From the NCBI RefSeq assembly GCF_004564275.1, contig NZ_SPDV01000045.1, forward strand, positions 1 to 44,541: 44,541 nt of DNA. Direction: 5' to 3'. The position numbers and the translations under genes were made by a program. The DNA is from Sphingomonas parva (ex Maeng et al. 2020). Lineage in GTDB: Bacteria; Pseudomonadota; Alphaproteobacteria; Sphingomonadales; Sphingomonadaceae. A model generated the notes under the pieces. The model was not told where the DNA came from. It did not search any database and worked only from the letters and a program-made list of their open reading frames with translations. Within the stretch, counting starts at the first letter, position 1. The number at the start of each line of letters is the position of its first letter. This document shows positions 1-44,541 of this stretch, piece by piece.

Positions 1-519
1 GCCGACACGGACCCGCCACGCCGTCGGGGACGGCCGGCAGACCGGATCGGTGACGCGCCGGCGCCCGCCCTGTCGCTCCCTCGATCGCCACCGGTCGAGG
101 CGGCGACGCGGCGGTCCGAACAGGATCTGCGCGCCGATGCAGCCCGGCCCGTCCCCCCGGCTGCGGTCCCGCCGATCGTCCGCGACGCTGCGCCGCGCCC
201 GACGTCGCCGGCGGCGGTGCCGCAAGCCCCGCCTTTGGTTGTGCCGGTGGCGCCCGCGGCGGCTGCCGCGACGCGCCCGGCTGCGCCAGCCGCAGCCCCG
301 CCGGCCGCCAACCCACCGGTCCTCGCAGCGCCGCAGGTGATACTTCCCGAGCCCGTTGCGGACCGGCCGCCGCTGCCCGACGTGCAGATCAGCATCGGCC
401 GGGTCGAGATCCGCGCCGCCGCCGCGCCGCCGCGGCCGGCGCCGCGCGAGGCGCGCAGCGAAAACGCGCCGCTCAGCCTCGACGCCTATCTCTCCCGGCG
501 GAACGGGCGGGCACGATGA
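1..519 (+). CDS. eCIS-associated Pro/Ala-rich protein, C-terminal part (5' end outside window)
   Basis: The frame is open from base 1 to the TGA at 517-519, giving 172 visible residues; the start lies upstream. Most of the visible part is Pro/Ala/Arg-rich and looks disordered. The last 55 residues are more ordered, with a beta-strand-like stretch (VQISIGRVEIRA), a Pro-rich linker and the ending LSLDAYLSRR. From memory, this pattern of a short 'I.IGR.E.RA' strand plus 'LSLD.YL' tail recurs in small proteins just before the DUF4255 gene of eCIS clusters. The stop overlaps the next start as ATGA, so it is probably in the same operon. Function unknown; a structural accessory or assembly role is inferred from position only. 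Confidence 0.7.
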   Translation, partial: ADTDPPRRRGRPADRIGDAPAPALSLPRSPPVEAATRRSEQDLRADAARPVPPAAVPPIVRDAAPRPTSPAAVPQAPPLVVPVAPAAAAATRPAAPAAAPPAANPPVLAAPQVILPEPVADRPPLPDVQISIGRVEIRAAAAPPRPAPREARSENAPLSLDAYLSRRNGRAR

Positions 520-1784
520 GCAACCATCTCGCCATCGCCACCGTCACCGCGGCGCTCGGCCAGATCGCCCAGGCGGCCGCCGCCAGCGCCGTTTCCGGGG
601 TTCAGCTCCGCTTCGGCCGTCCGCCGGCGACCGATACGGCGACACGCCAGGTCAACGTCTTCCTCTATCACCTGATGCCGCACGCCGGCCTGCGCAACGC
701 CGACCTCGCGATGCGCGGCGCCGACGGCGCTTTGGTCAACCGCCCCCGCGCGGCGCTCAGCCTCCATTATCTGATCAGCTTCTACGGTACCGACAGCGAT
801 CTCGAGCCCGATCGCATGGCGGCCGCGGTGGCGCGCGACCTCCACGCCCGCCCCCGTCTCACCGACCAGGTGATCGCCGATGCGATCGCGAGCAACAGCG
901 CGATCCTCGGCGAGTCCGATCTCGCCGACTCCTTCGAGCGCGTCACCTTCACCCCGAGCGCGGACTCGCTCGACGAGATGTCGAGATTGTGGTCGGTGAT
1001 GGTGCAGACGCCCTATGCGCTGTCGCTGCGCTACGAGGCCTCGGTGGTGCTGATCGACGCGCTGGAGAGCGCCGGGCCGGTGCTGCCGGTGCTCAACCGC
1101 GGCCCCGACGATCGCGGCCCGGAGACGCTGGCGGCGGTCGGGCCGACGATCGAAGGCCTGTGGATCGGCCTCGCCGCGACCGACGACGGGCCGCCGCGCT
1201 TCCCGAGCCTGCGCGCCGCGCATCCGGGCGCGAAGCTGCGATTCTCGGGCTCCGGCTTCGGCGGCGATTCGGTGCGCCTCGAATTCCGCAACCTGAGGCG
1301 GGACATCGGCGAGGATCTGGTGCCGGTGGCGAGCGGCTCTGGCGAGCTTCGGGCGACGCTGCCCGATGGCGCTCCCGATCAGGCGCTGTGGGCACCCGGC
1401 ATCTACGGCGTGACGGCGGTGGTGACGCGCGCCGGCCGGGAAATCCGCTCGCCGGCCTGGCCGATGCCGCTCGCGGTGCGGGTCACCGCGATCGCGCCGC
1501 AGCCGCTGGCGTCGGGCAGCGGCATGGTGACGCTCAATTTCACCTGCCGGCCGCATGTCCTGCCGGAGCAGATCGCGATCCTGCTGCTTTCGGGGCAGGA
1601 GATCCCCGCCGAGGATCGTGTGGCGGCGGGGCCCACGCTCGCGTTCCGCGTCGACAGCGACAGCGTCGCCGACGGCGACCTCGCGATCGTCCGGGTCGAC
1701 GGCGCCGACAGCCAGCCGTTCGTCATCGATTCCGTCACCGGCCGGCTCACCTTCGACGACAGCCAGAGGATCACCGTCGCATGA
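516..1784 (+). CDS. Pvc16-like tail terminator/cap protein (DUF4255 family)
   Basis: The 422-aa product has an N-terminal DUF4255 domain (about residues 1-190), with the family's pattern 'VNVFLYHLMPHAGLRNADL' followed by 'LSLHYLISFYG'. In Photorhabdus PVC and Serratia Afp, the DUF4255 protein Pvc16/Afp16 caps the tube and sheath at the distal end and sets particle completion. The C-terminal 200 residues are beta-rich and resemble Ig/IPT-like modules (FSGSGFGGDSVRLEF), as in longer members of this family. The start ATG overlaps the previous stop (ATGA), and the stop overlaps the ATPase start in the same way, so Pvc16 and Pvc15 are translated in tandem. Family assignment is strong; the cap role is by homology. 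Confidence 0.9.
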   Translation: MSNHLAIATVTAALGQIAQAAAASAVSGVQLRFGRPPATDTATRQVNVFLYHLMPHAGLRNADLAMRGADGALVNRPRAALSLHYLISFYGTDSDLEPDRMAAAVARDLHARPRLTDQVIADAIASNSAILGESDLADSFERVTFTPSADSLDEMSRLWSVMVQTPYALSLRYEASVVLIDALESAGPVLPVLNRGPDDRGPETLAAVGPTIEGLWIGLAATDDGPPRFPSLRAAHPGAKLRFSGSGFGGDSVRLEFRNLRRDIGEDLVPVASGSGELRATLPDGAPDQALWAPGIYGVTAVVTRAGREIRSPAWPMPLAVRVTAIAPQPLASGSGMVTLNFTCRPHVLPEQIAILLLSGQEIPAEDRVAAGPTLAFRVDSDSVADGDLAIVRVDGADSQPFVIDSVTGRLTFDDSQRITVA

Positions 1785-3901
1785 GCGAAGAGATCGACCT
1801 CTGGCTCGACCGCAACAACGCCTATCTCGCGGCGGCGCTGGCGCATTTGCGGGCGCTGCTGCGCGCGGCGATCGGCCCGGATGCCGGGACGCCGCAGGCG
1901 CCGACCGGCACCGCTTTGGCCGAGACCGGGCGCGACGACGACGCGGCGGGCAGCTGGCCGGGGTTCAACCTGTTCCGCAGACCCGCGGCAGCCGACGCCG
2001 CGGCGCCGGTGCTGCTGCTTCCCGGGCCGGACGGCACCGATCCGGCCGCGGTCGCCGCTGCCGCCGAACGGCTCGCCGAAGCCAGCGCGGGCGATCCGCC
2101 GCCCGCCCTGCTGATGCTCGCCGGACGGTTCGAGCTCTCCGACTTCGAGCGCGACATCCTGCTGCTGTGCCTCGCCGCCGAGCTCGATCCGGGGATCCCC
2201 GCGTCCTACGCCGCGGTGCAGGGCAGCCCGGGCCGGGCGAGCCCGAGCTTCGCGCTGGCGATGACGCTGTTCGACCATGCCGCCTGGGACGCGCTCTCGC
2301 CGGAGCGGCCGTTGCGCTACTGGCGGCTGATCGACATCAACCAGCCGGGGGCGACGCCGCTCACCACCGCCGCGCTGCGCATCGACGAGCGGATCGCGAA
2401 TTTCGCCAAGGGCCTCAACCATCTCGACGGCCGGATCGCGGCGCTGCTCGAGCCGATGCCGGCGGTGATCCCCGAGGCGCTGGCGCCGTCGCATCGGGTG
2501 CGGATCGCCGAAATCGAGCGGCTGGCGCGGGCGACGGCGCCGGCGCGGATCGCGCTGGTCGGCCCCGACCGGGTCAGCAAGCGGCGCCTCGCCGCGGCCG
2601 CCGCGGCGGCGCTCGGCCTGCCCTGCTACCGGCTGCCGGCCGAGGCGATCCCGACCGGCGCCGAGCTCGACAGCTTCCTGCGGCTGTGGCTGCGGGAATC
2701 GCTGCTGCTGCCGTTCGCGCTGCATCTCGACGGGCACGACCTTCCGGCCACCGCCGAGCAGAATGTGCGGCGGCTGGTGCGCCGCGCCGGCGGCCTTTTG
2801 TTCGTCGATCTGCGCGACGGCCTTTCGGGGCTGGAGATCGATTCCCGCGTCGACGTCGCCCGGCCGACCGCCCTCGAGCAGCGTGCCGAATGGGAGAACC
2901 AGCTCGGCGAGCGGCCCGACAGCGCGGCGACCGCGGCGCGGCTCTCCAGCCATTTCGACCTCGACTTCGCGGACATCGCCGCCGTGGTGCGGGAAGCCGA
3001 CGCCGGCGCCGAGGACGTGCCGCCCGAGGAACGGCTGTGGCGCAGCAGCGTGACGCGCGGCCGGCCGTCGCTGGCGCAGCTTGCCCAGCGCATCGAGGTG
3101 AAGCCGAGCTGCCGCGACATCGTCCTGCCCGAGGGCGAGATGGCCTTGCTCGACCACATCGCGGCGCAGGTGCGCGAGCGCGCCAAAGTGTATGACGACT
3201 GGGGCTTCCGCGAGCGGATGAACCGCGGTCTCGGCGTCAGCGCGCTGTTCGCCGGCGACAGCGGCACCGGCAAGACCATGGCGGCGGAGATGCTCGCCGA
3301 CCGGCTGAGCCTCGATCTCTACCGCATCGATCTCTCGGCGGTGGTCAGCAAATATATCGGCGAGACCGAGAAGAACCTGCGCGACGTGTTCGACGGCGCG
3401 GAGACCGGCGGGGCGATCCTGTTCTTCGACGAGGCCGACGCGCTGTTCGGCAAGCGCAGCGACGTCAAGGACAGCCACGATCGCTACGCCAATATCGAGA
3501 TCGACTATCTGCTGCAGCGCATGGAGGCCTTTGCCGGCCTGGCGATCCTCGCCACCAACATGAAGAGCGCGCTCGATCCGGCCTTCGTCCGGCGGCTGCG
3601 CTTCATCGTCAATTTCCCCTACCCCGGCCCGGGCGAACGGCGGCGCATCTGGCAGCATGCCTTCCCGCCGGGCGTGCCGCTGCGCGGCGTCGATTTCGAG
3701 CGGCTGGCGCAGCTCGACCTGACCGGCGGCAACATCCACGGCATCGCGATCAACGCCGCCTTCATGGCGGCGGCGGCCGGCACGCCGGTGACGATGGACC
3801 TGCTGCTCGACGCGTGCCGCATCGAGCTGCGCAAGCTCGACCGCCCGGTCAACGAGGCGGACTTCCGGCGCATCCGCGCCGTCGCGGGAGACAGAAGATG
3901 A
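1781..3901 (+). CDS. Pvc15-like AAA+ ATPase
   Basis: The protein is 706 aa from the ATG at 1781. The same frame stays open well upstream, but that part only shadows the DUF4255 gene, and the ATGA overlap fixes the start. The C-terminal AAA+ domain has Walker A GDSGTGKT (Lys498), Walker B ILFFDEAD (Asp550, Glu551), a sensor-1-like LATN and an arginine-finger-like FVRRLRF. The N-terminal 400 residues match the helical domain found in eCIS ATPases (ELSDFERDILLLCLAAELDP). In PVC/Afp systems Pvc15 is needed for assembly or cargo loading but is not part of the finished particle, so it acts in the cytoplasm. It sits between the cap gene and the cargo region, which fits a loading or remodelling role. 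Confidence 0.93.
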   Translation: MSEEIDLWLDRNNAYLAAALAHLRALLRAAIGPDAGTPQAPTGTALAETGRDDDAAGSWPGFNLFRRPAAADAAAPVLLLPGPDGTDPAAVAAAAERLAEASAGDPPPALLMLAGRFELSDFERDILLLCLAAELDPGIPASYAAVQGSPGRASPSFALAMTLFDHAAWDALSPERPLRYWRLIDINQPGATPLTTAALRIDERIANFAKGLNHLDGRIAALLEPMPAVIPEALAPSHRVRIAEIERLARATAPARIALVGPDRVSKRRLAAAAAAALGLPCYRLPAEAIPTGAELDSFLRLWLRESLLLPFALHLDGHDLPATAEQNVRRLVRRAGGLLFVDLRDGLSGLEIDSRVDVARPTALEQRAEWENQLGERPDSAATAARLSSHFDLDFADIAAVVREADAGAEDVPPEERLWRSSVTRGRPSLAQLAQRIEVKPSCRDIVLPEGEMALLDHIAAQVRERAKVYDDWGFRERMNRGLGVSALFAGDSGTGKTMAAEMLADRLSLDLYRIDLSAVVSKYIGETEKNLRDVFDGAETGGAILFFDEADALFGKRSDVKDSHDRYANIEIDYLLQRMEAFAGLAILATNMKSALDPAFVRRLRFIVNFPYPGPGERRRIWQHAFPPGVPLRGVDFERLAQLDLTGGNIHGIAINAAFMAAAAGTPVTMDLLLDACRIELRKLDRPVNEADFRRIRAVAGDRR

Positions 3902-4167
3902 CCCTGCGCCTGCACATCGATCGGCTGGTGGTCGATGCCGGGCTCGGCGCCGCCGCGGCCGACGGCCCGCGCCTGCGCGCCGCGCTGGAGGCCGAGCTGG
4001 CGCGGCTGCTGGCCGAGGAAGACGCCGGCTGGGCGCCGTCGGAGGCCTGGCGGGTGCAGGCGGCTGCCCGATTTGTCCCGCGCGGCGGCGACGTTGAGGC
4101 GATGGGCGCGGAGATCGCGGGCACGCTCCACGCCTGCCTGCACCAGCGACAAGGAGAGATGCCATGA
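3898..4167 (+). CDS. Small eCIS-cluster protein of unknown function
   Basis: An 89-aa acidic, Ala/Leu-rich protein starting LRLHIDRLVVDAG, with a predicted helix in the middle (LEAELARLLAEE) and a short C-terminal helix. The start ATG overlaps the ATPase stop (ATGA), and the stop overlaps the first DUF4157 gene in the same way. I recall short proteins with the pattern 'I.RLV.dG......aleaEL.rLLae' at this place in other eCIS clusters, but no function. Its position just before the cargo gene would suit a loading factor or chaperone; that is inference. The longer open frame starting at 3814 is rejected because it would overlap the ATPase deeply. Confidence 0.75.
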   Translation: MTLRLHIDRLVVDAGLGAAAADGPRLRAALEAELARLLAEEDAGWAPSEAWRVQAAARFVPRGGDVEAMGAEIAGTLHACLHQRQGEMP

Positions 4168-5279
4168 CGCGGCTTTCCGTCGAGAGGGCTCCCGCACTCA
4201 CGCCCGCCCCGGTCGTAGTCAACCGCCGGTGCACCGCCTGCGGTAACGAAAGCACGCAGGCGGAATGCCCCGAATGCGCCGGCGAGGATCGCGACCCCGA
4301 ACAGCTCGACGAGCAGGAATTCTCCGTTTCCCCTTGTGGCGGGCCGAGCAAGGACGTCGCGCCGGGCATCGTTCACGACGTCATCGAGGGAGCGGGCGCG
4401 CCGCTGACGGCGCGGGAGCGAAGCTTCTTCGAGCCGCGCCTCGGGCACGATTTCAGCCGCGTCCGCGTCCATTCCGACATGCGCGCAGCCGAGGCGGCCC
4501 GCGCCGTCGATGCCGATGCCTTCACCGTGGGTCGTCACGTCGTGCTGGGCGGCCGCCATCGCGACGGACTCGCCCGACACAATGTGCTCGCGCACGAACT
4601 GGCGCATGTCGTCCAGCAGTCCGGCGGCGCGGCCCCGCCGCGGGGCGAGCTGAGGATCGCTGCGCCGGATCACGCGACCGAGCGCGAAGCCGACGCCGTG
4701 GCTCATGCGGTCGCGCGCGCTGTCCCGGCCGCGCCCCACGAACGCAGCGACCAGCAGGTCGCGCGCCAGAGCGGCGGAGGACTGGTGCCGTCCAGTTGCC
4801 CGTGCTGCATCACCGGCCTGTCGATCGCCAACATCACCCGCATCGATAACGCCACGCACATGGGCCACAGCTTCGACCTGCAGATCGCGATGGACCGCCC
4901 GTCGAGCGGCCCCGCCGGCGAATGCGTGCTGGAGTGGTGGGAGAAGACCGACGTCCCCGCGATCCCGGGACATCCGCCAAACACATGGACGGACATGTTC
5001 GCGAACTTCCCGACGTCGCCGACATTCGCTCCGTGGCACAACCGCGGAACGACCTGCTCGAGCAGCCAGGGAGTCACCATCAACGACCCGCCGTCGCTCG
5101 GCAAACGTGCAGGGCGCACCGTTACCCGCACGCTCGAGTTCCGCCTGGTCGTCAACAGCATGCCCGCCTCGTCCGACAGCGGCTGCGCCGAAGCATCGAA
5201 GCAGGTCACCGCCAAGCAGGTCCTGGTGATGACCAGCGGTACGCCCGACTGGACCGCAAGCTCGTTCACCACGCCATGA
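4164..5279 (+). CDS. DUF4157 (eCIS core domain) protein, putative cargo 1
   Basis: The 371-aa protein starts with a zinc-ribbon-like pair of CxxC motifs (Cys23, Cys26, Cys35, Cys38). A DUF4157 domain follows at about residues 71-155, containing HELAH (144-148) and then EREAD (173-177), the arrangement of a metallopeptidase-like fold. Residues 205-371 form a separate beta-rich domain that opens with SCPCC and has more cysteines, aromatic residues and no signal peptide. DUF4157 is the domain most often linked to eCIS cargo, and similar N-terminal regions are thought to target effectors to the particle. The C-terminal part is therefore the likely effector; I do not recognise its activity. It is translationally coupled to the preceding gene. 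Whether the HExxH motif is catalytic cannot be told from sequence. Confidence 0.88.
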   Translation: MTRLSVERAPALTPAPVVVNRRCTACGNESTQAECPECAGEDRDPEQLDEQEFSVSPCGGPSKDVAPGIVHDVIEGAGAPLTARERSFFEPRLGHDFSRVRVHSDMRAAEAARAVDADAFTVGRHVVLGGRHRDGLARHNVLAHELAHVVQQSGGAAPPRGELRIAAPDHATEREADAVAHAVARAVPAAPHERSDQQVARQSGGGLVPSSCPCCITGLSIANITRIDNATHMGHSFDLQIAMDRPSSGPAGECVLEWWEKTDVPAIPGHPPNTWTDMFANFPTSPTFAPWHNRGTTCSSSQGVTINDPPSLGKRAGRTVTRTLEFRLVVNSMPASSDSGCAEASKQVTAKQVLVMTSGTPDWTASSFTTP

Positions 5280-5289
5280 GGAGGGCATC

Positions 5290-5790
5290 GTGACCGGTTC
5301 CGGCGACCCTCTGCTCGACTGGCTGTTCGCCCGTCCCGGCCAGGACCGGCCGGGCCCCGCCGGCGATTGCTTCACCGACGAGGCGGAGTGGCTCGCCGCG
5401 GGCCGTTCGCTGCCCGATACAGGTGGGCGGCTGGCGTCCTTGCTGCGCGAGCATCCCGATCCGGTGACACGGAGCGCCGCCGCACTGGCGCTGGGTCTGC
5501 TCGGCGAAACGGATGCCCGCCGGGAATTGATCGAAGCGCTCTCCGACGCACCGCTGGTGGCGATGGAGGCGGCGGCGGCCCTGGCCGCGGTCGGCGACCG
5601 CGAAGCGGTCGAGCCGCTCTGCGCGGCGCTGCGCAGCGCCAGCGCCAATGTGCGCGCCAACGCGGTCGCCGCGCTCGGCCGGATCGGCGGCCGCAGGGCC
5701 GAAGACTGTATCGAGATGGTGATTGCCGATCCCGATCCGATGGTGCGCGCGGCGGCGGCCGACGCGCGAGGAAGGAGCCCGAACCGATGA
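5290..5790 (+). CDS. HEAT-repeat protein between the two DUF4157 genes
   Basis: A 166-aa protein made of short helical repeats with the HEAT/PBS-lyase pattern, for example 'VTRSAAALALGLLGETDA', 'AAAALAAVGDREAVEPL' and 'NVRANAVAALGRIGG'. There are about four repeats from residue 50 to the end. The start is GTG at 5290, preceded by GAGGAGGG at 5278-5285. The stop overlaps the second DUF4157 start (ATGA). HEAT repeats mediate protein-protein contacts, so a chaperone, adaptor or antidote for the neighbouring cargo is plausible. This is inference from position. It has no signal peptide or membrane segment and should be cytoplasmic. Confidence 0.85.
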   Translation: MTGSGDPLLDWLFARPGQDRPGPAGDCFTDEAEWLAAGRSLPDTGGRLASLLREHPDPVTRSAAALALGLLGETDARRELIEALSDAPLVAMEAAAALAAVGDREAVEPLCAALRSASANVRANAVAALGRIGGRRAEDCIEMVIADPDPMVRAAAADARGRSPNR

Positions 5791-6884
5791 AACACCATGC
5801 TCCGCGCATGGCCGGTCGCCCGATGGCGGCGCTGTCCGGCGAGAAGAAGAAAAAGGGCTGCGGCTGCGGCACCTGCCCCGCTTGCGCCGCGGCGAAAGCC
5901 GCCGAGGCGCAGGGGATGGAGGAGCTTGGCCACGCCGAGACGCACGGCGGCGCGGGGGTCGCCGATCTGGCCGGCGTGCCGGTCCATGGCGGGGGCGCCG
6001 TCGGCGGCGCCTTTGCGCTCGGCATGGGCGCGGGGCGCGAGGCGCGCAGCGGCGAGGCGCCGGGCGGCAACGTCGCCCGAGATCTCGCCCGCATCCTCGG
6101 TCGCGCCAAGGATGCGGGCGGCGAGGCGGAGGGCCGGGCGCCCGGCACGCTGCCGCTCCACCCGCCATCGCGCGGCCCCCTCGACGTCAGCCATCCTGCC
6201 GACGCCGCCGAGCAGGAAGCCGAGCGGATCGTCGAGGCGCTCTACCCCCACGGCGGCTCGAGCGGGACGCGCGAGCGGTCGCCCGAGCCGAAGGCGCGCT
6301 CCGCCGGCGCGACCTATCGCCGCGGCGTGTTCGGCGGGCTCGCCGAGGGCGGCATGGCGCTGCCGGAGGAGATACGCAGTGAGATGGAAGGCGCGCTCGG
6401 CGCCGATCTCTCCGGGGTGCGCGTCCACACCGATGCCAACGCCGCGGCGCTCAGCGAGAGCCTCGGCGCCACCGCTTTCACCTATGGCAGCGACATCTTC
6501 TTCGACAGCGGCCAGTTCGCCCCGGGCACCCACGAGGGCGATCGCCTGCTGGCGCACGAGCTGAGCCACGCCATCCAGCAACAGAACAGCGGGCCGACCA
6601 TCGCCCGCGAGGGCGAGCAGAAGACGACGCTGCAATGCGTCAACGAGAATCTGTCGAGCGCCGGCGTCGCCGCCTGGGTACTGGCCATCGTCGGCACGAC
6701 CTGCGGCCTGATCGGCGCGATCGCGGGGAGCCCGACCGGGCCCGGCGCGGCGGGCACGGCGGCGCTGGCGGCGGCGACCTGCATCGCCGGCGTGGTCGGC
6801 TTCTCGGTCGGCTTCGTGCTCGGGATCATCACCGGCTGCGCGCAGGATCCCAACTTCCGCAGTGCGGGCGCGAACCCGCGATGA
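5787..6884 (+). CDS. DUF4157 protein with C-terminal membrane hairpin, putative cargo 2
   Basis: The ATG at 5787 overlaps the HEAT-repeat stop and gives 365 aa; longer forms would run through the HEAT gene. Residues 20-35 hold a Lys stretch and a Cys cluster (KKKKGCGCGTCPAC; Cys25, 27, 30, 33). Residues 36-180 are Gly/Ala/Glu-rich and low complexity. DUF4157 lies at about 187-268 with HELSH at 257-261. Two hydrophobic, glycine-rich segments follow at about 294-314 and 321-350, the second rich in small residues (GVVGFSVGFVLGIITG). No signal peptide is present. A soluble targeting domain joined to a membrane-inserting tail fits an eCIS cargo that acts on target membranes, for example a pore former. 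The domain call is strong; the activity is inferred. Confidence 0.87.
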   Translation: MKHHAPRMAGRPMAALSGEKKKKGCGCGTCPACAAAKAAEAQGMEELGHAETHGGAGVADLAGVPVHGGGAVGGAFALGMGAGREARSGEAPGGNVARDLARILGRAKDAGGEAEGRAPGTLPLHPPSRGPLDVSHPADAAEQEAERIVEALYPHGGSSGTRERSPEPKARSAGATYRRGVFGGLAEGGMALPEEIRSEMEGALGADLSGVRVHTDANAAALSESLGATAFTYGSDIFFDSGQFAPGTHEGDRLLAHELSHAIQQQNSGPTIAREGEQKTTLQCVNENLSSAGVAAWVLAIVGTTCGLIGAIAGSPTGPGAAGTAALAAATCIAGVVGFSVGFVLGIITGCAQDPNFRSAGANPR

Positions 6885-6905
6885 GCCGAGAGCAAGGAGC
6901 CGGTC

Positions 6906-7067
6906 ATGAAGCCGCTGTACCTGTGGATCGTCGCGACGCTGCTCCTCGCGGTGCTGCTCGTCGTGCAGCTCTCGCGCAGCGGCAATTCGAGCATCTGGTA
7001 TTACGCGCTCGGCGCGCTCGTGCTGGCGGTGGTGATCGGCTTCTTCGTCGCCCGGCGGCCGGGATGA
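6906..7067 (+). CDS. 53-aa two-helix membrane protein
   Basis: This short gene encodes MKPLYLWIVATLLL..., with predicted membrane helices at about residues 4-20 and 31-49 joined by a polar loop (SRSGNSSIWYY) and ending in the basic tail ARRPG. An AAGGAG sequence at 6893-6898 lies 7 bases before the ATG. It follows cargo 2 by 21 bases, precedes the Pvc7-like gene by 7 bases, and shares the strand and base composition of the operon, so it is probably real. It could protect the producer's membrane from cargo 2, anchor the machine, or help release. None of these can be told apart from the sequence. Confidence 0.7.
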   Translation: MKPLYLWIVATLLLAVLLVVQLSRSGNSSIWYYALGALVLAVVIGFFVARRPG

Positions 7068-7074
7068 GCGTCGG

Positions 7075-7722
7075 ATGACCGGCCTTTCCTCCTCGCCGCG
7101 GCTGATCAAGGGCGCGCTGATCGGGGTCGACCTGTTCAACCCGCTCGCGAGCATCGTCGTGTTCCAGTACAATCCGGACACGATGACGCGGCGGCTCGAG
7201 CCGCGCGGCGGCGGCGGCGGCGGCGACAAGGGCGAGGCCTTCCGGCTGGCGGGACCGCCGAAGGAGACGATCACCGTCTCGGTCGAGATCGACGCGGCAG
7301 ACCAGCTCGACCAGAACAACCCGCTCGCGATCGCCACCGGCATCACGCCGACGCTCGCGGCGCTGGAGATGCTGGTCTATCCGAAGACCGCGCTGGTGAT
7401 CGCCAATGCCGCGCTGGGCGCCGCGGGCATCATCGAGATCCTGCCCACCGACGCGCCGATGACCCTGTTCGTCTGGGGCCCGACGCGCGTGCTGCCCGTG
7501 CGGGTGGGCGGGATCACGATCACCGAGGAAGCCTATGACACGCTGCTCAACCCGATCCGCGCCAAGGTCGAGCTGACGCTGAACGTGCTCAGCTACAACG
7601 ACCTGTCGCTCGGCTCGGCGGGCAACGCGCTCTTCATGGTCCACCAGGTCACCAAGGAAGTGCTGGCGGTGACCAACATCTTCGCGAGCATCCAGAACGT
7701 CGGAGCGGGGCTGAAGCTATGA
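7075..7722 (+). CDS. Pvc7-like hub/tube-associated protein (CIS tube protein family)
   Basis: A 215-aa protein with the pattern of contractile-injection-system tube/hub adaptors: 'GALIGVDLFNP', then FQYNPDTMTRRL near residue 32, a glycine run (GGGGGG, about residues 44-49), and a C-terminal beta-rich half (LTLNVLSYNDLSLGS). In PVC and Afp such a protein joins the inner tube to the spike and partners with a LysM protein, here encoded by the next gene, whose start overlaps this stop. No strong Shine-Dalgarno precedes the ATG; it may be read by coupling from the upstream 53-aa gene. The alternative ATG at 7064 stops after four codons. Confidence 0.82.
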   Translation: MTGLSSSPRLIKGALIGVDLFNPLASIVVFQYNPDTMTRRLEPRGGGGGGDKGEAFRLAGPPKETITVSVEIDAADQLDQNNPLAIATGITPTLAALEMLVYPKTALVIANAALGAAGIIEILPTDAPMTLFVWGPTRVLPVRVGGITITEEAYDTLLNPIRAKVELTLNVLSYNDLSLGSAGNALFMVHQVTKEVLAVTNIFASIQNVGAGLKL

Positions 7723-8048
7723 GCGTGACGACCGACAGCTTCCCGGCGAACAGCCGGTACCAGGGCGCGGAGGTGCTCAGATACACCGCCGAGGACGGAA
7801 GCGAGGTCTCGTACCTGGCGCCGCGGATCGTGCCCGATCCGACCCGCTTCGTCCGGGTCGGCGAGCATGTCGTCACCGAAGGCGACCGGCTCGACAACAT
7901 CGCCGCGCAGCGGCTGGGCGACGCCGAGCTCGCCTGGCGGCTGGCCGACGCCAACACGGCGATGCGCCCGAACGCGCTCACCGAGACGGTCGGCACGCGG
8001 CTGGCGATCACCCTTCCCGAGGGACTGGGAGGGCCGCCCCTTGCTTGA
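7719..8048 (+). CDS. LysM-like baseplate protein
   Basis: A 109-aa protein with a LysM-like core: 'VVTEGDRLDNIAAQRLGD' at about residues 51-68, followed by 'LAWRLADAN'. This is the form seen in eCIS and phage tail hub proteins (gpX/gp53-like, second half of Pvc7), where the LysM fold connects tube and baseplate rather than binding peptidoglycan. The start overlaps the Pvc7-like stop (ATGA), and the downstream gpD-like gene starts inside its last codons. Having the tube adaptor and LysM part as two adjacent genes suggests that they form one complex. The protein should be cytoplasmic until assembly. Confidence 0.85.
   Translation: MSVTTDSFPANSRYQGAEVLRYTAEDGSEVSYLAPRIVPDPTRFVRVGEHVVTEGDRLDNIAAQRLGDAELAWRLADANTAMRPNALTETVGTRLAITLPEGLGGPPLA
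8027..8033 (+). promoter_or_regulatory. Ribosome binding site supporting the TTG start at 8041
   Basis: GGGAGGG lies inside the end of the LysM-like gene, 7 bases before the TTG at 8041. It is the reason for choosing TTG over the internal ATG at 8068, which would remove conserved-looking N-terminal residues. Confidence 0.55.
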
Positions 8049-9168
8049 CGCCGGCTACCTCCTGCTGATGATCGGCCCGCTGGCGGCGCCGCTGCCGGCG
8101 CCCTTGCCGCTGACCGAGGCGGTGAAATCGGTCTCGGTCAATTCTGGCGGGACGCGCAGCGGCTTCCAGATCAGCTTCCACACCGGCAAGACCTCGCCGC
8201 TCAACCTGGCGATGCTGCCGCTCGGCTTCTTCGATCCGATGATCACCCGGGTGGTGATCACCATGGTCTACCGCGGCATTCCCCAGGTGCTGATGGACGG
8301 CGTCGTGACCCGGCAGGAGATCGCGCCGAGCAACACGCCCGGCGAGTCGACGCTGACCCTGACCGGCGAGGACCTCAGCGTGCTGATGGACGTGGTGCAG
8401 GTGCGCATGCCCTGGCCCGCCGTGCCCGAGGCCGGGCGGGTGGCGACGATCCTCGCCAAATATGCCGCCTTCGGCATCGTCCCGATGGTGATCCCGCCGA
8501 TGATGCCAAGCGTCGACAGCCCGACCAGCCGCTTCGACACCCAGGACGCCACCGACCGCGCCTATCTCGATCAGCTCGCCCAGGCGAATTCCTATGTCTT
8601 CTTCGTCGAGCCCGGGCCGGTGCCGCTCACCAGCATCGCCTATTTCGGACCCGACATCCGCATCCCGGTGCCGCAGCCGGCGCTGAACGTGAACATGGAT
8701 GCCTTCACCAACGTCGAGAGCCTGAGCTTCAGCCTCGACGGCCTCGCCAAGAAGCAGACCATCCTGCTCACCTACGATCCGGCGACCGGCAAGATCCCGA
8801 TCCCGGTGCCGGTCCCCAACCTCAGCCTCACCCATCCGCCGCTCGGCCTGCGCCCGACGCCGCCCGCGCAGATCCTGTTCGAGGGCGCCGCGACGCGGCT
8901 GACCCCGGACCGGGCCGCCAAGCGGGCGCTCGAGATCATGATGTCGGCGCGCGACGCGATCACCGGCCAGGGCTCGCTCGACGTCGCCGCCTATGGCGGC
9001 ATATTGCGCGCCCGGATGCTGGTCGGCGTGCGCGGCGCCGGGCTCGCCTATGACGGCCTCTATTACGTCAACACCGTCTCCCACACGATCTCGCCCGGCC
9101 GCTACAGGCAGAGCTTCACTTTGTCGCGCGACGGGCTGATCGCGGCCGGACCGGCGGTGCTGCCATGA
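8041..9168 (+). CDS. gpD-like spike/hub protein (N-terminal half of a split VgrG/Pvc8)
   Basis: A 375-aa protein of the phage late control D (gpD/gp27) type. It starts at TTG 8041, overlapping the LysM-like stop by 8 bases. Typical features are 'SGFQISFHTGKTSPLNL', 'LTGEDLSVLMD', 'YLDQLAQANSYVFFVEP' and a C-terminal 'ARMLVGVRGAGLAYDGLYYV'. It would form the trimeric hub at the base of the spike. In PVC the Pvc8 protein joins gpD- and gp5-like parts in one chain; here the OB-fold/spike part is a separate downstream gene overlapping by ATGA. Assignment is firm at family level; the exact first residue is less sure. Confidence 0.85.
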   Translation: MLDAGYLLLMIGPLAAPLPAPLPLTEAVKSVSVNSGGTRSGFQISFHTGKTSPLNLAMLPLGFFDPMITRVVITMVYRGIPQVLMDGVVTRQEIAPSNTPGESTLTLTGEDLSVLMDVVQVRMPWPAVPEAGRVATILAKYAAFGIVPMVIPPMMPSVDSPTSRFDTQDATDRAYLDQLAQANSYVFFVEPGPVPLTSIAYFGPDIRIPVPQPALNVNMDAFTNVESLSFSLDGLAKKQTILLTYDPATGKIPIPVPVPNLSLTHPPLGLRPTPPAQILFEGAATRLTPDRAAKRALEIMMSARDAITGQGSLDVAAYGGILRARMLVGVRGAGLAYDGLYYVNTVSHTISPGRYRQSFTLSRDGLIAAGPAVLP

Positions 9169-9692
9169 CCGAGGGGCGCTATTTCGGCAAATATCGCGCG
9201 ACGGTGTCGCTCAACGTCGATCCCGAGCGGCGCGGCCGGATCCAGATGATGGTGCCCGACGTGCTCGGCCCGACGCCCTCGTCCTGGGCGGAGAATTGCG
9301 CGCCGCTGTCGGGTCCGACCGGGCCGCCGATGGGCATCCATATCGTGCCCCCGGTCGGCGCCGCGGTCTGGGCCGAGTTCGAGCAGGGCGACCTCAACTA
9401 CCCAATCTGGAGCGGCTGCCGCTGGAGCAGCGCATCGGACCTGCCGCCCGATGCGAGCCTTGGCCTGCCGGTCGCGCCCAACATCGTCCTGCAGACGCTC
9501 AGCCAGCATTGCGTGATCATCGGCGACGCGCCGCCGACCCCGGCGACCGGCGGAATCATCCTGCGCAGCGCCAGCAAGGCGATGATCGTGGTCAACGACA
9601 GCGGCATCTACATAACCAACGGCAAGGGCGCCTCGATCACGCTGGTGGGGCCGAGCGTCACGGTCAACAACGGCGCGCTGGTGGTGACATGA
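9165..9692 (+). CDS. gpV/gp5-like baseplate spike protein
   Basis: A 175-aa protein with the gpV OB-fold signature: 'YFGKYRATVSLNVDPERRGRIQMMVPDV' abridged to its key points YFGKYRATV, DPERRGRI and MMVPDV. 'PPVGAAVWAEFEQGDLNYPI' then appears in the positions expected for gp5/VgrG. The C-terminal 60 residues have short alternating beta strands (GIILRSASKAMIVVNDSGIY), suggesting a small intertwined beta-helix tip. It probably trimerises on the upstream gpD-like hub and carries the PAAR-like tip encoded next. No lysozyme domain is present. The ATG overlaps the gpD-like stop. Confidence 0.87.
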   Translation: MTEGRYFGKYRATVSLNVDPERRGRIQMMVPDVLGPTPSSWAENCAPLSGPTGPPMGIHIVPPVGAAVWAEFEQGDLNYPIWSGCRWSSASDLPPDASLGLPVAPNIVLQTLSQHCVIIGDAPPTPATGGIILRSASKAMIVVNDSGIYITNGKGASITLVGPSVTVNNGALVVT

Positions 9693-9704
9693 GGGAGGTC
9701 CGAC

Positions 9705-10028
9705 ATGCCCGGCATGCTCGTTGAAGCGACCGCCAGCGTCCTGTGCAGCCATGGCGGCAAGGCGACTCCGACGGCGGTCAACAGCCGCGTCACGCTGGGC
9801 GGCGTGCCGAGCATGACGCTGGCGACGACGATGACGGTGGCCGGCTGCAGCTTCCCGCCGCCGACCGCCGGCAACGGCCCCTGCGTTACCGGCCAGTGGC
9901 TCACCGGAACGACGCGCGTGCTGTCCAACGGGCAGCCGCTGATCGTCCAGTCGAGCAGCTCGGTCTGCGCACCCACCGGCACGCCGCTGGTGATCACCGT
10001 CCCCCAGGCAAGGGTCATGGCGCAATGA
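9705..10028 (+). CDS. PAAR-like spike tip protein (Pvc10-like)
   Basis: A 107-aa protein, short and rich in Gly, Pro and Thr, in the PAAR-like (DUF4280-related) pattern found in eCIS: 'SVLCSHGGKATP' near the start, 'VAGCSFPPPTAGNGPCVTG' in the middle and 'VCAPTGTPLVIT' near the end. Conserved His/Cys residues may bind a metal ion at the tip of a cone. It would cap the trimeric spike and make first contact with the target membrane. GGGAGG lies 7 bases before the ATG. The stop overlaps the gp25 start (ATGA). Confidence 0.85.
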   Translation: MPGMLVEATASVLCSHGGKATPTAVNSRVTLGGVPSMTLATTMTVAGCSFPPPTAGNGPCVTGQWLTGTTRVLSNGQPLIVQSSSSVCAPTGTPLVITVPQARVMAQ

Positions 10029-10399
10029 ACGAGCGGATCGAGATCGACTATCCCTTCGCGATCGATCCTCGTGGCCGCACCGCGACGACCGACGAGGCCG
10101 ACCATGTCCGCGACATGATCGAGCAATTGCTCTTCACCCGCCCCGGCGAGCGCGTGAACCGGCCCGATTTCGGCGCCGGCGTGATGCATCAGGTCTTCGC
10201 CTTCGCCAGCCCGGAAGCGGCGACTGCGCTCGAATTCACCACCCGCGCGGCGCTGCAGCGCTACTTGGGCGACGTGATCGACGTGCAGAAGCTCGAGGTG
10301 ACGGCGCGCGACGCGGCGATGGAAGTGGAGATCCATTACCTGATCCGGACGACCGGCGAGCGCCCGGTCCAGACCTTCGTCGTGGGAGGCACCGAATGA
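10025..10399 (+). CDS. gp25-like baseplate wedge protein (Pvc9-like)
   Basis: A 124-aa GPW/gp25 family protein with the diagnostic 'QLLFTRPGERVNRPDFGAG' near residue 37, including the EPR-like core. In T4, R2 pyocin and PVC this protein starts sheath assembly and ties the wedge to the hub. The longer open frame from 9743 is an extension into the PAAR-like gene; the ATG at 10025 is chosen because of the ATGA overlap and the family length. Its stop overlaps the next baseplate gene in the same manner. Confidence 0.93.
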   Translation: MNERIEIDYPFAIDPRGRTATTDEADHVRDMIEQLLFTRPGERVNRPDFGAGVMHQVFAFASPEAATALEFTTRAALQRYLGDVIDVQKLEVTARDAAMEVEIHYLIRTTGERPVQTFVVGGTE

Positions 10400-13158
10400 G
10401 CAGCGCTCCGCTTCATTGCGCCAGCGACGACGCGCGGCGCGCCGCGATCCGCGGGGCCGATCTCAACGGCATCGACTCGATCGAGGTTGATTGCGCGCAG
10501 ACCACGCTGATCGTGACCTTCCTCGGCCGCGCGCCGGAATGGATCGGACCGGAGAACATCCGCATCGAAGGCGGGCGGCGCGAGCGCGACATCAAGGTGC
10601 TCGCGGTGGCGGTCGAGCGCGCCGAGGACGAGGGGCTCGACGACCGCATGTTCGTCACCGTCGATCGGCCCGGAGACTTCTCGACCTACCGGCTGGCGAT
10701 CGTCGCGCGCGACGAGCGGGGACGCGCCCTCCCCGGGGCGCCCGGAGATTTCGACGTGCGCTACGCCTCGGCCGAGTTCAGCTTCAAGGCGGGCTGCGCC
10801 CAGGACCAGGACCCCGCCGATTGCCCGCCCTGCCCGCCAGCGGCGGTGCCGCCGGTGACGATCGACTATCTGGCGCGGGACTATCAGGGCTTCCGCCGGC
10901 TGATCCTCGACCGGCTCGCGCTCACCATGCCGGACTGGAAGGAGCGCCACCTGCCCGACCTCGGCATCACCCTGGTCGAGCTGCTCGCCTACGCCGCCGA
11001 CGACCTGAGCTATTACCAGGACGCGGTCGCCACAGAGGGCTTCCTCGACAGCGCGCGGCTGCGCCAGTCGGTGCGACGCCATTGCCGGCTGGTCGATTAC
11101 CGCCTGCATCAGGGCGCCTCCGCCCGAACCTGGGCCGCGTTCGAGCTGAACGGCGCCGAGACGATCGAGATCGCGCCGGACGATGTGATGCTCACCACCG
11201 CGCTTCCGGGCGAGCACGACCCGATGGTCCGCGCCGAGGACATCGCCGAGATCGGCTGGAGCGACTATCTGGTCTTCGAGCCGCTCGCCGACCAGCCGGC
11301 CCTCACGTTCCGCCGCGCCCGCAACCGCATCGCCTTCTACGATTGGGACGGCAGCGAATGCTGCCTGGTCAAGGGTGCGACCTCGGCCACCCTCGTCGAT
11401 CCGACCGAGGCGCCGGGCGCACCGCCGGACGATCGCCCGGAACGGCAGGATCCGGAGACGCCGCGCCCCGACCAGCCCGCCCGGCCCGAGCCGCCGAAGG
11501 CCGGCCGCGCAGGCCGTGCCGCGCAGGCGACGCAGGCGCCGGCCGCCGCCGAGCAGCGCGAGCGCGACGAGAACGACGAGACCGCGGGCCTCGGCCTCGC
11601 GCCGGGCGACGTCCTGCTCTTCGTGGAGGTGATCGGGCCGCGGACCGGCCAGGCGGGCGACGCCGATCCGACCCGCCGCCACGCCGTGCGCCTCACCGCC
11701 GTCGAGCAGGGCACCGATCCGCTCACCGGCCAGCGGATCGTCCACGTGCAATGGTGTCCCGAAGATGCCTTGCCCTTCCCCTTCTGTCTCTCCGCCCGCG
11801 GCGAGGCGCCCAATTGCGAGTGGCTGAGCGGGATCAGCATCGCCTTCGGCAACGTCGTGGCGGTCGGCCATGGCCGCAGCGTCGAGCAGGCCCTGCCGCC
11901 GGTCGCGGTGACACGGGTGGAGGCCGATTGCGACGACCGCTGCACGCCGTCCGAGACGCGCTACGTCGCCAGGCCCTATCGCCCGAAACTCGAATGGCCG
12001 GACCTGACCTTCGTTGCGCCGGCCGCGAGCGACGAGCAGCTCTGCGGGAGCTGCGGAGGCGCCGCGGCCTCGACCGCGGCGCGGCCCGACCCGGTCGCCG
12101 CACTCCCGGCGATCCGCCTCGCCAGCGTGCCCCCCGCCGACGAGGAGGCGCCCGGCCTCCAGGCAGAGCTGCGCGCGGTGCGTCATTCCGGCGCGCGCGC
12201 CGCGGCCCGGTCCGCCAGCCTGTGGCGGCCGCGGCCCGACCTGCTCGATTCCGGCCCGCGGAGCACGCATTTCGTCGTGGAGATGGCGGAGGACCGCATC
12301 GCGACACTGCGCTTCGGCGACGGCGTCTCGGGCCTCGCACCGGCCGCCGGCGAGCGCTTCTTCGCTTATTACCGGATCGGCAACGGCCCGATCGGCAATG
12401 TCGGCGCGGACGCGCTCAGGCACATCGTCTTCCGCAACGCCTTTCCCGACGGCGTCACCCTCACCGTCACCAACCCGCTGCCGGCGCAGGGCGGAACCGC
12501 GCGCGAGCCGATCGCCGACGGCAAGCTGCGCGCGCCGCAGCTCTTCCGCACCCGGCTCGAGCGCGCCGTCGCGGCCGAGGATTATGCGGCGATCGCGATG
12601 CGCGACTTACCGACGCTGGTGCAGCGCGCGGCGGCGACGCTGCGCGCCACCGGCGTGCGCCGGGAGGTGCAGGTGGCGATCGACTCGTTCGGCACCTCCG
12701 ACCCGCCGCAGTCGCTGCTCGACTGCATCGCCGCACATCTCGAACTCTATCGCCGGATCGGGCACGATTTGCGCGTCGTCCCGGCGCGCAAGGTGCCGAT
12801 CGACCTCGCGCTGCGCATCTGCGTCGCCCCCGGCCATATCGGCGAGCAGGTGCTGACCGAGCTGCGCGAGGCGCTCGGCCCTCGTCTCGACCGCCGGAGC
12901 CGGCCCGCCTTCTTCCATCCGGATTCGCTCAGCTTCGGCGAGGGCGTGACCGTCAGCCGGATCGTCGCCGCCGCCCACGCTGTCCCGGGTGTCGCCCATG
13001 TCGAGGTGACCAGGCTCGAGCGGCTGTTCGAGGGACCGGACGGAGAGCTCGAAGCCGGGATCCTGCCCCTCGGACCACTGGAGCTCGCGCGGCTCGATCA
13101 GGATCGCGACGCCCCGGAGAACGGGCGGCTGTCGCTCACCATGGAGATCGGGCAATGA
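10396..13158 (+). CDS. Baseplate J-like wedge protein (Pvc11-like putative baseplate assembly protein)
   Basis: A 920-aa protein of the 'putative baseplate assembly protein' family. Recognisable segments are 'TIDYLARDYQGFRRLILDRL' at about residue 155, 'GITLVELLAYAADDLSYYQD' at about 195, and a J-like C-terminal half ('RFGDGVSGLAPAAGERF', 'HAVPGVAHVEVTRLERL'). A low-complexity Pro/Glu/Arg/Ala insert runs from about residue 335 to 398 and is probably a flexible loop. The protein should form the outer wedge of the baseplate, linking sheath to hub, and pairs with the next, related protein. Both ends overlap neighbours by ATGA. The longer frame that begins at 10491 in another phase is only a shadow. 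Confidence 0.92.
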   Translation: MSSAPLHCASDDARRAAIRGADLNGIDSIEVDCAQTTLIVTFLGRAPEWIGPENIRIEGGRRERDIKVLAVAVERAEDEGLDDRMFVTVDRPGDFSTYRLAIVARDERGRALPGAPGDFDVRYASAEFSFKAGCAQDQDPADCPPCPPAAVPPVTIDYLARDYQGFRRLILDRLALTMPDWKERHLPDLGITLVELLAYAADDLSYYQDAVATEGFLDSARLRQSVRRHCRLVDYRLHQGASARTWAAFELNGAETIEIAPDDVMLTTALPGEHDPMVRAEDIAEIGWSDYLVFEPLADQPALTFRRARNRIAFYDWDGSECCLVKGATSATLVDPTEAPGAPPDDRPERQDPETPRPDQPARPEPPKAGRAGRAAQATQAPAAAEQRERDENDETAGLGLAPGDVLLFVEVIGPRTGQAGDADPTRRHAVRLTAVEQGTDPLTGQRIVHVQWCPEDALPFPFCLSARGEAPNCEWLSGISIAFGNVVAVGHGRSVEQALPPVAVTRVEADCDDRCTPSETRYVARPYRPKLEWPDLTFVAPAASDEQLCGSCGGAAASTAARPDPVAALPAIRLASVPPADEEAPGLQAELRAVRHSGARAAARSASLWRPRPDLLDSGPRSTHFVVEMAEDRIATLRFGDGVSGLAPAAGERFFAYYRIGNGPIGNVGADALRHIVFRNAFPDGVTLTVTNPLPAQGGTAREPIADGKLRAPQLFRTRLERAVAAEDYAAIAMRDLPTLVQRAAATLRATGVRREVQVAIDSFGTSDPPQSLLDCIAAHLELYRRIGHDLRVVPARKVPIDLALRICVAPGHIGEQVLTELREALGPRLDRRSRPAFFHPDSLSFGEGVTVSRIVAAAHAVPGVAHVEVTRLERLFEGPDGELEAGILPLGPLELARLDQDRDAPENGRLSLTMEIGQ

Positions 13159-16100
13159 GCGAGACCTGCTCCTGCCGGGCATGCGCCTCTGCCGCCGGCG
13201 CCTGCGGCTGCTGCGAGGGCGTGGAAAGCATCACGCCGCGCGCGATCGCCAACCGGCCCGGCCTCGCCCGGCTCGCCGCGCGGATCGGAACGCACGCCGA
13301 TTTCCGCGAGACGATGCAGGCGCGGCTCGGCACCCACGCGCTCGAGGACGGCACGCGCCCCCTCGCCGCCCTGCGCACCCGCGACGAGGCCGATGCCTCG
13401 ATCGCCCTGCTCGATGCCTGGGCGGTGACCAGCGACGTCCTGACCTTCTACCAGGAGCGGATCGCCAACGAAGGCTATCTCCGCACCGCGACGCGGGAGC
13501 GTTCGCTGCGCGAGCTGGCGCGGCTGATCGGCTACGAGCCCTCGCCCGGGGTGTCGGCGAGCACCTATCTCGCCTTCACGCTCGACAGCGATCCCGAGAC
13601 TCCGGTCACCATCGCCGCCGGGACCGGCGCCAAGTCCCTCCCAGCCCAGGACGAGCTGCCGCAGGTCTTCGAGACCTCGCGCGACCTCGCGGCGCGCGCG
13701 CGCTGGAACCTGCTCGGGGTGCGCACCGGCGAGCCCGAGCGCGGCCAGAACAGGGACGAGGACGGCGTCACCCGCGACGTCTATCTCGCCGGCACCGACA
13801 CCGGCCTCAAGCCGGGCGACGCCCTTCTCTTCCGATATGGCGGCGGCGAGCCCGTCCCGATGCGCGTGACGGCGGTCGAGGCCGACACGGCCGCGGCGCG
13901 CACCTATGTCGCCGTGCAGCGCTGGGACGGCGCGGCGCTCCCCGAGGAGGCTGGGCCGGTCGCAACGGCCGGCACCGCGGCGGGGCTCGCCCAGCTCCGC
14001 GAAGAGGCGCCCGGCGGCGAGATCGCAAGCGGCATCGTCGCGGGCCTCGATCGCCTCGAGGCGGCCTCGCCGGCCGAGCGCGAGGCCGCGCAGCGCGCCC
14101 TCGACGAGGATATCGCCGCGGCGCGTGCCCGGATCGGCAGCCTGCCGCAGGTCAAGCTGCGCGAGTGGCTCGACAGGGTCGAGGCGCAGACCTCGCCGAC
14201 CATCGGCGAGGCCGGCACGATCGACGCCGGCGCCGCCCTGGCCGCGACCACCGGCGACGACGCGCCGGCGCGCGCCTCGTGGATCGACAAGCTCGCGCTC
14301 GCCGAATCGGTGCCGCCGCGCAGCCCGGAGCAGCTCGCGCTCGCCACCTCGACCAGCTTCGCCAAGGGCTCGGAGGCGGCCTACCGGGCGCTGGCGGTCG
14401 CGGTGCCGCGGATCGGCGCCCAGATCGGCGCGGCGCTGACCGGCACCCGCGTGCTCGAAGGCGAGCTCAGGGTCTTCGCCATGCGCGTCCGCGCCGGGGT
14501 CTTCGGCCGCACCTTCCCCAAGCGCACCCGGGTCGAGCGCTCGGACACCGGCGGCGGGGGGACGCAGGTGGTCGAGATCGGCGAATGGCCGATCGCCAGC
14601 GAAGGCGGCAATTTCGACAATATCCGATACCTGATCGTGCGCGAGCAGCCGGACGTCGTGACCCTCGACGCGGTCTATGACGGGATCGTCCCCGGCAGCT
14701 GGGTGATGGTCGACATGCGGGCGGTGCCGGCGGCGCCGGACAATGACGATTGGGTCGTCGCCCGAAAGCAGGGCCTGCTTCTCGCCCGCGTCCGCGAAGT
14801 CGATCCGAAGCTCGCCCGCGCCGATTATGGCGGCGCCGGCGACAGCACCGCGATCACGCTGGGCGGCAAGAGCGAATGGCTGCAGGTCAATGACGACTGG
14901 CAGAACCGGATCGGCAACCAGGCGATCATCGACCGCGACTTCCAGCTGATCCGCAGGACGACCGTCTACGCCCGGCCCGAGGAGCTGCCGCTGGCGACGC
15001 GGCCGCTGGAGCAGGATTTCTGCGTCGAGCCGGAGCCGGGCAAGCCACTGCCCTGGATTGAGCTCGACGGCACCTATTCGGGGCTCGAGGCCGGCCGCTA
15101 TGTCGCGGTGAGCGGCGAGCGCAGCGACATCGACGGCGTTGCCGGCGTGACCGCGAGCGAGATCGGGATGATCGCCGAGGTGGTCCATGGCGTCCGCGGC
15201 CCCGACGGCGGCCCGATCACGCCGGGCGATCGCGAGGCGGCGCCGGGCGATGCCGTCCACACCTTCCTGCGCTTCGCCAATCCCTTGTCCTATTGCTACG
15301 CGCGCGGCACCGTCAGCCTCCAGGCCAATGTCGTCGAGGCGACCCATGGCGAGACCGTCGCCGAGACTCTCGGCAACGGCGATGCCGCCGCGGCCCGCCA
15401 GCGCTTCGCCCTGAAGCGGGCGCCGCTGACCTACACGCCGGCGCCAACCGCGACCGGGCTCGCGACCAGCCTCGAGGTCTATGTCGACGACATCCGCTGG
15501 CGCCCCGAGGCGAACCTGATCGCCACCGGACCGACCGAGCGCGTCTACACGGTGAGGAACGATGCCGGGGGCAAGGCGACGGTGATCTTCCCGGACGGCC
15601 GCGACGGCGCCCGCCCGCCGACCGGCACCCAGAACATCCGCGCCGTCTATCGCGCCGGGATCGGGCGGCCCGGCAATCTCGGCGCCGGCCGCATCGACCA
15701 GCTGGTCGTCCGCCCGCTCGGCGTCAAGGCGGTGATCAACCCGGTCGCGGCGACCGGCGGCGCCGATGCCGAGCCCATGGAGCGCATCCGCCGGAACGCA
15801 CCGGTCTCGACGATGGCGCTCGACCGCCTGGTCTCGATCCGCGACCATGAGGATTTCGCCCGCAACTTCGGCGGCATCGCCCGCGCGACGGCGCAGGCGA
15901 TGAGCTCCGGCAGCCGCCGCATCGTCCATGTCACCGTGGCGGCCGAGGACGACGCGCCGCTCGACGAGGCCGGCGCGCTGCTGGAGAACCTTCGCGCCGC
16001 CTTCCGCCGGCTCGGCGATCCCGACCTGCCGGTCGTCGTCGCACCGCGCGAGCTGAAGCTGATGATCGTCTCGGCCAAGGTCCGCATCGACCCCGACCGG

Positions 16101-16484
16101 CTGTGGGAGCCGGTCGCGCAGGCGATCCGGGCCAGGTTGCTCGACGCTTACGGCTTCGAATCCCGCGAGCTCGCCCAGGGCGCGGCGCCGAGCGGCCTGG
16201 TCGCGGCGATGCACGCGGTGCCGGGCGTCGCCTGGGTCGATCTCGACGTGTTCGGCAGCGTCGCCACGATGCGCGGCGACGGCCTTGGAGGACGCCAGCC
16301 GCGGACCCCGGACGAGATCGCGCAGCTCGTCGCCAAGGCTGCCGAGCAGGGCGTTCGGCGCTGGCTGCCGGCCTATGCGGCGCGGCCGGACCAGGGCGCC
16401 TTCCCGCAGGCGATCCTCCCCGCCGAGCTGCTGCTGCTCAGCGCCGAGATCCCGGCCACGCTCGTGCTCAACCAGATCCGATAG
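13155..16484 (+). CDS. Second large baseplate assembly protein (Pvc12-like)
   Basis: A 1109-aa protein from the ATG at 13155. It opens with a cysteine-dense stretch (CSCRACASAAGACGCCEG, residues 5-22), then the family pattern 'ITPRAIANRPGLARLAARIGTH' in its key elements TPRAIANRPGL and RIGTHADF, and 'LTFYQERIANEGYLRTA' at about 95. The C-terminal part is J-like again ('MALDRLVSIRDHEDFARNFGG', here cited as the SIRDHEDFA block). An Ala/Glu-rich helical insertion lies at about residues 255-450. It probably forms the second wedge protein with the 920-aa partner. The ATG overlaps the preceding stop. The open frame reaching back to 10491 is rejected because it runs antiphase through the upstream gene. 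Confidence 0.9.
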   Translation: MSETCSCRACASAAGACGCCEGVESITPRAIANRPGLARLAARIGTHADFRETMQARLGTHALEDGTRPLAALRTRDEADASIALLDAWAVTSDVLTFYQERIANEGYLRTATRERSLRELARLIGYEPSPGVSASTYLAFTLDSDPETPVTIAAGTGAKSLPAQDELPQVFETSRDLAARARWNLLGVRTGEPERGQNRDEDGVTRDVYLAGTDTGLKPGDALLFRYGGGEPVPMRVTAVEADTAAARTYVAVQRWDGAALPEEAGPVATAGTAAGLAQLREEAPGGEIASGIVAGLDRLEAASPAEREAAQRALDEDIAAARARIGSLPQVKLREWLDRVEAQTSPTIGEAGTIDAGAALAATTGDDAPARASWIDKLALAESVPPRSPEQLALATSTSFAKGSEAAYRALAVAVPRIGAQIGAALTGTRVLEGELRVFAMRVRAGVFGRTFPKRTRVERSDTGGGGTQVVEIGEWPIASEGGNFDNIRYLIVREQPDVVTLDAVYDGIVPGSWVMVDMRAVPAAPDNDDWVVARKQGLLLARVREVDPKLARADYGGAGDSTAITLGGKSEWLQVNDDWQNRIGNQAIIDRDFQLIRRTTVYARPEELPLATRPLEQDFCVEPEPGKPLPWIELDGTYSGLEAGRYVAVSGERSDIDGVAGVTASEIGMIAEVVHGVRGPDGGPITPGDREAAPGDAVHTFLRFANPLSYCYARGTVSLQANVVEATHGETVAETLGNGDAAAARQRFALKRAPLTYTPAPTATGLATSLEVYVDDIRWRPEANLIATGPTERVYTVRNDAGGKATVIFPDGRDGARPPTGTQNIRAVYRAGIGRPGNLGAGRIDQLVVRPLGVKAVINPVAATGGADAEPMERIRRNAPVSTMALDRLVSIRDHEDFARNFGGIARATAQAMSSGSRRIVHVTVAAEDDAPLDEAGALLENLRAAFRRLGDPDLPVVVAPRELKLMIVSAKVRIDPDRLWEPVAQAIRARLLDAYGFESRELAQGAAPSGLVAAMHAVPGVAWVDLDVFGSVATMRGDGLGGRQPRTPDEIAQLVAKAAEQGVRRWLPAYAARPDQGAFPQAILPAELLLLSAEIPATLVLNQIR

Positions 16485-16493
16485 GAGGACGCG

Positions 16494-19007
16494 ATGCCGA
16501 GCCTCACCGCCGAACGCGATGCCCGCCTCGATCGGCTATGGGCGCTGCTGCCGACCATTCACCGCCGCCGCGATGCGGAGACCAACGGCGGCCTGCGCGC
16601 GCTGCTCGAGGTCATCGCCGAGCAGCTGGCGCTGATCGAGGACGACATCGGCCAGCGCTACGACGACTGGTTCATCGAGACCTGCGCCGACTGGGTGGTC
16701 CCCTATATCGGCGAGCTGGTCGGCGTCACCGTCGCGCCCGGCGGCGATCCGCCGTCGCGGCGCACCGTCGCCAATGCGATCGCCAACCGCCGGCGCAAGG
16801 GCACGCTGCCGCTGCTCGAGCGGCTGGCGAGCGAGATCGCCGGCTCGCCGGCGCGGGCGATCGAGTTCGGCGCGGTGGCGGCACAGAGCCAGTCGCTGCG
16901 CCTGCCGCGCCATCTTCGCGGCCGCACGGTCGACCTGCGCGCGCCGCCGTCGCTGCTGGCCGACAGCGGCAGCTTCGATCTGCGCGCCCACAGCCTCGCG
17001 CTCGGCGGCGTCGCCGGCCAGCGGCGCTCGGCCGATGTCGAGCTCTCGGTCTGGCGCCTGCGCGCCTATCCGGTCACCCGTGCGCCGGCCGCCAGCCTCG
17101 AGGACGTCGGCCCGCATGTCTTCGGCTTCAGCCTGCTCGGCAACGACGCGCCTCTGTTCGTCAATCCCGACGGCGGCGGGACCGGCGCGGCCGCCCTGCC
17201 GGTGCGGATCGACCGCGAGATCTTCGCCGCACCGGAGCGCGCCCCGGCCGGCTTCGCAACCGCCGCGCCGGAGCTGTGGGGAACGCGCATGGTCGACGGC
17301 CGCGAGATGGTGCGCTCGGTCGCGATCTGGGCGCCCGGCTGGCCGACCGCCAAGAGCCCGGGCACCGCGCCGATCCCGGCCGAGAGAGTGATCGTCGCCG
17401 ATCTCGAAGACTGGAGCTATCTGCCCCCGCGCGACCATGTCGCGGTCGACCCGCTCCGCGGCCGCATCGTCTTCCCGCCGCGCCAATTCCCCCGCAAGCG
17501 CGTCACCGTCAGCTATTTCTACGGCTTCAGCGCCGACATCGGCGGCGGCGAATATTACCGGCCGCTCTCCGAGCAGGTCGGCGGCACCCGGTTCAAGAGC
17601 TACAGCTGGGTCGCATCCGAAGCGCCCGACGGCGAGACGTCGGGCCTGCTCACGCGCCTGCGCGCCGCCGTCGACCGGGCGCTGCAGCGCCGCTTCCGCC
17701 CCGGCGAGCCCGGCGACTTCGCGGTCGATCTGGCGCTGGTCGACGACAGGCTGGAAGTGAGCTTCGTCGATGCGGAGACCCGCCGGCCCGTGGCGCGCGG
17801 CACCGCCACCGACCGGCTCCACCCGGGCACGAGCGATCAGGCGCGGATCAACGCCGCCGCCGACCAGGCCGTCGCCCGCTTCCCGCCGCCGCCGGACGTC
17901 AAGCGCGTGACCGGGGCCGCCGAGCTGCGCAAGGCGCTCGAGCCCTGGGGACCGACGCTCGACGACGAAGGCGATTTCGCCGCCGCGGCCGACCAGCCGG
18001 AGAGCGAGGTGATCGAGATCACCGACAGCGACGTCTACCAGCTGCCGATCCGGCTGATGATCGGCGAGGGGCGGACGCTGCAGATCCGCGCCGCCCAGGG
18101 CGCGCGGCCGGTGATCCGCCTCGCCGACTGGCAGGCCGAATCCACCGATTCGATGCAGGTCGCGGGCGCGGAGGGGGCGCGTCTGATCCTCGACGGGCTG
18201 CTGATCGCCGGGCGGGGCCTGCAGATCGAGGGCGCGGTGACCTCGGTGACCATCCGCCACTGCACCCTGGTGCCCGGCTGGTCGCTCGGCCCGGACTGCG
18301 ACCCCAAGAGGCCTTCCGAGCCGAGCATCATGGTGATCGACAGCCGCGTTTGCATCACCATCGCGCACAGCATCGTCGGATCGATCCAGGTCAACAATGA
18401 CGAGGTCGCCACCGATCCGATCCGGATCTGCGTGGCCGACAGCATCGTCGACGCGACCGGTGTCGATTGCGACGCGCCCGAATGCGAGGCGCTGGGTGCG
18501 GCCGGCGCGCGGATCGCCTTCGCCGAATCCTGCTTCGTGCGCTCGACGGTGATCGGCCGGGTGATGACCCACAGCCTCACCGCCGACGACAGCATCTTCC
18601 TCGGCCGGATCACCGTGGCGCGGCGCCAGCTCGGCTGGATGCGCTTCTGCCATGTCGCGCCGGCGTCGCGAACGCCGCGCCGCTTCCATTGCCAGCCCGA
18701 CAAGGCCGAAGCGGAGGCCAAGGCCGAAGCCGTCGCCGACCCGCTCCCCCCCGAGGAGATCGAGGCGCGGCTCGCCTGGACCCGGTCCGCGGTCCGCCCG
18801 CGCTTCGACAGCCTGCGCTACGGCCGGCCGGAATATTGCCGGCTGGCCGCCGATTGCCCGCCCGAAATCTCCGCCGGCGCCGAGGACGGCGCGGAGATGG
18901 GCGTCTTCCACCATTTGCGCAGCGGCCGGCGCCTGGCCAGCCTGCGCACCGCCGTCGACGACAACATGCCGGCCGGCCTCACCGCCGCCATCCTCCTTGC
19001 CGACTGA
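16494..19007 (+). CDS. gpI-like tail protein with C-terminal beta-helix-like region
   Basis: An 837-aa protein. The first 110 residues match phage tail protein I-like proteins of eCIS clusters (LWALLPTIHRRRDAET, 'YDDWFIETCADWVVPYIGEL'), which attach wedges or fibres to the baseplate. Residues 480-720 contain repeating short hydrophobic strands (LILDGLLIAG, VTIRHCTLVPGW, IRICVADSIVDA) spaced like the coils of a right-handed beta-helix. The end is His/Arg-rich. AGGAGG lies 6 bases before the ATG. The N-terminal half fits a baseplate position and the beta-helix could be a surface-exposed receptor-binding or shielding part. That role is inferred. Confidence 0.82.
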   Translation: MPSLTAERDARLDRLWALLPTIHRRRDAETNGGLRALLEVIAEQLALIEDDIGQRYDDWFIETCADWVVPYIGELVGVTVAPGGDPPSRRTVANAIANRRRKGTLPLLERLASEIAGSPARAIEFGAVAAQSQSLRLPRHLRGRTVDLRAPPSLLADSGSFDLRAHSLALGGVAGQRRSADVELSVWRLRAYPVTRAPAASLEDVGPHVFGFSLLGNDAPLFVNPDGGGTGAAALPVRIDREIFAAPERAPAGFATAAPELWGTRMVDGREMVRSVAIWAPGWPTAKSPGTAPIPAERVIVADLEDWSYLPPRDHVAVDPLRGRIVFPPRQFPRKRVTVSYFYGFSADIGGGEYYRPLSEQVGGTRFKSYSWVASEAPDGETSGLLTRLRAAVDRALQRRFRPGEPGDFAVDLALVDDRLEVSFVDAETRRPVARGTATDRLHPGTSDQARINAAADQAVARFPPPPDVKRVTGAAELRKALEPWGPTLDDEGDFAAAADQPESEVIEITDSDVYQLPIRLMIGEGRTLQIRAAQGARPVIRLADWQAESTDSMQVAGAEGARLILDGLLIAGRGLQIEGAVTSVTIRHCTLVPGWSLGPDCDPKRPSEPSIMVIDSRVCITIAHSIVGSIQVNNDEVATDPIRICVADSIVDATGVDCDAPECEALGAAGARIAFAESCFVRSTVIGRVMTHSLTADDSIFLGRITVARRQLGWMRFCHVAPASRTPRRFHCQPDKAEAEAKAEAVADPLPPEEIEARLAWTRSAVRPRFDSLRYGRPEYCRLAADCPPEISAGAEDGAEMGVFHHLRSGRRLASLRTAVDDNMPAGLTAAILLAD

Positions 19008-19018
19008 AAGGGACTGAC

Positions 19019-20554
19019 ATGAAGGGCGATTTCTCGCGCGTCAGCTTCAACGCCGAGCACGGGTTCACGCGCGTCAACGCGCAACAGGGCCGGATGCAGC
19101 TCGATGCCGATGCCAACGAGCAGCAGGCGATCAACCTCCAGCTCGTCCGAACGCTCGCGGCCGATCTGATCGGGCCGCACGGCGGCTTGCCCGGCAGCTT
19201 CCAGATCGAGGCGGACGCCGGCCTCTATCGCGGCTTCCGGATCCGCCCGGGCCGCTATTATGTCGACGGCTGGCCAGCGTGGAACCGGGCCGTCGTCGGC
19301 TATTCCGGCGGCAAGGATTTGCGGGCGCAGCCCTGGTACCCCGCGCCGCCCGAGATCGAGGAAGGCCAGGCTTATCTCGTCTATCTCGAGGTCTGGGAGC
19401 GCCACGTCTCCGCCGCCGAGTTCGACCGGGCGCGCGATCCGCACGCCTCCGATGCGATGCGCGAGGTCGCGCTCGACGGGCCCGATACCGCCTCGCGCGC
19501 CCAGCTCGTCTGGCAGGTGAAGGCGCGGTCGCTCGACACGTTCGAGCCGTCGCCCGACGGCGCCGACGATCCCTGGGCGACCGCGCTCGAGCAGATCGCG
19601 CCGGGGATGCGCGGCACGCTCAAGGCCAAGGCCGCCGAGCCGCCGGCGGCCGGCGGTCCGCCCTGCGAGGTTTCGCCGCGGGCACGCTTCCGCGGCGACA
19701 GCGACCAGCTCTATCGCGTCGAGATCCGCCGCGGCGGCCCGGCCTCCGCCAAGGAAGGCGGCGCCACCTTCGTCTGGTCGCGCGACAATGGCGCGGTGAC
19801 CTTCCCGGTCGACAAGATCGCCGGCCCCAAGGTCCAGCTCGCCGCCGGCTGGCGCGACGCCCGCTTCGCGATCGCGCCGGGCGACATCGTCGAGGTTGCC
19901 GGGCCGGCCGAGGCGCTGCAGGAGACGAGCGCCCGGCTGCTGCGGGTGATGGACTACGATCCCGACAGCGCGACGGTGACGCTCGAGGCGACGCCGGAGG
20001 TCGACACCGACGATCCGCGGCGGCCGGTGCTGCTGCGCCGCTGGGACCATGGCGCGCTGCGCGGCCCCACCCAGGACCGGCCGAAGCTCGCCGACGACAA
20101 TGCCCTGCAGCTCGTCGAAGGCCGCTGGCTGACCCTCGAGGAGGGCATACAGGTGATGTTCGGCGACGGCGGCCTGCAGGACGGCGACAATCTTCCCCCT
20201 CGCGCCGAGATGGAGATGGTCCGCAAGGACGCGATCGAGGAGACCGGGGACCGGCTGCCGACCAAGGCCCGCGAGGAGCTCGGCCGCGCCGACCGTCTGG
20301 AGAAAGGCGACCGGCTCGGCAGAGGACGCCAGATCTACCGCCAGGGCGATTATTGGCAGATCCCGTCACGCATCGCATTGTCCGACGTGCTCGGCCCGCG
20401 CGACGCGGCCGGCGCGCCGCTCCCCCGCCCGCCCGACGGGGTCGAGCGGCACTACGCCCCGCTCGCGCTGATCCGCGTCGCCGGCGACGGCTCGGTCACG
20501 GTGGAGCGGGACCTGCGCCGCGAGTTCCGCCCGCTGACCGAGACCGCACGGTGA
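19019..20554 (+). CDS. DUF6519-type eCIS protein, last gene of the operon
   Basis: A 511-aa protein starting MKGDFSRVSFNAEHGFTRVN, followed by 'QGRMQLDADANEQQAINL', the N-terminal signature I associate with DUF6519 proteins in contractile injection clusters. The middle is beta-rich, with 'YRGFRIRPGRYYVDGWPAWN' in key parts GFRI and GRYYVDG. The C-terminal third has charged helices (RLPTKAREELGRADRLEKGD). The ATG follows AAAGGGA by 5 bases and comes 11 bases after the gpI-like stop. It may be a fibre, outer-baseplate or shell component; function is not established from sequence. No signal peptide. Earlier in-frame starts would overlap the gpI-like gene. Confidence 0.8.
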   Translation: MKGDFSRVSFNAEHGFTRVNAQQGRMQLDADANEQQAINLQLVRTLAADLIGPHGGLPGSFQIEADAGLYRGFRIRPGRYYVDGWPAWNRAVVGYSGGKDLRAQPWYPAPPEIEEGQAYLVYLEVWERHVSAAEFDRARDPHASDAMREVALDGPDTASRAQLVWQVKARSLDTFEPSPDGADDPWATALEQIAPGMRGTLKAKAAEPPAAGGPPCEVSPRARFRGDSDQLYRVEIRRGGPASAKEGGATFVWSRDNGAVTFPVDKIAGPKVQLAAGWRDARFAIAPGDIVEVAGPAEALQETSARLLRVMDYDPDSATVTLEATPEVDTDDPRRPVLLRRWDHGALRGPTQDRPKLADDNALQLVEGRWLTLEEGIQVMFGDGGLQDGDNLPPRAEMEMVRKDAIEETGDRLPTKAREELGRADRLEKGDRLGRGRQIYRQGDYWQIPSRIALSDVLGPRDAAGAPLPRPPDGVERHYAPLALIRVAGDGSVTVERDLRREFRPLTETAR

Positions 20555-20616
20555 TAGGTGGAGAAATGATCGGCTAGTACCGGTTGGCCGGGCGTCTTTC
20601 CACGCGCTGGACCGGG

Positions 20617-20631
20617 CGACGCCGGGCGTCG
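20617..20631 (+). terminator. Possible weak hairpin after the eCIS operon
   Basis: CGACGC-CGG-GCGTCG can form a 6-bp stem with a 3-base loop, 63 bases after the last eCIS stop. No T tract follows, so intrinsic termination is doubtful. The 143-base gap between the operon and the next gene holds nothing else I recognise. Confidence 0.25.
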
Positions 20632-20697
20632 GCAACGCCACGCATCATCGCAATCGCTGAAGGCGAATGAGCAGCGAGGCTTGGATTCCTCGCCGGT

Positions 20698-21378
20698 TCA
20701 GCCGCGGCCACATCCCTCCAGTCGCTTGTCGTAGTCGAGCAGATCGAAATAATATCGCCCTTCCCGAAGCTCTACGATCTGGTTCCCCGAGAAAGCGGCC
20801 AACCAATAGTCAGTCTCGACCTGGTAGCCGGCAGGCTCGATTTGCATGGGGTCGAGACTGCCTTCGCGCTCCGGATACCATCTGTGTCGCTGCAGCCCAA
20901 CGATGTACAATGCCTTTGCATCGCCCGCCTTGTGTTTGCCCACCGGCCAAACCATGGTGACGATGATCGGACTCTCGTCCGGCTTCCCCTCAGCGCTTGT
21001 CATGCTGCGGATGAAGGCGGAGCGCTCCTTGTATTCCACGAACCCGAACTCGTCGGTGTAAAAGAGCGGCAGAACGTCTGACTGCGGCTTCTTGCCTGTC
21101 ATTTCTGCGACAGCTGCTTCGATCGCCCCGCACGCCAGTGACGGCTCGTGCGGAGGCGTCCTCCCCCAGCTGGTCGCGTTTGCTCCCGTCGTCAGGAGCA
21201 CGACGGAGACGAGACCGAGAATCGGGCGAACACGCCCTGCCCGGCGCACCTCCCGAACAGAAGTTCGGTCTCGCGCAGCATCGTGATGTGCTTGGCGATG
21301 TGACCCCCGATCATAGGAAGTCTGCGGCTCCGAGTGGCGTGAGCGGCTGGGCGGACCTGGCATCGGGATTTGCGTCAT
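20698..21378 (-). CDS. Membrane-anchored or secreted hypothetical protein at the eCIS border
   Basis: A 226-aa protein if started at the ATG at 21378, which has a purine-rich AGGAAGAGAG upstream. The first 55 residues are polar and basic, then a hydrophobic stretch (ILGLVSVVLLTTGANA) acts as a signal anchor or late signal peptide. A GTG start at about 21249 would give a cleaner signal peptide of about 183 aa in total and is a real alternative. The remainder is soluble-looking, with 'FYTDEFGFVEYKERSAF' and a Tyr-rich C-terminus (YYFDLLDYDKRLEGCGRG). Base composition is lower in GC than the surroundings. I do not recognise the family. It faces the eCIS operon tail to tail. Confidence 0.6.
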   Translation of the reverse strand: MTQIPMPGPPSRSRHSEPQTSYDRGSHRQAHHDAARDRTSVREVRRAGRVRPILGLVSVVLLTTGANATSWGRTPPHEPSLACGAIEAAVAEMTGKKPQSDVLPLFYTDEFGFVEYKERSAFIRSMTSAEGKPDESPIIVTMVWPVGKHKAGDAKALYIVGLQRHRWYPEREGSLDPMQIEPAGYQVETDYWLAAFSGNQIVELREGRYYFDLLDYDKRLEGCGRG

Positions 21379-21548
21379 GCCGAACTCTCTTCCTCGACCG
21401 AGTAGTTCATGATCGAACATCGTGTCGCGCCGCGTTCGGGATGTCCACGACGGCTCGACGGCTGACCAACGCAGCCGACGGGCGCAAACCTCGGCACTCC
21501 TGCCGCTCGATCCGCCATTTCGGCTGGCCGACTTCTCTGACCGCGTGC

Positions 21549-22721
21549 CTAGCGAGCAAGCGTCGGTAGCCGATAGCGCGCGAGGACGTTGTTCGGCTGC
21601 GTCTGCACCGTGCCGCGCCCGCCGGCGCGCGCGACCGCTTCCACGTCCTCGCGCTGGGCGCTCTCCAGCCGCTGCATGCGCGGCGCGTCGGGGGCGAAGG
21701 CATAGGGCGGGACCAGCCCCATCAGCAGCATGTAATTGGCGCAGGCATGCTGGGCGCCGGCTTCCTGGAACCATTCCAGGCCGAAGATCGGGTGCTCGAG
21801 CTTGATGAACTTGCCGGGCAGCGGCGCGATGGCGCTGGGCACCGCCACATAAGGATAATCGAGGGCGTCCAGCGCCAGGCACGTCGTTGCCGCCCAGCTC
21901 GCGACCACTGGGTCGAGATACCAGAGGCCGTAGACGTCGGGGATCGCGCCGACCTCCCACCACGCCATCGGAACGACGTCCATCGGGTTGACGTAGATCT
22001 GGCGCAGCGGACAGGCGGCGGCGAGATCGTCGACGAAGCCCTGGTTGCCCGCGGTCGGTCCGGCAAAGGTGATCGGGGTCAGCCAGGCGGCCTTGGCGGG
22101 CGGCAGGTTCGCGACCAGCCAGGGCGCCAGCATCGATGCGATGCACCCGCCGAGGCTGTGGCCGGTGACGAGGATGATCGGCTCGTGGCCGTCGACCTGC
22201 GGCAGTGCACAGAGATAGTCGAGGACCGTCTGCCCTCCCCATGTCAGCCCGGTCACGGTCCGGAAGGCGGAGCGGCTGCCGTTCGCCACCCAGGCGTCGG
22301 GATCGTCCTGCCACTGGTCCTGCGGGATCGGCGTGGCGTCCTCGTACAGATCCTCGAGCAGGCCCTTCACGTCCGGATCGGCGGTCCCGCGGTTGACCAG
22401 GGCGACGGCGAACGGCGAGGTTCCAGCCGGCGCGTCGGGGCTGCCGGCGAACAGGCCGGCGACGTAGAGCAGATTGCCGTCGTCGCCGTCCACCACCGGT
22501 CCCCAGACGCAGCGCCAGTAGCTGTCGTTGACCGGCGGGAAGACCTTGTCCGGATCGGCGACGTCGCCGGGAATATCGGTGATCGGCTCGTCATATGCGA
22601 AATAGGACAGTTGAACCATGGCGGTGGCGACCGCGCTCGTCGCCGTCGCAGCGGGCGCGTCGGGGGACCGAACCGCCTCCAGGCCGCCGACCAATTCGTC
22701 GATGCGCTGCGTCATCGTCAT
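21549..22721 (-). CDS. Class 3 lipase-like alpha/beta hydrolase
   Basis: A 390-aa protein from the ATG at 22721, which has GGAGG 5 bases upstream; an in-frame extension to 22883 lacks a good start. The nucleophile elbow GHSLGG (Ser189) follows a strand (PIILVTGHSLGG), and 'ITFAGPTAGNQGF' sits where lipase_3 proteins have their conserved GxP block. The catalytic Asp is probably in NPMDVVP at about residue 260; the His is less certain. There is no signal peptide, so it is either cytoplasmic or exported by another route. It lies beside, but opposite to, the eCIS operon. Lipases occur as eCIS or T6SS effectors, but no DUF4157 or other targeting domain is visible here, so that link is speculative. 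Confidence 0.8.
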   Translation of the reverse strand: MTMTQRIDELVGGLEAVRSPDAPAATATSAVATAMVQLSYFAYDEPITDIPGDVADPDKVFPPVNDSYWRCVWGPVVDGDDGNLLYVAGLFAGSPDAPAGTSPFAVALVNRGTADPDVKGLLEDLYEDATPIPQDQWQDDPDAWVANGSRSAFRTVTGLTWGGQTVLDYLCALPQVDGHEPIILVTGHSLGGCIASMLAPWLVANLPPAKAAWLTPITFAGPTAGNQGFVDDLAAACPLRQIYVNPMDVVPMAWWEVGAIPDVYGLWYLDPVVASWAATTCLALDALDYPYVAVPSAIAPLPGKFIKLEHPIFGLEWFQEAGAQHACANYMLLMGLVPPYAFAPDAPRMQRLESAQREDVEAVARAGGRGTVQTQPNNVLARYRLPTLAR

Positions 22722-23002
22722 CCTGCCCTCCACCGATAGCCGACCCGCCGGGCGCCGATCGCGTCCGCGCCGGTCGCTCGAGTCCGCAGGCACGAGTGTC
22801 GATGTCCGGGGCCGGGCGGCGCAAGCGGAACCCGCACCGATCTGAACGATGCCGGGTCGGCGCGGCACGTCCCCTCCGTTCACCGGTGGTGGAGAGCAGG
22901 AGAAGGTCCAAGATCAGGGCGCCCAGCCCTTGGCCCGGCCCGCGCGTCCGCCGCCGTGCTCCGACACAGGAACTTCGCGCCGGCGGGACGCGTCTCCCCG
23001 CG

Positions 23003-23503
23003 ATGCGTGCCCTGCTTCTGATCCTTGCCATGGGCCTTGCCGGCTGCGACGGCGCGGCAGCGCCGGATGCTGGAACCGATCCGCCCGCCGCCGCGTCCGC
23101 TTCGCCCGCCTCGCCCGGTGCCGAGCCGCCGACGCCGCCACCGCCGGCACCGGCCCTGCCGGGGCTGCGGCCGCTCGGCGCAGCGCGCGTCGCCGCGGAG
23201 ATCGGCGCCGGCCCGCGCTGCGCGCTGAGCGACGGCGGCAGGGTGCTGATGGCCGTGAGTGCGCGGGGCGCGGTGATCGACGACCAGGGCAGGATCGTCC
23301 GCCTGGCGCGGGATGCGGGGGACGGCATCGCGGCCGGCGGCCGCTTCGCCGCGGACGATCTGGCGGTGGAGGTGCGCCCGGGCGGCGAGATCGGCCGCGC
23401 CGGGGACGGGGTGGTGCGCGACGCCGGCGCGGCGATCGTGCGCGACCGGCACGGCTTCTCGGTCTCGCACGGCCTGCGCTGGACCTGCGCCCCCGGCGCC
23501 TGA
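23003..23503 (+). CDS. Small putative lipoprotein
   Basis: A 166-aa protein with a lipoprotein signal (MRALLLILAMGLAGC, lipid-modified Cys at 15), a Pro/Ala-rich linker to about residue 50, and a compact C-terminal domain with Gly-rich beta repeats (GGRVLMAVSARGAVIDDQGR, RIVRLARDAGDG). It would sit in the outer membrane, facing the periplasm. The family is not recognised. It is transcribed away from the lipase gene; the 281-base divergent region (22722-23002) contains no other gene I can support. The stop lies 5 bases from the end of the converging AraC gene. Confidence 0.65.
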   Translation: MRALLLILAMGLAGCDGAAAPDAGTDPPAAASASPASPGAEPPTPPPPAPALPGLRPLGAARVAAEIGAGPRCALSDGGRVLMAVSARGAVIDDQGRIVRLARDAGDGIAAGGRFAADDLAVEVRPGGEIGRAGDGVVRDAGAAIVRDRHGFSVSHGLRWTCAPGA

Positions 23504-23508
23504 CGCGC

Positions 23509-24390
23509 CTATTTCAGCGGCAGGTACAGCTCGGTCACCGCCTCGTGCTCGGGCACGTCGGGGAAGAAGGCGATGCGCCGGCAGTAGAGCGGGAAATCGC
23601 GCGGCTCCTCGCCGCTGGCCGGGAGCCAGTCGCGGTAGAGGAAGAGCGCCGCCGGCTCGAGATCATCGCTGCTGCCGGTGACTGGGAGGACGGCGCAGCG
23701 GCCGCCGGGGATCAGGCCCGGCGCCACGCCGGCCTCGTTCGGCGCGACCGGGCGATCGGTGCCGGCGCAGAGGCTCAGGCGATAATCCTCCGGCGCCGCG
23801 GTCCGCGGATCGGAATGGAAGATGTTCCAGGTCGTGCTCACTCTCGGCCCCAGCCCTTGCGCCTTTCGCCAGGCGATGAAGCGCTGGATCGTGGCGCCGA
23901 TCGTGCGCGGATCGCCGCGATGCTCCATCACCGCCACCGGCACCGGCGGCGTGTCGCGGATCGTGACCTGGTCGGCGGAAAAGCTCGTCTGCATGCGCTT
24001 GCTCCTTGCTTCGGTGAGAGGCCCGAGGGCCGCATGCCAAGTCTCCCAGTCGGGCGACCGCCGGAACGCCGAGGGCAATTGCCCGATCCTTTTGCGAAAG
24101 GCGCGGGCGAAGGCGTCCGGCGCGTCATAGCCGGCCTCCATCGCGATCGCGGTGACGCTGTCGCGATCCCGGAAGGCCAGCCGGTACGAGGCCCGCTTCA
24201 TGCGCGCGAGCTGGACGTAGCGATGGACCGAGACCTCGAACACGGCCGAGAACTGGCGATGGAAGTGACAGGGCGAGAAAGCGGCGACGCCGGCGAGCGT
24301 CGCGAGATCGAGATCGCCGTCGAGGTGGCGATCGACATGATCGAGCACCCGCTCCATCCGGTCCTGGTATCTCTGGCGTGCCGTCTTCAT
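23509..24390 (-). CDS. AraC-family regulator with GyrI-like effector domain
   Basis: A 293-aa protein. Residues 10-110 hold an AraC/XylS double helix-turn-helix ('ATLAGVAAFSPCHFHRQF' and 'SVTAIAMEAGYDAPDAFARA'). Residues 133-293 match the GyrI-like small-molecule-binding domain often fused C-terminally to AraC domains (VTIRDTPPVPVAVMEHRG near its start, YRDWLPASGEEPRDFP later). Such proteins respond to drugs or other hydrophobic ligands. GGAGGAG lies just before the ATG. It is 81 bases downstream of the GH27 gene on the same strand, but a role in sugar use is not shown; the GyrI-like domain argues for a different ligand. Confidence 0.9.
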   Translation of the reverse strand: MKTARQRYQDRMERVLDHVDRHLDGDLDLATLAGVAAFSPCHFHRQFSAVFEVSVHRYVQLARMKRASYRLAFRDRDSVTAIAMEAGYDAPDAFARAFRKRIGQLPSAFRRSPDWETWHAALGPLTEARSKRMQTSFSADQVTIRDTPPVPVAVMEHRGDPRTIGATIQRFIAWRKAQGLGPRVSTTWNIFHSDPRTAAPEDYRLSLCAGTDRPVAPNEAGVAPGLIPGGRCAVLPVTGSSDDLEPAALFLYRDWLPASGEEPRDFPLYCRRIAFFPDVPEHEAVTELYLPLK

Positions 24391-24471
24391 CCGCTCCTCC
24401 GTGGCGCCGCCAGCTAGCCCGGCGCGGCGGACGGGCGCTCGACCGATCTTGCGATTGTGCGCGCCAAGGCC

Positions 24472-26403
24472 TCAGCGGCCGGTGAGCGCCGCCTCGCACC
24501 AGCAGACCGAGGTCGGGATCGGCGCATCGCCGCCGTCCTCACGCGCGACCAATTCGACGATGCGGACCCCGGTCACATCGGCGGTGAGCGCCGCCGGGGC
24601 CGCGCCGAAAGCGAGCTCCGGCGACTGGGCGAGCAGCCTGCCGTCGCCGTAGACGGTGAAGCGCACCCGGGCGGCGGGATCGCGGGTCGCGTCGTCGATC
24701 CCGACCAGGGCCGAGAAGCGCGTGTCGCCCTTGTCGTTGCGCACCTCGAGCCGGGAGCCGCCGAGCAAGCCGAGACCGGTCGAGAACTTGCGGCCCGCCA
24801 CCTGCAGCGCGGTGCCGTAGGGCGCGGCATCGGCCTGGGCGCCGCCCCAACCGGGATAGCCCGCCCGCTCGCCCGACGAGCGCGTGCCGCCCCAGGGGCT
24901 GACCATCTGGTGGATCGTCGGATCGGCCTCGGGACGCAGCACCCCGTCGTGCGCGACGTTCACCGAGCCGGGGATCTCGGACAGATAGACGCCGTCGGGA
25001 AGCGCACGGGTGCCGCTCGCCATGAACATCCGCGTCTCGCGCGGCGCCAGCGCGAAGCTTTGCTCGCCGGCAGACGCGTCGAAGCGGGCCTTGCTCCACA
25101 GGTCGGTGAGCGTGAACGGCTGGCCGGCGGCGAACTTGAGATGCTCGGCGGTGAGCGTCGCATTCAGCGTCCGCTGGCCGCGGTTGAACAGGACCACCGC
25201 CTTACGCCCCGTATCCTGCATCGTCTTGACGATGATCTGCACGTCGTCCGACTGATAGGCGATGACGCCCTGGTTGCCGGCTGGATCCTGGTTGACCGCA
25301 ACGACGTCGGCGTTGCCCCAGATGTCGAGCAACGCCCTGGGCGCGTTGCGCAGATCGTAGCCGATCAGCAGCGGCGCGTTCGCGATCGCCCAGAGCGAGA
25401 AATGCGACCGTGCCTCGACGAGATGGTTCTCGTCGAAATCGCCGGCGCCTATGAACAGCATGTCCGGATCGTTCCAGCTGTGCGGCTGGGCGTAAAGAGC
25501 CCGCGTCGCGGCGCTGTCGAACGTGTGCAGCATCCGCGTCCATTCGGGCGTGATGTCGTTGCTCGTCCGCCAGAGATTGCCGACGTCCTTGCCCCAGGAC
25601 CGCACGTTGGCCTCACCCCAGGGGACGATCGAGAAGACATAGTCGCCGTCGGGATTGTGCCGCGCCAACGCGTCGGCCACGTCCTGGTAGAGCGCGCGCA
25701 CCTGCGCATGGTCGGTGCGGTTCGGCATGCCGCGCTCGATCCGCGGCGGCATCGGCCGATAGCCGTTCTTCGCGACCAGATCGGTGCCGGGGCGGAAATC
25801 GGCGAGGCCGCACGCATCGGCCTTCACATAATCGAAGCCCCATTCGGCGAAGAACAGGCGGATGTCCTGGTCGACATGGCCGTAGAGACCGATCTCCCGC
25901 TCGGCGGTCGTTCCCTCCGGCAGGTTGGGCGAATGGAGATCGAAAGCCTGGGAGCAGGCGTTGCGGCCGACGTCGGTGTAGATGCCGGCCTTGAGGCCCA
26001 TGGCGTGGATGCGGTCGACGAACGGGCGGAAGCTGGAGTCCTGCTTCCCGCCGGTGCGCGCGCTCGGAAAGATCGCGGTCCGGATCAGAATGCGGCCGTC
26101 GCTCTGCCGGCGCTTCAGCCACCAGCCGTCGTCGATGTTGACGTAGCGATAGCCGAGCTTCGCGAGCCCGGTGTCGACCAGTGCCCGGGCGGCGCCGAGC
26201 ACCTTCTCCTCGTTGACCTCGGTGCGGAAGGCGTTCCAGGAGTTCCAGCCCATCGGCGGGGTGGCGGCGGCGCCGCGCGCGTTCGCGCTCCATCGTCCGG
26301 TCGGCGCGAGCGGATCGACGGCCTGCGCGACGGCGGGTGCGCCGAGCGAGACGGAGACGGCAAGCGCGGCCGCCGAACAGATGAAACGCAAAATCCGGTT
26401 CAA
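24472..26403 (-). CDS. GH27 alpha-galactosidase-like glycoside hydrolase with NPCBM-like domain
   Basis: A 643-aa exported protein starting at TTG 26403. A signal peptide (FICSAAALAVSVSLGAPAVAQA) is followed by the GH27 TIM barrel: 'TPPMGWNSWNAF' (about 48-60), 'YVNIDDGWW' (88-95), nucleophile Asp196 in YVKADACG and acid/base Asp283 in WRTSNDI. A beta-sandwich follows, then from about residue 505 an NPCBM-like sugar-binding module. GH27 enzymes release alpha-galactose, and some act on alpha-GalNAc or beta-L-arabinopyranose, so the substrate is open. It is coupled to the upstream DUF4832 gene by a 4-base TTGA overlap. It could remove galactose side groups in the plant-polysaccharide programme suggested by the GH29/31/35/74 genes. 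Confidence 0.9.
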   Translation of the reverse strand: MNRILRFICSAAALAVSVSLGAPAVAQAVDPLAPTGRWSANARGAAATPPMGWNSWNAFRTEVNEEKVLGAARALVDTGLAKLGYRYVNIDDGWWLKRRQSDGRILIRTAIFPSARTGGKQDSSFRPFVDRIHAMGLKAGIYTDVGRNACSQAFDLHSPNLPEGTTAEREIGLYGHVDQDIRLFFAEWGFDYVKADACGLADFRPGTDLVAKNGYRPMPPRIERGMPNRTDHAQVRALYQDVADALARHNPDGDYVFSIVPWGEANVRSWGKDVGNLWRTSNDITPEWTRMLHTFDSAATRALYAQPHSWNDPDMLFIGAGDFDENHLVEARSHFSLWAIANAPLLIGYDLRNAPRALLDIWGNADVVAVNQDPAGNQGVIAYQSDDVQIIVKTMQDTGRKAVVLFNRGQRTLNATLTAEHLKFAAGQPFTLTDLWSKARFDASAGEQSFALAPRETRMFMASGTRALPDGVYLSEIPGSVNVAHDGVLRPEADPTIHQMVSPWGGTRSSGERAGYPGWGGAQADAAPYGTALQVAGRKFSTGLGLLGGSRLEVRNDKGDTRFSALVGIDDATRDPAARVRFTVYGDGRLLAQSPELAFGAAPAALTADVTGVRIVELVAREDGGDAPIPTSVCWCEAALTGR

Positions 26404-27824
26404 TTTTTTGCTCCTGATCGCGGCGCGGCCGGACGCCCGGGCCGGCGCGCAGCGCCGCCGACCTCGATCGCGATGCCGAGCGCATTGTAGCCGGTGGCCG
26501 CCTCCCACATGTCGCGATTGGCGAGACGGATCGAATAGTCCGGACGGCGGCGAAGCCGCGGCGCCGGATCGGGCAGGTTGAGGAACAGATCGTAGCGGCC
26601 CGGCGCGACCGAGGCGGGAAGGTTCGCCGCGATGCGCAGCGTCTGCGCCGCGCCGCCGGTCCATCGCCGCGGATCGTCGGGCAGCGTCAGCACATGCTCG
26701 CGCCGGGTCAGGCGATGGCGCAGCACCAGCTCGAGCGGTCTCGGAGTGTAGGGGCTGGCGAAGCCGTCGTTGGCGAGGTCGATCGTACCGGAGAGGATTC
26801 CGCCCGCCGCCGGATAGCGGACGAACGATGCGCGGGTCAGTCGAAAGCGGTAGCCGAGCCGCTTCGCGATCTCGTCGAAGCAACCCTGCTTCTTCCAGAG
26901 AGCGAGGACCTCGGGATGATAATCGCGGTTGAGCTGGCTCCAGCGCAGCAATGCGAGCTGGTCGAGGGCAGTGTCGCACTGAATGTAGGGCTGGGCGTCG
27001 GCGGCGACATTGCAGGTCTCGCCGCCCTGAGGAACGAAGAGATTCTCCTGCGCTAAATACGCCTTCTGCGCGGCGAGGGCGGCAGGGTCGTCGGGCTCGT
27101 AGGTGTTCCAGTCGTCGGCCGAGGCGAGGAAGCAATCATTGTGGTGGCCGACGCGGGCGATCGGGCTGGCGCCGAACGCCTCCTGTGCGGTGAGCGGCGC
27201 GCTGCGCCCGAACAGGGCCACCTTGTCGCGCTGGTAGCGCAAGGCGACGCTGCGCGAGGGCGGCAAAGCGGCGAGCAGCCGATCGAGGATCGCCTTCTTC
27301 GCCGCGGGCGTCTCGAGCCCGCTGGTCGAATCGTGCCACTCGCCCCAGGCGCCGATGAACCCCGCCTCGAGGAAGGCGATGACGTCGCCGCCCTCGGCGA
27401 GCAGCGGCGCCAGCGTGTCGATATGGCCCAGCACCCGCGGCAGGTCGGTATCAGTGAGCCGATAATCCTCACCCTTGGGGAAACTGTAGGTGAAGCGCGG
27501 CACGACCTTCACGCCCTGGCGGCGGGCGGTGTCGAAGACGGACTGCACCGAGGCGAGCAATTTCCTGGGGAGCGGCCCCTCTCGATAATCGTCCAGCCTG
27601 AAATAGACGTGGAGGAGCGACATGTTCTCGCCGCGGACGCCGGCCATGTCGCCCTTGTAGCTGCGCGAGAAGCCGCGCTCCGGGTTGGGGAAGTCGCTCT
27701 CGTCCGGCAGATAGGTGCGCGTCGCCCTCGGCGGCACGAGGGCGGAGGCTGGCGGCGCCCCAGCGGCCGTTGCGGCGAGGAGCAGGACGCAGGCGGCGAG
27801 CCACCGGGCGCGCGTGTTCCTCAT
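26400..27824 (-). CDS. Exported DUF4874/DUF4832 protein, probable polysaccharide-active TIM-barrel protein
   Basis: A 474-aa protein with a signal peptide (WLAACVLLLAATAAGAPPASA). 'FPNPERGFSRSY' at about residue 46 is the entry motif of the DUF4874 barrel. 'FLEAGFIGAWGEWHDST' at about 150 resembles the acidic active-site strand of a glycoside hydrolase fold. The C-terminal half is DUF4832, ending in a beta-sandwich ('RYDLFLNLPDPAPRLRRRPD', key residues). DUF4832 proteins often accompany glycan-processing genes but I know of no settled activity. GGGGAGAGGGG precedes the ATG. Its stop overlaps the GH27 TTG. A GCCGCC-TT-GGCGGC palindrome lies at 27849-27862, upstream on this strand; it may end transcription of the amidohydrolase gene. 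Confidence 0.83.
   Translation of the reverse strand: MRNTRARWLAACVLLLAATAAGAPPASALVPPRATRTYLPDESDFPNPERGFSRSYKGDMAGVRGENMSLLHVYFRLDDYREGPLPRKLLASVQSVFDTARRQGVKVVPRFTYSFPKGEDYRLTDTDLPRVLGHIDTLAPLLAEGGDVIAFLEAGFIGAWGEWHDSTSGLETPAAKKAILDRLLAALPPSRSVALRYQRDKVALFGRSAPLTAQEAFGASPIARVGHHNDCFLASADDWNTYEPDDPAALAAQKAYLAQENLFVPQGGETCNVAADAQPYIQCDTALDQLALLRWSQLNRDYHPEVLALWKKQGCFDEIAKRLGYRFRLTRASFVRYPAAGGILSGTIDLANDGFASPYTPRPLELVLRHRLTRREHVLTLPDDPRRWTGGAAQTLRIAANLPASVAPGRYDLFLNLPDPAPRLRRRPDYSIRLANRDMWEAATGYNALGIAIEVGGAARRPGRPAAPRSGAKN
26411..26415 (-). promoter_or_regulatory. Ribosome binding site for the TTG start of the GH27 gene
   Basis: On the minus strand AGGAG is followed by 7 bases and then TTG (26403-26401). 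It sits inside the last codons of the DUF4832 gene and, with the TTGA overlap, decides the start. No ATG lies near the signal peptide. Confidence 0.7.
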
Positions 27825-27928
27825 CCCCTCTCCCCCCGCCGACCCGGGGCCGCCTTGGCGGCGGTCTCCCGATATGCTGTCGAGGCGGACGCTACAGAGG
27901 ATGCGCGAGCCGCACAATCGGCCATCGG

Positions 27929-29062
27929 TCACCCTCGGCCGCCGCGCTGGGAACGTTCTCCCAAGAACACGCGCCGGGCGTTCAACCTGTAGATCTTGTC
28001 GATCACGCCCCGCGGCAGGGCGAGGCCGCGCGGGCTCGCATCGATATTGTCGATCCGCTGCGCCTCGCCCGTGGCGAGGTAGCGCCAGTCGGACAGCCAG
28101 ACACGGTGCGCATTCTCGCGGAAGGCGGCGGGATCGTCGCCCGGGCCGTGGGTGAGATCGGTGCCGTAGAGGATCCGGTCCTGGTAGCGGATGAAGAACT
28201 CCCGCACCTTCGCGTGATCGCGCACCGACTGGTGCTGGACCTGGGCCATGCGTGCGGCGAGATCGATCGTCGCCTGCGGATTGGCGTCGAGGAAGGCGGC
28301 GAGACGGTCCACGCTCCACTCCAGGCTCGCCATGTGCGCGCCGACGAAGCGCAACCCCGGATTGCGCCGAAGCAGCCGGTCGCGCGCCGCCATCTGCGCC
28401 TCGTAGCCCGGCAGCTCGGGGTGGAGATACATGTGATATTGCGGGTGGGCGGCGAAATAGGCGCGGTCGTTGGCGGTGGTCATCCGGTCCAGCGGCAGCC
28501 AGCAATTGCGCGGCTCGCCCTGGTGGCCGATCAGCGGAATGCCGAGCCGCTCGATCGCCTGCCAGACCGGGCGGAAACCCTCGTCATCGACCATCACCAG
28601 CCGCCCCGAGCGGTCGCGGAATTCCATGCCGACGTTCTTCCAGACCTTCACCGCGACGGCGCCTTCCGACACCGCCCCGGCGATCGCGGCAGAGGTGCGT
28701 TCGGGCCATTGCGGATCGCCCCAGCCCTGCATCGGAAAGGTGGTCGCGAAATGGATGCGGCCGGGCGCGGCGGCGGCGAAGCGCCGGGCGAGCCGCGCCT
28801 GCTCGGCGAGCGGCGGGAAGTCGGGATAGTCGACGTTGATGGTCAGCAAAGCGAAGCCGTCCGCTTTCGCCTGATCGATCAGGGCCGGGTCGGCGGAGTT
28901 GGCGTGGACATGCGCGTCGAACTTGGGAACGCTCGCAAAGTCCGCCATCGTGTAGCCGCGATCGGCGGCGCCGCGATCGCCCATCGCGCAGCCCAAAAGC
29001 GCGAGTGCCGCGAGCGCCGGCGCGGCAGCCCGCCGGCAGGCGATGATCGACATGACGCGCAT
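27929..29062 (-). CDS. Amidohydrolase-superfamily lipoprotein
   Basis: A 377-aa protein with a lipobox (LALLGC, Cys25). The mature part is a TIM-barrel metallohydrolase of the amidohydrolase_2 type. Candidate metal ligands are His51 and His53 in FDAHVH, His in PLIGHQGEP, His in VGAHMASLE and Asp in LYGTDLTHG. Family members include decarboxylases and lactonases; the substrate cannot be read here. The ATG at 29062 follows GGGGGGTG closely, and the ATG at 29053 is an alternative. It lies upstream of DUF4832-GH27 on the same strand with a 104-base gap, so a shared transcript is possible but not shown. Likely anchored to a membrane facing the periplasm. Confidence 0.83.
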   Translation of the reverse strand: MRVMSIIACRRAAAPALAALALLGCAMGDRGAADRGYTMADFASVPKFDAHVHANSADPALIDQAKADGFALLTINVDYPDFPPLAEQARLARRFAAAAPGRIHFATTFPMQGWGDPQWPERTSAAIAGAVSEGAVAVKVWKNVGMEFRDRSGRLVMVDDEGFRPVWQAIERLGIPLIGHQGEPRNCWLPLDRMTTANDRAYFAAHPQYHMYLHPELPGYEAQMAARDRLLRRNPGLRFVGAHMASLEWSVDRLAAFLDANPQATIDLAARMAQVQHQSVRDHAKVREFFIRYQDRILYGTDLTHGPGDDPAAFRENAHRVWLSDWRYLATGEAQRIDNIDASPRGLALPRGVIDKIYRLNARRVFLGERSQRGGRG

Positions 29063-29215
29063 TGCAGCACCCCCCTTCCCCGCACCCTAGCGAAAGCCGT
29101 TCGCGGCGAAAGAGGTGACCGTTCCAGATCGCGCTTGTGTCGCGGGGGCAGTGCTGGGAATGAGGAGCGCACGACCGGCGCAGGCCCTCGCGGCGCCGAA
29201 GAGAGGACGACCAGG

Positions 29216-29494
29216 ATGCAATTCTTCATCTTCATCCGCTGCAAGCCGGGCAAGACGACCGAGGTCGGCCAGGCGATGGTCCGCAAGCGCCTGAAGGAGG
29301 TGCAGGAGATCCACTCGATCAGCGGCGAATGGGATCTGATGGTGCGCGCCATGCTCACGCCGCGCGGCGCCGACTCGGATTTCGAAAGCAATGTGATGGA
29401 GACCCTGCTCGCCGACCAATGGGACAATGTCGACCGGACGCAGACGATCATCGGCTATCGGGTGTTCAACCCGGAGGACAGCTTCGTCGAATAG
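29216..29494 (+). CDS. Standalone AsnC/Lrp ligand-binding (RAM) domain protein
   Basis: A 92-aa alpha/beta protein: FFIFIRCKPGKTTEVGQAM at the start, 'IHSISGEWDLMVRAML' in the middle and 'VDRTQTIIGYRVF' near the end. This matches the dimeric ferredoxin-like RAM domain of Lrp/AsnC regulators without the DNA-binding helix-turn-helix. Stand-alone RAM proteins can bind amino acids or modulate full-length Lrp partners. GAGAGGA lies 7-13 bases before the ATG. The 153-base region it shares with the divergent amidohydrolase gene must hold two promoters. Cytoplasmic. Confidence 0.85.
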   Translation: MQFFIFIRCKPGKTTEVGQAMVRKRLKEVQEIHSISGEWDLMVRAMLTPRGADSDFESNVMETLLADQWDNVDRTQTIIGYRVFNPEDSFVE

Positions 29495-29556
29495 TGCCCG
29501 TCCCGGCGGGACGGAACGGGCGCGGGGCGCGCGCTTTGATCCCTTGGGCGCAGCGC

Positions 29557-29564
29557 AAGGAGGG
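29557..29564 (+). promoter_or_regulatory. Ribosome binding site supporting a GTG start at 29574
   Basis: AAGGAGGG lies 9 bases before the GTG at 29574. A weaker GGAGG lies 3 bases before the ATG at 29592. The GTG form adds a positively charged N-terminus (PAWRIM) to the lipoprotein signal, so it is preferred. Confidence 0.5.
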
Positions 29565-29573
29565 CCCGTCATC

Positions 29574-31097
29574 GTGCCGGCGTGGAGGATAATGGCGGGT
29601 CTCGCGGGGCTGGCGCTCGCCGCCTGCAGCGCGCCCGAGCGCCCCGACGGCGCCGCACCGTCGCGCGAGACCCCCGTCCCCGCCGAGGCGCCCGCACCAC
29701 CGGCCGCGCCGTCCCTGTTCGGACGCTGGACGATCGAGGCGGTGAACGGCGCACCGGCACGGCCGCTGCAGGGCGCCGAACGCCCCTATGTCACCTTCTC
29801 GCCGCGATCCTATGGCGGCAGCAGCGGCTGCAACCATTTCGGCGGCAACGGCCTGTGGGTCGGCGACCGCTGGTTCGCCGAGGCGCCGATGGCGACGGCG
29901 ATGGGTTGCGGCGCACTCACCGCGCAGGAGGATGCTGTCTTCAAGGTTCTCTCCGGCGGCCCGGTCGTGACCTGGGAGGGCGAAGACGTGGCGCTCCTCA
30001 CGGCCGCCACCGGCACGATGCGGCTGCGCCGCGACGCCGCTCCCGCGCCGCCGAGCGAGGCCGAGGCCTCGCCGATGCGCCTGGCCGGCACGCGCTGGGA
30101 TCTCCACGCGGTCGACGGCAAGGGAATCGACCTGCCCGGGCAGACGCGGCCGGCGCGCCTCACCTTCGAGGCCGACCAGTGGACCCTCGCGACGCCCTGC
30201 GCCTCCGTCTCCGGCCGATGGCGGCAGGAGGCCGGCGCGGTCGCGCTCGAGCCCGGCAGCCGGGCCGACCGCGCTTGCGGCAGCGCGCTGACGGCACCGA
30301 GCGAGGCGCTGATCGGGGCGGTGGCCGGCCGGCTCGCCTATACCGTCGGCTTGAACGGCGAGCTGGTGCTGGCCGGCGGCGACCACTGGATCGTCGGGCG
30401 GCGGGACGTCACGCTCGGCTGGGAGCAGCCGAACCTGCTCTCCGGGCGATGGCGGATCGTCTCGGTCGACGGAACCCCACCGCCGCCCGCCGAGCGGCCG
30501 GCGGAGCTCGCTTTCGGTCCCGGTGCGTTCGCCTTGTGGGACGGCTGCCGTCACAGCGAGGGCGTGGCGATCGCCCACGAGCGCAGGCTGTTCGTGCTCG
30601 GATCGGGCGTGGTGACGCTAGCCAATTGCCCGGCCGATCCGGTGCGGGCGGAGATCGCCGCCGCCCTCGGCGGCGGACCGCGCATCGCGTTGACCGGCGC
30701 CGGCGGAGTCGCACTGGTGTCGGACGCCGGCACGCTGCGGCTCGAACGCGTCTCGACGCAGCCGTTCGGCACCGGCGTCGAGACGAGGCTGCGCGCCGGC
30801 TCGGCCTTCGACCTGCTGACGGGCGAGGGCGCACCGGCGCGGCTGACGCTGGCCGCCGGCGGGCGCTTCACGCTCGCTCTGCCCTGCGGCACGATCGCCG
30901 GACGCTGGCGCACCGACAGCGCGCCCGCCGGCCCCTACGCCCGCTTCTCGCCGGACGCGGGGTGCAGCCGCACGGGGCCGCCCGACCCGATCGCCGAGTT
31001 CTTCACCGGCGACGTGCTGGCGGCGATCGGCCCCAATCGCGACATAGCCCTGTTCGTCAGCCGCGACCGGAGCCTTGCAGCGCGACCGGTGCGCTGA
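29574..31097 (+). CDS. Lipoprotein with three META-like domains
   Basis: A 507-aa protein with the lipoprotein signal PAWRIMAGLAGLALAAC (Cys18). Three or more repeated units start with the META (HslJ-like) pattern: 'LFGRWTIEAVNGAP' at about residue 47, 'LAGTRWDLHAVDGKG' at about 168 and 'LSGRWRIVSVDGTPPP' at about 289. The first also has 'GGSSGCNHFGGNG' and 'MATAMGCG', the typical META core. A fourth, degenerate unit may follow from about residue 400. META domains are linked to heat-shock and novobiocin-resistance lipoproteins (HslJ), but their activity is not settled. Acts at the outer membrane or periplasm. The start could also be ATG 29592. Confidence 0.8.
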   Translation: MPAWRIMAGLAGLALAACSAPERPDGAAPSRETPVPAEAPAPPAAPSLFGRWTIEAVNGAPARPLQGAERPYVTFSPRSYGGSSGCNHFGGNGLWVGDRWFAEAPMATAMGCGALTAQEDAVFKVLSGGPVVTWEGEDVALLTAATGTMRLRRDAAPAPPSEAEASPMRLAGTRWDLHAVDGKGIDLPGQTRPARLTFEADQWTLATPCASVSGRWRQEAGAVALEPGSRADRACGSALTAPSEALIGAVAGRLAYTVGLNGELVLAGGDHWIVGRRDVTLGWEQPNLLSGRWRIVSVDGTPPPPAERPAELAFGPGAFALWDGCRHSEGVAIAHERRLFVLGSGVVTLANCPADPVRAEIAAALGGGPRIALTGAGGVALVSDAGTLRLERVSTQPFGTGVETRLRAGSAFDLLTGEGAPARLTLAAGGRFTLALPCGTIAGRWRTDSAPAGPYARFSPDAGCSRTGPPDPIAEFFTGDVLAAIGPNRDIALFVSRDRSLAARPVR

Positions 31098-31238
31098 CGT
31101 CCCTTCGCCGCCCGCGCCACGCTTTCCGTTGCGGAGCGGCCGGAACAACGGCAAAAACGACGGCGAGACGCGGGAGCGGCAGGGGTTGCGGGCAGCTTGC
31201 CGGCGGCCGCGCCCGCGGCAACACAGGAGGGGGCTTTC

Positions 31239-31646
31239 ATGTTCGAATATTTCACCGACGCGCTGCCGCATTTTCTCGCCTATTTCGCGGCGGCGGTGGC
31301 GCTCGCAATCGCCTTCCTGCTGCTCTACGTGATGATCACGCCGCACAAGGAGATCGCGCTGATCCGCGACGGCAACAGCGCCGCCGCGGCCCAGCTGACC
31401 GGCACCTTTCTCGGCTTCTCGGTGCCGGTGGCGATGGTGATCGGCCATTCGGTGAGCATTCCCGACATGCTGCTCTGGGGCGCGGTCGCCGCGATCGTCC
31501 AGCTCGCCGTCTTCTTCCTGGTCTCGCGGCTGCTGTTCAGGAGCATCTCGCAGCGGATCACCGACCGCTGCGTCGCCTCGGGGATCTTCGTCGGCGGGAT
31601 CGGCCTCGGCATCGGCATCCTCCAGGCCGCGTGCATGGTGCCCTGA
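31239..31646 (+). CDS. DUF350 (YjfL-like) inner-membrane protein
   Basis: A 135-aa protein with four predicted membrane helices (LAYFAAAVALAIAFLLLYVMI, FLGFSVPVAMVIGHSV, LLWGAVAAIVQLAVFFLV and GIFVGGIGLGIGILQAACM). The motif 'PHKEIALIRDGNSAAA' between helices 1 and 2 is diagnostic of DUF350. AGGAGGGGG precedes the ATG at 31239; an upstream in-frame ATG at 31197 is rejected. In E. coli, DUF350 genes (yjfL) stand with yjfM and yjfC, and the next two genes here match those, so the cassette is conserved. Its biochemical function is unknown to me. Confidence 0.9.
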   Translation: MFEYFTDALPHFLAYFAAAVALAIAFLLLYVMITPHKEIALIRDGNSAAAAQLTGTFLGFSVPVAMVIGHSVSIPDMLLWGAVAAIVQLAVFFLVSRLLFRSISQRITDRCVASGIFVGGIGLGIGILQAACMVP

Positions 31647-31672
31647 GCGGCCGTGCGGAAAGGAGAGACGCG

Positions 31673-32086
31673 ATGAAGAAGCAGCTCAGCATGACGACGG
31701 CGATGGCGACGGCGCTGCTCGCCCTTCCCGCCTGCTCGTCCAACGACGACTGGAACGGCGACGTCCTCGCCGATCGCGACACCGCGGTGTGCGTCGACCA
31801 GCAGGGCAAGAGGGTCGACGACGACCTTTGTGACGACGATCGGGATCGCGGCGGCAGCGGCGTGGGGAACGCCTTCCTGTGGTATTATATCGGCCGCAAC
31901 TCGGCGCTGCCTTATTACGGGGACTCGATCTACGACCGGCGGTTCGCGGGCAAGGGATCGTTCAGCCGCAATCCCTCGGTCGCCTACGGCCGGGCGCCGA
32001 AATCGACGGCGATGACCCGCTCGCAGGCGGTGTCGCGCGGCGGCCTCGGCTCGAGCGCGCGGAGCTTCGGCGGCAGCAGGTCGTAA
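31673..32086 (+). CDS. YjfM/YgiB-like lipoprotein
   Basis: A 137-aa lipoprotein (signal MKKQLSMTTAMATALLALPAC, lipid Cys21). The mature part is acidic at first ('CVDQQGKRVDDDLCDDDRD' in short), then Tyr-rich (AFLWYYIGRNSALPYYGD), and ends in Ser/Gly/Arg-rich sequence (RGGLGSSARSFGGSRS). This layout and the 'CvD..G.rvdd..C' start recall the DUF1190/YgiB-YjfM group, which pairs with a GspS-like ATP-grasp gene, the next gene here with a 3-base gap. It is likely in the outer membrane. The ATP-grasp enzyme might modify a protein such as this one; that is inference. Confidence 0.72.
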   Translation: MKKQLSMTTAMATALLALPACSSNDDWNGDVLADRDTAVCVDQQGKRVDDDLCDDDRDRGGSGVGNAFLWYYIGRNSALPYYGDSIYDRRFAGKGSFSRNPSVAYGRAPKSTAMTRSQAVSRGGLGSSARSFGGSRS

Positions 32087-32089
32087 GGC

Positions 32090-33235
32090 ATGGAGCGGCA
32101 CGCGATCGCGCCCCGCACCGACTGGCAGGCGACCGTCGAGGCGCAGGGGCTGATCTGGCACAGCGACGGCGACCAGCCTTATTGGGACGAGAGCGCTTAT
32201 TATTCGTTCACCCTGGCCGAGATCGAGACGATCGAGGCGGCGAGCGAGACGGTCTACGATCTCTTCCTCCAGGCCGGCGACAAGATCGTCGGCGATGCCG
32301 AGATGATGGAGCTGTTCGGCATCCCCGCCTTCTGTCACCGCGCGATCCGCCAGGCGTGGAAGGACGAGCCGCCATCGCTCAACTACGGCCGCTTCGACTT
32401 CGGCTATGACGGCGAGGGCGAGCCGAAGCTGTTCGAGTTCAACTGCGACACGCCGACCTCGATGCTCGAGGCGAGCGTGATCCAGTGGGAGTGGAAGGAG
32501 AGCCTGTTCCCCGCGCTCGACCAGTTCAACAGCCTGCACGAGAAACTGGTCGGGCGCTGGGCGGAGCTGCGCCCGCGCCTGTTCGGCCAGCGCGTCTGGT
32601 TCACCCATAGCGCCGATCCCGCGCACGAGGACACGATCACCACCACCTACATGCGCGACCTCGCCTCGCAGGCGGGGCTCGATACGCACGCCGTGCTGAT
32701 CGACGATATCGGCGTCGACGCCGGCGGGCGCATCCTCGACCGCGAGGACCAGGTGATCACCTCGATCTTCAAGCTCTACCCATGGGAGTGGATCGTCGCC
32801 GAGCCGTTCGGCCAGGACGTGGTCCGCAACCTGCCGGAGACGGCCTGGATCGAGCCGATCTGGAAGATGGTGTGGAGCAACAAGGCGATCCTGCAACTGC
32901 TCTGGACGATGTTCCCCAACCATCCGAACCTGCTCGCCGCCTCGGTGCGGCAGGAGCGGATCGGCGGCAGCTATGTCGCCAAGCCGTTCCTGGCGCGCGA
33001 GGGCGCCAACATCGAGATCGTCGACCGCGGCGAGACGATCGCGCGCAGCCAGGGCGAGTATCGCGAAGGCCTGACCCTCTACCAGGAGCTGTATCGGCTG
33101 CGCGACTTCGGCAGCGGCTATCCGGTGCTCGGCGCCTGGATCGTCGACGGCGAGGCGGCCGGCCTGGGCATCCGCGAGGACGGGCTGATCACCGGCAACC
33201 GCGCCCGCTTCATCCCGCACGTCATCAGAGGCTAG
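32090..33235 (+). CDS. YgiC/YjfC-like ATP-grasp enzyme (glutathionylspermidine synthase family)
   Basis: A 381-aa protein matching the ATP-grasp half of glutathionylspermidine synthase: 'GLIWHSDGDQPYWDESAYY' at about residue 21, 'LFEFNCDTPTSMLEASVIQW' at about 115, 'NKAILQLLW' at about 264 and 'YVAKPFLAREGANIEIV' at about 297, containing the ATP/Mg residues of the family. No amidase domain is present, as in E. coli YgiC and YjfC. Such enzymes join an amine and a carboxylate at the cost of ATP; the true substrate of this subgroup is not known and need not be glutathionylspermidine. Cytoplasmic. It follows the lipoprotein stop by 3 bases and precedes the channel gene by 4. Confidence 0.92.
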   Translation: MERHAIAPRTDWQATVEAQGLIWHSDGDQPYWDESAYYSFTLAEIETIEAASETVYDLFLQAGDKIVGDAEMMELFGIPAFCHRAIRQAWKDEPPSLNYGRFDFGYDGEGEPKLFEFNCDTPTSMLEASVIQWEWKESLFPALDQFNSLHEKLVGRWAELRPRLFGQRVWFTHSADPAHEDTITTTYMRDLASQAGLDTHAVLIDDIGVDAGGRILDREDQVITSIFKLYPWEWIVAEPFGQDVVRNLPETAWIEPIWKMVWSNKAILQLLWTMFPNHPNLLAASVRQERIGGSYVAKPFLAREGANIEIVDRGETIARSQGEYREGLTLYQELYRLRDFGSGYPVLGAWIVDGEAAGLGIREDGLITGNRARFIPHVIRG

Positions 33236-33239
33236 GGCC

Positions 33240-33638
33240 ATGAACAAATTCCAGGCGGCGACCGACACGCTGAAGGAGGTCGCCTTCTTCTACGCACTGT
33301 TGCTGGTGACCAGCGCCGGGCTGTTCATGCTGCTCGAGGACCGTGCGTTCGGCGAGAGCCTCTATTGGGCGGGGACGACCGCGACCTCGACCGGCTATGG
33401 CGACATCAGCCCGAAGACGCTCGGCGGCCAGGTCCTGGCCCTCGTGCTGATGCACATCTCGATCTTCGGCATCGCGCCGCTGATCGTGGTGCGGCTGGTC
33501 GACCGGCTGAACCAGAATCGCGACGCCTTCACCCATGAGGAGCAGGTCCGGATCCTCGAGGGGATCGAGCGGATCGAGAAAGCGCTCGGCTGCACCGCCG
33601 ACGCGGGCGTCCCGGCGGGCGGGGGCAAGAGCGAATGA
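33240..33638 (+). CDS. Two-helix potassium channel-like protein
   Basis: A 132-aa protein with membrane helices at about residues 14-32 and 64-86 and a pore loop with the selectivity filter TATSTGYGDISP (TGYGD at 51-55). The C-terminal tail is a charged helix (QVRILEGIERIEKALG) that may oligomerise; there is no RCK domain. It lies 4 bases after the ATP-grasp gene and its stop overlaps the next gene (ATGA). K+ channel genes do appear beside YjfC/YgiC-type genes in some genomes, to my recollection. K+ selectivity is well supported by the filter; gating is unknown. Confidence 0.92.
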   Translation: MNKFQAATDTLKEVAFFYALLLVTSAGLFMLLEDRAFGESLYWAGTTATSTGYGDISPKTLGGQVLALVLMHISIFGIAPLIVVRLVDRLNQNRDAFTHEEQVRILEGIERIEKALGCTADAGVPAGGGKSE

Positions 33639-35194
33639 AGACGGCCATCCTCGCCGCGGCGTCGCTGGCCCTCGCCCTCTCCGCCTGCGCCGGCGGGTCG
33701 GCGGGAGAGGCTGTATCGGCAGGCGCCGAAGCGTCGCGCCTCGGCCTGTTCGATCGCGCCGCCGACATCGGCGCGCCGAGCCTGACCGGATCGACGCGCG
33801 TCGACGACGGCCGCTACACGGTCACCGGCGGCGGCGCGAACATCTGGGGCCATGCCGACGCCTTCCATTTCGTCTCGACGCAGCGCTCGGGCGACCTCCA
33901 CCTCGCCGCCGACGTGACCTGGATCGGTACCGGCAAGGACCCGCACCGCAAGGCCGGCGTGATGATCCGGCAGAATCTGACCGCCGGCTCCCCGTATGCC
34001 GACGTCGTCGTGCACGGCGACGGCCTCGTCTCGCTGCAATATCGTGACGTGCAGGACGGCCCGACGCACGAGATCCGCTCGAACGTCTCCGCCGCGCGGC
34101 GGGTGCGGCTGGAGCGCGAGGGCGACTATGTCTTCTTCTCGGTCGCCCGCGACGACGGCGTGCTGCGCCACGCCGGCGGCAGTTACCGGATCGCAATGCC
34201 GGGCCCCTATCACGCCGGCCTCGCCGTCTCCGCGCATGACGACCGCGTCACCGAGACGGCGCTGTTCTCCAACGTGACGCTCACCGTCCCGACGCTCGCT
34301 CATGTCCCCGACACCGGCTACCCGGCGGCGGTCGAGAGCACGCTCGAGATCATGGACCTGGCCGGCGCAGAGAGCCGGCGGGTGGTCCGCCATTTCGCCT
34401 CGAAGATCGAGGCGCCGAACTGGTCGCGCGACGGCCGCTGGCTGATCTTCAACGAGAAGGGCCTGATCCGGCGGATCGCCGCGACCGGCGGCGAGCCGGA
34501 GACGGTGAACACCGGTGCGCTGCGCAAGAACAACAACGATCACGGCCTCTCGCCCGACGGGCGGATGCTGGCGATCTCCGACCAGTCGCAGCCCGACGAT
34601 CACAGCCGGATCTACGTCCTTCCGGTGGAGGGATCGGACTCGCCCCGGCTCGTCGCCGGCCATCCGTCCGCCCCCTCCTATTGGCACGGCTGGTCACCCG
34701 ACGGGCGGACGATCGCCTATACGGCGAGCCGGCCGGAAACGAACGACTTCGACATCTACGCCCGCGACCTCGACGGCGGGCCAGAACGGCGTCTTACCGT
34801 TGCCAAGGGGCTGGACGACGGCCCCGAATATTCGCCGGATGGCCGCACCATCTACTTCAACTCGGCGCGCTCGGGCGCGATGCAGATCTGGCGGATGCGC
34901 GCCGCCGACGGCGCCGAGCCGGAGCAGGTGACGAAGGATCCCGCCCGGCGCGACTGGTTTCCGCACCTCTCACCCGACGGCAAGTGGATCGTCTTCATCT
35001 CGTTCGGCCTCGACGTCGCTTTGGGCGACCATCCGCCGAACCGGGACGTCGAGCTCCGGATCATGCCCGCCGACGGCAGCGCGCCGCCGCGGACGCTGAC
35101 CCGATTGTTCGGCGGCCAGGGCACGATCAACGTCCCCTCGTTTGCGCCGGACGGCAAGGCGATCGCCTTCGTCAGCTACCGGCTGGTGCGCTAG
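33635..35194 (+). CDS. TolB-like beta-propeller lipoprotein
   Basis: A 519-aa protein with a lipoprotein signal (LAAASLALALSAC, Cys18). Residues 40-210 form a beta-sandwich resembling DUF1349/concanavalin-like domains (VTWIGTGKDPHRKAGVMIRQ). From about residue 245, PD40/WD40-like TolB repeats follow: 'PNWSRDGRWLIFNEKG', 'GLSPDGRMLAISD', 'GWSPDGRTIAYTAS', 'EYSPDGRTIYFNSA' and 'HLSPDGKWIVFISF'. Such proteins bind sugars or proteins in the periplasm. The start overlaps the channel stop by ATGA, linking it to the YjfLMC-like cassette, while the GH29 gene starts 31 bases downstream. It may belong to either group. Confidence 0.88.
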   Translation: MKTAILAAASLALALSACAGGSAGEAVSAGAEASRLGLFDRAADIGAPSLTGSTRVDDGRYTVTGGGANIWGHADAFHFVSTQRSGDLHLAADVTWIGTGKDPHRKAGVMIRQNLTAGSPYADVVVHGDGLVSLQYRDVQDGPTHEIRSNVSAARRVRLEREGDYVFFSVARDDGVLRHAGGSYRIAMPGPYHAGLAVSAHDDRVTETALFSNVTLTVPTLAHVPDTGYPAAVESTLEIMDLAGAESRRVVRHFASKIEAPNWSRDGRWLIFNEKGLIRRIAATGGEPETVNTGALRKNNNDHGLSPDGRMLAISDQSQPDDHSRIYVLPVEGSDSPRLVAGHPSAPSYWHGWSPDGRTIAYTASRPETNDFDIYARDLDGGPERRLTVAKGLDDGPEYSPDGRTIYFNSARSGAMQIWRMRAADGAEPEQVTKDPARRDWFPHLSPDGKWIVFISFGLDVALGDHPPNRDVELRIMPADGSAPPRTLTRLFGGQGTINVPSFAPDGKAIAFVSYRLVR

Positions 35195-35214
35195 CCCCTC
35201 CCCAAGGACGCAAC

Positions 35215-35219
35215 AGGAG
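35215..35219 (+). promoter_or_regulatory. Ribosome binding site for the TTG start of the GH29 gene
   Basis: AGGAG lies 6 bases before TTG 35226, which is the first codon of a twin-arginine signal. This decides the start against the upstream ATG at 35142, which lies inside the TolB-like gene. Confidence 0.7.
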
Positions 35220-35225
35220 CCCGCC

Positions 35226-36839
35226 TTGTTCTCGAGACGCGACCTTCTTCGCCTGTCCGCCGCCTCCGCGGCGCTCGCTCCCGCCGGCGTCAAGGCCGCG
35301 GCGCCGATCGCCGCAGACTGGCAGGCGCTCGCCGACGCCTATCGCGTGCCCGACTGGTTCCGCGACGCCAAGTTCGGGATCTGGGCGCATTGGGGGCCGC
35401 AATGCGTCCCCGAATTCGGCGACTGGTACGGCCGCCAGATGTACATCCAGGGCAACCCCTTTTACGAGCATCACGTCCGCACCTACGGCCACCCGTCGAA
35501 GACCGGCTTCATCGACCTGATCGGCCGCTGGAGAGCCGAGAAGTGGCAGCCCGCCGATCTGATGGCGCTCTATCGCAAGGCCGGCGCCCGCTACTTCATG
35601 GCGATGGCCAACCACCACGACAATCTCGACATGTTCGACAGCGCCCACCATTCCTGGAACACGACCCGGGTCGGGCCGAAGCGCGACATCGTCGGCACCT
35701 GGGCGAAGATCGCGCGCGAGGCGGGCATGCGCTTCGCGGTCAGCAATCATTCGAGCCACGCCTGGCATTGGTGGCAGACCGCTTATGGCTATGACGCGGA
35801 AGGCCCGCTGAAGGGCGTCCGCTACGACGCCTTTCGCCTGCGCAAGGCGGACGGCAAGGGCAAATTCTGGGATGGGCTCGACCCGCAGGAGCTCTACACC
35901 GGCCCGGCCTTCGTGCCGCCCGCCGGCCTCGACAGCATCGCCGCGATGAACGAATGGCACAATGCGCGCGACGGCCAGTGGATGGAGCATGCGCCGCCGC
36001 AGAATCCCGCCTTCGTCGCCCGCTGGGCGCTGCGCCAGCGCGACCTGATCGACAAATACCGGCCCGACATGGTCTATTTCGACGACCACCGGATACCGTT
36101 CGGGCAGACCGGTCTCGACGCCGTCGCCGAATATTACAACCGTAGCCTCGAATGGCACGGCGAGATCGACGTGGTGCTGACCGCCAAGCAGCTGTCGCCG
36201 TTCCAGCGCCATGCGATCGTCGAGGACGTCGAGCGGGGCTATCTCGCCGACATCCGGCCGCAGCCGTGGCAGACCGACACCTGCCTCGGCAGCTGGCATT
36301 ACGACCGGCCGCTCTACGAGCGGAAGGGCTACAAGAGCGCGAAGAGCGTGATCCAGCGGCTGTGCGACGTCGTCTCGAAGAACGGCAATCTGATGCTCAG
36401 CGTACCGGTCCGGGGCGACGGCAGCCTCGACGAGCTCGAGATCGGCATCCTCGACGAACTCGCCGCCTGGTTCTCCCTGAACGGCGACGCAATCTACGGC
36501 ACGCGGCCGTGGCGCCGCTTCGGCGAGGGGCCGACGCCGCCGCCGCTCGGCTGGATGGCCGAGCGCGAGGCCAAGCCGTTCGTCGGCGAGGACATACGCT
36601 TCACCGCGGGACGCGGCGTGCTCAACGCCTTCTTTCTCGAATGGCCCGAGCGGGAGAGCGCGATCACCTCGCTCGGAACCAGGGCGCTGCCGGACGCCGC
36701 GATCGAGCGCGTCGAGACGATGGGCGGCCGGCCGGTCCCCTTCTTCCGCGACGGGGAAGCCCTGCACCTGATGCTGCCGCCCGGCGCCGGCGGGGCGTTC
36801 GTCCCCGGCGTGCGCGTGTACGGGCGGGGACTGGTTTAG
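35226..36839 (+). CDS. GH29 alpha-L-fucosidase, Tat-exported
   Basis: A 537-aa protein from TTG 35226. The N-terminus FSRRDLLRLSAASAALAPAG is a twin-arginine signal. The GH29 barrel follows: 'FGIWAHWGPQCVPEFGDWYG' (50-69), 'ARYFMAMANHHDNLDMFDS' (121-139) with the conserved HHDN, and 'RPDMVYFDD' where Asp286 matches the nucleophile of the 'WFD' motif. A C-terminal beta domain starts near residue 440. The enzyme removes alpha-L-fucose, probably in the periplasm. It lies tail-to-tail with a GH31 alpha-xylosidase, and with GH35 and GH74 nearby a role in stripping fucosylated xyloglucan is likely. Other fucosylated glycans remain possible. Confidence 0.92.
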   Translation: MFSRRDLLRLSAASAALAPAGVKAAAPIAADWQALADAYRVPDWFRDAKFGIWAHWGPQCVPEFGDWYGRQMYIQGNPFYEHHVRTYGHPSKTGFIDLIGRWRAEKWQPADLMALYRKAGARYFMAMANHHDNLDMFDSAHHSWNTTRVGPKRDIVGTWAKIAREAGMRFAVSNHSSHAWHWWQTAYGYDAEGPLKGVRYDAFRLRKADGKGKFWDGLDPQELYTGPAFVPPAGLDSIAAMNEWHNARDGQWMEHAPPQNPAFVARWALRQRDLIDKYRPDMVYFDDHRIPFGQTGLDAVAEYYNRSLEWHGEIDVVLTAKQLSPFQRHAIVEDVERGYLADIRPQPWQTDTCLGSWHYDRPLYERKGYKSAKSVIQRLCDVVSKNGNLMLSVPVRGDGSLDELEIGILDELAAWFSLNGDAIYGTRPWRRFGEGPTPPPLGWMAEREAKPFVGEDIRFTAGRGVLNAFFLEWPERESAITSLGTRALPDAAIERVETMGGRPVPFFRDGEALHLMLPPGAGGAFVPGVRVYGRGLV

Positions 36840-36968
36840 ATCCTCCCCGCTTGCGGGGAGGGGGACCAGCCGAAGGCTGGTGGAGGGGGTTCTCCACCTG
36901 CCGCGGCCTGCAACGAACCCCCTCCACCATGCTTCGCATGGTCCCCCTCCCCACCCGTGGGGAGGATC
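36839..36968. repeat. Extragenic palindromic repeat between convergent genes
   Basis: A long imperfect inverted repeat: GATCCTCCCC (36839-36848) pairs with GGGGAGGATC (36959-36968), and inner parts CTTGCGGGGAGGGGG, ACCAGCC-GAA-GGCTGGT and GGAGGGGG pair with matching parts on the right arm. Two short hairpins (ACCAGCC/GGCTGGT and ACCATGC/GCATGGT) lie inside. It starts at the GH29 stop and ends just before the GH31 stop, so it could end transcription from both sides. The GC-rich 'CCTCCCC...GGGGAGG' form is of a type dispersed in sphingomonad genomes. Confidence 0.8.
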
Positions 36969-36971
36969 AAT

Positions 36972-39863
36972 TCACTTCTTCAGCGTCACGACCTGCTGGG
37001 CGCCGGTGTAGGTGATCGTCGCATCGCCCGCGCCGTCGAGCTCGAGCGGGCGCGCCTTTCCGGGGCGCATCCAGCGGATCCTGAAGGTGCGGCTCTGCTG
37101 CATGCCGGGGAAGCTGCCCTCGCGCGCGCCGATGGTCAGCGTGCCGGTCCGCTCGTTGTAGCGGATCGGGATGCGGGCGAAGGCGCCGTTCAGATACTGA
37201 CGGCTGACGCCATCGTCCTCGTAGAGCGAGAAGCTGCCGTCGGCGCCGGTGTAGACGTTGAGGGTGACCGGGCCGGTCGGCTTCTCGGCCGTGCTCTGCA
37301 TCTCCGGGCCGATCGGCACGATCGCGCCGGCACGGACGTAGAGCGGCATCCGCTCGTAGGGCGCGTCGGCGCGGATGGTGCGCCCCCCCGTCTCCGACCT
37401 GCCCGAGTAGAAATCGTACCAGGAGGTGCCGGCCGGCAGATAGACCTGCCGCTCGCGCGCCTTGAACGCCGTGACCGGTGCGACCAGGAAGGACGGACCG
37501 AACAGATATTGGTCGTTGACGTTCCAGCCGGCGCGATCGCTCGGGAAGTCCATCGCCAGGCCGCGCATGATCGTGCCGTCCTTGTGGAAGGTGTCGGCGG
37601 CGACGGTGTAGATGTAGGGCATCAGCCGGTAGCGCAGCTTGTCATACCATTCCATCGACCGGTACATCGCCGAGCCCGCCGGCGCGATCTCGTAGATCTC
37701 GCGCTTCGGCGCTTCGCCGTGGCTGCGGAACAGAGGCGAGAAGGCGCCGAACTGGAACCAGCGCAGGTTGAGCTCGCGCCATTCGTCGAGATGCGCCGGA
37801 TCCTGCTTCGTGTAGCGGTCCTCGAGCGCGAAGCCGCCGATGTCGTGGGTCCAGTTGGGGACGCCGGCCATCGACAGGTTCACGCCGGCCGAGATCTGGT
37901 CCTTGAGGTCGTCCCAGCGGCTGGCGACGTCCCCCGACCACAGAGCGGAGCCGGTCCGCTGCGTGCCGGCGAAGCCCGAGCGGGTGAGGATGAACGGCCG
38001 GACGTCCGGTCTGTACTCGATCAGCCCCTTGTAGACGCCCTCGCCATGGACCAGCGGGAAGCTGTTGAACAAGGCGCCGCCTGGCCCGATCGCGGTCGGG
38101 CCCATGCGATAGGCGCGCTCCTCTATCGACAGGTTCGAGTGGATGTCGGGCTCGGTCGCGTCCATCCACCAGGCGTCGACGCCGAGGACGGCGAGCCGCT
38201 CCTTCATCTGCCGCCAGTAGATGGCGCGGCCCTTCGGGTTGTAGGGGTCGTAATCGGTGTTGAGATAGCCGGGTCCGACCCAGTCCTTCTCCTTCGCCTC
38301 GAGGTTGCGCGTGTAGACCGCGCCCGCCTTGGCGAGCTCCTTGTAATTGTCGGTGGTCGGGTAGAATTTCGGCCAGACCGAGATCATGAAGCGCGCGTTC
38401 AGCGCGTGGATCCGGTCGATCATGCCCTTGGGATCGGGGAAACGGGTCGGATCGAACTCGTGGCTGCCCCAATCGTCCTCGCGCCAGTAGAACCAGTCCT
38501 GGACGATGTTGTCGAGCGGCAGGCCGCGCTTGCGATATTCCTCGACGACGCCGACGACCTCGGCCTGGGTGTTGTAGCGCTGGCGGCTCTGCCAGAAGCC
38601 ATAGGCCCATTTCGGCATCATCACCGCCTTGCCGGTGAGCTGGCGATAGCCGGCGATGACGCCGTCCATGTCCTGGCCGCCGACATAATAATAATCGATC
38701 GCATGACCCGCCTCGGAGGCGAAGGAAATCGAGCGGCGATCGGCCTCGGGCAGAGGATCGTTGTGCAGCAAGGCGATATAGCCGGCGTTCGGCTCCCACT
38801 CGATGCGGACGTCCGCCGGGCGGCCGGCGGCGAGCTCGAGGTCGAAATTGTGGTACCAGGGGTTCCAGTTCTGGCGCCAGCGCTCGAGCACCTGCTTGCC
38901 GTCGACGAAGACCTTCACATAGCTCGACGAATAGAGGCGGAAGCGGTGCAGGCCCGATTTGTCGGGCGTGATGCGGCCGGTCCAGATCACCCGCTGGGTC
39001 TGGACGGCGTTGCCGGCGGTGTTCTGGCCGGAGGTGGCGGCGACGGTCTGCGCCTTGGCGGCGGCCGGCCATTTCGCCTGATCCTTGATGTATTGATAGT
39101 TGATCGTCGCCTCGGTCTGGCTGACCGCCAGCCGGTCGCCGAGGAAATATTGGGCGGTCCAGCCGGGGCGGCCCTGGGCGTCGGTGACCTTGAGGCCGGT
39201 CTTGCCCTCGCCGACCAGGCTGTAGGGCTTGGGATTGCCGAAGCGGGTGATCGAATTGTTGTCCCAGAGGATGCCGTAATTCCGGGTCGAGACCAGGAAC
39301 GGCACGGCGATGTCCATATTGTGCTGGGCGAGCTCGACGTCCTCGCCATTGTAGTTCATCTGGCCGTTCTGGTGCTGCCCGAGGCCGAACAGCCCCTCGT
39401 CGGTGTTGCGGTTGAACTGCTGCCGGGTCGCCAGATACTTGCTGCCCTCCACCGTTACCGGGGCGAAGCTGCCCGGCGCGGTCTCGGCGAGATCGACCTG
39501 GCCGCCGGCGTCGATGAAGGTGACGTTGCCGTCGGCGAGGCTGACGCTGGCCCGCACCTTCTCGGTGGTGAGGGTGACCACGCCGTCCTGCTCGCTGACC
39601 GCGAAGCCGCGGGTCTGCGGCGTCGCGGTGACCATCAGGCTGGCCGGCAGGTCGAGATCGCCGGACGGCACCGCCGTCACCCGCACGATGCTGTCGCCAT
39701 AGACCTGGAGGCGCACCGCTTTCTCACCGCCGCGCTCCGGCGTGACGACGATGCCGGTGTCGGTCTTGCGCCAGCTGCCGGCGGCAAGGGCCTGGGCGCT
39801 GGTCGCGGCGAGGGCGGCGGCGAGCGCCAGGCGAAGAGCGGGGCGGATCTGCACGATGGTCAT
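36972..39863 (-). CDS. GH31 alpha-xylosidase with inserted PA14 domain
   Basis: A 963-aa exported protein (signal peptide ALRLALAAALAATSAQALA). After an N-terminal beta domain, a PA14-like module interrupts the GH31 region at about 232-385 ('VIWTGRITPDKSGLHRFRLY', 'SSYVKVFVDGKQVLERW'). The catalytic barrel has nucleophile Asp568 in WWMDATEP and acid/base Asp645 in LWSGDVASRW. This design matches the Cellvibrio Xyl31A alpha-xylosidase, which releases xylose from xyloglucan oligosaccharides and whose PA14 domain helps bind longer chains. It follows the GH35 stop by 10 bases in a two-gene operon. Alpha-glucosidase activity is the main alternative; the PA14 insertion and the neighbours favour xylosidase. 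Confidence 0.92.
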   Translation of the reverse strand: MTIVQIRPALRLALAAALAATSAQALAAGSWRKTDTGIVVTPERGGEKAVRLQVYGDSIVRVTAVPSGDLDLPASLMVTATPQTRGFAVSEQDGVVTLTTEKVRASVSLADGNVTFIDAGGQVDLAETAPGSFAPVTVEGSKYLATRQQFNRNTDEGLFGLGQHQNGQMNYNGEDVELAQHNMDIAVPFLVSTRNYGILWDNNSITRFGNPKPYSLVGEGKTGLKVTDAQGRPGWTAQYFLGDRLAVSQTEATINYQYIKDQAKWPAAAKAQTVAATSGQNTAGNAVQTQRVIWTGRITPDKSGLHRFRLYSSSYVKVFVDGKQVLERWRQNWNPWYHNFDLELAAGRPADVRIEWEPNAGYIALLHNDPLPEADRRSISFASEAGHAIDYYYVGGQDMDGVIAGYRQLTGKAVMMPKWAYGFWQSRQRYNTQAEVVGVVEEYRKRGLPLDNIVQDWFYWREDDWGSHEFDPTRFPDPKGMIDRIHALNARFMISVWPKFYPTTDNYKELAKAGAVYTRNLEAKEKDWVGPGYLNTDYDPYNPKGRAIYWRQMKERLAVLGVDAWWMDATEPDIHSNLSIEERAYRMGPTAIGPGGALFNSFPLVHGEGVYKGLIEYRPDVRPFILTRSGFAGTQRTGSALWSGDVASRWDDLKDQISAGVNLSMAGVPNWTHDIGGFALEDRYTKQDPAHLDEWRELNLRWFQFGAFSPLFRSHGEAPKREIYEIAPAGSAMYRSMEWYDKLRYRLMPYIYTVAADTFHKDGTIMRGLAMDFPSDRAGWNVNDQYLFGPSFLVAPVTAFKARERQVYLPAGTSWYDFYSGRSETGGRTIRADAPYERMPLYVRAGAIVPIGPEMQSTAEKPTGPVTLNVYTGADGSFSLYEDDGVSRQYLNGAFARIPIRYNERTGTLTIGAREGSFPGMQQSRTFRIRWMRPGKARPLELDGAGDATITYTGAQQVVTLKK

Positions 39864-39873
39864 CCTCTTTGGT

Positions 39874-41535
39874 CTAGTTGCGCACGGCGGCGAGCGTGAC
39901 GCGGAGCATCACGGGCCGGCCGGTGAAGTTGATCCCGTAATCGGTCTGATCGCCGTTCCAGACGCGGGTCATGACCCACCTGCCGTCGGGTCCGAAGCTG
40001 CCCTCCTCGACCCGAAGCACCGAGCCGGTCTCGCCCGCCGCGGGCGTATCGAGGGCAAAGCGGACGCGGACATCGCTGCCGGCGATGACGAACTCGTTCG
40101 GGCCGGTCTGCGCGGCGACCATGCCGCCGAGCGGCCTACCCTTCGTCGGATGCGGATCGGTCTTGATCCAGGTCCACTCGCGCTCGCCGAACTCCCAGAG
40201 CTCGTATTGCGCGCTGATCCGCCAGCGGCCCATCACCGTCGACTGATCGGCCGCGTCGGCGCCCTTGGCGACGCCCCAGGTCGGGCTGCTGCCCGCGATC
40301 CGCGCCCAGCTGCGCACGATCGGCGCGAACAGCTGGTATTTGGAGGCGAAGGCCTCCAGCGTCTCCTCGTCGAGCGTCTTGGCGCCGAGCGGATAGTTGG
40401 AGAAGCCGCTGGCATCCATGCCGAACGGCGCGAAGCCGATCGCGCCCCGGCCAAGCGCCGGCCAGAGGAAGCGCGCGTAATCGGCCGCGTTGCCGATCTC
40501 AGGGATCATCAGCGCATTGTCGGGTCGGGCGTAGTGATCGAGATGGGCGACCACTTCCTTCTGGTCGCGCGTGTAGATGTCCGGCGCGACCAGATCGATG
40601 CTCGGCGCCGCCGCCTTCCAGACGTCGATCATGTTCCACTGCGGCCCGCCGGTCGCCGAATAGGCCGCCGCCTTGGCGTCGAACGGGTTGCCGAGCGAGG
40701 CATTGGTGTACATCGGCAGCGCCTTCACCGCCTTGCCGGCGGCGGCGATCTCGTCGACGTAGCGGGCCATGTGCCAGGTGGTGAAGGCCTGCTCTCCGAT
40801 CACCTCGCCGAAGACCTGCGTCCACGTGCCCGGTTTCCGACCGAGCTTGCGCACCAGCTCGGCCGGAACCTGCCCTTCGAACAGCCGCCGCGCCTCGGGG
40901 GCATGATCGCGGAGCAGGCCGTAGCTGCCGAGCTCGTTCTCCGGCTGGACCATGATCACCGTATTCTGCGGGTCATTGTCGTGCAGGTAGCGCATCAGGC
41001 GCACGAAGGCCTTCTTGTCCGCCTCGAGGTTGCTGCGCGAATGCGGGGTGAGCACGTAATGCGCGGTGCCGTCCGGCTTGGTCATGCGCGGGAAGCGACG
41101 CGGGTTGGTCTTCACCCATTCCGGCGCATAGTTCGGGCCGGTGTTCTTCCAGGTTGCGAACCAGAGGAGGACGAGCCGGACGTCATTCTCCCGCGCCTCG
41201 CGGAGCAGGGTATCGAGCCAGGAGAAATCGAACGCGCCTTCGCGCGGCTCGATCTGCTCCCAGGCGACCGGGATCTCCAGCGTATTGGCGTGGATGCGGC
41301 GGATCACCGGCCAGACCTTGGGCAGCATCGCCGGATAGTTGCTGCTGTTGTGCGCCTGGGCGCCGAGCATCAGCCAGGGCGCGCCGTCCACCTGCAGGAC
41401 GTGCTTGCCGTTGCGGCTCTCAATGCGGGGAAGCGCGGTGGGATCGCCGGAGGCGGCGGCCGGGCCGGCGAGCAACAGCGCGCCCGCGACGCCGACGGCG
41501 GCGCTGCGCCACAGAGAAGCCAAACAACCCGCCAT
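39874..41535 (-). CDS. GH35 beta-galactosidase with DUF5597
   Basis: A 553-aa exported protein (signal peptide VGVAGALLLAGPAAASG). The GH35 barrel shows 'LGAQAHNSSNYPAMLPKVW' (58-76), acid/base Glu201 in VQPENELGSYG and nucleophile Glu346 in LMIPEIGN. The C-terminal 150 residues match DUF5597. Cellvibrio Bgl35A has this same architecture and removes galactose from xyloglucan side chains, so the same role fits here. It is the first gene of the minus-strand pair with GH31 and diverges from the GH74 gene; both probably share the operator-like site in the 135-base region between them. An upstream in-frame ATG is not needed, as the signal peptide starts well at 41535. Confidence 0.92.
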   Translation of the reverse strand: MAGCLASLWRSAAVGVAGALLLAGPAAASGDPTALPRIESRNGKHVLQVDGAPWLMLGAQAHNSSNYPAMLPKVWPVIRRIHANTLEIPVAWEQIEPREGAFDFSWLDTLLREARENDVRLVLLWFATWKNTGPNYAPEWVKTNPRRFPRMTKPDGTAHYVLTPHSRSNLEADKKAFVRLMRYLHDNDPQNTVIMVQPENELGSYGLLRDHAPEARRLFEGQVPAELVRKLGRKPGTWTQVFGEVIGEQAFTTWHMARYVDEIAAAGKAVKALPMYTNASLGNPFDAKAAAYSATGGPQWNMIDVWKAAAPSIDLVAPDIYTRDQKEVVAHLDHYARPDNALMIPEIGNAADYARFLWPALGRGAIGFAPFGMDASGFSNYPLGAKTLDEETLEAFASKYQLFAPIVRSWARIAGSSPTWGVAKGADAADQSTVMGRWRISAQYELWEFGEREWTWIKTDPHPTKGRPLGGMVAAQTGPNEFVIAGSDVRVRFALDTPAAGETGSVLRVEEGSFGPDGRWVMTRVWNGDQTDYGINFTGRPVMLRVTLAAVRN

Positions 41536-41602
41536 CGATCCTCCCTCGGCGCCGGAGCGATTCGTGCCGCCCTCTTGCCGCCTTCCCAGCCTTCGAAGCT
41601 GT

Positions 41603-41616
41603 TGTTAGCGGTATCA
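41603..41616. promoter_or_regulatory. LacI-type operator-like 14-mer between GH35 and GH74
   Basis: TGTTAGCGGTATCA has a central CG and partial dyad symmetry (10 of 14 positions match its own reverse complement). It matches 11 of 14 bases of the Xanthomonas xyl-box as I recall it (TGGTAGCGCTAACA), a site bound by a LacI-family repressor controlling plant-sugar genes. It sits 55 bases before the GH74 start and 68 bases before the GH35 start, where it could control both. No LacI-type gene lies in the window. Confidence 0.45.
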
Positions 41617-41670
41617 CCGCCTCCGGAGAGGGGCTAGCATTTTGTCGGATTTAATGACGCGGGAGGAACG

Positions 41671-43914
41671 ATGATCGCCAGGATCGGCACGCGCGCGGGG
41701 CTCATCGCCGCAGCCGCGGCCCTCGCCTGGGCCGCCGCCGCGCCGGCGCGCGAAGCCGCCGCCGAGCCCGCCGCTTACGCCTGGCGCAACGTGCGGGTCG
41801 GCGCCGGAGGGTTCGCGCCGAACATCGTGTTCAGCCCGGCCGAGCGCGGCCTCGCCTATCTGCGCACCGACATGGGCGGCGCCTATCGCTGGGACAGAGC
41901 CGTGGGGCGCTGGATCCCGCTCCAGGACGGCAATGCGGTGAGCAGCTATATGGGCGTCGAGAGCGTGGCCCCAGACCCCACCGACCCGAACAAAGTCTAT
42001 CTCGCCGCCGGCATGGGCCATTGGGGCGAGGCGGCGATCTGGCGCTCGGCCGACCGCGGCGCGACCTGGGACGTGGTGCCGGTGCCGTTCAGGATGGGCG
42101 GCAACGAGGACGGCCGCGGCCTCGGCGAGCGGCTGGCGGTCGATCCGCACCGCCCCTCGACCCTGCTGTTCGGGTCGCGTCACGACGGCCTGTGGCGGAG
42201 CGAGGATTCGGGCCGCAGCTGGGCGCGCGTGACGCGCTTCCCGCACCAGGGGCTCGGCCTCCCCGCCGGCCGGCGCGAGACCCATGGCGGGGTGAGCTTC
42301 GTCGTCTTCGATCCCGCCTCGCGCAGCGTCTTCGCAGGGGTCGCCGATCCCGGCGCCGCCGCCGTCTACCGGTCGGACGACGGCGGGGGCAGCTGGCGCC
42401 GCCTGCCCGGCGGCCCGCCGCCCGCCATGCTGCCGGTCAAGGCCGACGTCGCGCACGGCCGGCTCTATCTCGCCTGCTCGACCGGCATCGGCCCGAACGG
42501 CATCGCCGCCGGATCGGTCTGGCGGCTCGACTTGGCCGGCGAGCGCTGGACCGACATCACACCGGACCGCAGTCCGACGGCGGAAGGCGGCTATATGGGC
42601 GTCAGCGCCGACCGCAACCGCCCCGGCCGCGTCGCCGTCTCGAGCGTGGACCGCTGGCATCCCGGGGACACCGTCTGGCTCAGCGACGACGACGGCGCGA
42701 AATGGGCGAACCTGCGGGAGCGCAGCCGCCGCGACGTCTCGGCCGCGCCCTGGCTGCGCTGGGGGCATGAGGAGGCGGAGTTCGGCCATTGGACGGCGGG
42801 CCTCGCGATCGATCCGTTCGACGGCGGCACGATCGCCTACACGACCGGCGCGACCGTCTATCGGACCGACGAGGGCGAACGCAGGTCGGGAACCATGCTG
42901 TGGCGTCCCTGGGTGAGCGGCATCGAGCAGACCGCGGTGATCACCCTGATCAGCCCGACCGGCGGGGCGCCGCTCGTCTCCGGCTTCGGCGATCTCGCCG
43001 GCTTCGTCCACGACGATCTCGACGTCGCCCCGGCGACCATGCATCTCGTGCCGCGGCTGACCAACACCAACAATCTCGATTACGCCGGCCGCAAGCCGAA
43101 CGTGATCGTGCGCAGCGGCACGCTGCACGCGGAGCAGCCGCAGAGCGGCGCCTCTCTCGGCTATTCGGAGGACGGCGGGCGCAGCTGGCACGCCGTGCGG
43201 GTGCCGCCGATCGCCGTCCGGGGCCAGGCGCCGCAGCGCTACGACCTGCGCGGGGAGGCGCCGATCAACGTCTCGGCCGACGGCGCGACCTTCATCGTCG
43301 GGACGCCGATCGTCATGGTCACCCATGACCGAGGCCAGAGCTGGGCCGCCGCGGCCGGCCTCCCGCTCGGCGCCCGCGCCATCGCCGACAAGGTCGATCC
43401 GCGCCTGTTCTACGCGATCGATGTCGACGGCGGCCGGATCTTCGTCAGCCGCGACGGCGGGCGCAGCTTCGCGCCGGCGACCGCCCGCGGCCTGCCGCGC
43501 GACCTTACGCCCGCACGGATGCGCGGGCGGGAGGATCAATGGCCGATGGTCGCCGAGTTCGGCCGCGCCGGCGCTCTGTGGTTCAACCTCGGCGGGCGCC
43601 TCTGGCGCAGCGACGATGCGGGCGAGAGCTTCAGGGCCTTCGCCGACGCGGATCTCGTCGTCGACGAGTTCGGACTGGGCAAGGCGGAGTCCGGCAGCGC
43701 GCATCCCGCGCTTTATGCGATCGGCACCAAAGCAGGCGTGCGCGGCATCTGGCGCTCGCTCGACGGCGGCGGCCACTGGACGCGGATCAACGACGACGCC
43801 CATCAATGGGGCCTGCGCTTCCGCGCCGTCTCAGGAGACCCGCGCCACTTCGGCCGGGTCTACGTCGCGACCGACGGCCGCGGCATCGTCTGGGGCGAGC
43901 CGTCGGCGGACTAG
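41671..43914 (+). CDS. GH74 endo-xyloglucanase
   Basis: A 747-aa exported protein (signal LIAAAAALAWAAAAPA). Two seven-bladed beta-propellers are indicated by repeats such as 'IWRSADRGATWDVVP', 'LWRSEDSGRSWARVT', 'VYRSDDGGGSWRRLP' and 'FVSRDGGRSFAPAT'. The catalytic base lies in YLRTDMGGAYRWD (Asp67), and the second catalytic acidic residue probably lies in the AIDPFDGG block (Asp381 or Asp384). GH74 enzymes cut the xyloglucan backbone; endo or oligosaccharide-reducing-end modes cannot be told apart here. GGGAGGA lies 6 bases before the ATG. It is the depolymerising partner of the divergent GH35-GH31 pair. There is no separate carbohydrate-binding module. Confidence 0.93.
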   Translation: MIARIGTRAGLIAAAAALAWAAAAPAREAAAEPAAYAWRNVRVGAGGFAPNIVFSPAERGLAYLRTDMGGAYRWDRAVGRWIPLQDGNAVSSYMGVESVAPDPTDPNKVYLAAGMGHWGEAAIWRSADRGATWDVVPVPFRMGGNEDGRGLGERLAVDPHRPSTLLFGSRHDGLWRSEDSGRSWARVTRFPHQGLGLPAGRRETHGGVSFVVFDPASRSVFAGVADPGAAAVYRSDDGGGSWRRLPGGPPPAMLPVKADVAHGRLYLACSTGIGPNGIAAGSVWRLDLAGERWTDITPDRSPTAEGGYMGVSADRNRPGRVAVSSVDRWHPGDTVWLSDDDGAKWANLRERSRRDVSAAPWLRWGHEEAEFGHWTAGLAIDPFDGGTIAYTTGATVYRTDEGERRSGTMLWRPWVSGIEQTAVITLISPTGGAPLVSGFGDLAGFVHDDLDVAPATMHLVPRLTNTNNLDYAGRKPNVIVRSGTLHAEQPQSGASLGYSEDGGRSWHAVRVPPIAVRGQAPQRYDLRGEAPINVSADGATFIVGTPIVMVTHDRGQSWAAAAGLPLGARAIADKVDPRLFYAIDVDGGRIFVSRDGGRSFAPATARGLPRDLTPARMRGREDQWPMVAEFGRAGALWFNLGGRLWRSDDAGESFRAFADADLVVDEFGLGKAESGSAHPALYAIGTKAGVRGIWRSLDGGGHWTRINDDAHQWGLRFRAVSGDPRHFGRVYVATDGRGIVWGEPSAD

Positions 43915-43928
43915 AGTATCCGTTTTGG

Positions 43929-44541
43929 TCAAGCGATAGTCGGGGTCCATTTTCGTTCATCGCGCAACAGAGCATTGGCGAGGATGATCAGCTTTCGCAT
44001 GATGGCCGTGATCGCAATTTTGGCGGGCTTTCCTGCCTTGGTAAGCGCCTGGTATTTGGCTTTCAGGGGTGGGTTGAAGCGCAAGGCGACGAGGGCTGGC
44101 ATGTAGAGCGCCTGGCGGAGGTGGGCGCGCCCTCCGCGGATTGAGCTTCTGCCGCGCCAGGCGCCGGACTGGCGGGTGACGGGCGCGAGGCCGGCGAGGC
44201 TGGCGGCCTGTTTCGGCTCGAGCTGTCCGAGCTCTGGCATGTCCGCGAGGATGGCTATGGCGGTCGTTTCGCCGATACCGGGAATACTGCTCAGGATTGC
44301 GAGCCGATGGGCGAGGCCGGTCTCGCGTGCGATCAGCTGCCTGCATTGCCGGTCGATGGCTGCGACCTGACGCTCGAGTTGGTTGAGCCGCTGCGCGGCC
44401 TGGTGTTTGAGGAGCGCGATCTGTTGGCTTTTGGCGCGATTGAGAGAGGCGGTACGGTCGCGCATCAGTCCTCTGCGGGCGGCGACCAGTTCCGTCAGCT
44501 CGTCGAGAATGGCGCCTTTGGGTACATGCGCGGCAGGCCTG
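43929..44541 (-). mobile_element. IS110-family transposase, C-terminal part (5' end outside window)
   Basis: On the minus strand the frame is open from the window edge to TGA at 43931-43929, about 203 residues. It is the C-terminal IS110/IS116/IS902 (Transposase_20) domain: 'LSSIPGIGETTAIAILADM' with the helix-hairpin-helix PGIG, 'PELGQLEPKQAASLAGLAP', 'GRSSIRGGRAHLRQALYMPA' and 'KLIILANALLRD'. A coiled-coil-like helix precedes it (KHQAAQRLNQLERQVAAID). The N-terminal RuvC-like DEDD domain would lie beyond 44541. The coding sequence ends 14 bases after the GH74 stop, so the element inserted just outside that gene. IS110 elements lack clear terminal repeats, so the insertion edge is not visible. 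Confidence 0.88.

What the first reader, a model, noticed from the sequence alone, without database searches (positions are those of the whole stretch)
4164..6884. Two DUF4157 cargo candidates flank a HEAT-repeat protein
Both carry the HExxH DUF4157 domain but have unrelated C-terminal parts. The HEAT-repeat gene between them is coupled to the second cargo. This suggests a cargo cassette with a shared loading domain, variable effector ends and a possible dedicated adaptor or antidote.
Basis: partly seen in the sequence, partly recalled or inferred. Interest (0 to 1): 0.7.

Follow-up and report, generated by a model that had tools for sequence, protein, structure and literature searches.

The report
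Two-module payload slot in injection operon
A bacterial syringe-like injection operon has a replaceable payload slot that here holds two probable payload proteins of a known kind, and a small HEAT-repeat binding protein that appears to have come in with the first payload and may be its antidote or escort.

Summary
In detail: 4164-5279 and 5787-6884 encode DUF4157 (eCIS_core) proteins with unrelated C-termini, and 5290-5790 encodes a HEAT-repeat protein. They lie in an eCIS operon between the AAA ATPase and the first LysM-type gene. That position is a swap slot: 61 of 81 complete slots hold one to four DUF4157 genes, and 27 of 28 slots with several have unrelated payload ends. Shared domain plus variable ends is already published. 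The HEAT gene is the unusual part: none was detected in 85 comparison slots (moderate sensitivity). A same-family genome has the second cargo's C-terminus (87% identical) and a small two-helix neighbour without HEAT or first cargo, and the 4-base overlap called coupling occurs at 9 of 16 operon junctions. Within the operon cargo 1 and HEAT alone have strongly deviant codon usage. Best reading: two separately acquired modules, cargo 1+HEAT and cargo 2+TM53; HEAT most likely binds cargo 1 as antidote, less likely as loading escort. That is inference: the cargo 1 end has no convincing relative and no structure could be computed.

The parts
1781..3901 (+). AAA ATPase (Pvc15/Afp15-like position), upstream edge of the payload slot
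   Evidence: Walker A-like GDSGTGKT in the translation; homologous gene precedes the slot in relatives. The family name is recalled; this protein was not run against Pfam.
3898..4167 (+). small conserved slot-leader gene (called g90 here, 89 aa), unknown function
   Evidence: phmmer hits in 31 of the 90 loci then held, E below 0.01; no Pfam family above cut-off
4164..5279 (+). cargo 1: N-terminal Cys cluster, DUF4157 (aa 80-155), C-terminal end without a convincing relative (aa 201-371)
   Evidence: PF13699 84 bits; codon usage z -6.3 against the operon's structural genes
5290..5790 (+). HEAT-repeat protein, 166 aa, GTG start with GGAGG upstream
   Evidence: HEAT_2 72 bits; nearest solved structures are mostly alphaRep binding scaffolds; codon usage z -5.1
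5787..6884 (+). cargo 2: Cys cluster, long linker, DUF4157 (aa 191-267), C-terminal end with two hydrophobic segments
   Evidence: PF13699 106 bits; C-terminal 85 aa 87% identical in L135; hydropathy
6906..7067 (+). TM53: 53-aa protein with two hydrophobic segments, candidate partner of cargo 2
   Evidence: same-sized two-segment gene at the same place in L135, 33% identical; 2 of 5000 plain and 31 of 5000 segment-preserving shuffles reach the score
7075..7722 (+). first LysM-type/baseplate-region gene (LysMa; label recalled), downstream edge of the slot
   Evidence: anchor for the related loci; nucleotide identity to Sphingomonas gei resumes exactly here

Best explanation
The region between the AAA ATPase and LysMa is a replaceable payload slot of an eCIS. 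In this genome it holds two modules that arrived separately. Cargo 2+TM53 is the older resident: a DUF4157 carrier with a two-helix, probably membrane-inserting end, next to a small two-helix membrane protein that may protect the producer. Cargo 1+HEAT is a later insertion between the slot-leader gene and cargo 2. The AAA ATPase loads both DUF4157 proteins. The HEAT protein stays in the producer and binds cargo 1, most likely its C-terminal end, keeping it harmless until delivery. Shown: gene content, slot position and swapping, HEAT not detected in other slots, cargo 2's end with a two-helix neighbour but without HEAT in one relative, the codon-usage grouping. Inferred: loading by the ATPase, payload toxicity, the order of arrival, binding of HEAT to cargo 1, the antidote role, pore formation and protection by TM53.
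For: Slot swap: identity to Sphingomonas gei is 82% from 248 to 3935 and 81% from 7075 on, with no nucleotide match between. L135 has leader, cargo 2-like gene, 53-aa two-helix gene, LysMa, with no HEAT and no cargo 1. The cargo 2 end is the best conserved of seven segments compared with L135: 87%, against 60% for DUF4157, 42% for the N-terminus, 73% each for LysMa and gp5, 50% for the leader, 33% for TM53. Of 17 operon genes cargo 1 (z -6.3) and HEAT (z -5.1) depart strongly in codon usage; cargo 2 is -1.6, TM53 +0.8. Among 49 non-DUF4157 proteins from slots and incomplete slots, Pfam finds toxin-like domains and one Imm11 immunity domain. HEAT repeats and two-TM proteins are both listed among immunity proteins, and a two-TM pore-forming toxin is listed with this metallopeptidase (PMC3482391, passages). 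Pvc15 loads payloads in Photorhabdus (PMC11495950, passages including the abstract).
Against: No second example of cargo 1+HEAT was found, so recurrent pairing, the usual proof, is missing. Cargo 2+TM53 rests on one relative, and TM53 is only 33% identical there. TM-type ends mostly lack such a neighbour: 19 of 81 slots have a DUF4157 protein with a hydrophobic segment in its end, and only 3 of these 19 (window, L135, L052) also have a called non-DUF4157 slot gene with one. A notable proportion of these systems lack immunity genes (PMC3482391). Codon usage: 3 of 19 downstream gene calls of the window also have z of -5 or below, and the 12 reference genes are themselves part of the operon. HEAT repeats are generic binding scaffolds.
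Confidence: 0.4

Rival explanations
1. HEAT is a loading escort (chaperone or adaptor) for cargo 1: it holds the payload or hands it to the AAA ATPase, with no antidote role.
For: The slot lies directly after the ATPase gene; HEAT resembles alphaRep binding scaffolds; codon usage groups it with cargo 1.
Against: 60 of 80 other complete slots carry DUF4157 genes and no HEAT was detected in them, so such payloads do not need one in general; the passages read on Pvc15 loading mention no such adaptor.
Confidence: 0.24
2. HEAT is itself a payload: a small binding-repeat effector injected alongside the two cargos.
For: It lies in the payload slot, and non-DUF4157 genes with toxin-like domains occur in other loci there; about half of predicted eCIS toxins lack DUF4157 (PMC11297309, passages).
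Against: No toxin or enzymatic domain, only HEAT repeats; no DUF4157; no Cys cluster in its sequence as read.
Confidence: 0.15
3. HEAT is the partner of cargo 2.
For: 4-base overlap with cargo 2.
Against: 9 of 16 operon junctions have the same overlap; cargo 2's end recurs in L135 without HEAT; codon usage separates HEAT from cargo 2.
Confidence: 0.08
4. HEAT is a passenger without functional tie to either payload.
For: Detected in this slot only, of 86; slots take up varied genes, such as a PIN gene in a Nostoc slot and Uma2 genes in 2 of 49 proteins scanned.
Against: Intact frame, a good ribosome-binding site and tight packing in the operon.
Confidence: 0.13

Closest known systems
PVC-metallopeptidase (DUF4157, PF13699 eCIS_core) payloads of eCIS
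   Same: Constant DUF4157 with intact HExxH, unrelated C-terminal ends, several per locus, in an eCIS operon
   Different: The two C-terminal ends match no Pfam or NCBIfam family; a HEAT gene lies between them
Imm-HEAT immunity proteins of polymorphic toxins (PMC3482391)
   Same: HEAT-repeat protein encoded beside a probable toxin
   Different: The published partner is Tox-REase-7; no family match was found in the cargo 1 end, and no recurrence of the pair
Tox-WTIP pore-forming ends listed with this metallopeptidase (PMC3482391)
   Same: Two hydrophobic, probably membrane-spanning helices at the C-terminus of a DUF4157 protein
   Different: The Wx[ST]IP motif is absent from the cargo 2 end
Imm-CdiI two-helix immunity proteins (PMC3482391)
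   Same: Small protein with two hydrophobic helices beside a probable membrane-acting toxin
   Different: No family match above cut-off; no CdiA neighbour
Pvc15 AAA ATPase payload loading (PMC11495950)
   Same: AAA ATPase gene directly upstream of the payload slot
   Different: Loading was shown for Photorhabdus payloads with signal peptides, not for these proteins

Membership tests
DUF4157 / eCIS_core payload | PF13699 domain above the curated cut-off | tested here: met
   84 and 106 bits against 22
DUF4157 / eCIS_core payload | HExxHxxQ Zn-binding motif | tested here: met
   HELAHVVQ and HELSHAIQ
DUF4157 / eCIS_core payload | encoded in an eCIS operon | tested here: met
   Pvc16_N by Pfam; same gene order in relatives, one annotated with tail protein X, baseplate V, gp25 and baseplate products. 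Sheath and tube were not seen in the window; they lie upstream in L017 by recalled resemblance.
DUF4157 / eCIS_core payload | variable C-terminal toxin domain | tested here: inconclusive
   ends differ but match no known toxin family
DUF4157 / eCIS_core payload | loaded into the particle and injected | not testable with these tools
   needs purified particles
Imm-HEAT immunity protein | HEAT repeats | tested here: met
   HEAT_2 72 bits
Imm-HEAT immunity protein | gene next to a toxin gene | tested here: inconclusive
   10 bases after cargo 1 and overlapping cargo 2, but toxicity of either is not shown
Imm-HEAT immunity protein | pairing with the same toxin type recurs | tested here: inconclusive
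   no second example of the pair found
Imm-HEAT immunity protein | neutralises the toxin | not testable with these tools
   needs co-expression
Tox-WTIP pore-forming toxin | two membrane-spanning helices | tested here: met
   two hydrophobic segments by a simple hydropathy script in the cargo 2 end
Tox-WTIP pore-forming toxin | Wx[ST]IP motif | tested here: not met
   absent from the end as read
Imm-CdiI | two transmembrane helices | tested here: met
   TM53, hydropathy script
Imm-CdiI | next to a CdiA C-terminal toxin | tested here: not met
   neighbour is a DUF4157 protein

The most novel reading that the evidence does not exclude
An eCIS payload slot carrying two complete payload/antidote modules of different origin, one guarded by a HEAT-repeat protein and one by a two-helix membrane protein: an antibacterial injection particle armed with two new toxin ends, each with its own protector.
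Probability: 0.25. Interest if true: 0.58.

Novelty: new member of a known kind. Interest (0 to 1): 0.36.

Why it matters
How cells making antibacterial eCIS payloads survive is called an intriguing mystery (PMC8213781 discussion, passages), because most of the verified toxins there lack a visible immunity gene. If HEAT or TM53 protects, this locus gives two testable candidates, and the slot boundaries (AAA ATPase to LysMa) give a simple place to look for more payloads and protectors across phyla.

Tried and rejected
Rejected: HEAT as a general companion of DUF4157 payloads (detected in 1 of 86 slots). Rejected as evidence: the 4-base overlap (9 of 16 junctions). Tried as a common loading tag: an N-terminal Cys cluster occurs in 12 of 94 DUF4157 proteins, 0 of 48 other slot genes, 0 of 298 other unlabelled genes and 8 of 714 structural genes, all 8 in the second baseplate J gene, so it is not universal. 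Led nowhere: the cargo 1 end in plasmids, viral contigs and 49 eCIS genomes (one weak hit, E 2.3e-4, in a frame with four stops, not followed); the cargo 2 end in plasmids, viral contigs and 385 class genomes (14 weak hits besides the window, best E 3.5e-4); HEAT in plasmids, viral contigs and 199 same-family genomes (two weak partial hits besides the window); LysMa in viral contigs (none, one locus, L097). PHROGs gave only two marginal matches, to TM53 and the leader; PADLOC gave generic HEAT matches. Paper searches gave one paper each, neither read.

Limits. One search kept the best 80 of 448 matching loci, and its pattern list was itself cut off. Some loci are near-duplicates (for example the Ensifer plasmids). 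Gene calls come from my own codon-score script; the five same-genus loci were checked at open-frame level only. The improved HEAT profile found 12 of 20 control loci, two of these being the window's own gene and several pairs the same protein, so it misses distant HEAT proteins. The Pfam check covered 49 of 74 non-DUF4157 candidates of at least 110 aa, the window's among them and some from incomplete slots; the 25 dropped were on the other strand or in loci where no AAA gene marked the slot. Slot proteins under 110 aa were mostly not scanned with Pfam, nor were the DUF4157 proteins as a set; of the loci fetched after five proteins were scanned. The genome-wide HEAT search covered 30 genomes; only 12 of its hit places were fetched and compared with the loci. 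The count of 61 slots with DUF4157 is a lower bound: in L147 my caller cut the gene and lost a domain seen. In L135 it placed the cargo start too late (174 aa); I used the full 357-aa frame. In one search the ATPase comparison was out of frame and is dropped.
Full report
What is there. The three genes are as described: cargo 1 at 4164-5279, HEAT at 5290-5790 and cargo 2 at 5787-6884. Both cargos carry PF13699 (eCIS_core, formerly DUF4157) well above the cut-off with intact HExxH. The block lies inside an eCIS operon: tail terminator (Pvc16_N), AAA ATPase, an 89-aa leader gene, the block, a 53-aa gene with two hydrophobic segments (TM53), LysM-type genes, then baseplate genes. Several structural labels are recalled names; an annotated relative shows the same order with tail protein X, baseplate V, gp25 and baseplate products. 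The window is contig C45, 1-44541, of a draft genome of 111 contigs. The closest relative found by the LysMa gene is Sphingomonas gei, 95%, so the host is probably a sphingomonad (inference).

The block is a payload slot. Against Sphingomonas gei the operon is 82% identical from 248 to 3935 and 81% from 7075 on, with no nucleotide match between; there the slot is 1.4 kb, with a recognisable leader gene and a 265-aa and a 138-aa gene, and no DUF4157. I collected related loci with LysMa as anchor: nine from class and phylum samples, the best 80 of 448 matching genome contigs, one viral contig, eight plasmid records, six further same-family loci and five same-genus loci. In 81 complete slots including the window, DUF4157 genes per slot were 0 in 20, 1 in 32, 2 in 25, 3 in 3 and 4 in 1. 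In 28 slots with at least two DUF4157 proteins with ends over 40 aa, one (L008) had a homologous pair of ends and 27 had none. The window is typical in this. Shared DUF4157 with variable toxin ends was published in 2012 (PMC3482391, section 13) and again in 2021 and 2024 (PMC8213781, sections 10-11; PMC11297309, passages).

HEAT is the odd gene. By phmmer with the HEAT protein and by a HEAT profile, no gene called in the other 80 complete slots matched. The profile detects 12 of 20 control loci, two of them the window's own gene, so this is a moderate test. A Pfam scan of 49 of 74 non-DUF4157 candidate proteins found HEAT only in the window, and five more slot proteins had none. Five same-genus eCIS loci show no HEAT frame either, making none in 85 comparison slots. 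HEAT-like hits occur in 6 of 30 eCIS genomes searched; the 12 hit places that were fetched do not overlap the eCIS loci, the rest were not compared. The window's own genome has HEAT hits at two other places, on contig C8. Two searches of the paper library for HEAT repeats with contractile injection gave no paper; supplements could not be searched.

Who belongs with whom. In L135, from a same-family genome, the slot holds the leader gene, a 357-aa DUF4157 protein and a 53-aa gene with two hydrophobic segments, then LysMa. The C-terminal 85 residues of its DUF4157 protein are 87% identical to cargo 2, with 26 synonymous and 11 non-synonymous codon differences, while the DUF4157 part is 60%, the N-terminus 42%, LysMa 73% and gp5 73% identical. 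The end is the best conserved of the seven segments compared, as expected of the working part of a payload. The two 53-aa proteins are 33% identical; 2 of 5000 plain and 31 of 5000 segment-preserving shuffles score as high, moderate evidence of kinship helped by equal length and place. Against a general rule of such partners, 19 of 81 slots have a DUF4157 end with a hydrophobic segment and only 3 of the 19 have a called non-DUF4157 slot gene with one. Cargo 1 and HEAT are both missing from L135, so they are best seen as an insertion between leader and cargo 2. Codon usage agrees: of 17 operon genes, cargo 1 (z -6.3) and HEAT (z -5.1) depart from the structural genes; the next lowest are the leader (-2.0) and cargo 2 (-1.6). 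Two cautions: the 12 reference genes are among the 17, and 3 of 19 downstream gene calls also have z of -5 or lower, two of them perhaps false genes. The overlap of HEAT with cargo 2 proves nothing, since 9 of 16 junctions have a 4-base overlap.

Mechanism. The AAA ATPase of the Photorhabdus PVC loads payloads by their N-terminal signal peptides (PMC11495950, passages including the abstract), and the slot follows that gene here, so loading of both cargos by it is inferred. The cargo 2 end has two hydrophobic segments, like the published two-helix pore-forming ends listed with this metallopeptidase (PMC3482391, passages), but lacks the Wx[ST]IP motif; TM53 resembles two-helix immunity proteins in topology only. 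HEAT repeats are listed among immunity proteins in the same paper, there with Tox-REase-7 (passages), and most of the closest solved structures to the HEAT protein are alphaRep binding scaffolds. I therefore favour HEAT as a binding protein for cargo 1, antidote before escort, at 0.40. The same paper says that a notable proportion of these systems lack immunity genes, which counts against. No convincing relative of the cargo 1 end was found and no structure could be computed, so its activity is unknown.

Verdict. A correct observation of a mostly known arrangement. The new elements are one HEAT gene so far seen in this slot only, two payload ends without known family, and a corrected pairing.

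Noticed in passing
L017:8824-9621: The Sphingomonas gei slot holds a 265-aa protein with an N-terminal Cys cluster but no DUF4157; its C-terminal part resembles the ends of DUF4157 proteins in L045 and L023, so payload ends may occur without the DUF4157 carrier.
   Followed up: partly
4164-5279 and 5787-6884; related loci: An N-terminal Cys cluster (C-x1-2-C-x1-12-C-x2-C) occurs in the first 100 residues of 12 of 94 DUF4157 proteins, both window cargos among them.
   Followed up: partly
related loci: The ExEA[DE] motif, a possible third zinc-ligand helix, lies only upstream of HExxH in 35, only downstream in 23, on both sides in 1, and is not found by this simple pattern in 53 of 112 DUF4157 proteins with HExxH. 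Cargo 1 has it downstream, cargo 2 upstream.
   Followed up: no
3898-4167: An 89-aa gene after the AAA ATPase is found by phmmer in 31 loci but matches no Pfam family above cut-off; it may be a conserved slot-leader or loading component.
   Followed up: no
L177:12853-13260 (-): A 135-aa frame with an N-terminal Cys cluster lies directly upstream of a DUF4157 frame in a same-genus slot; a separate small gene or part of the payload gene.
   Followed up: no
21549-22721: A class 3 lipase gene lies on the opposite strand after the end of the eCIS operon.
   Followed up: no
L159:9029-9808: The Nostoc plasmid slot carries a PIN-domain gene and a CIS spike tip gene just before LysMa.
   Followed up: no
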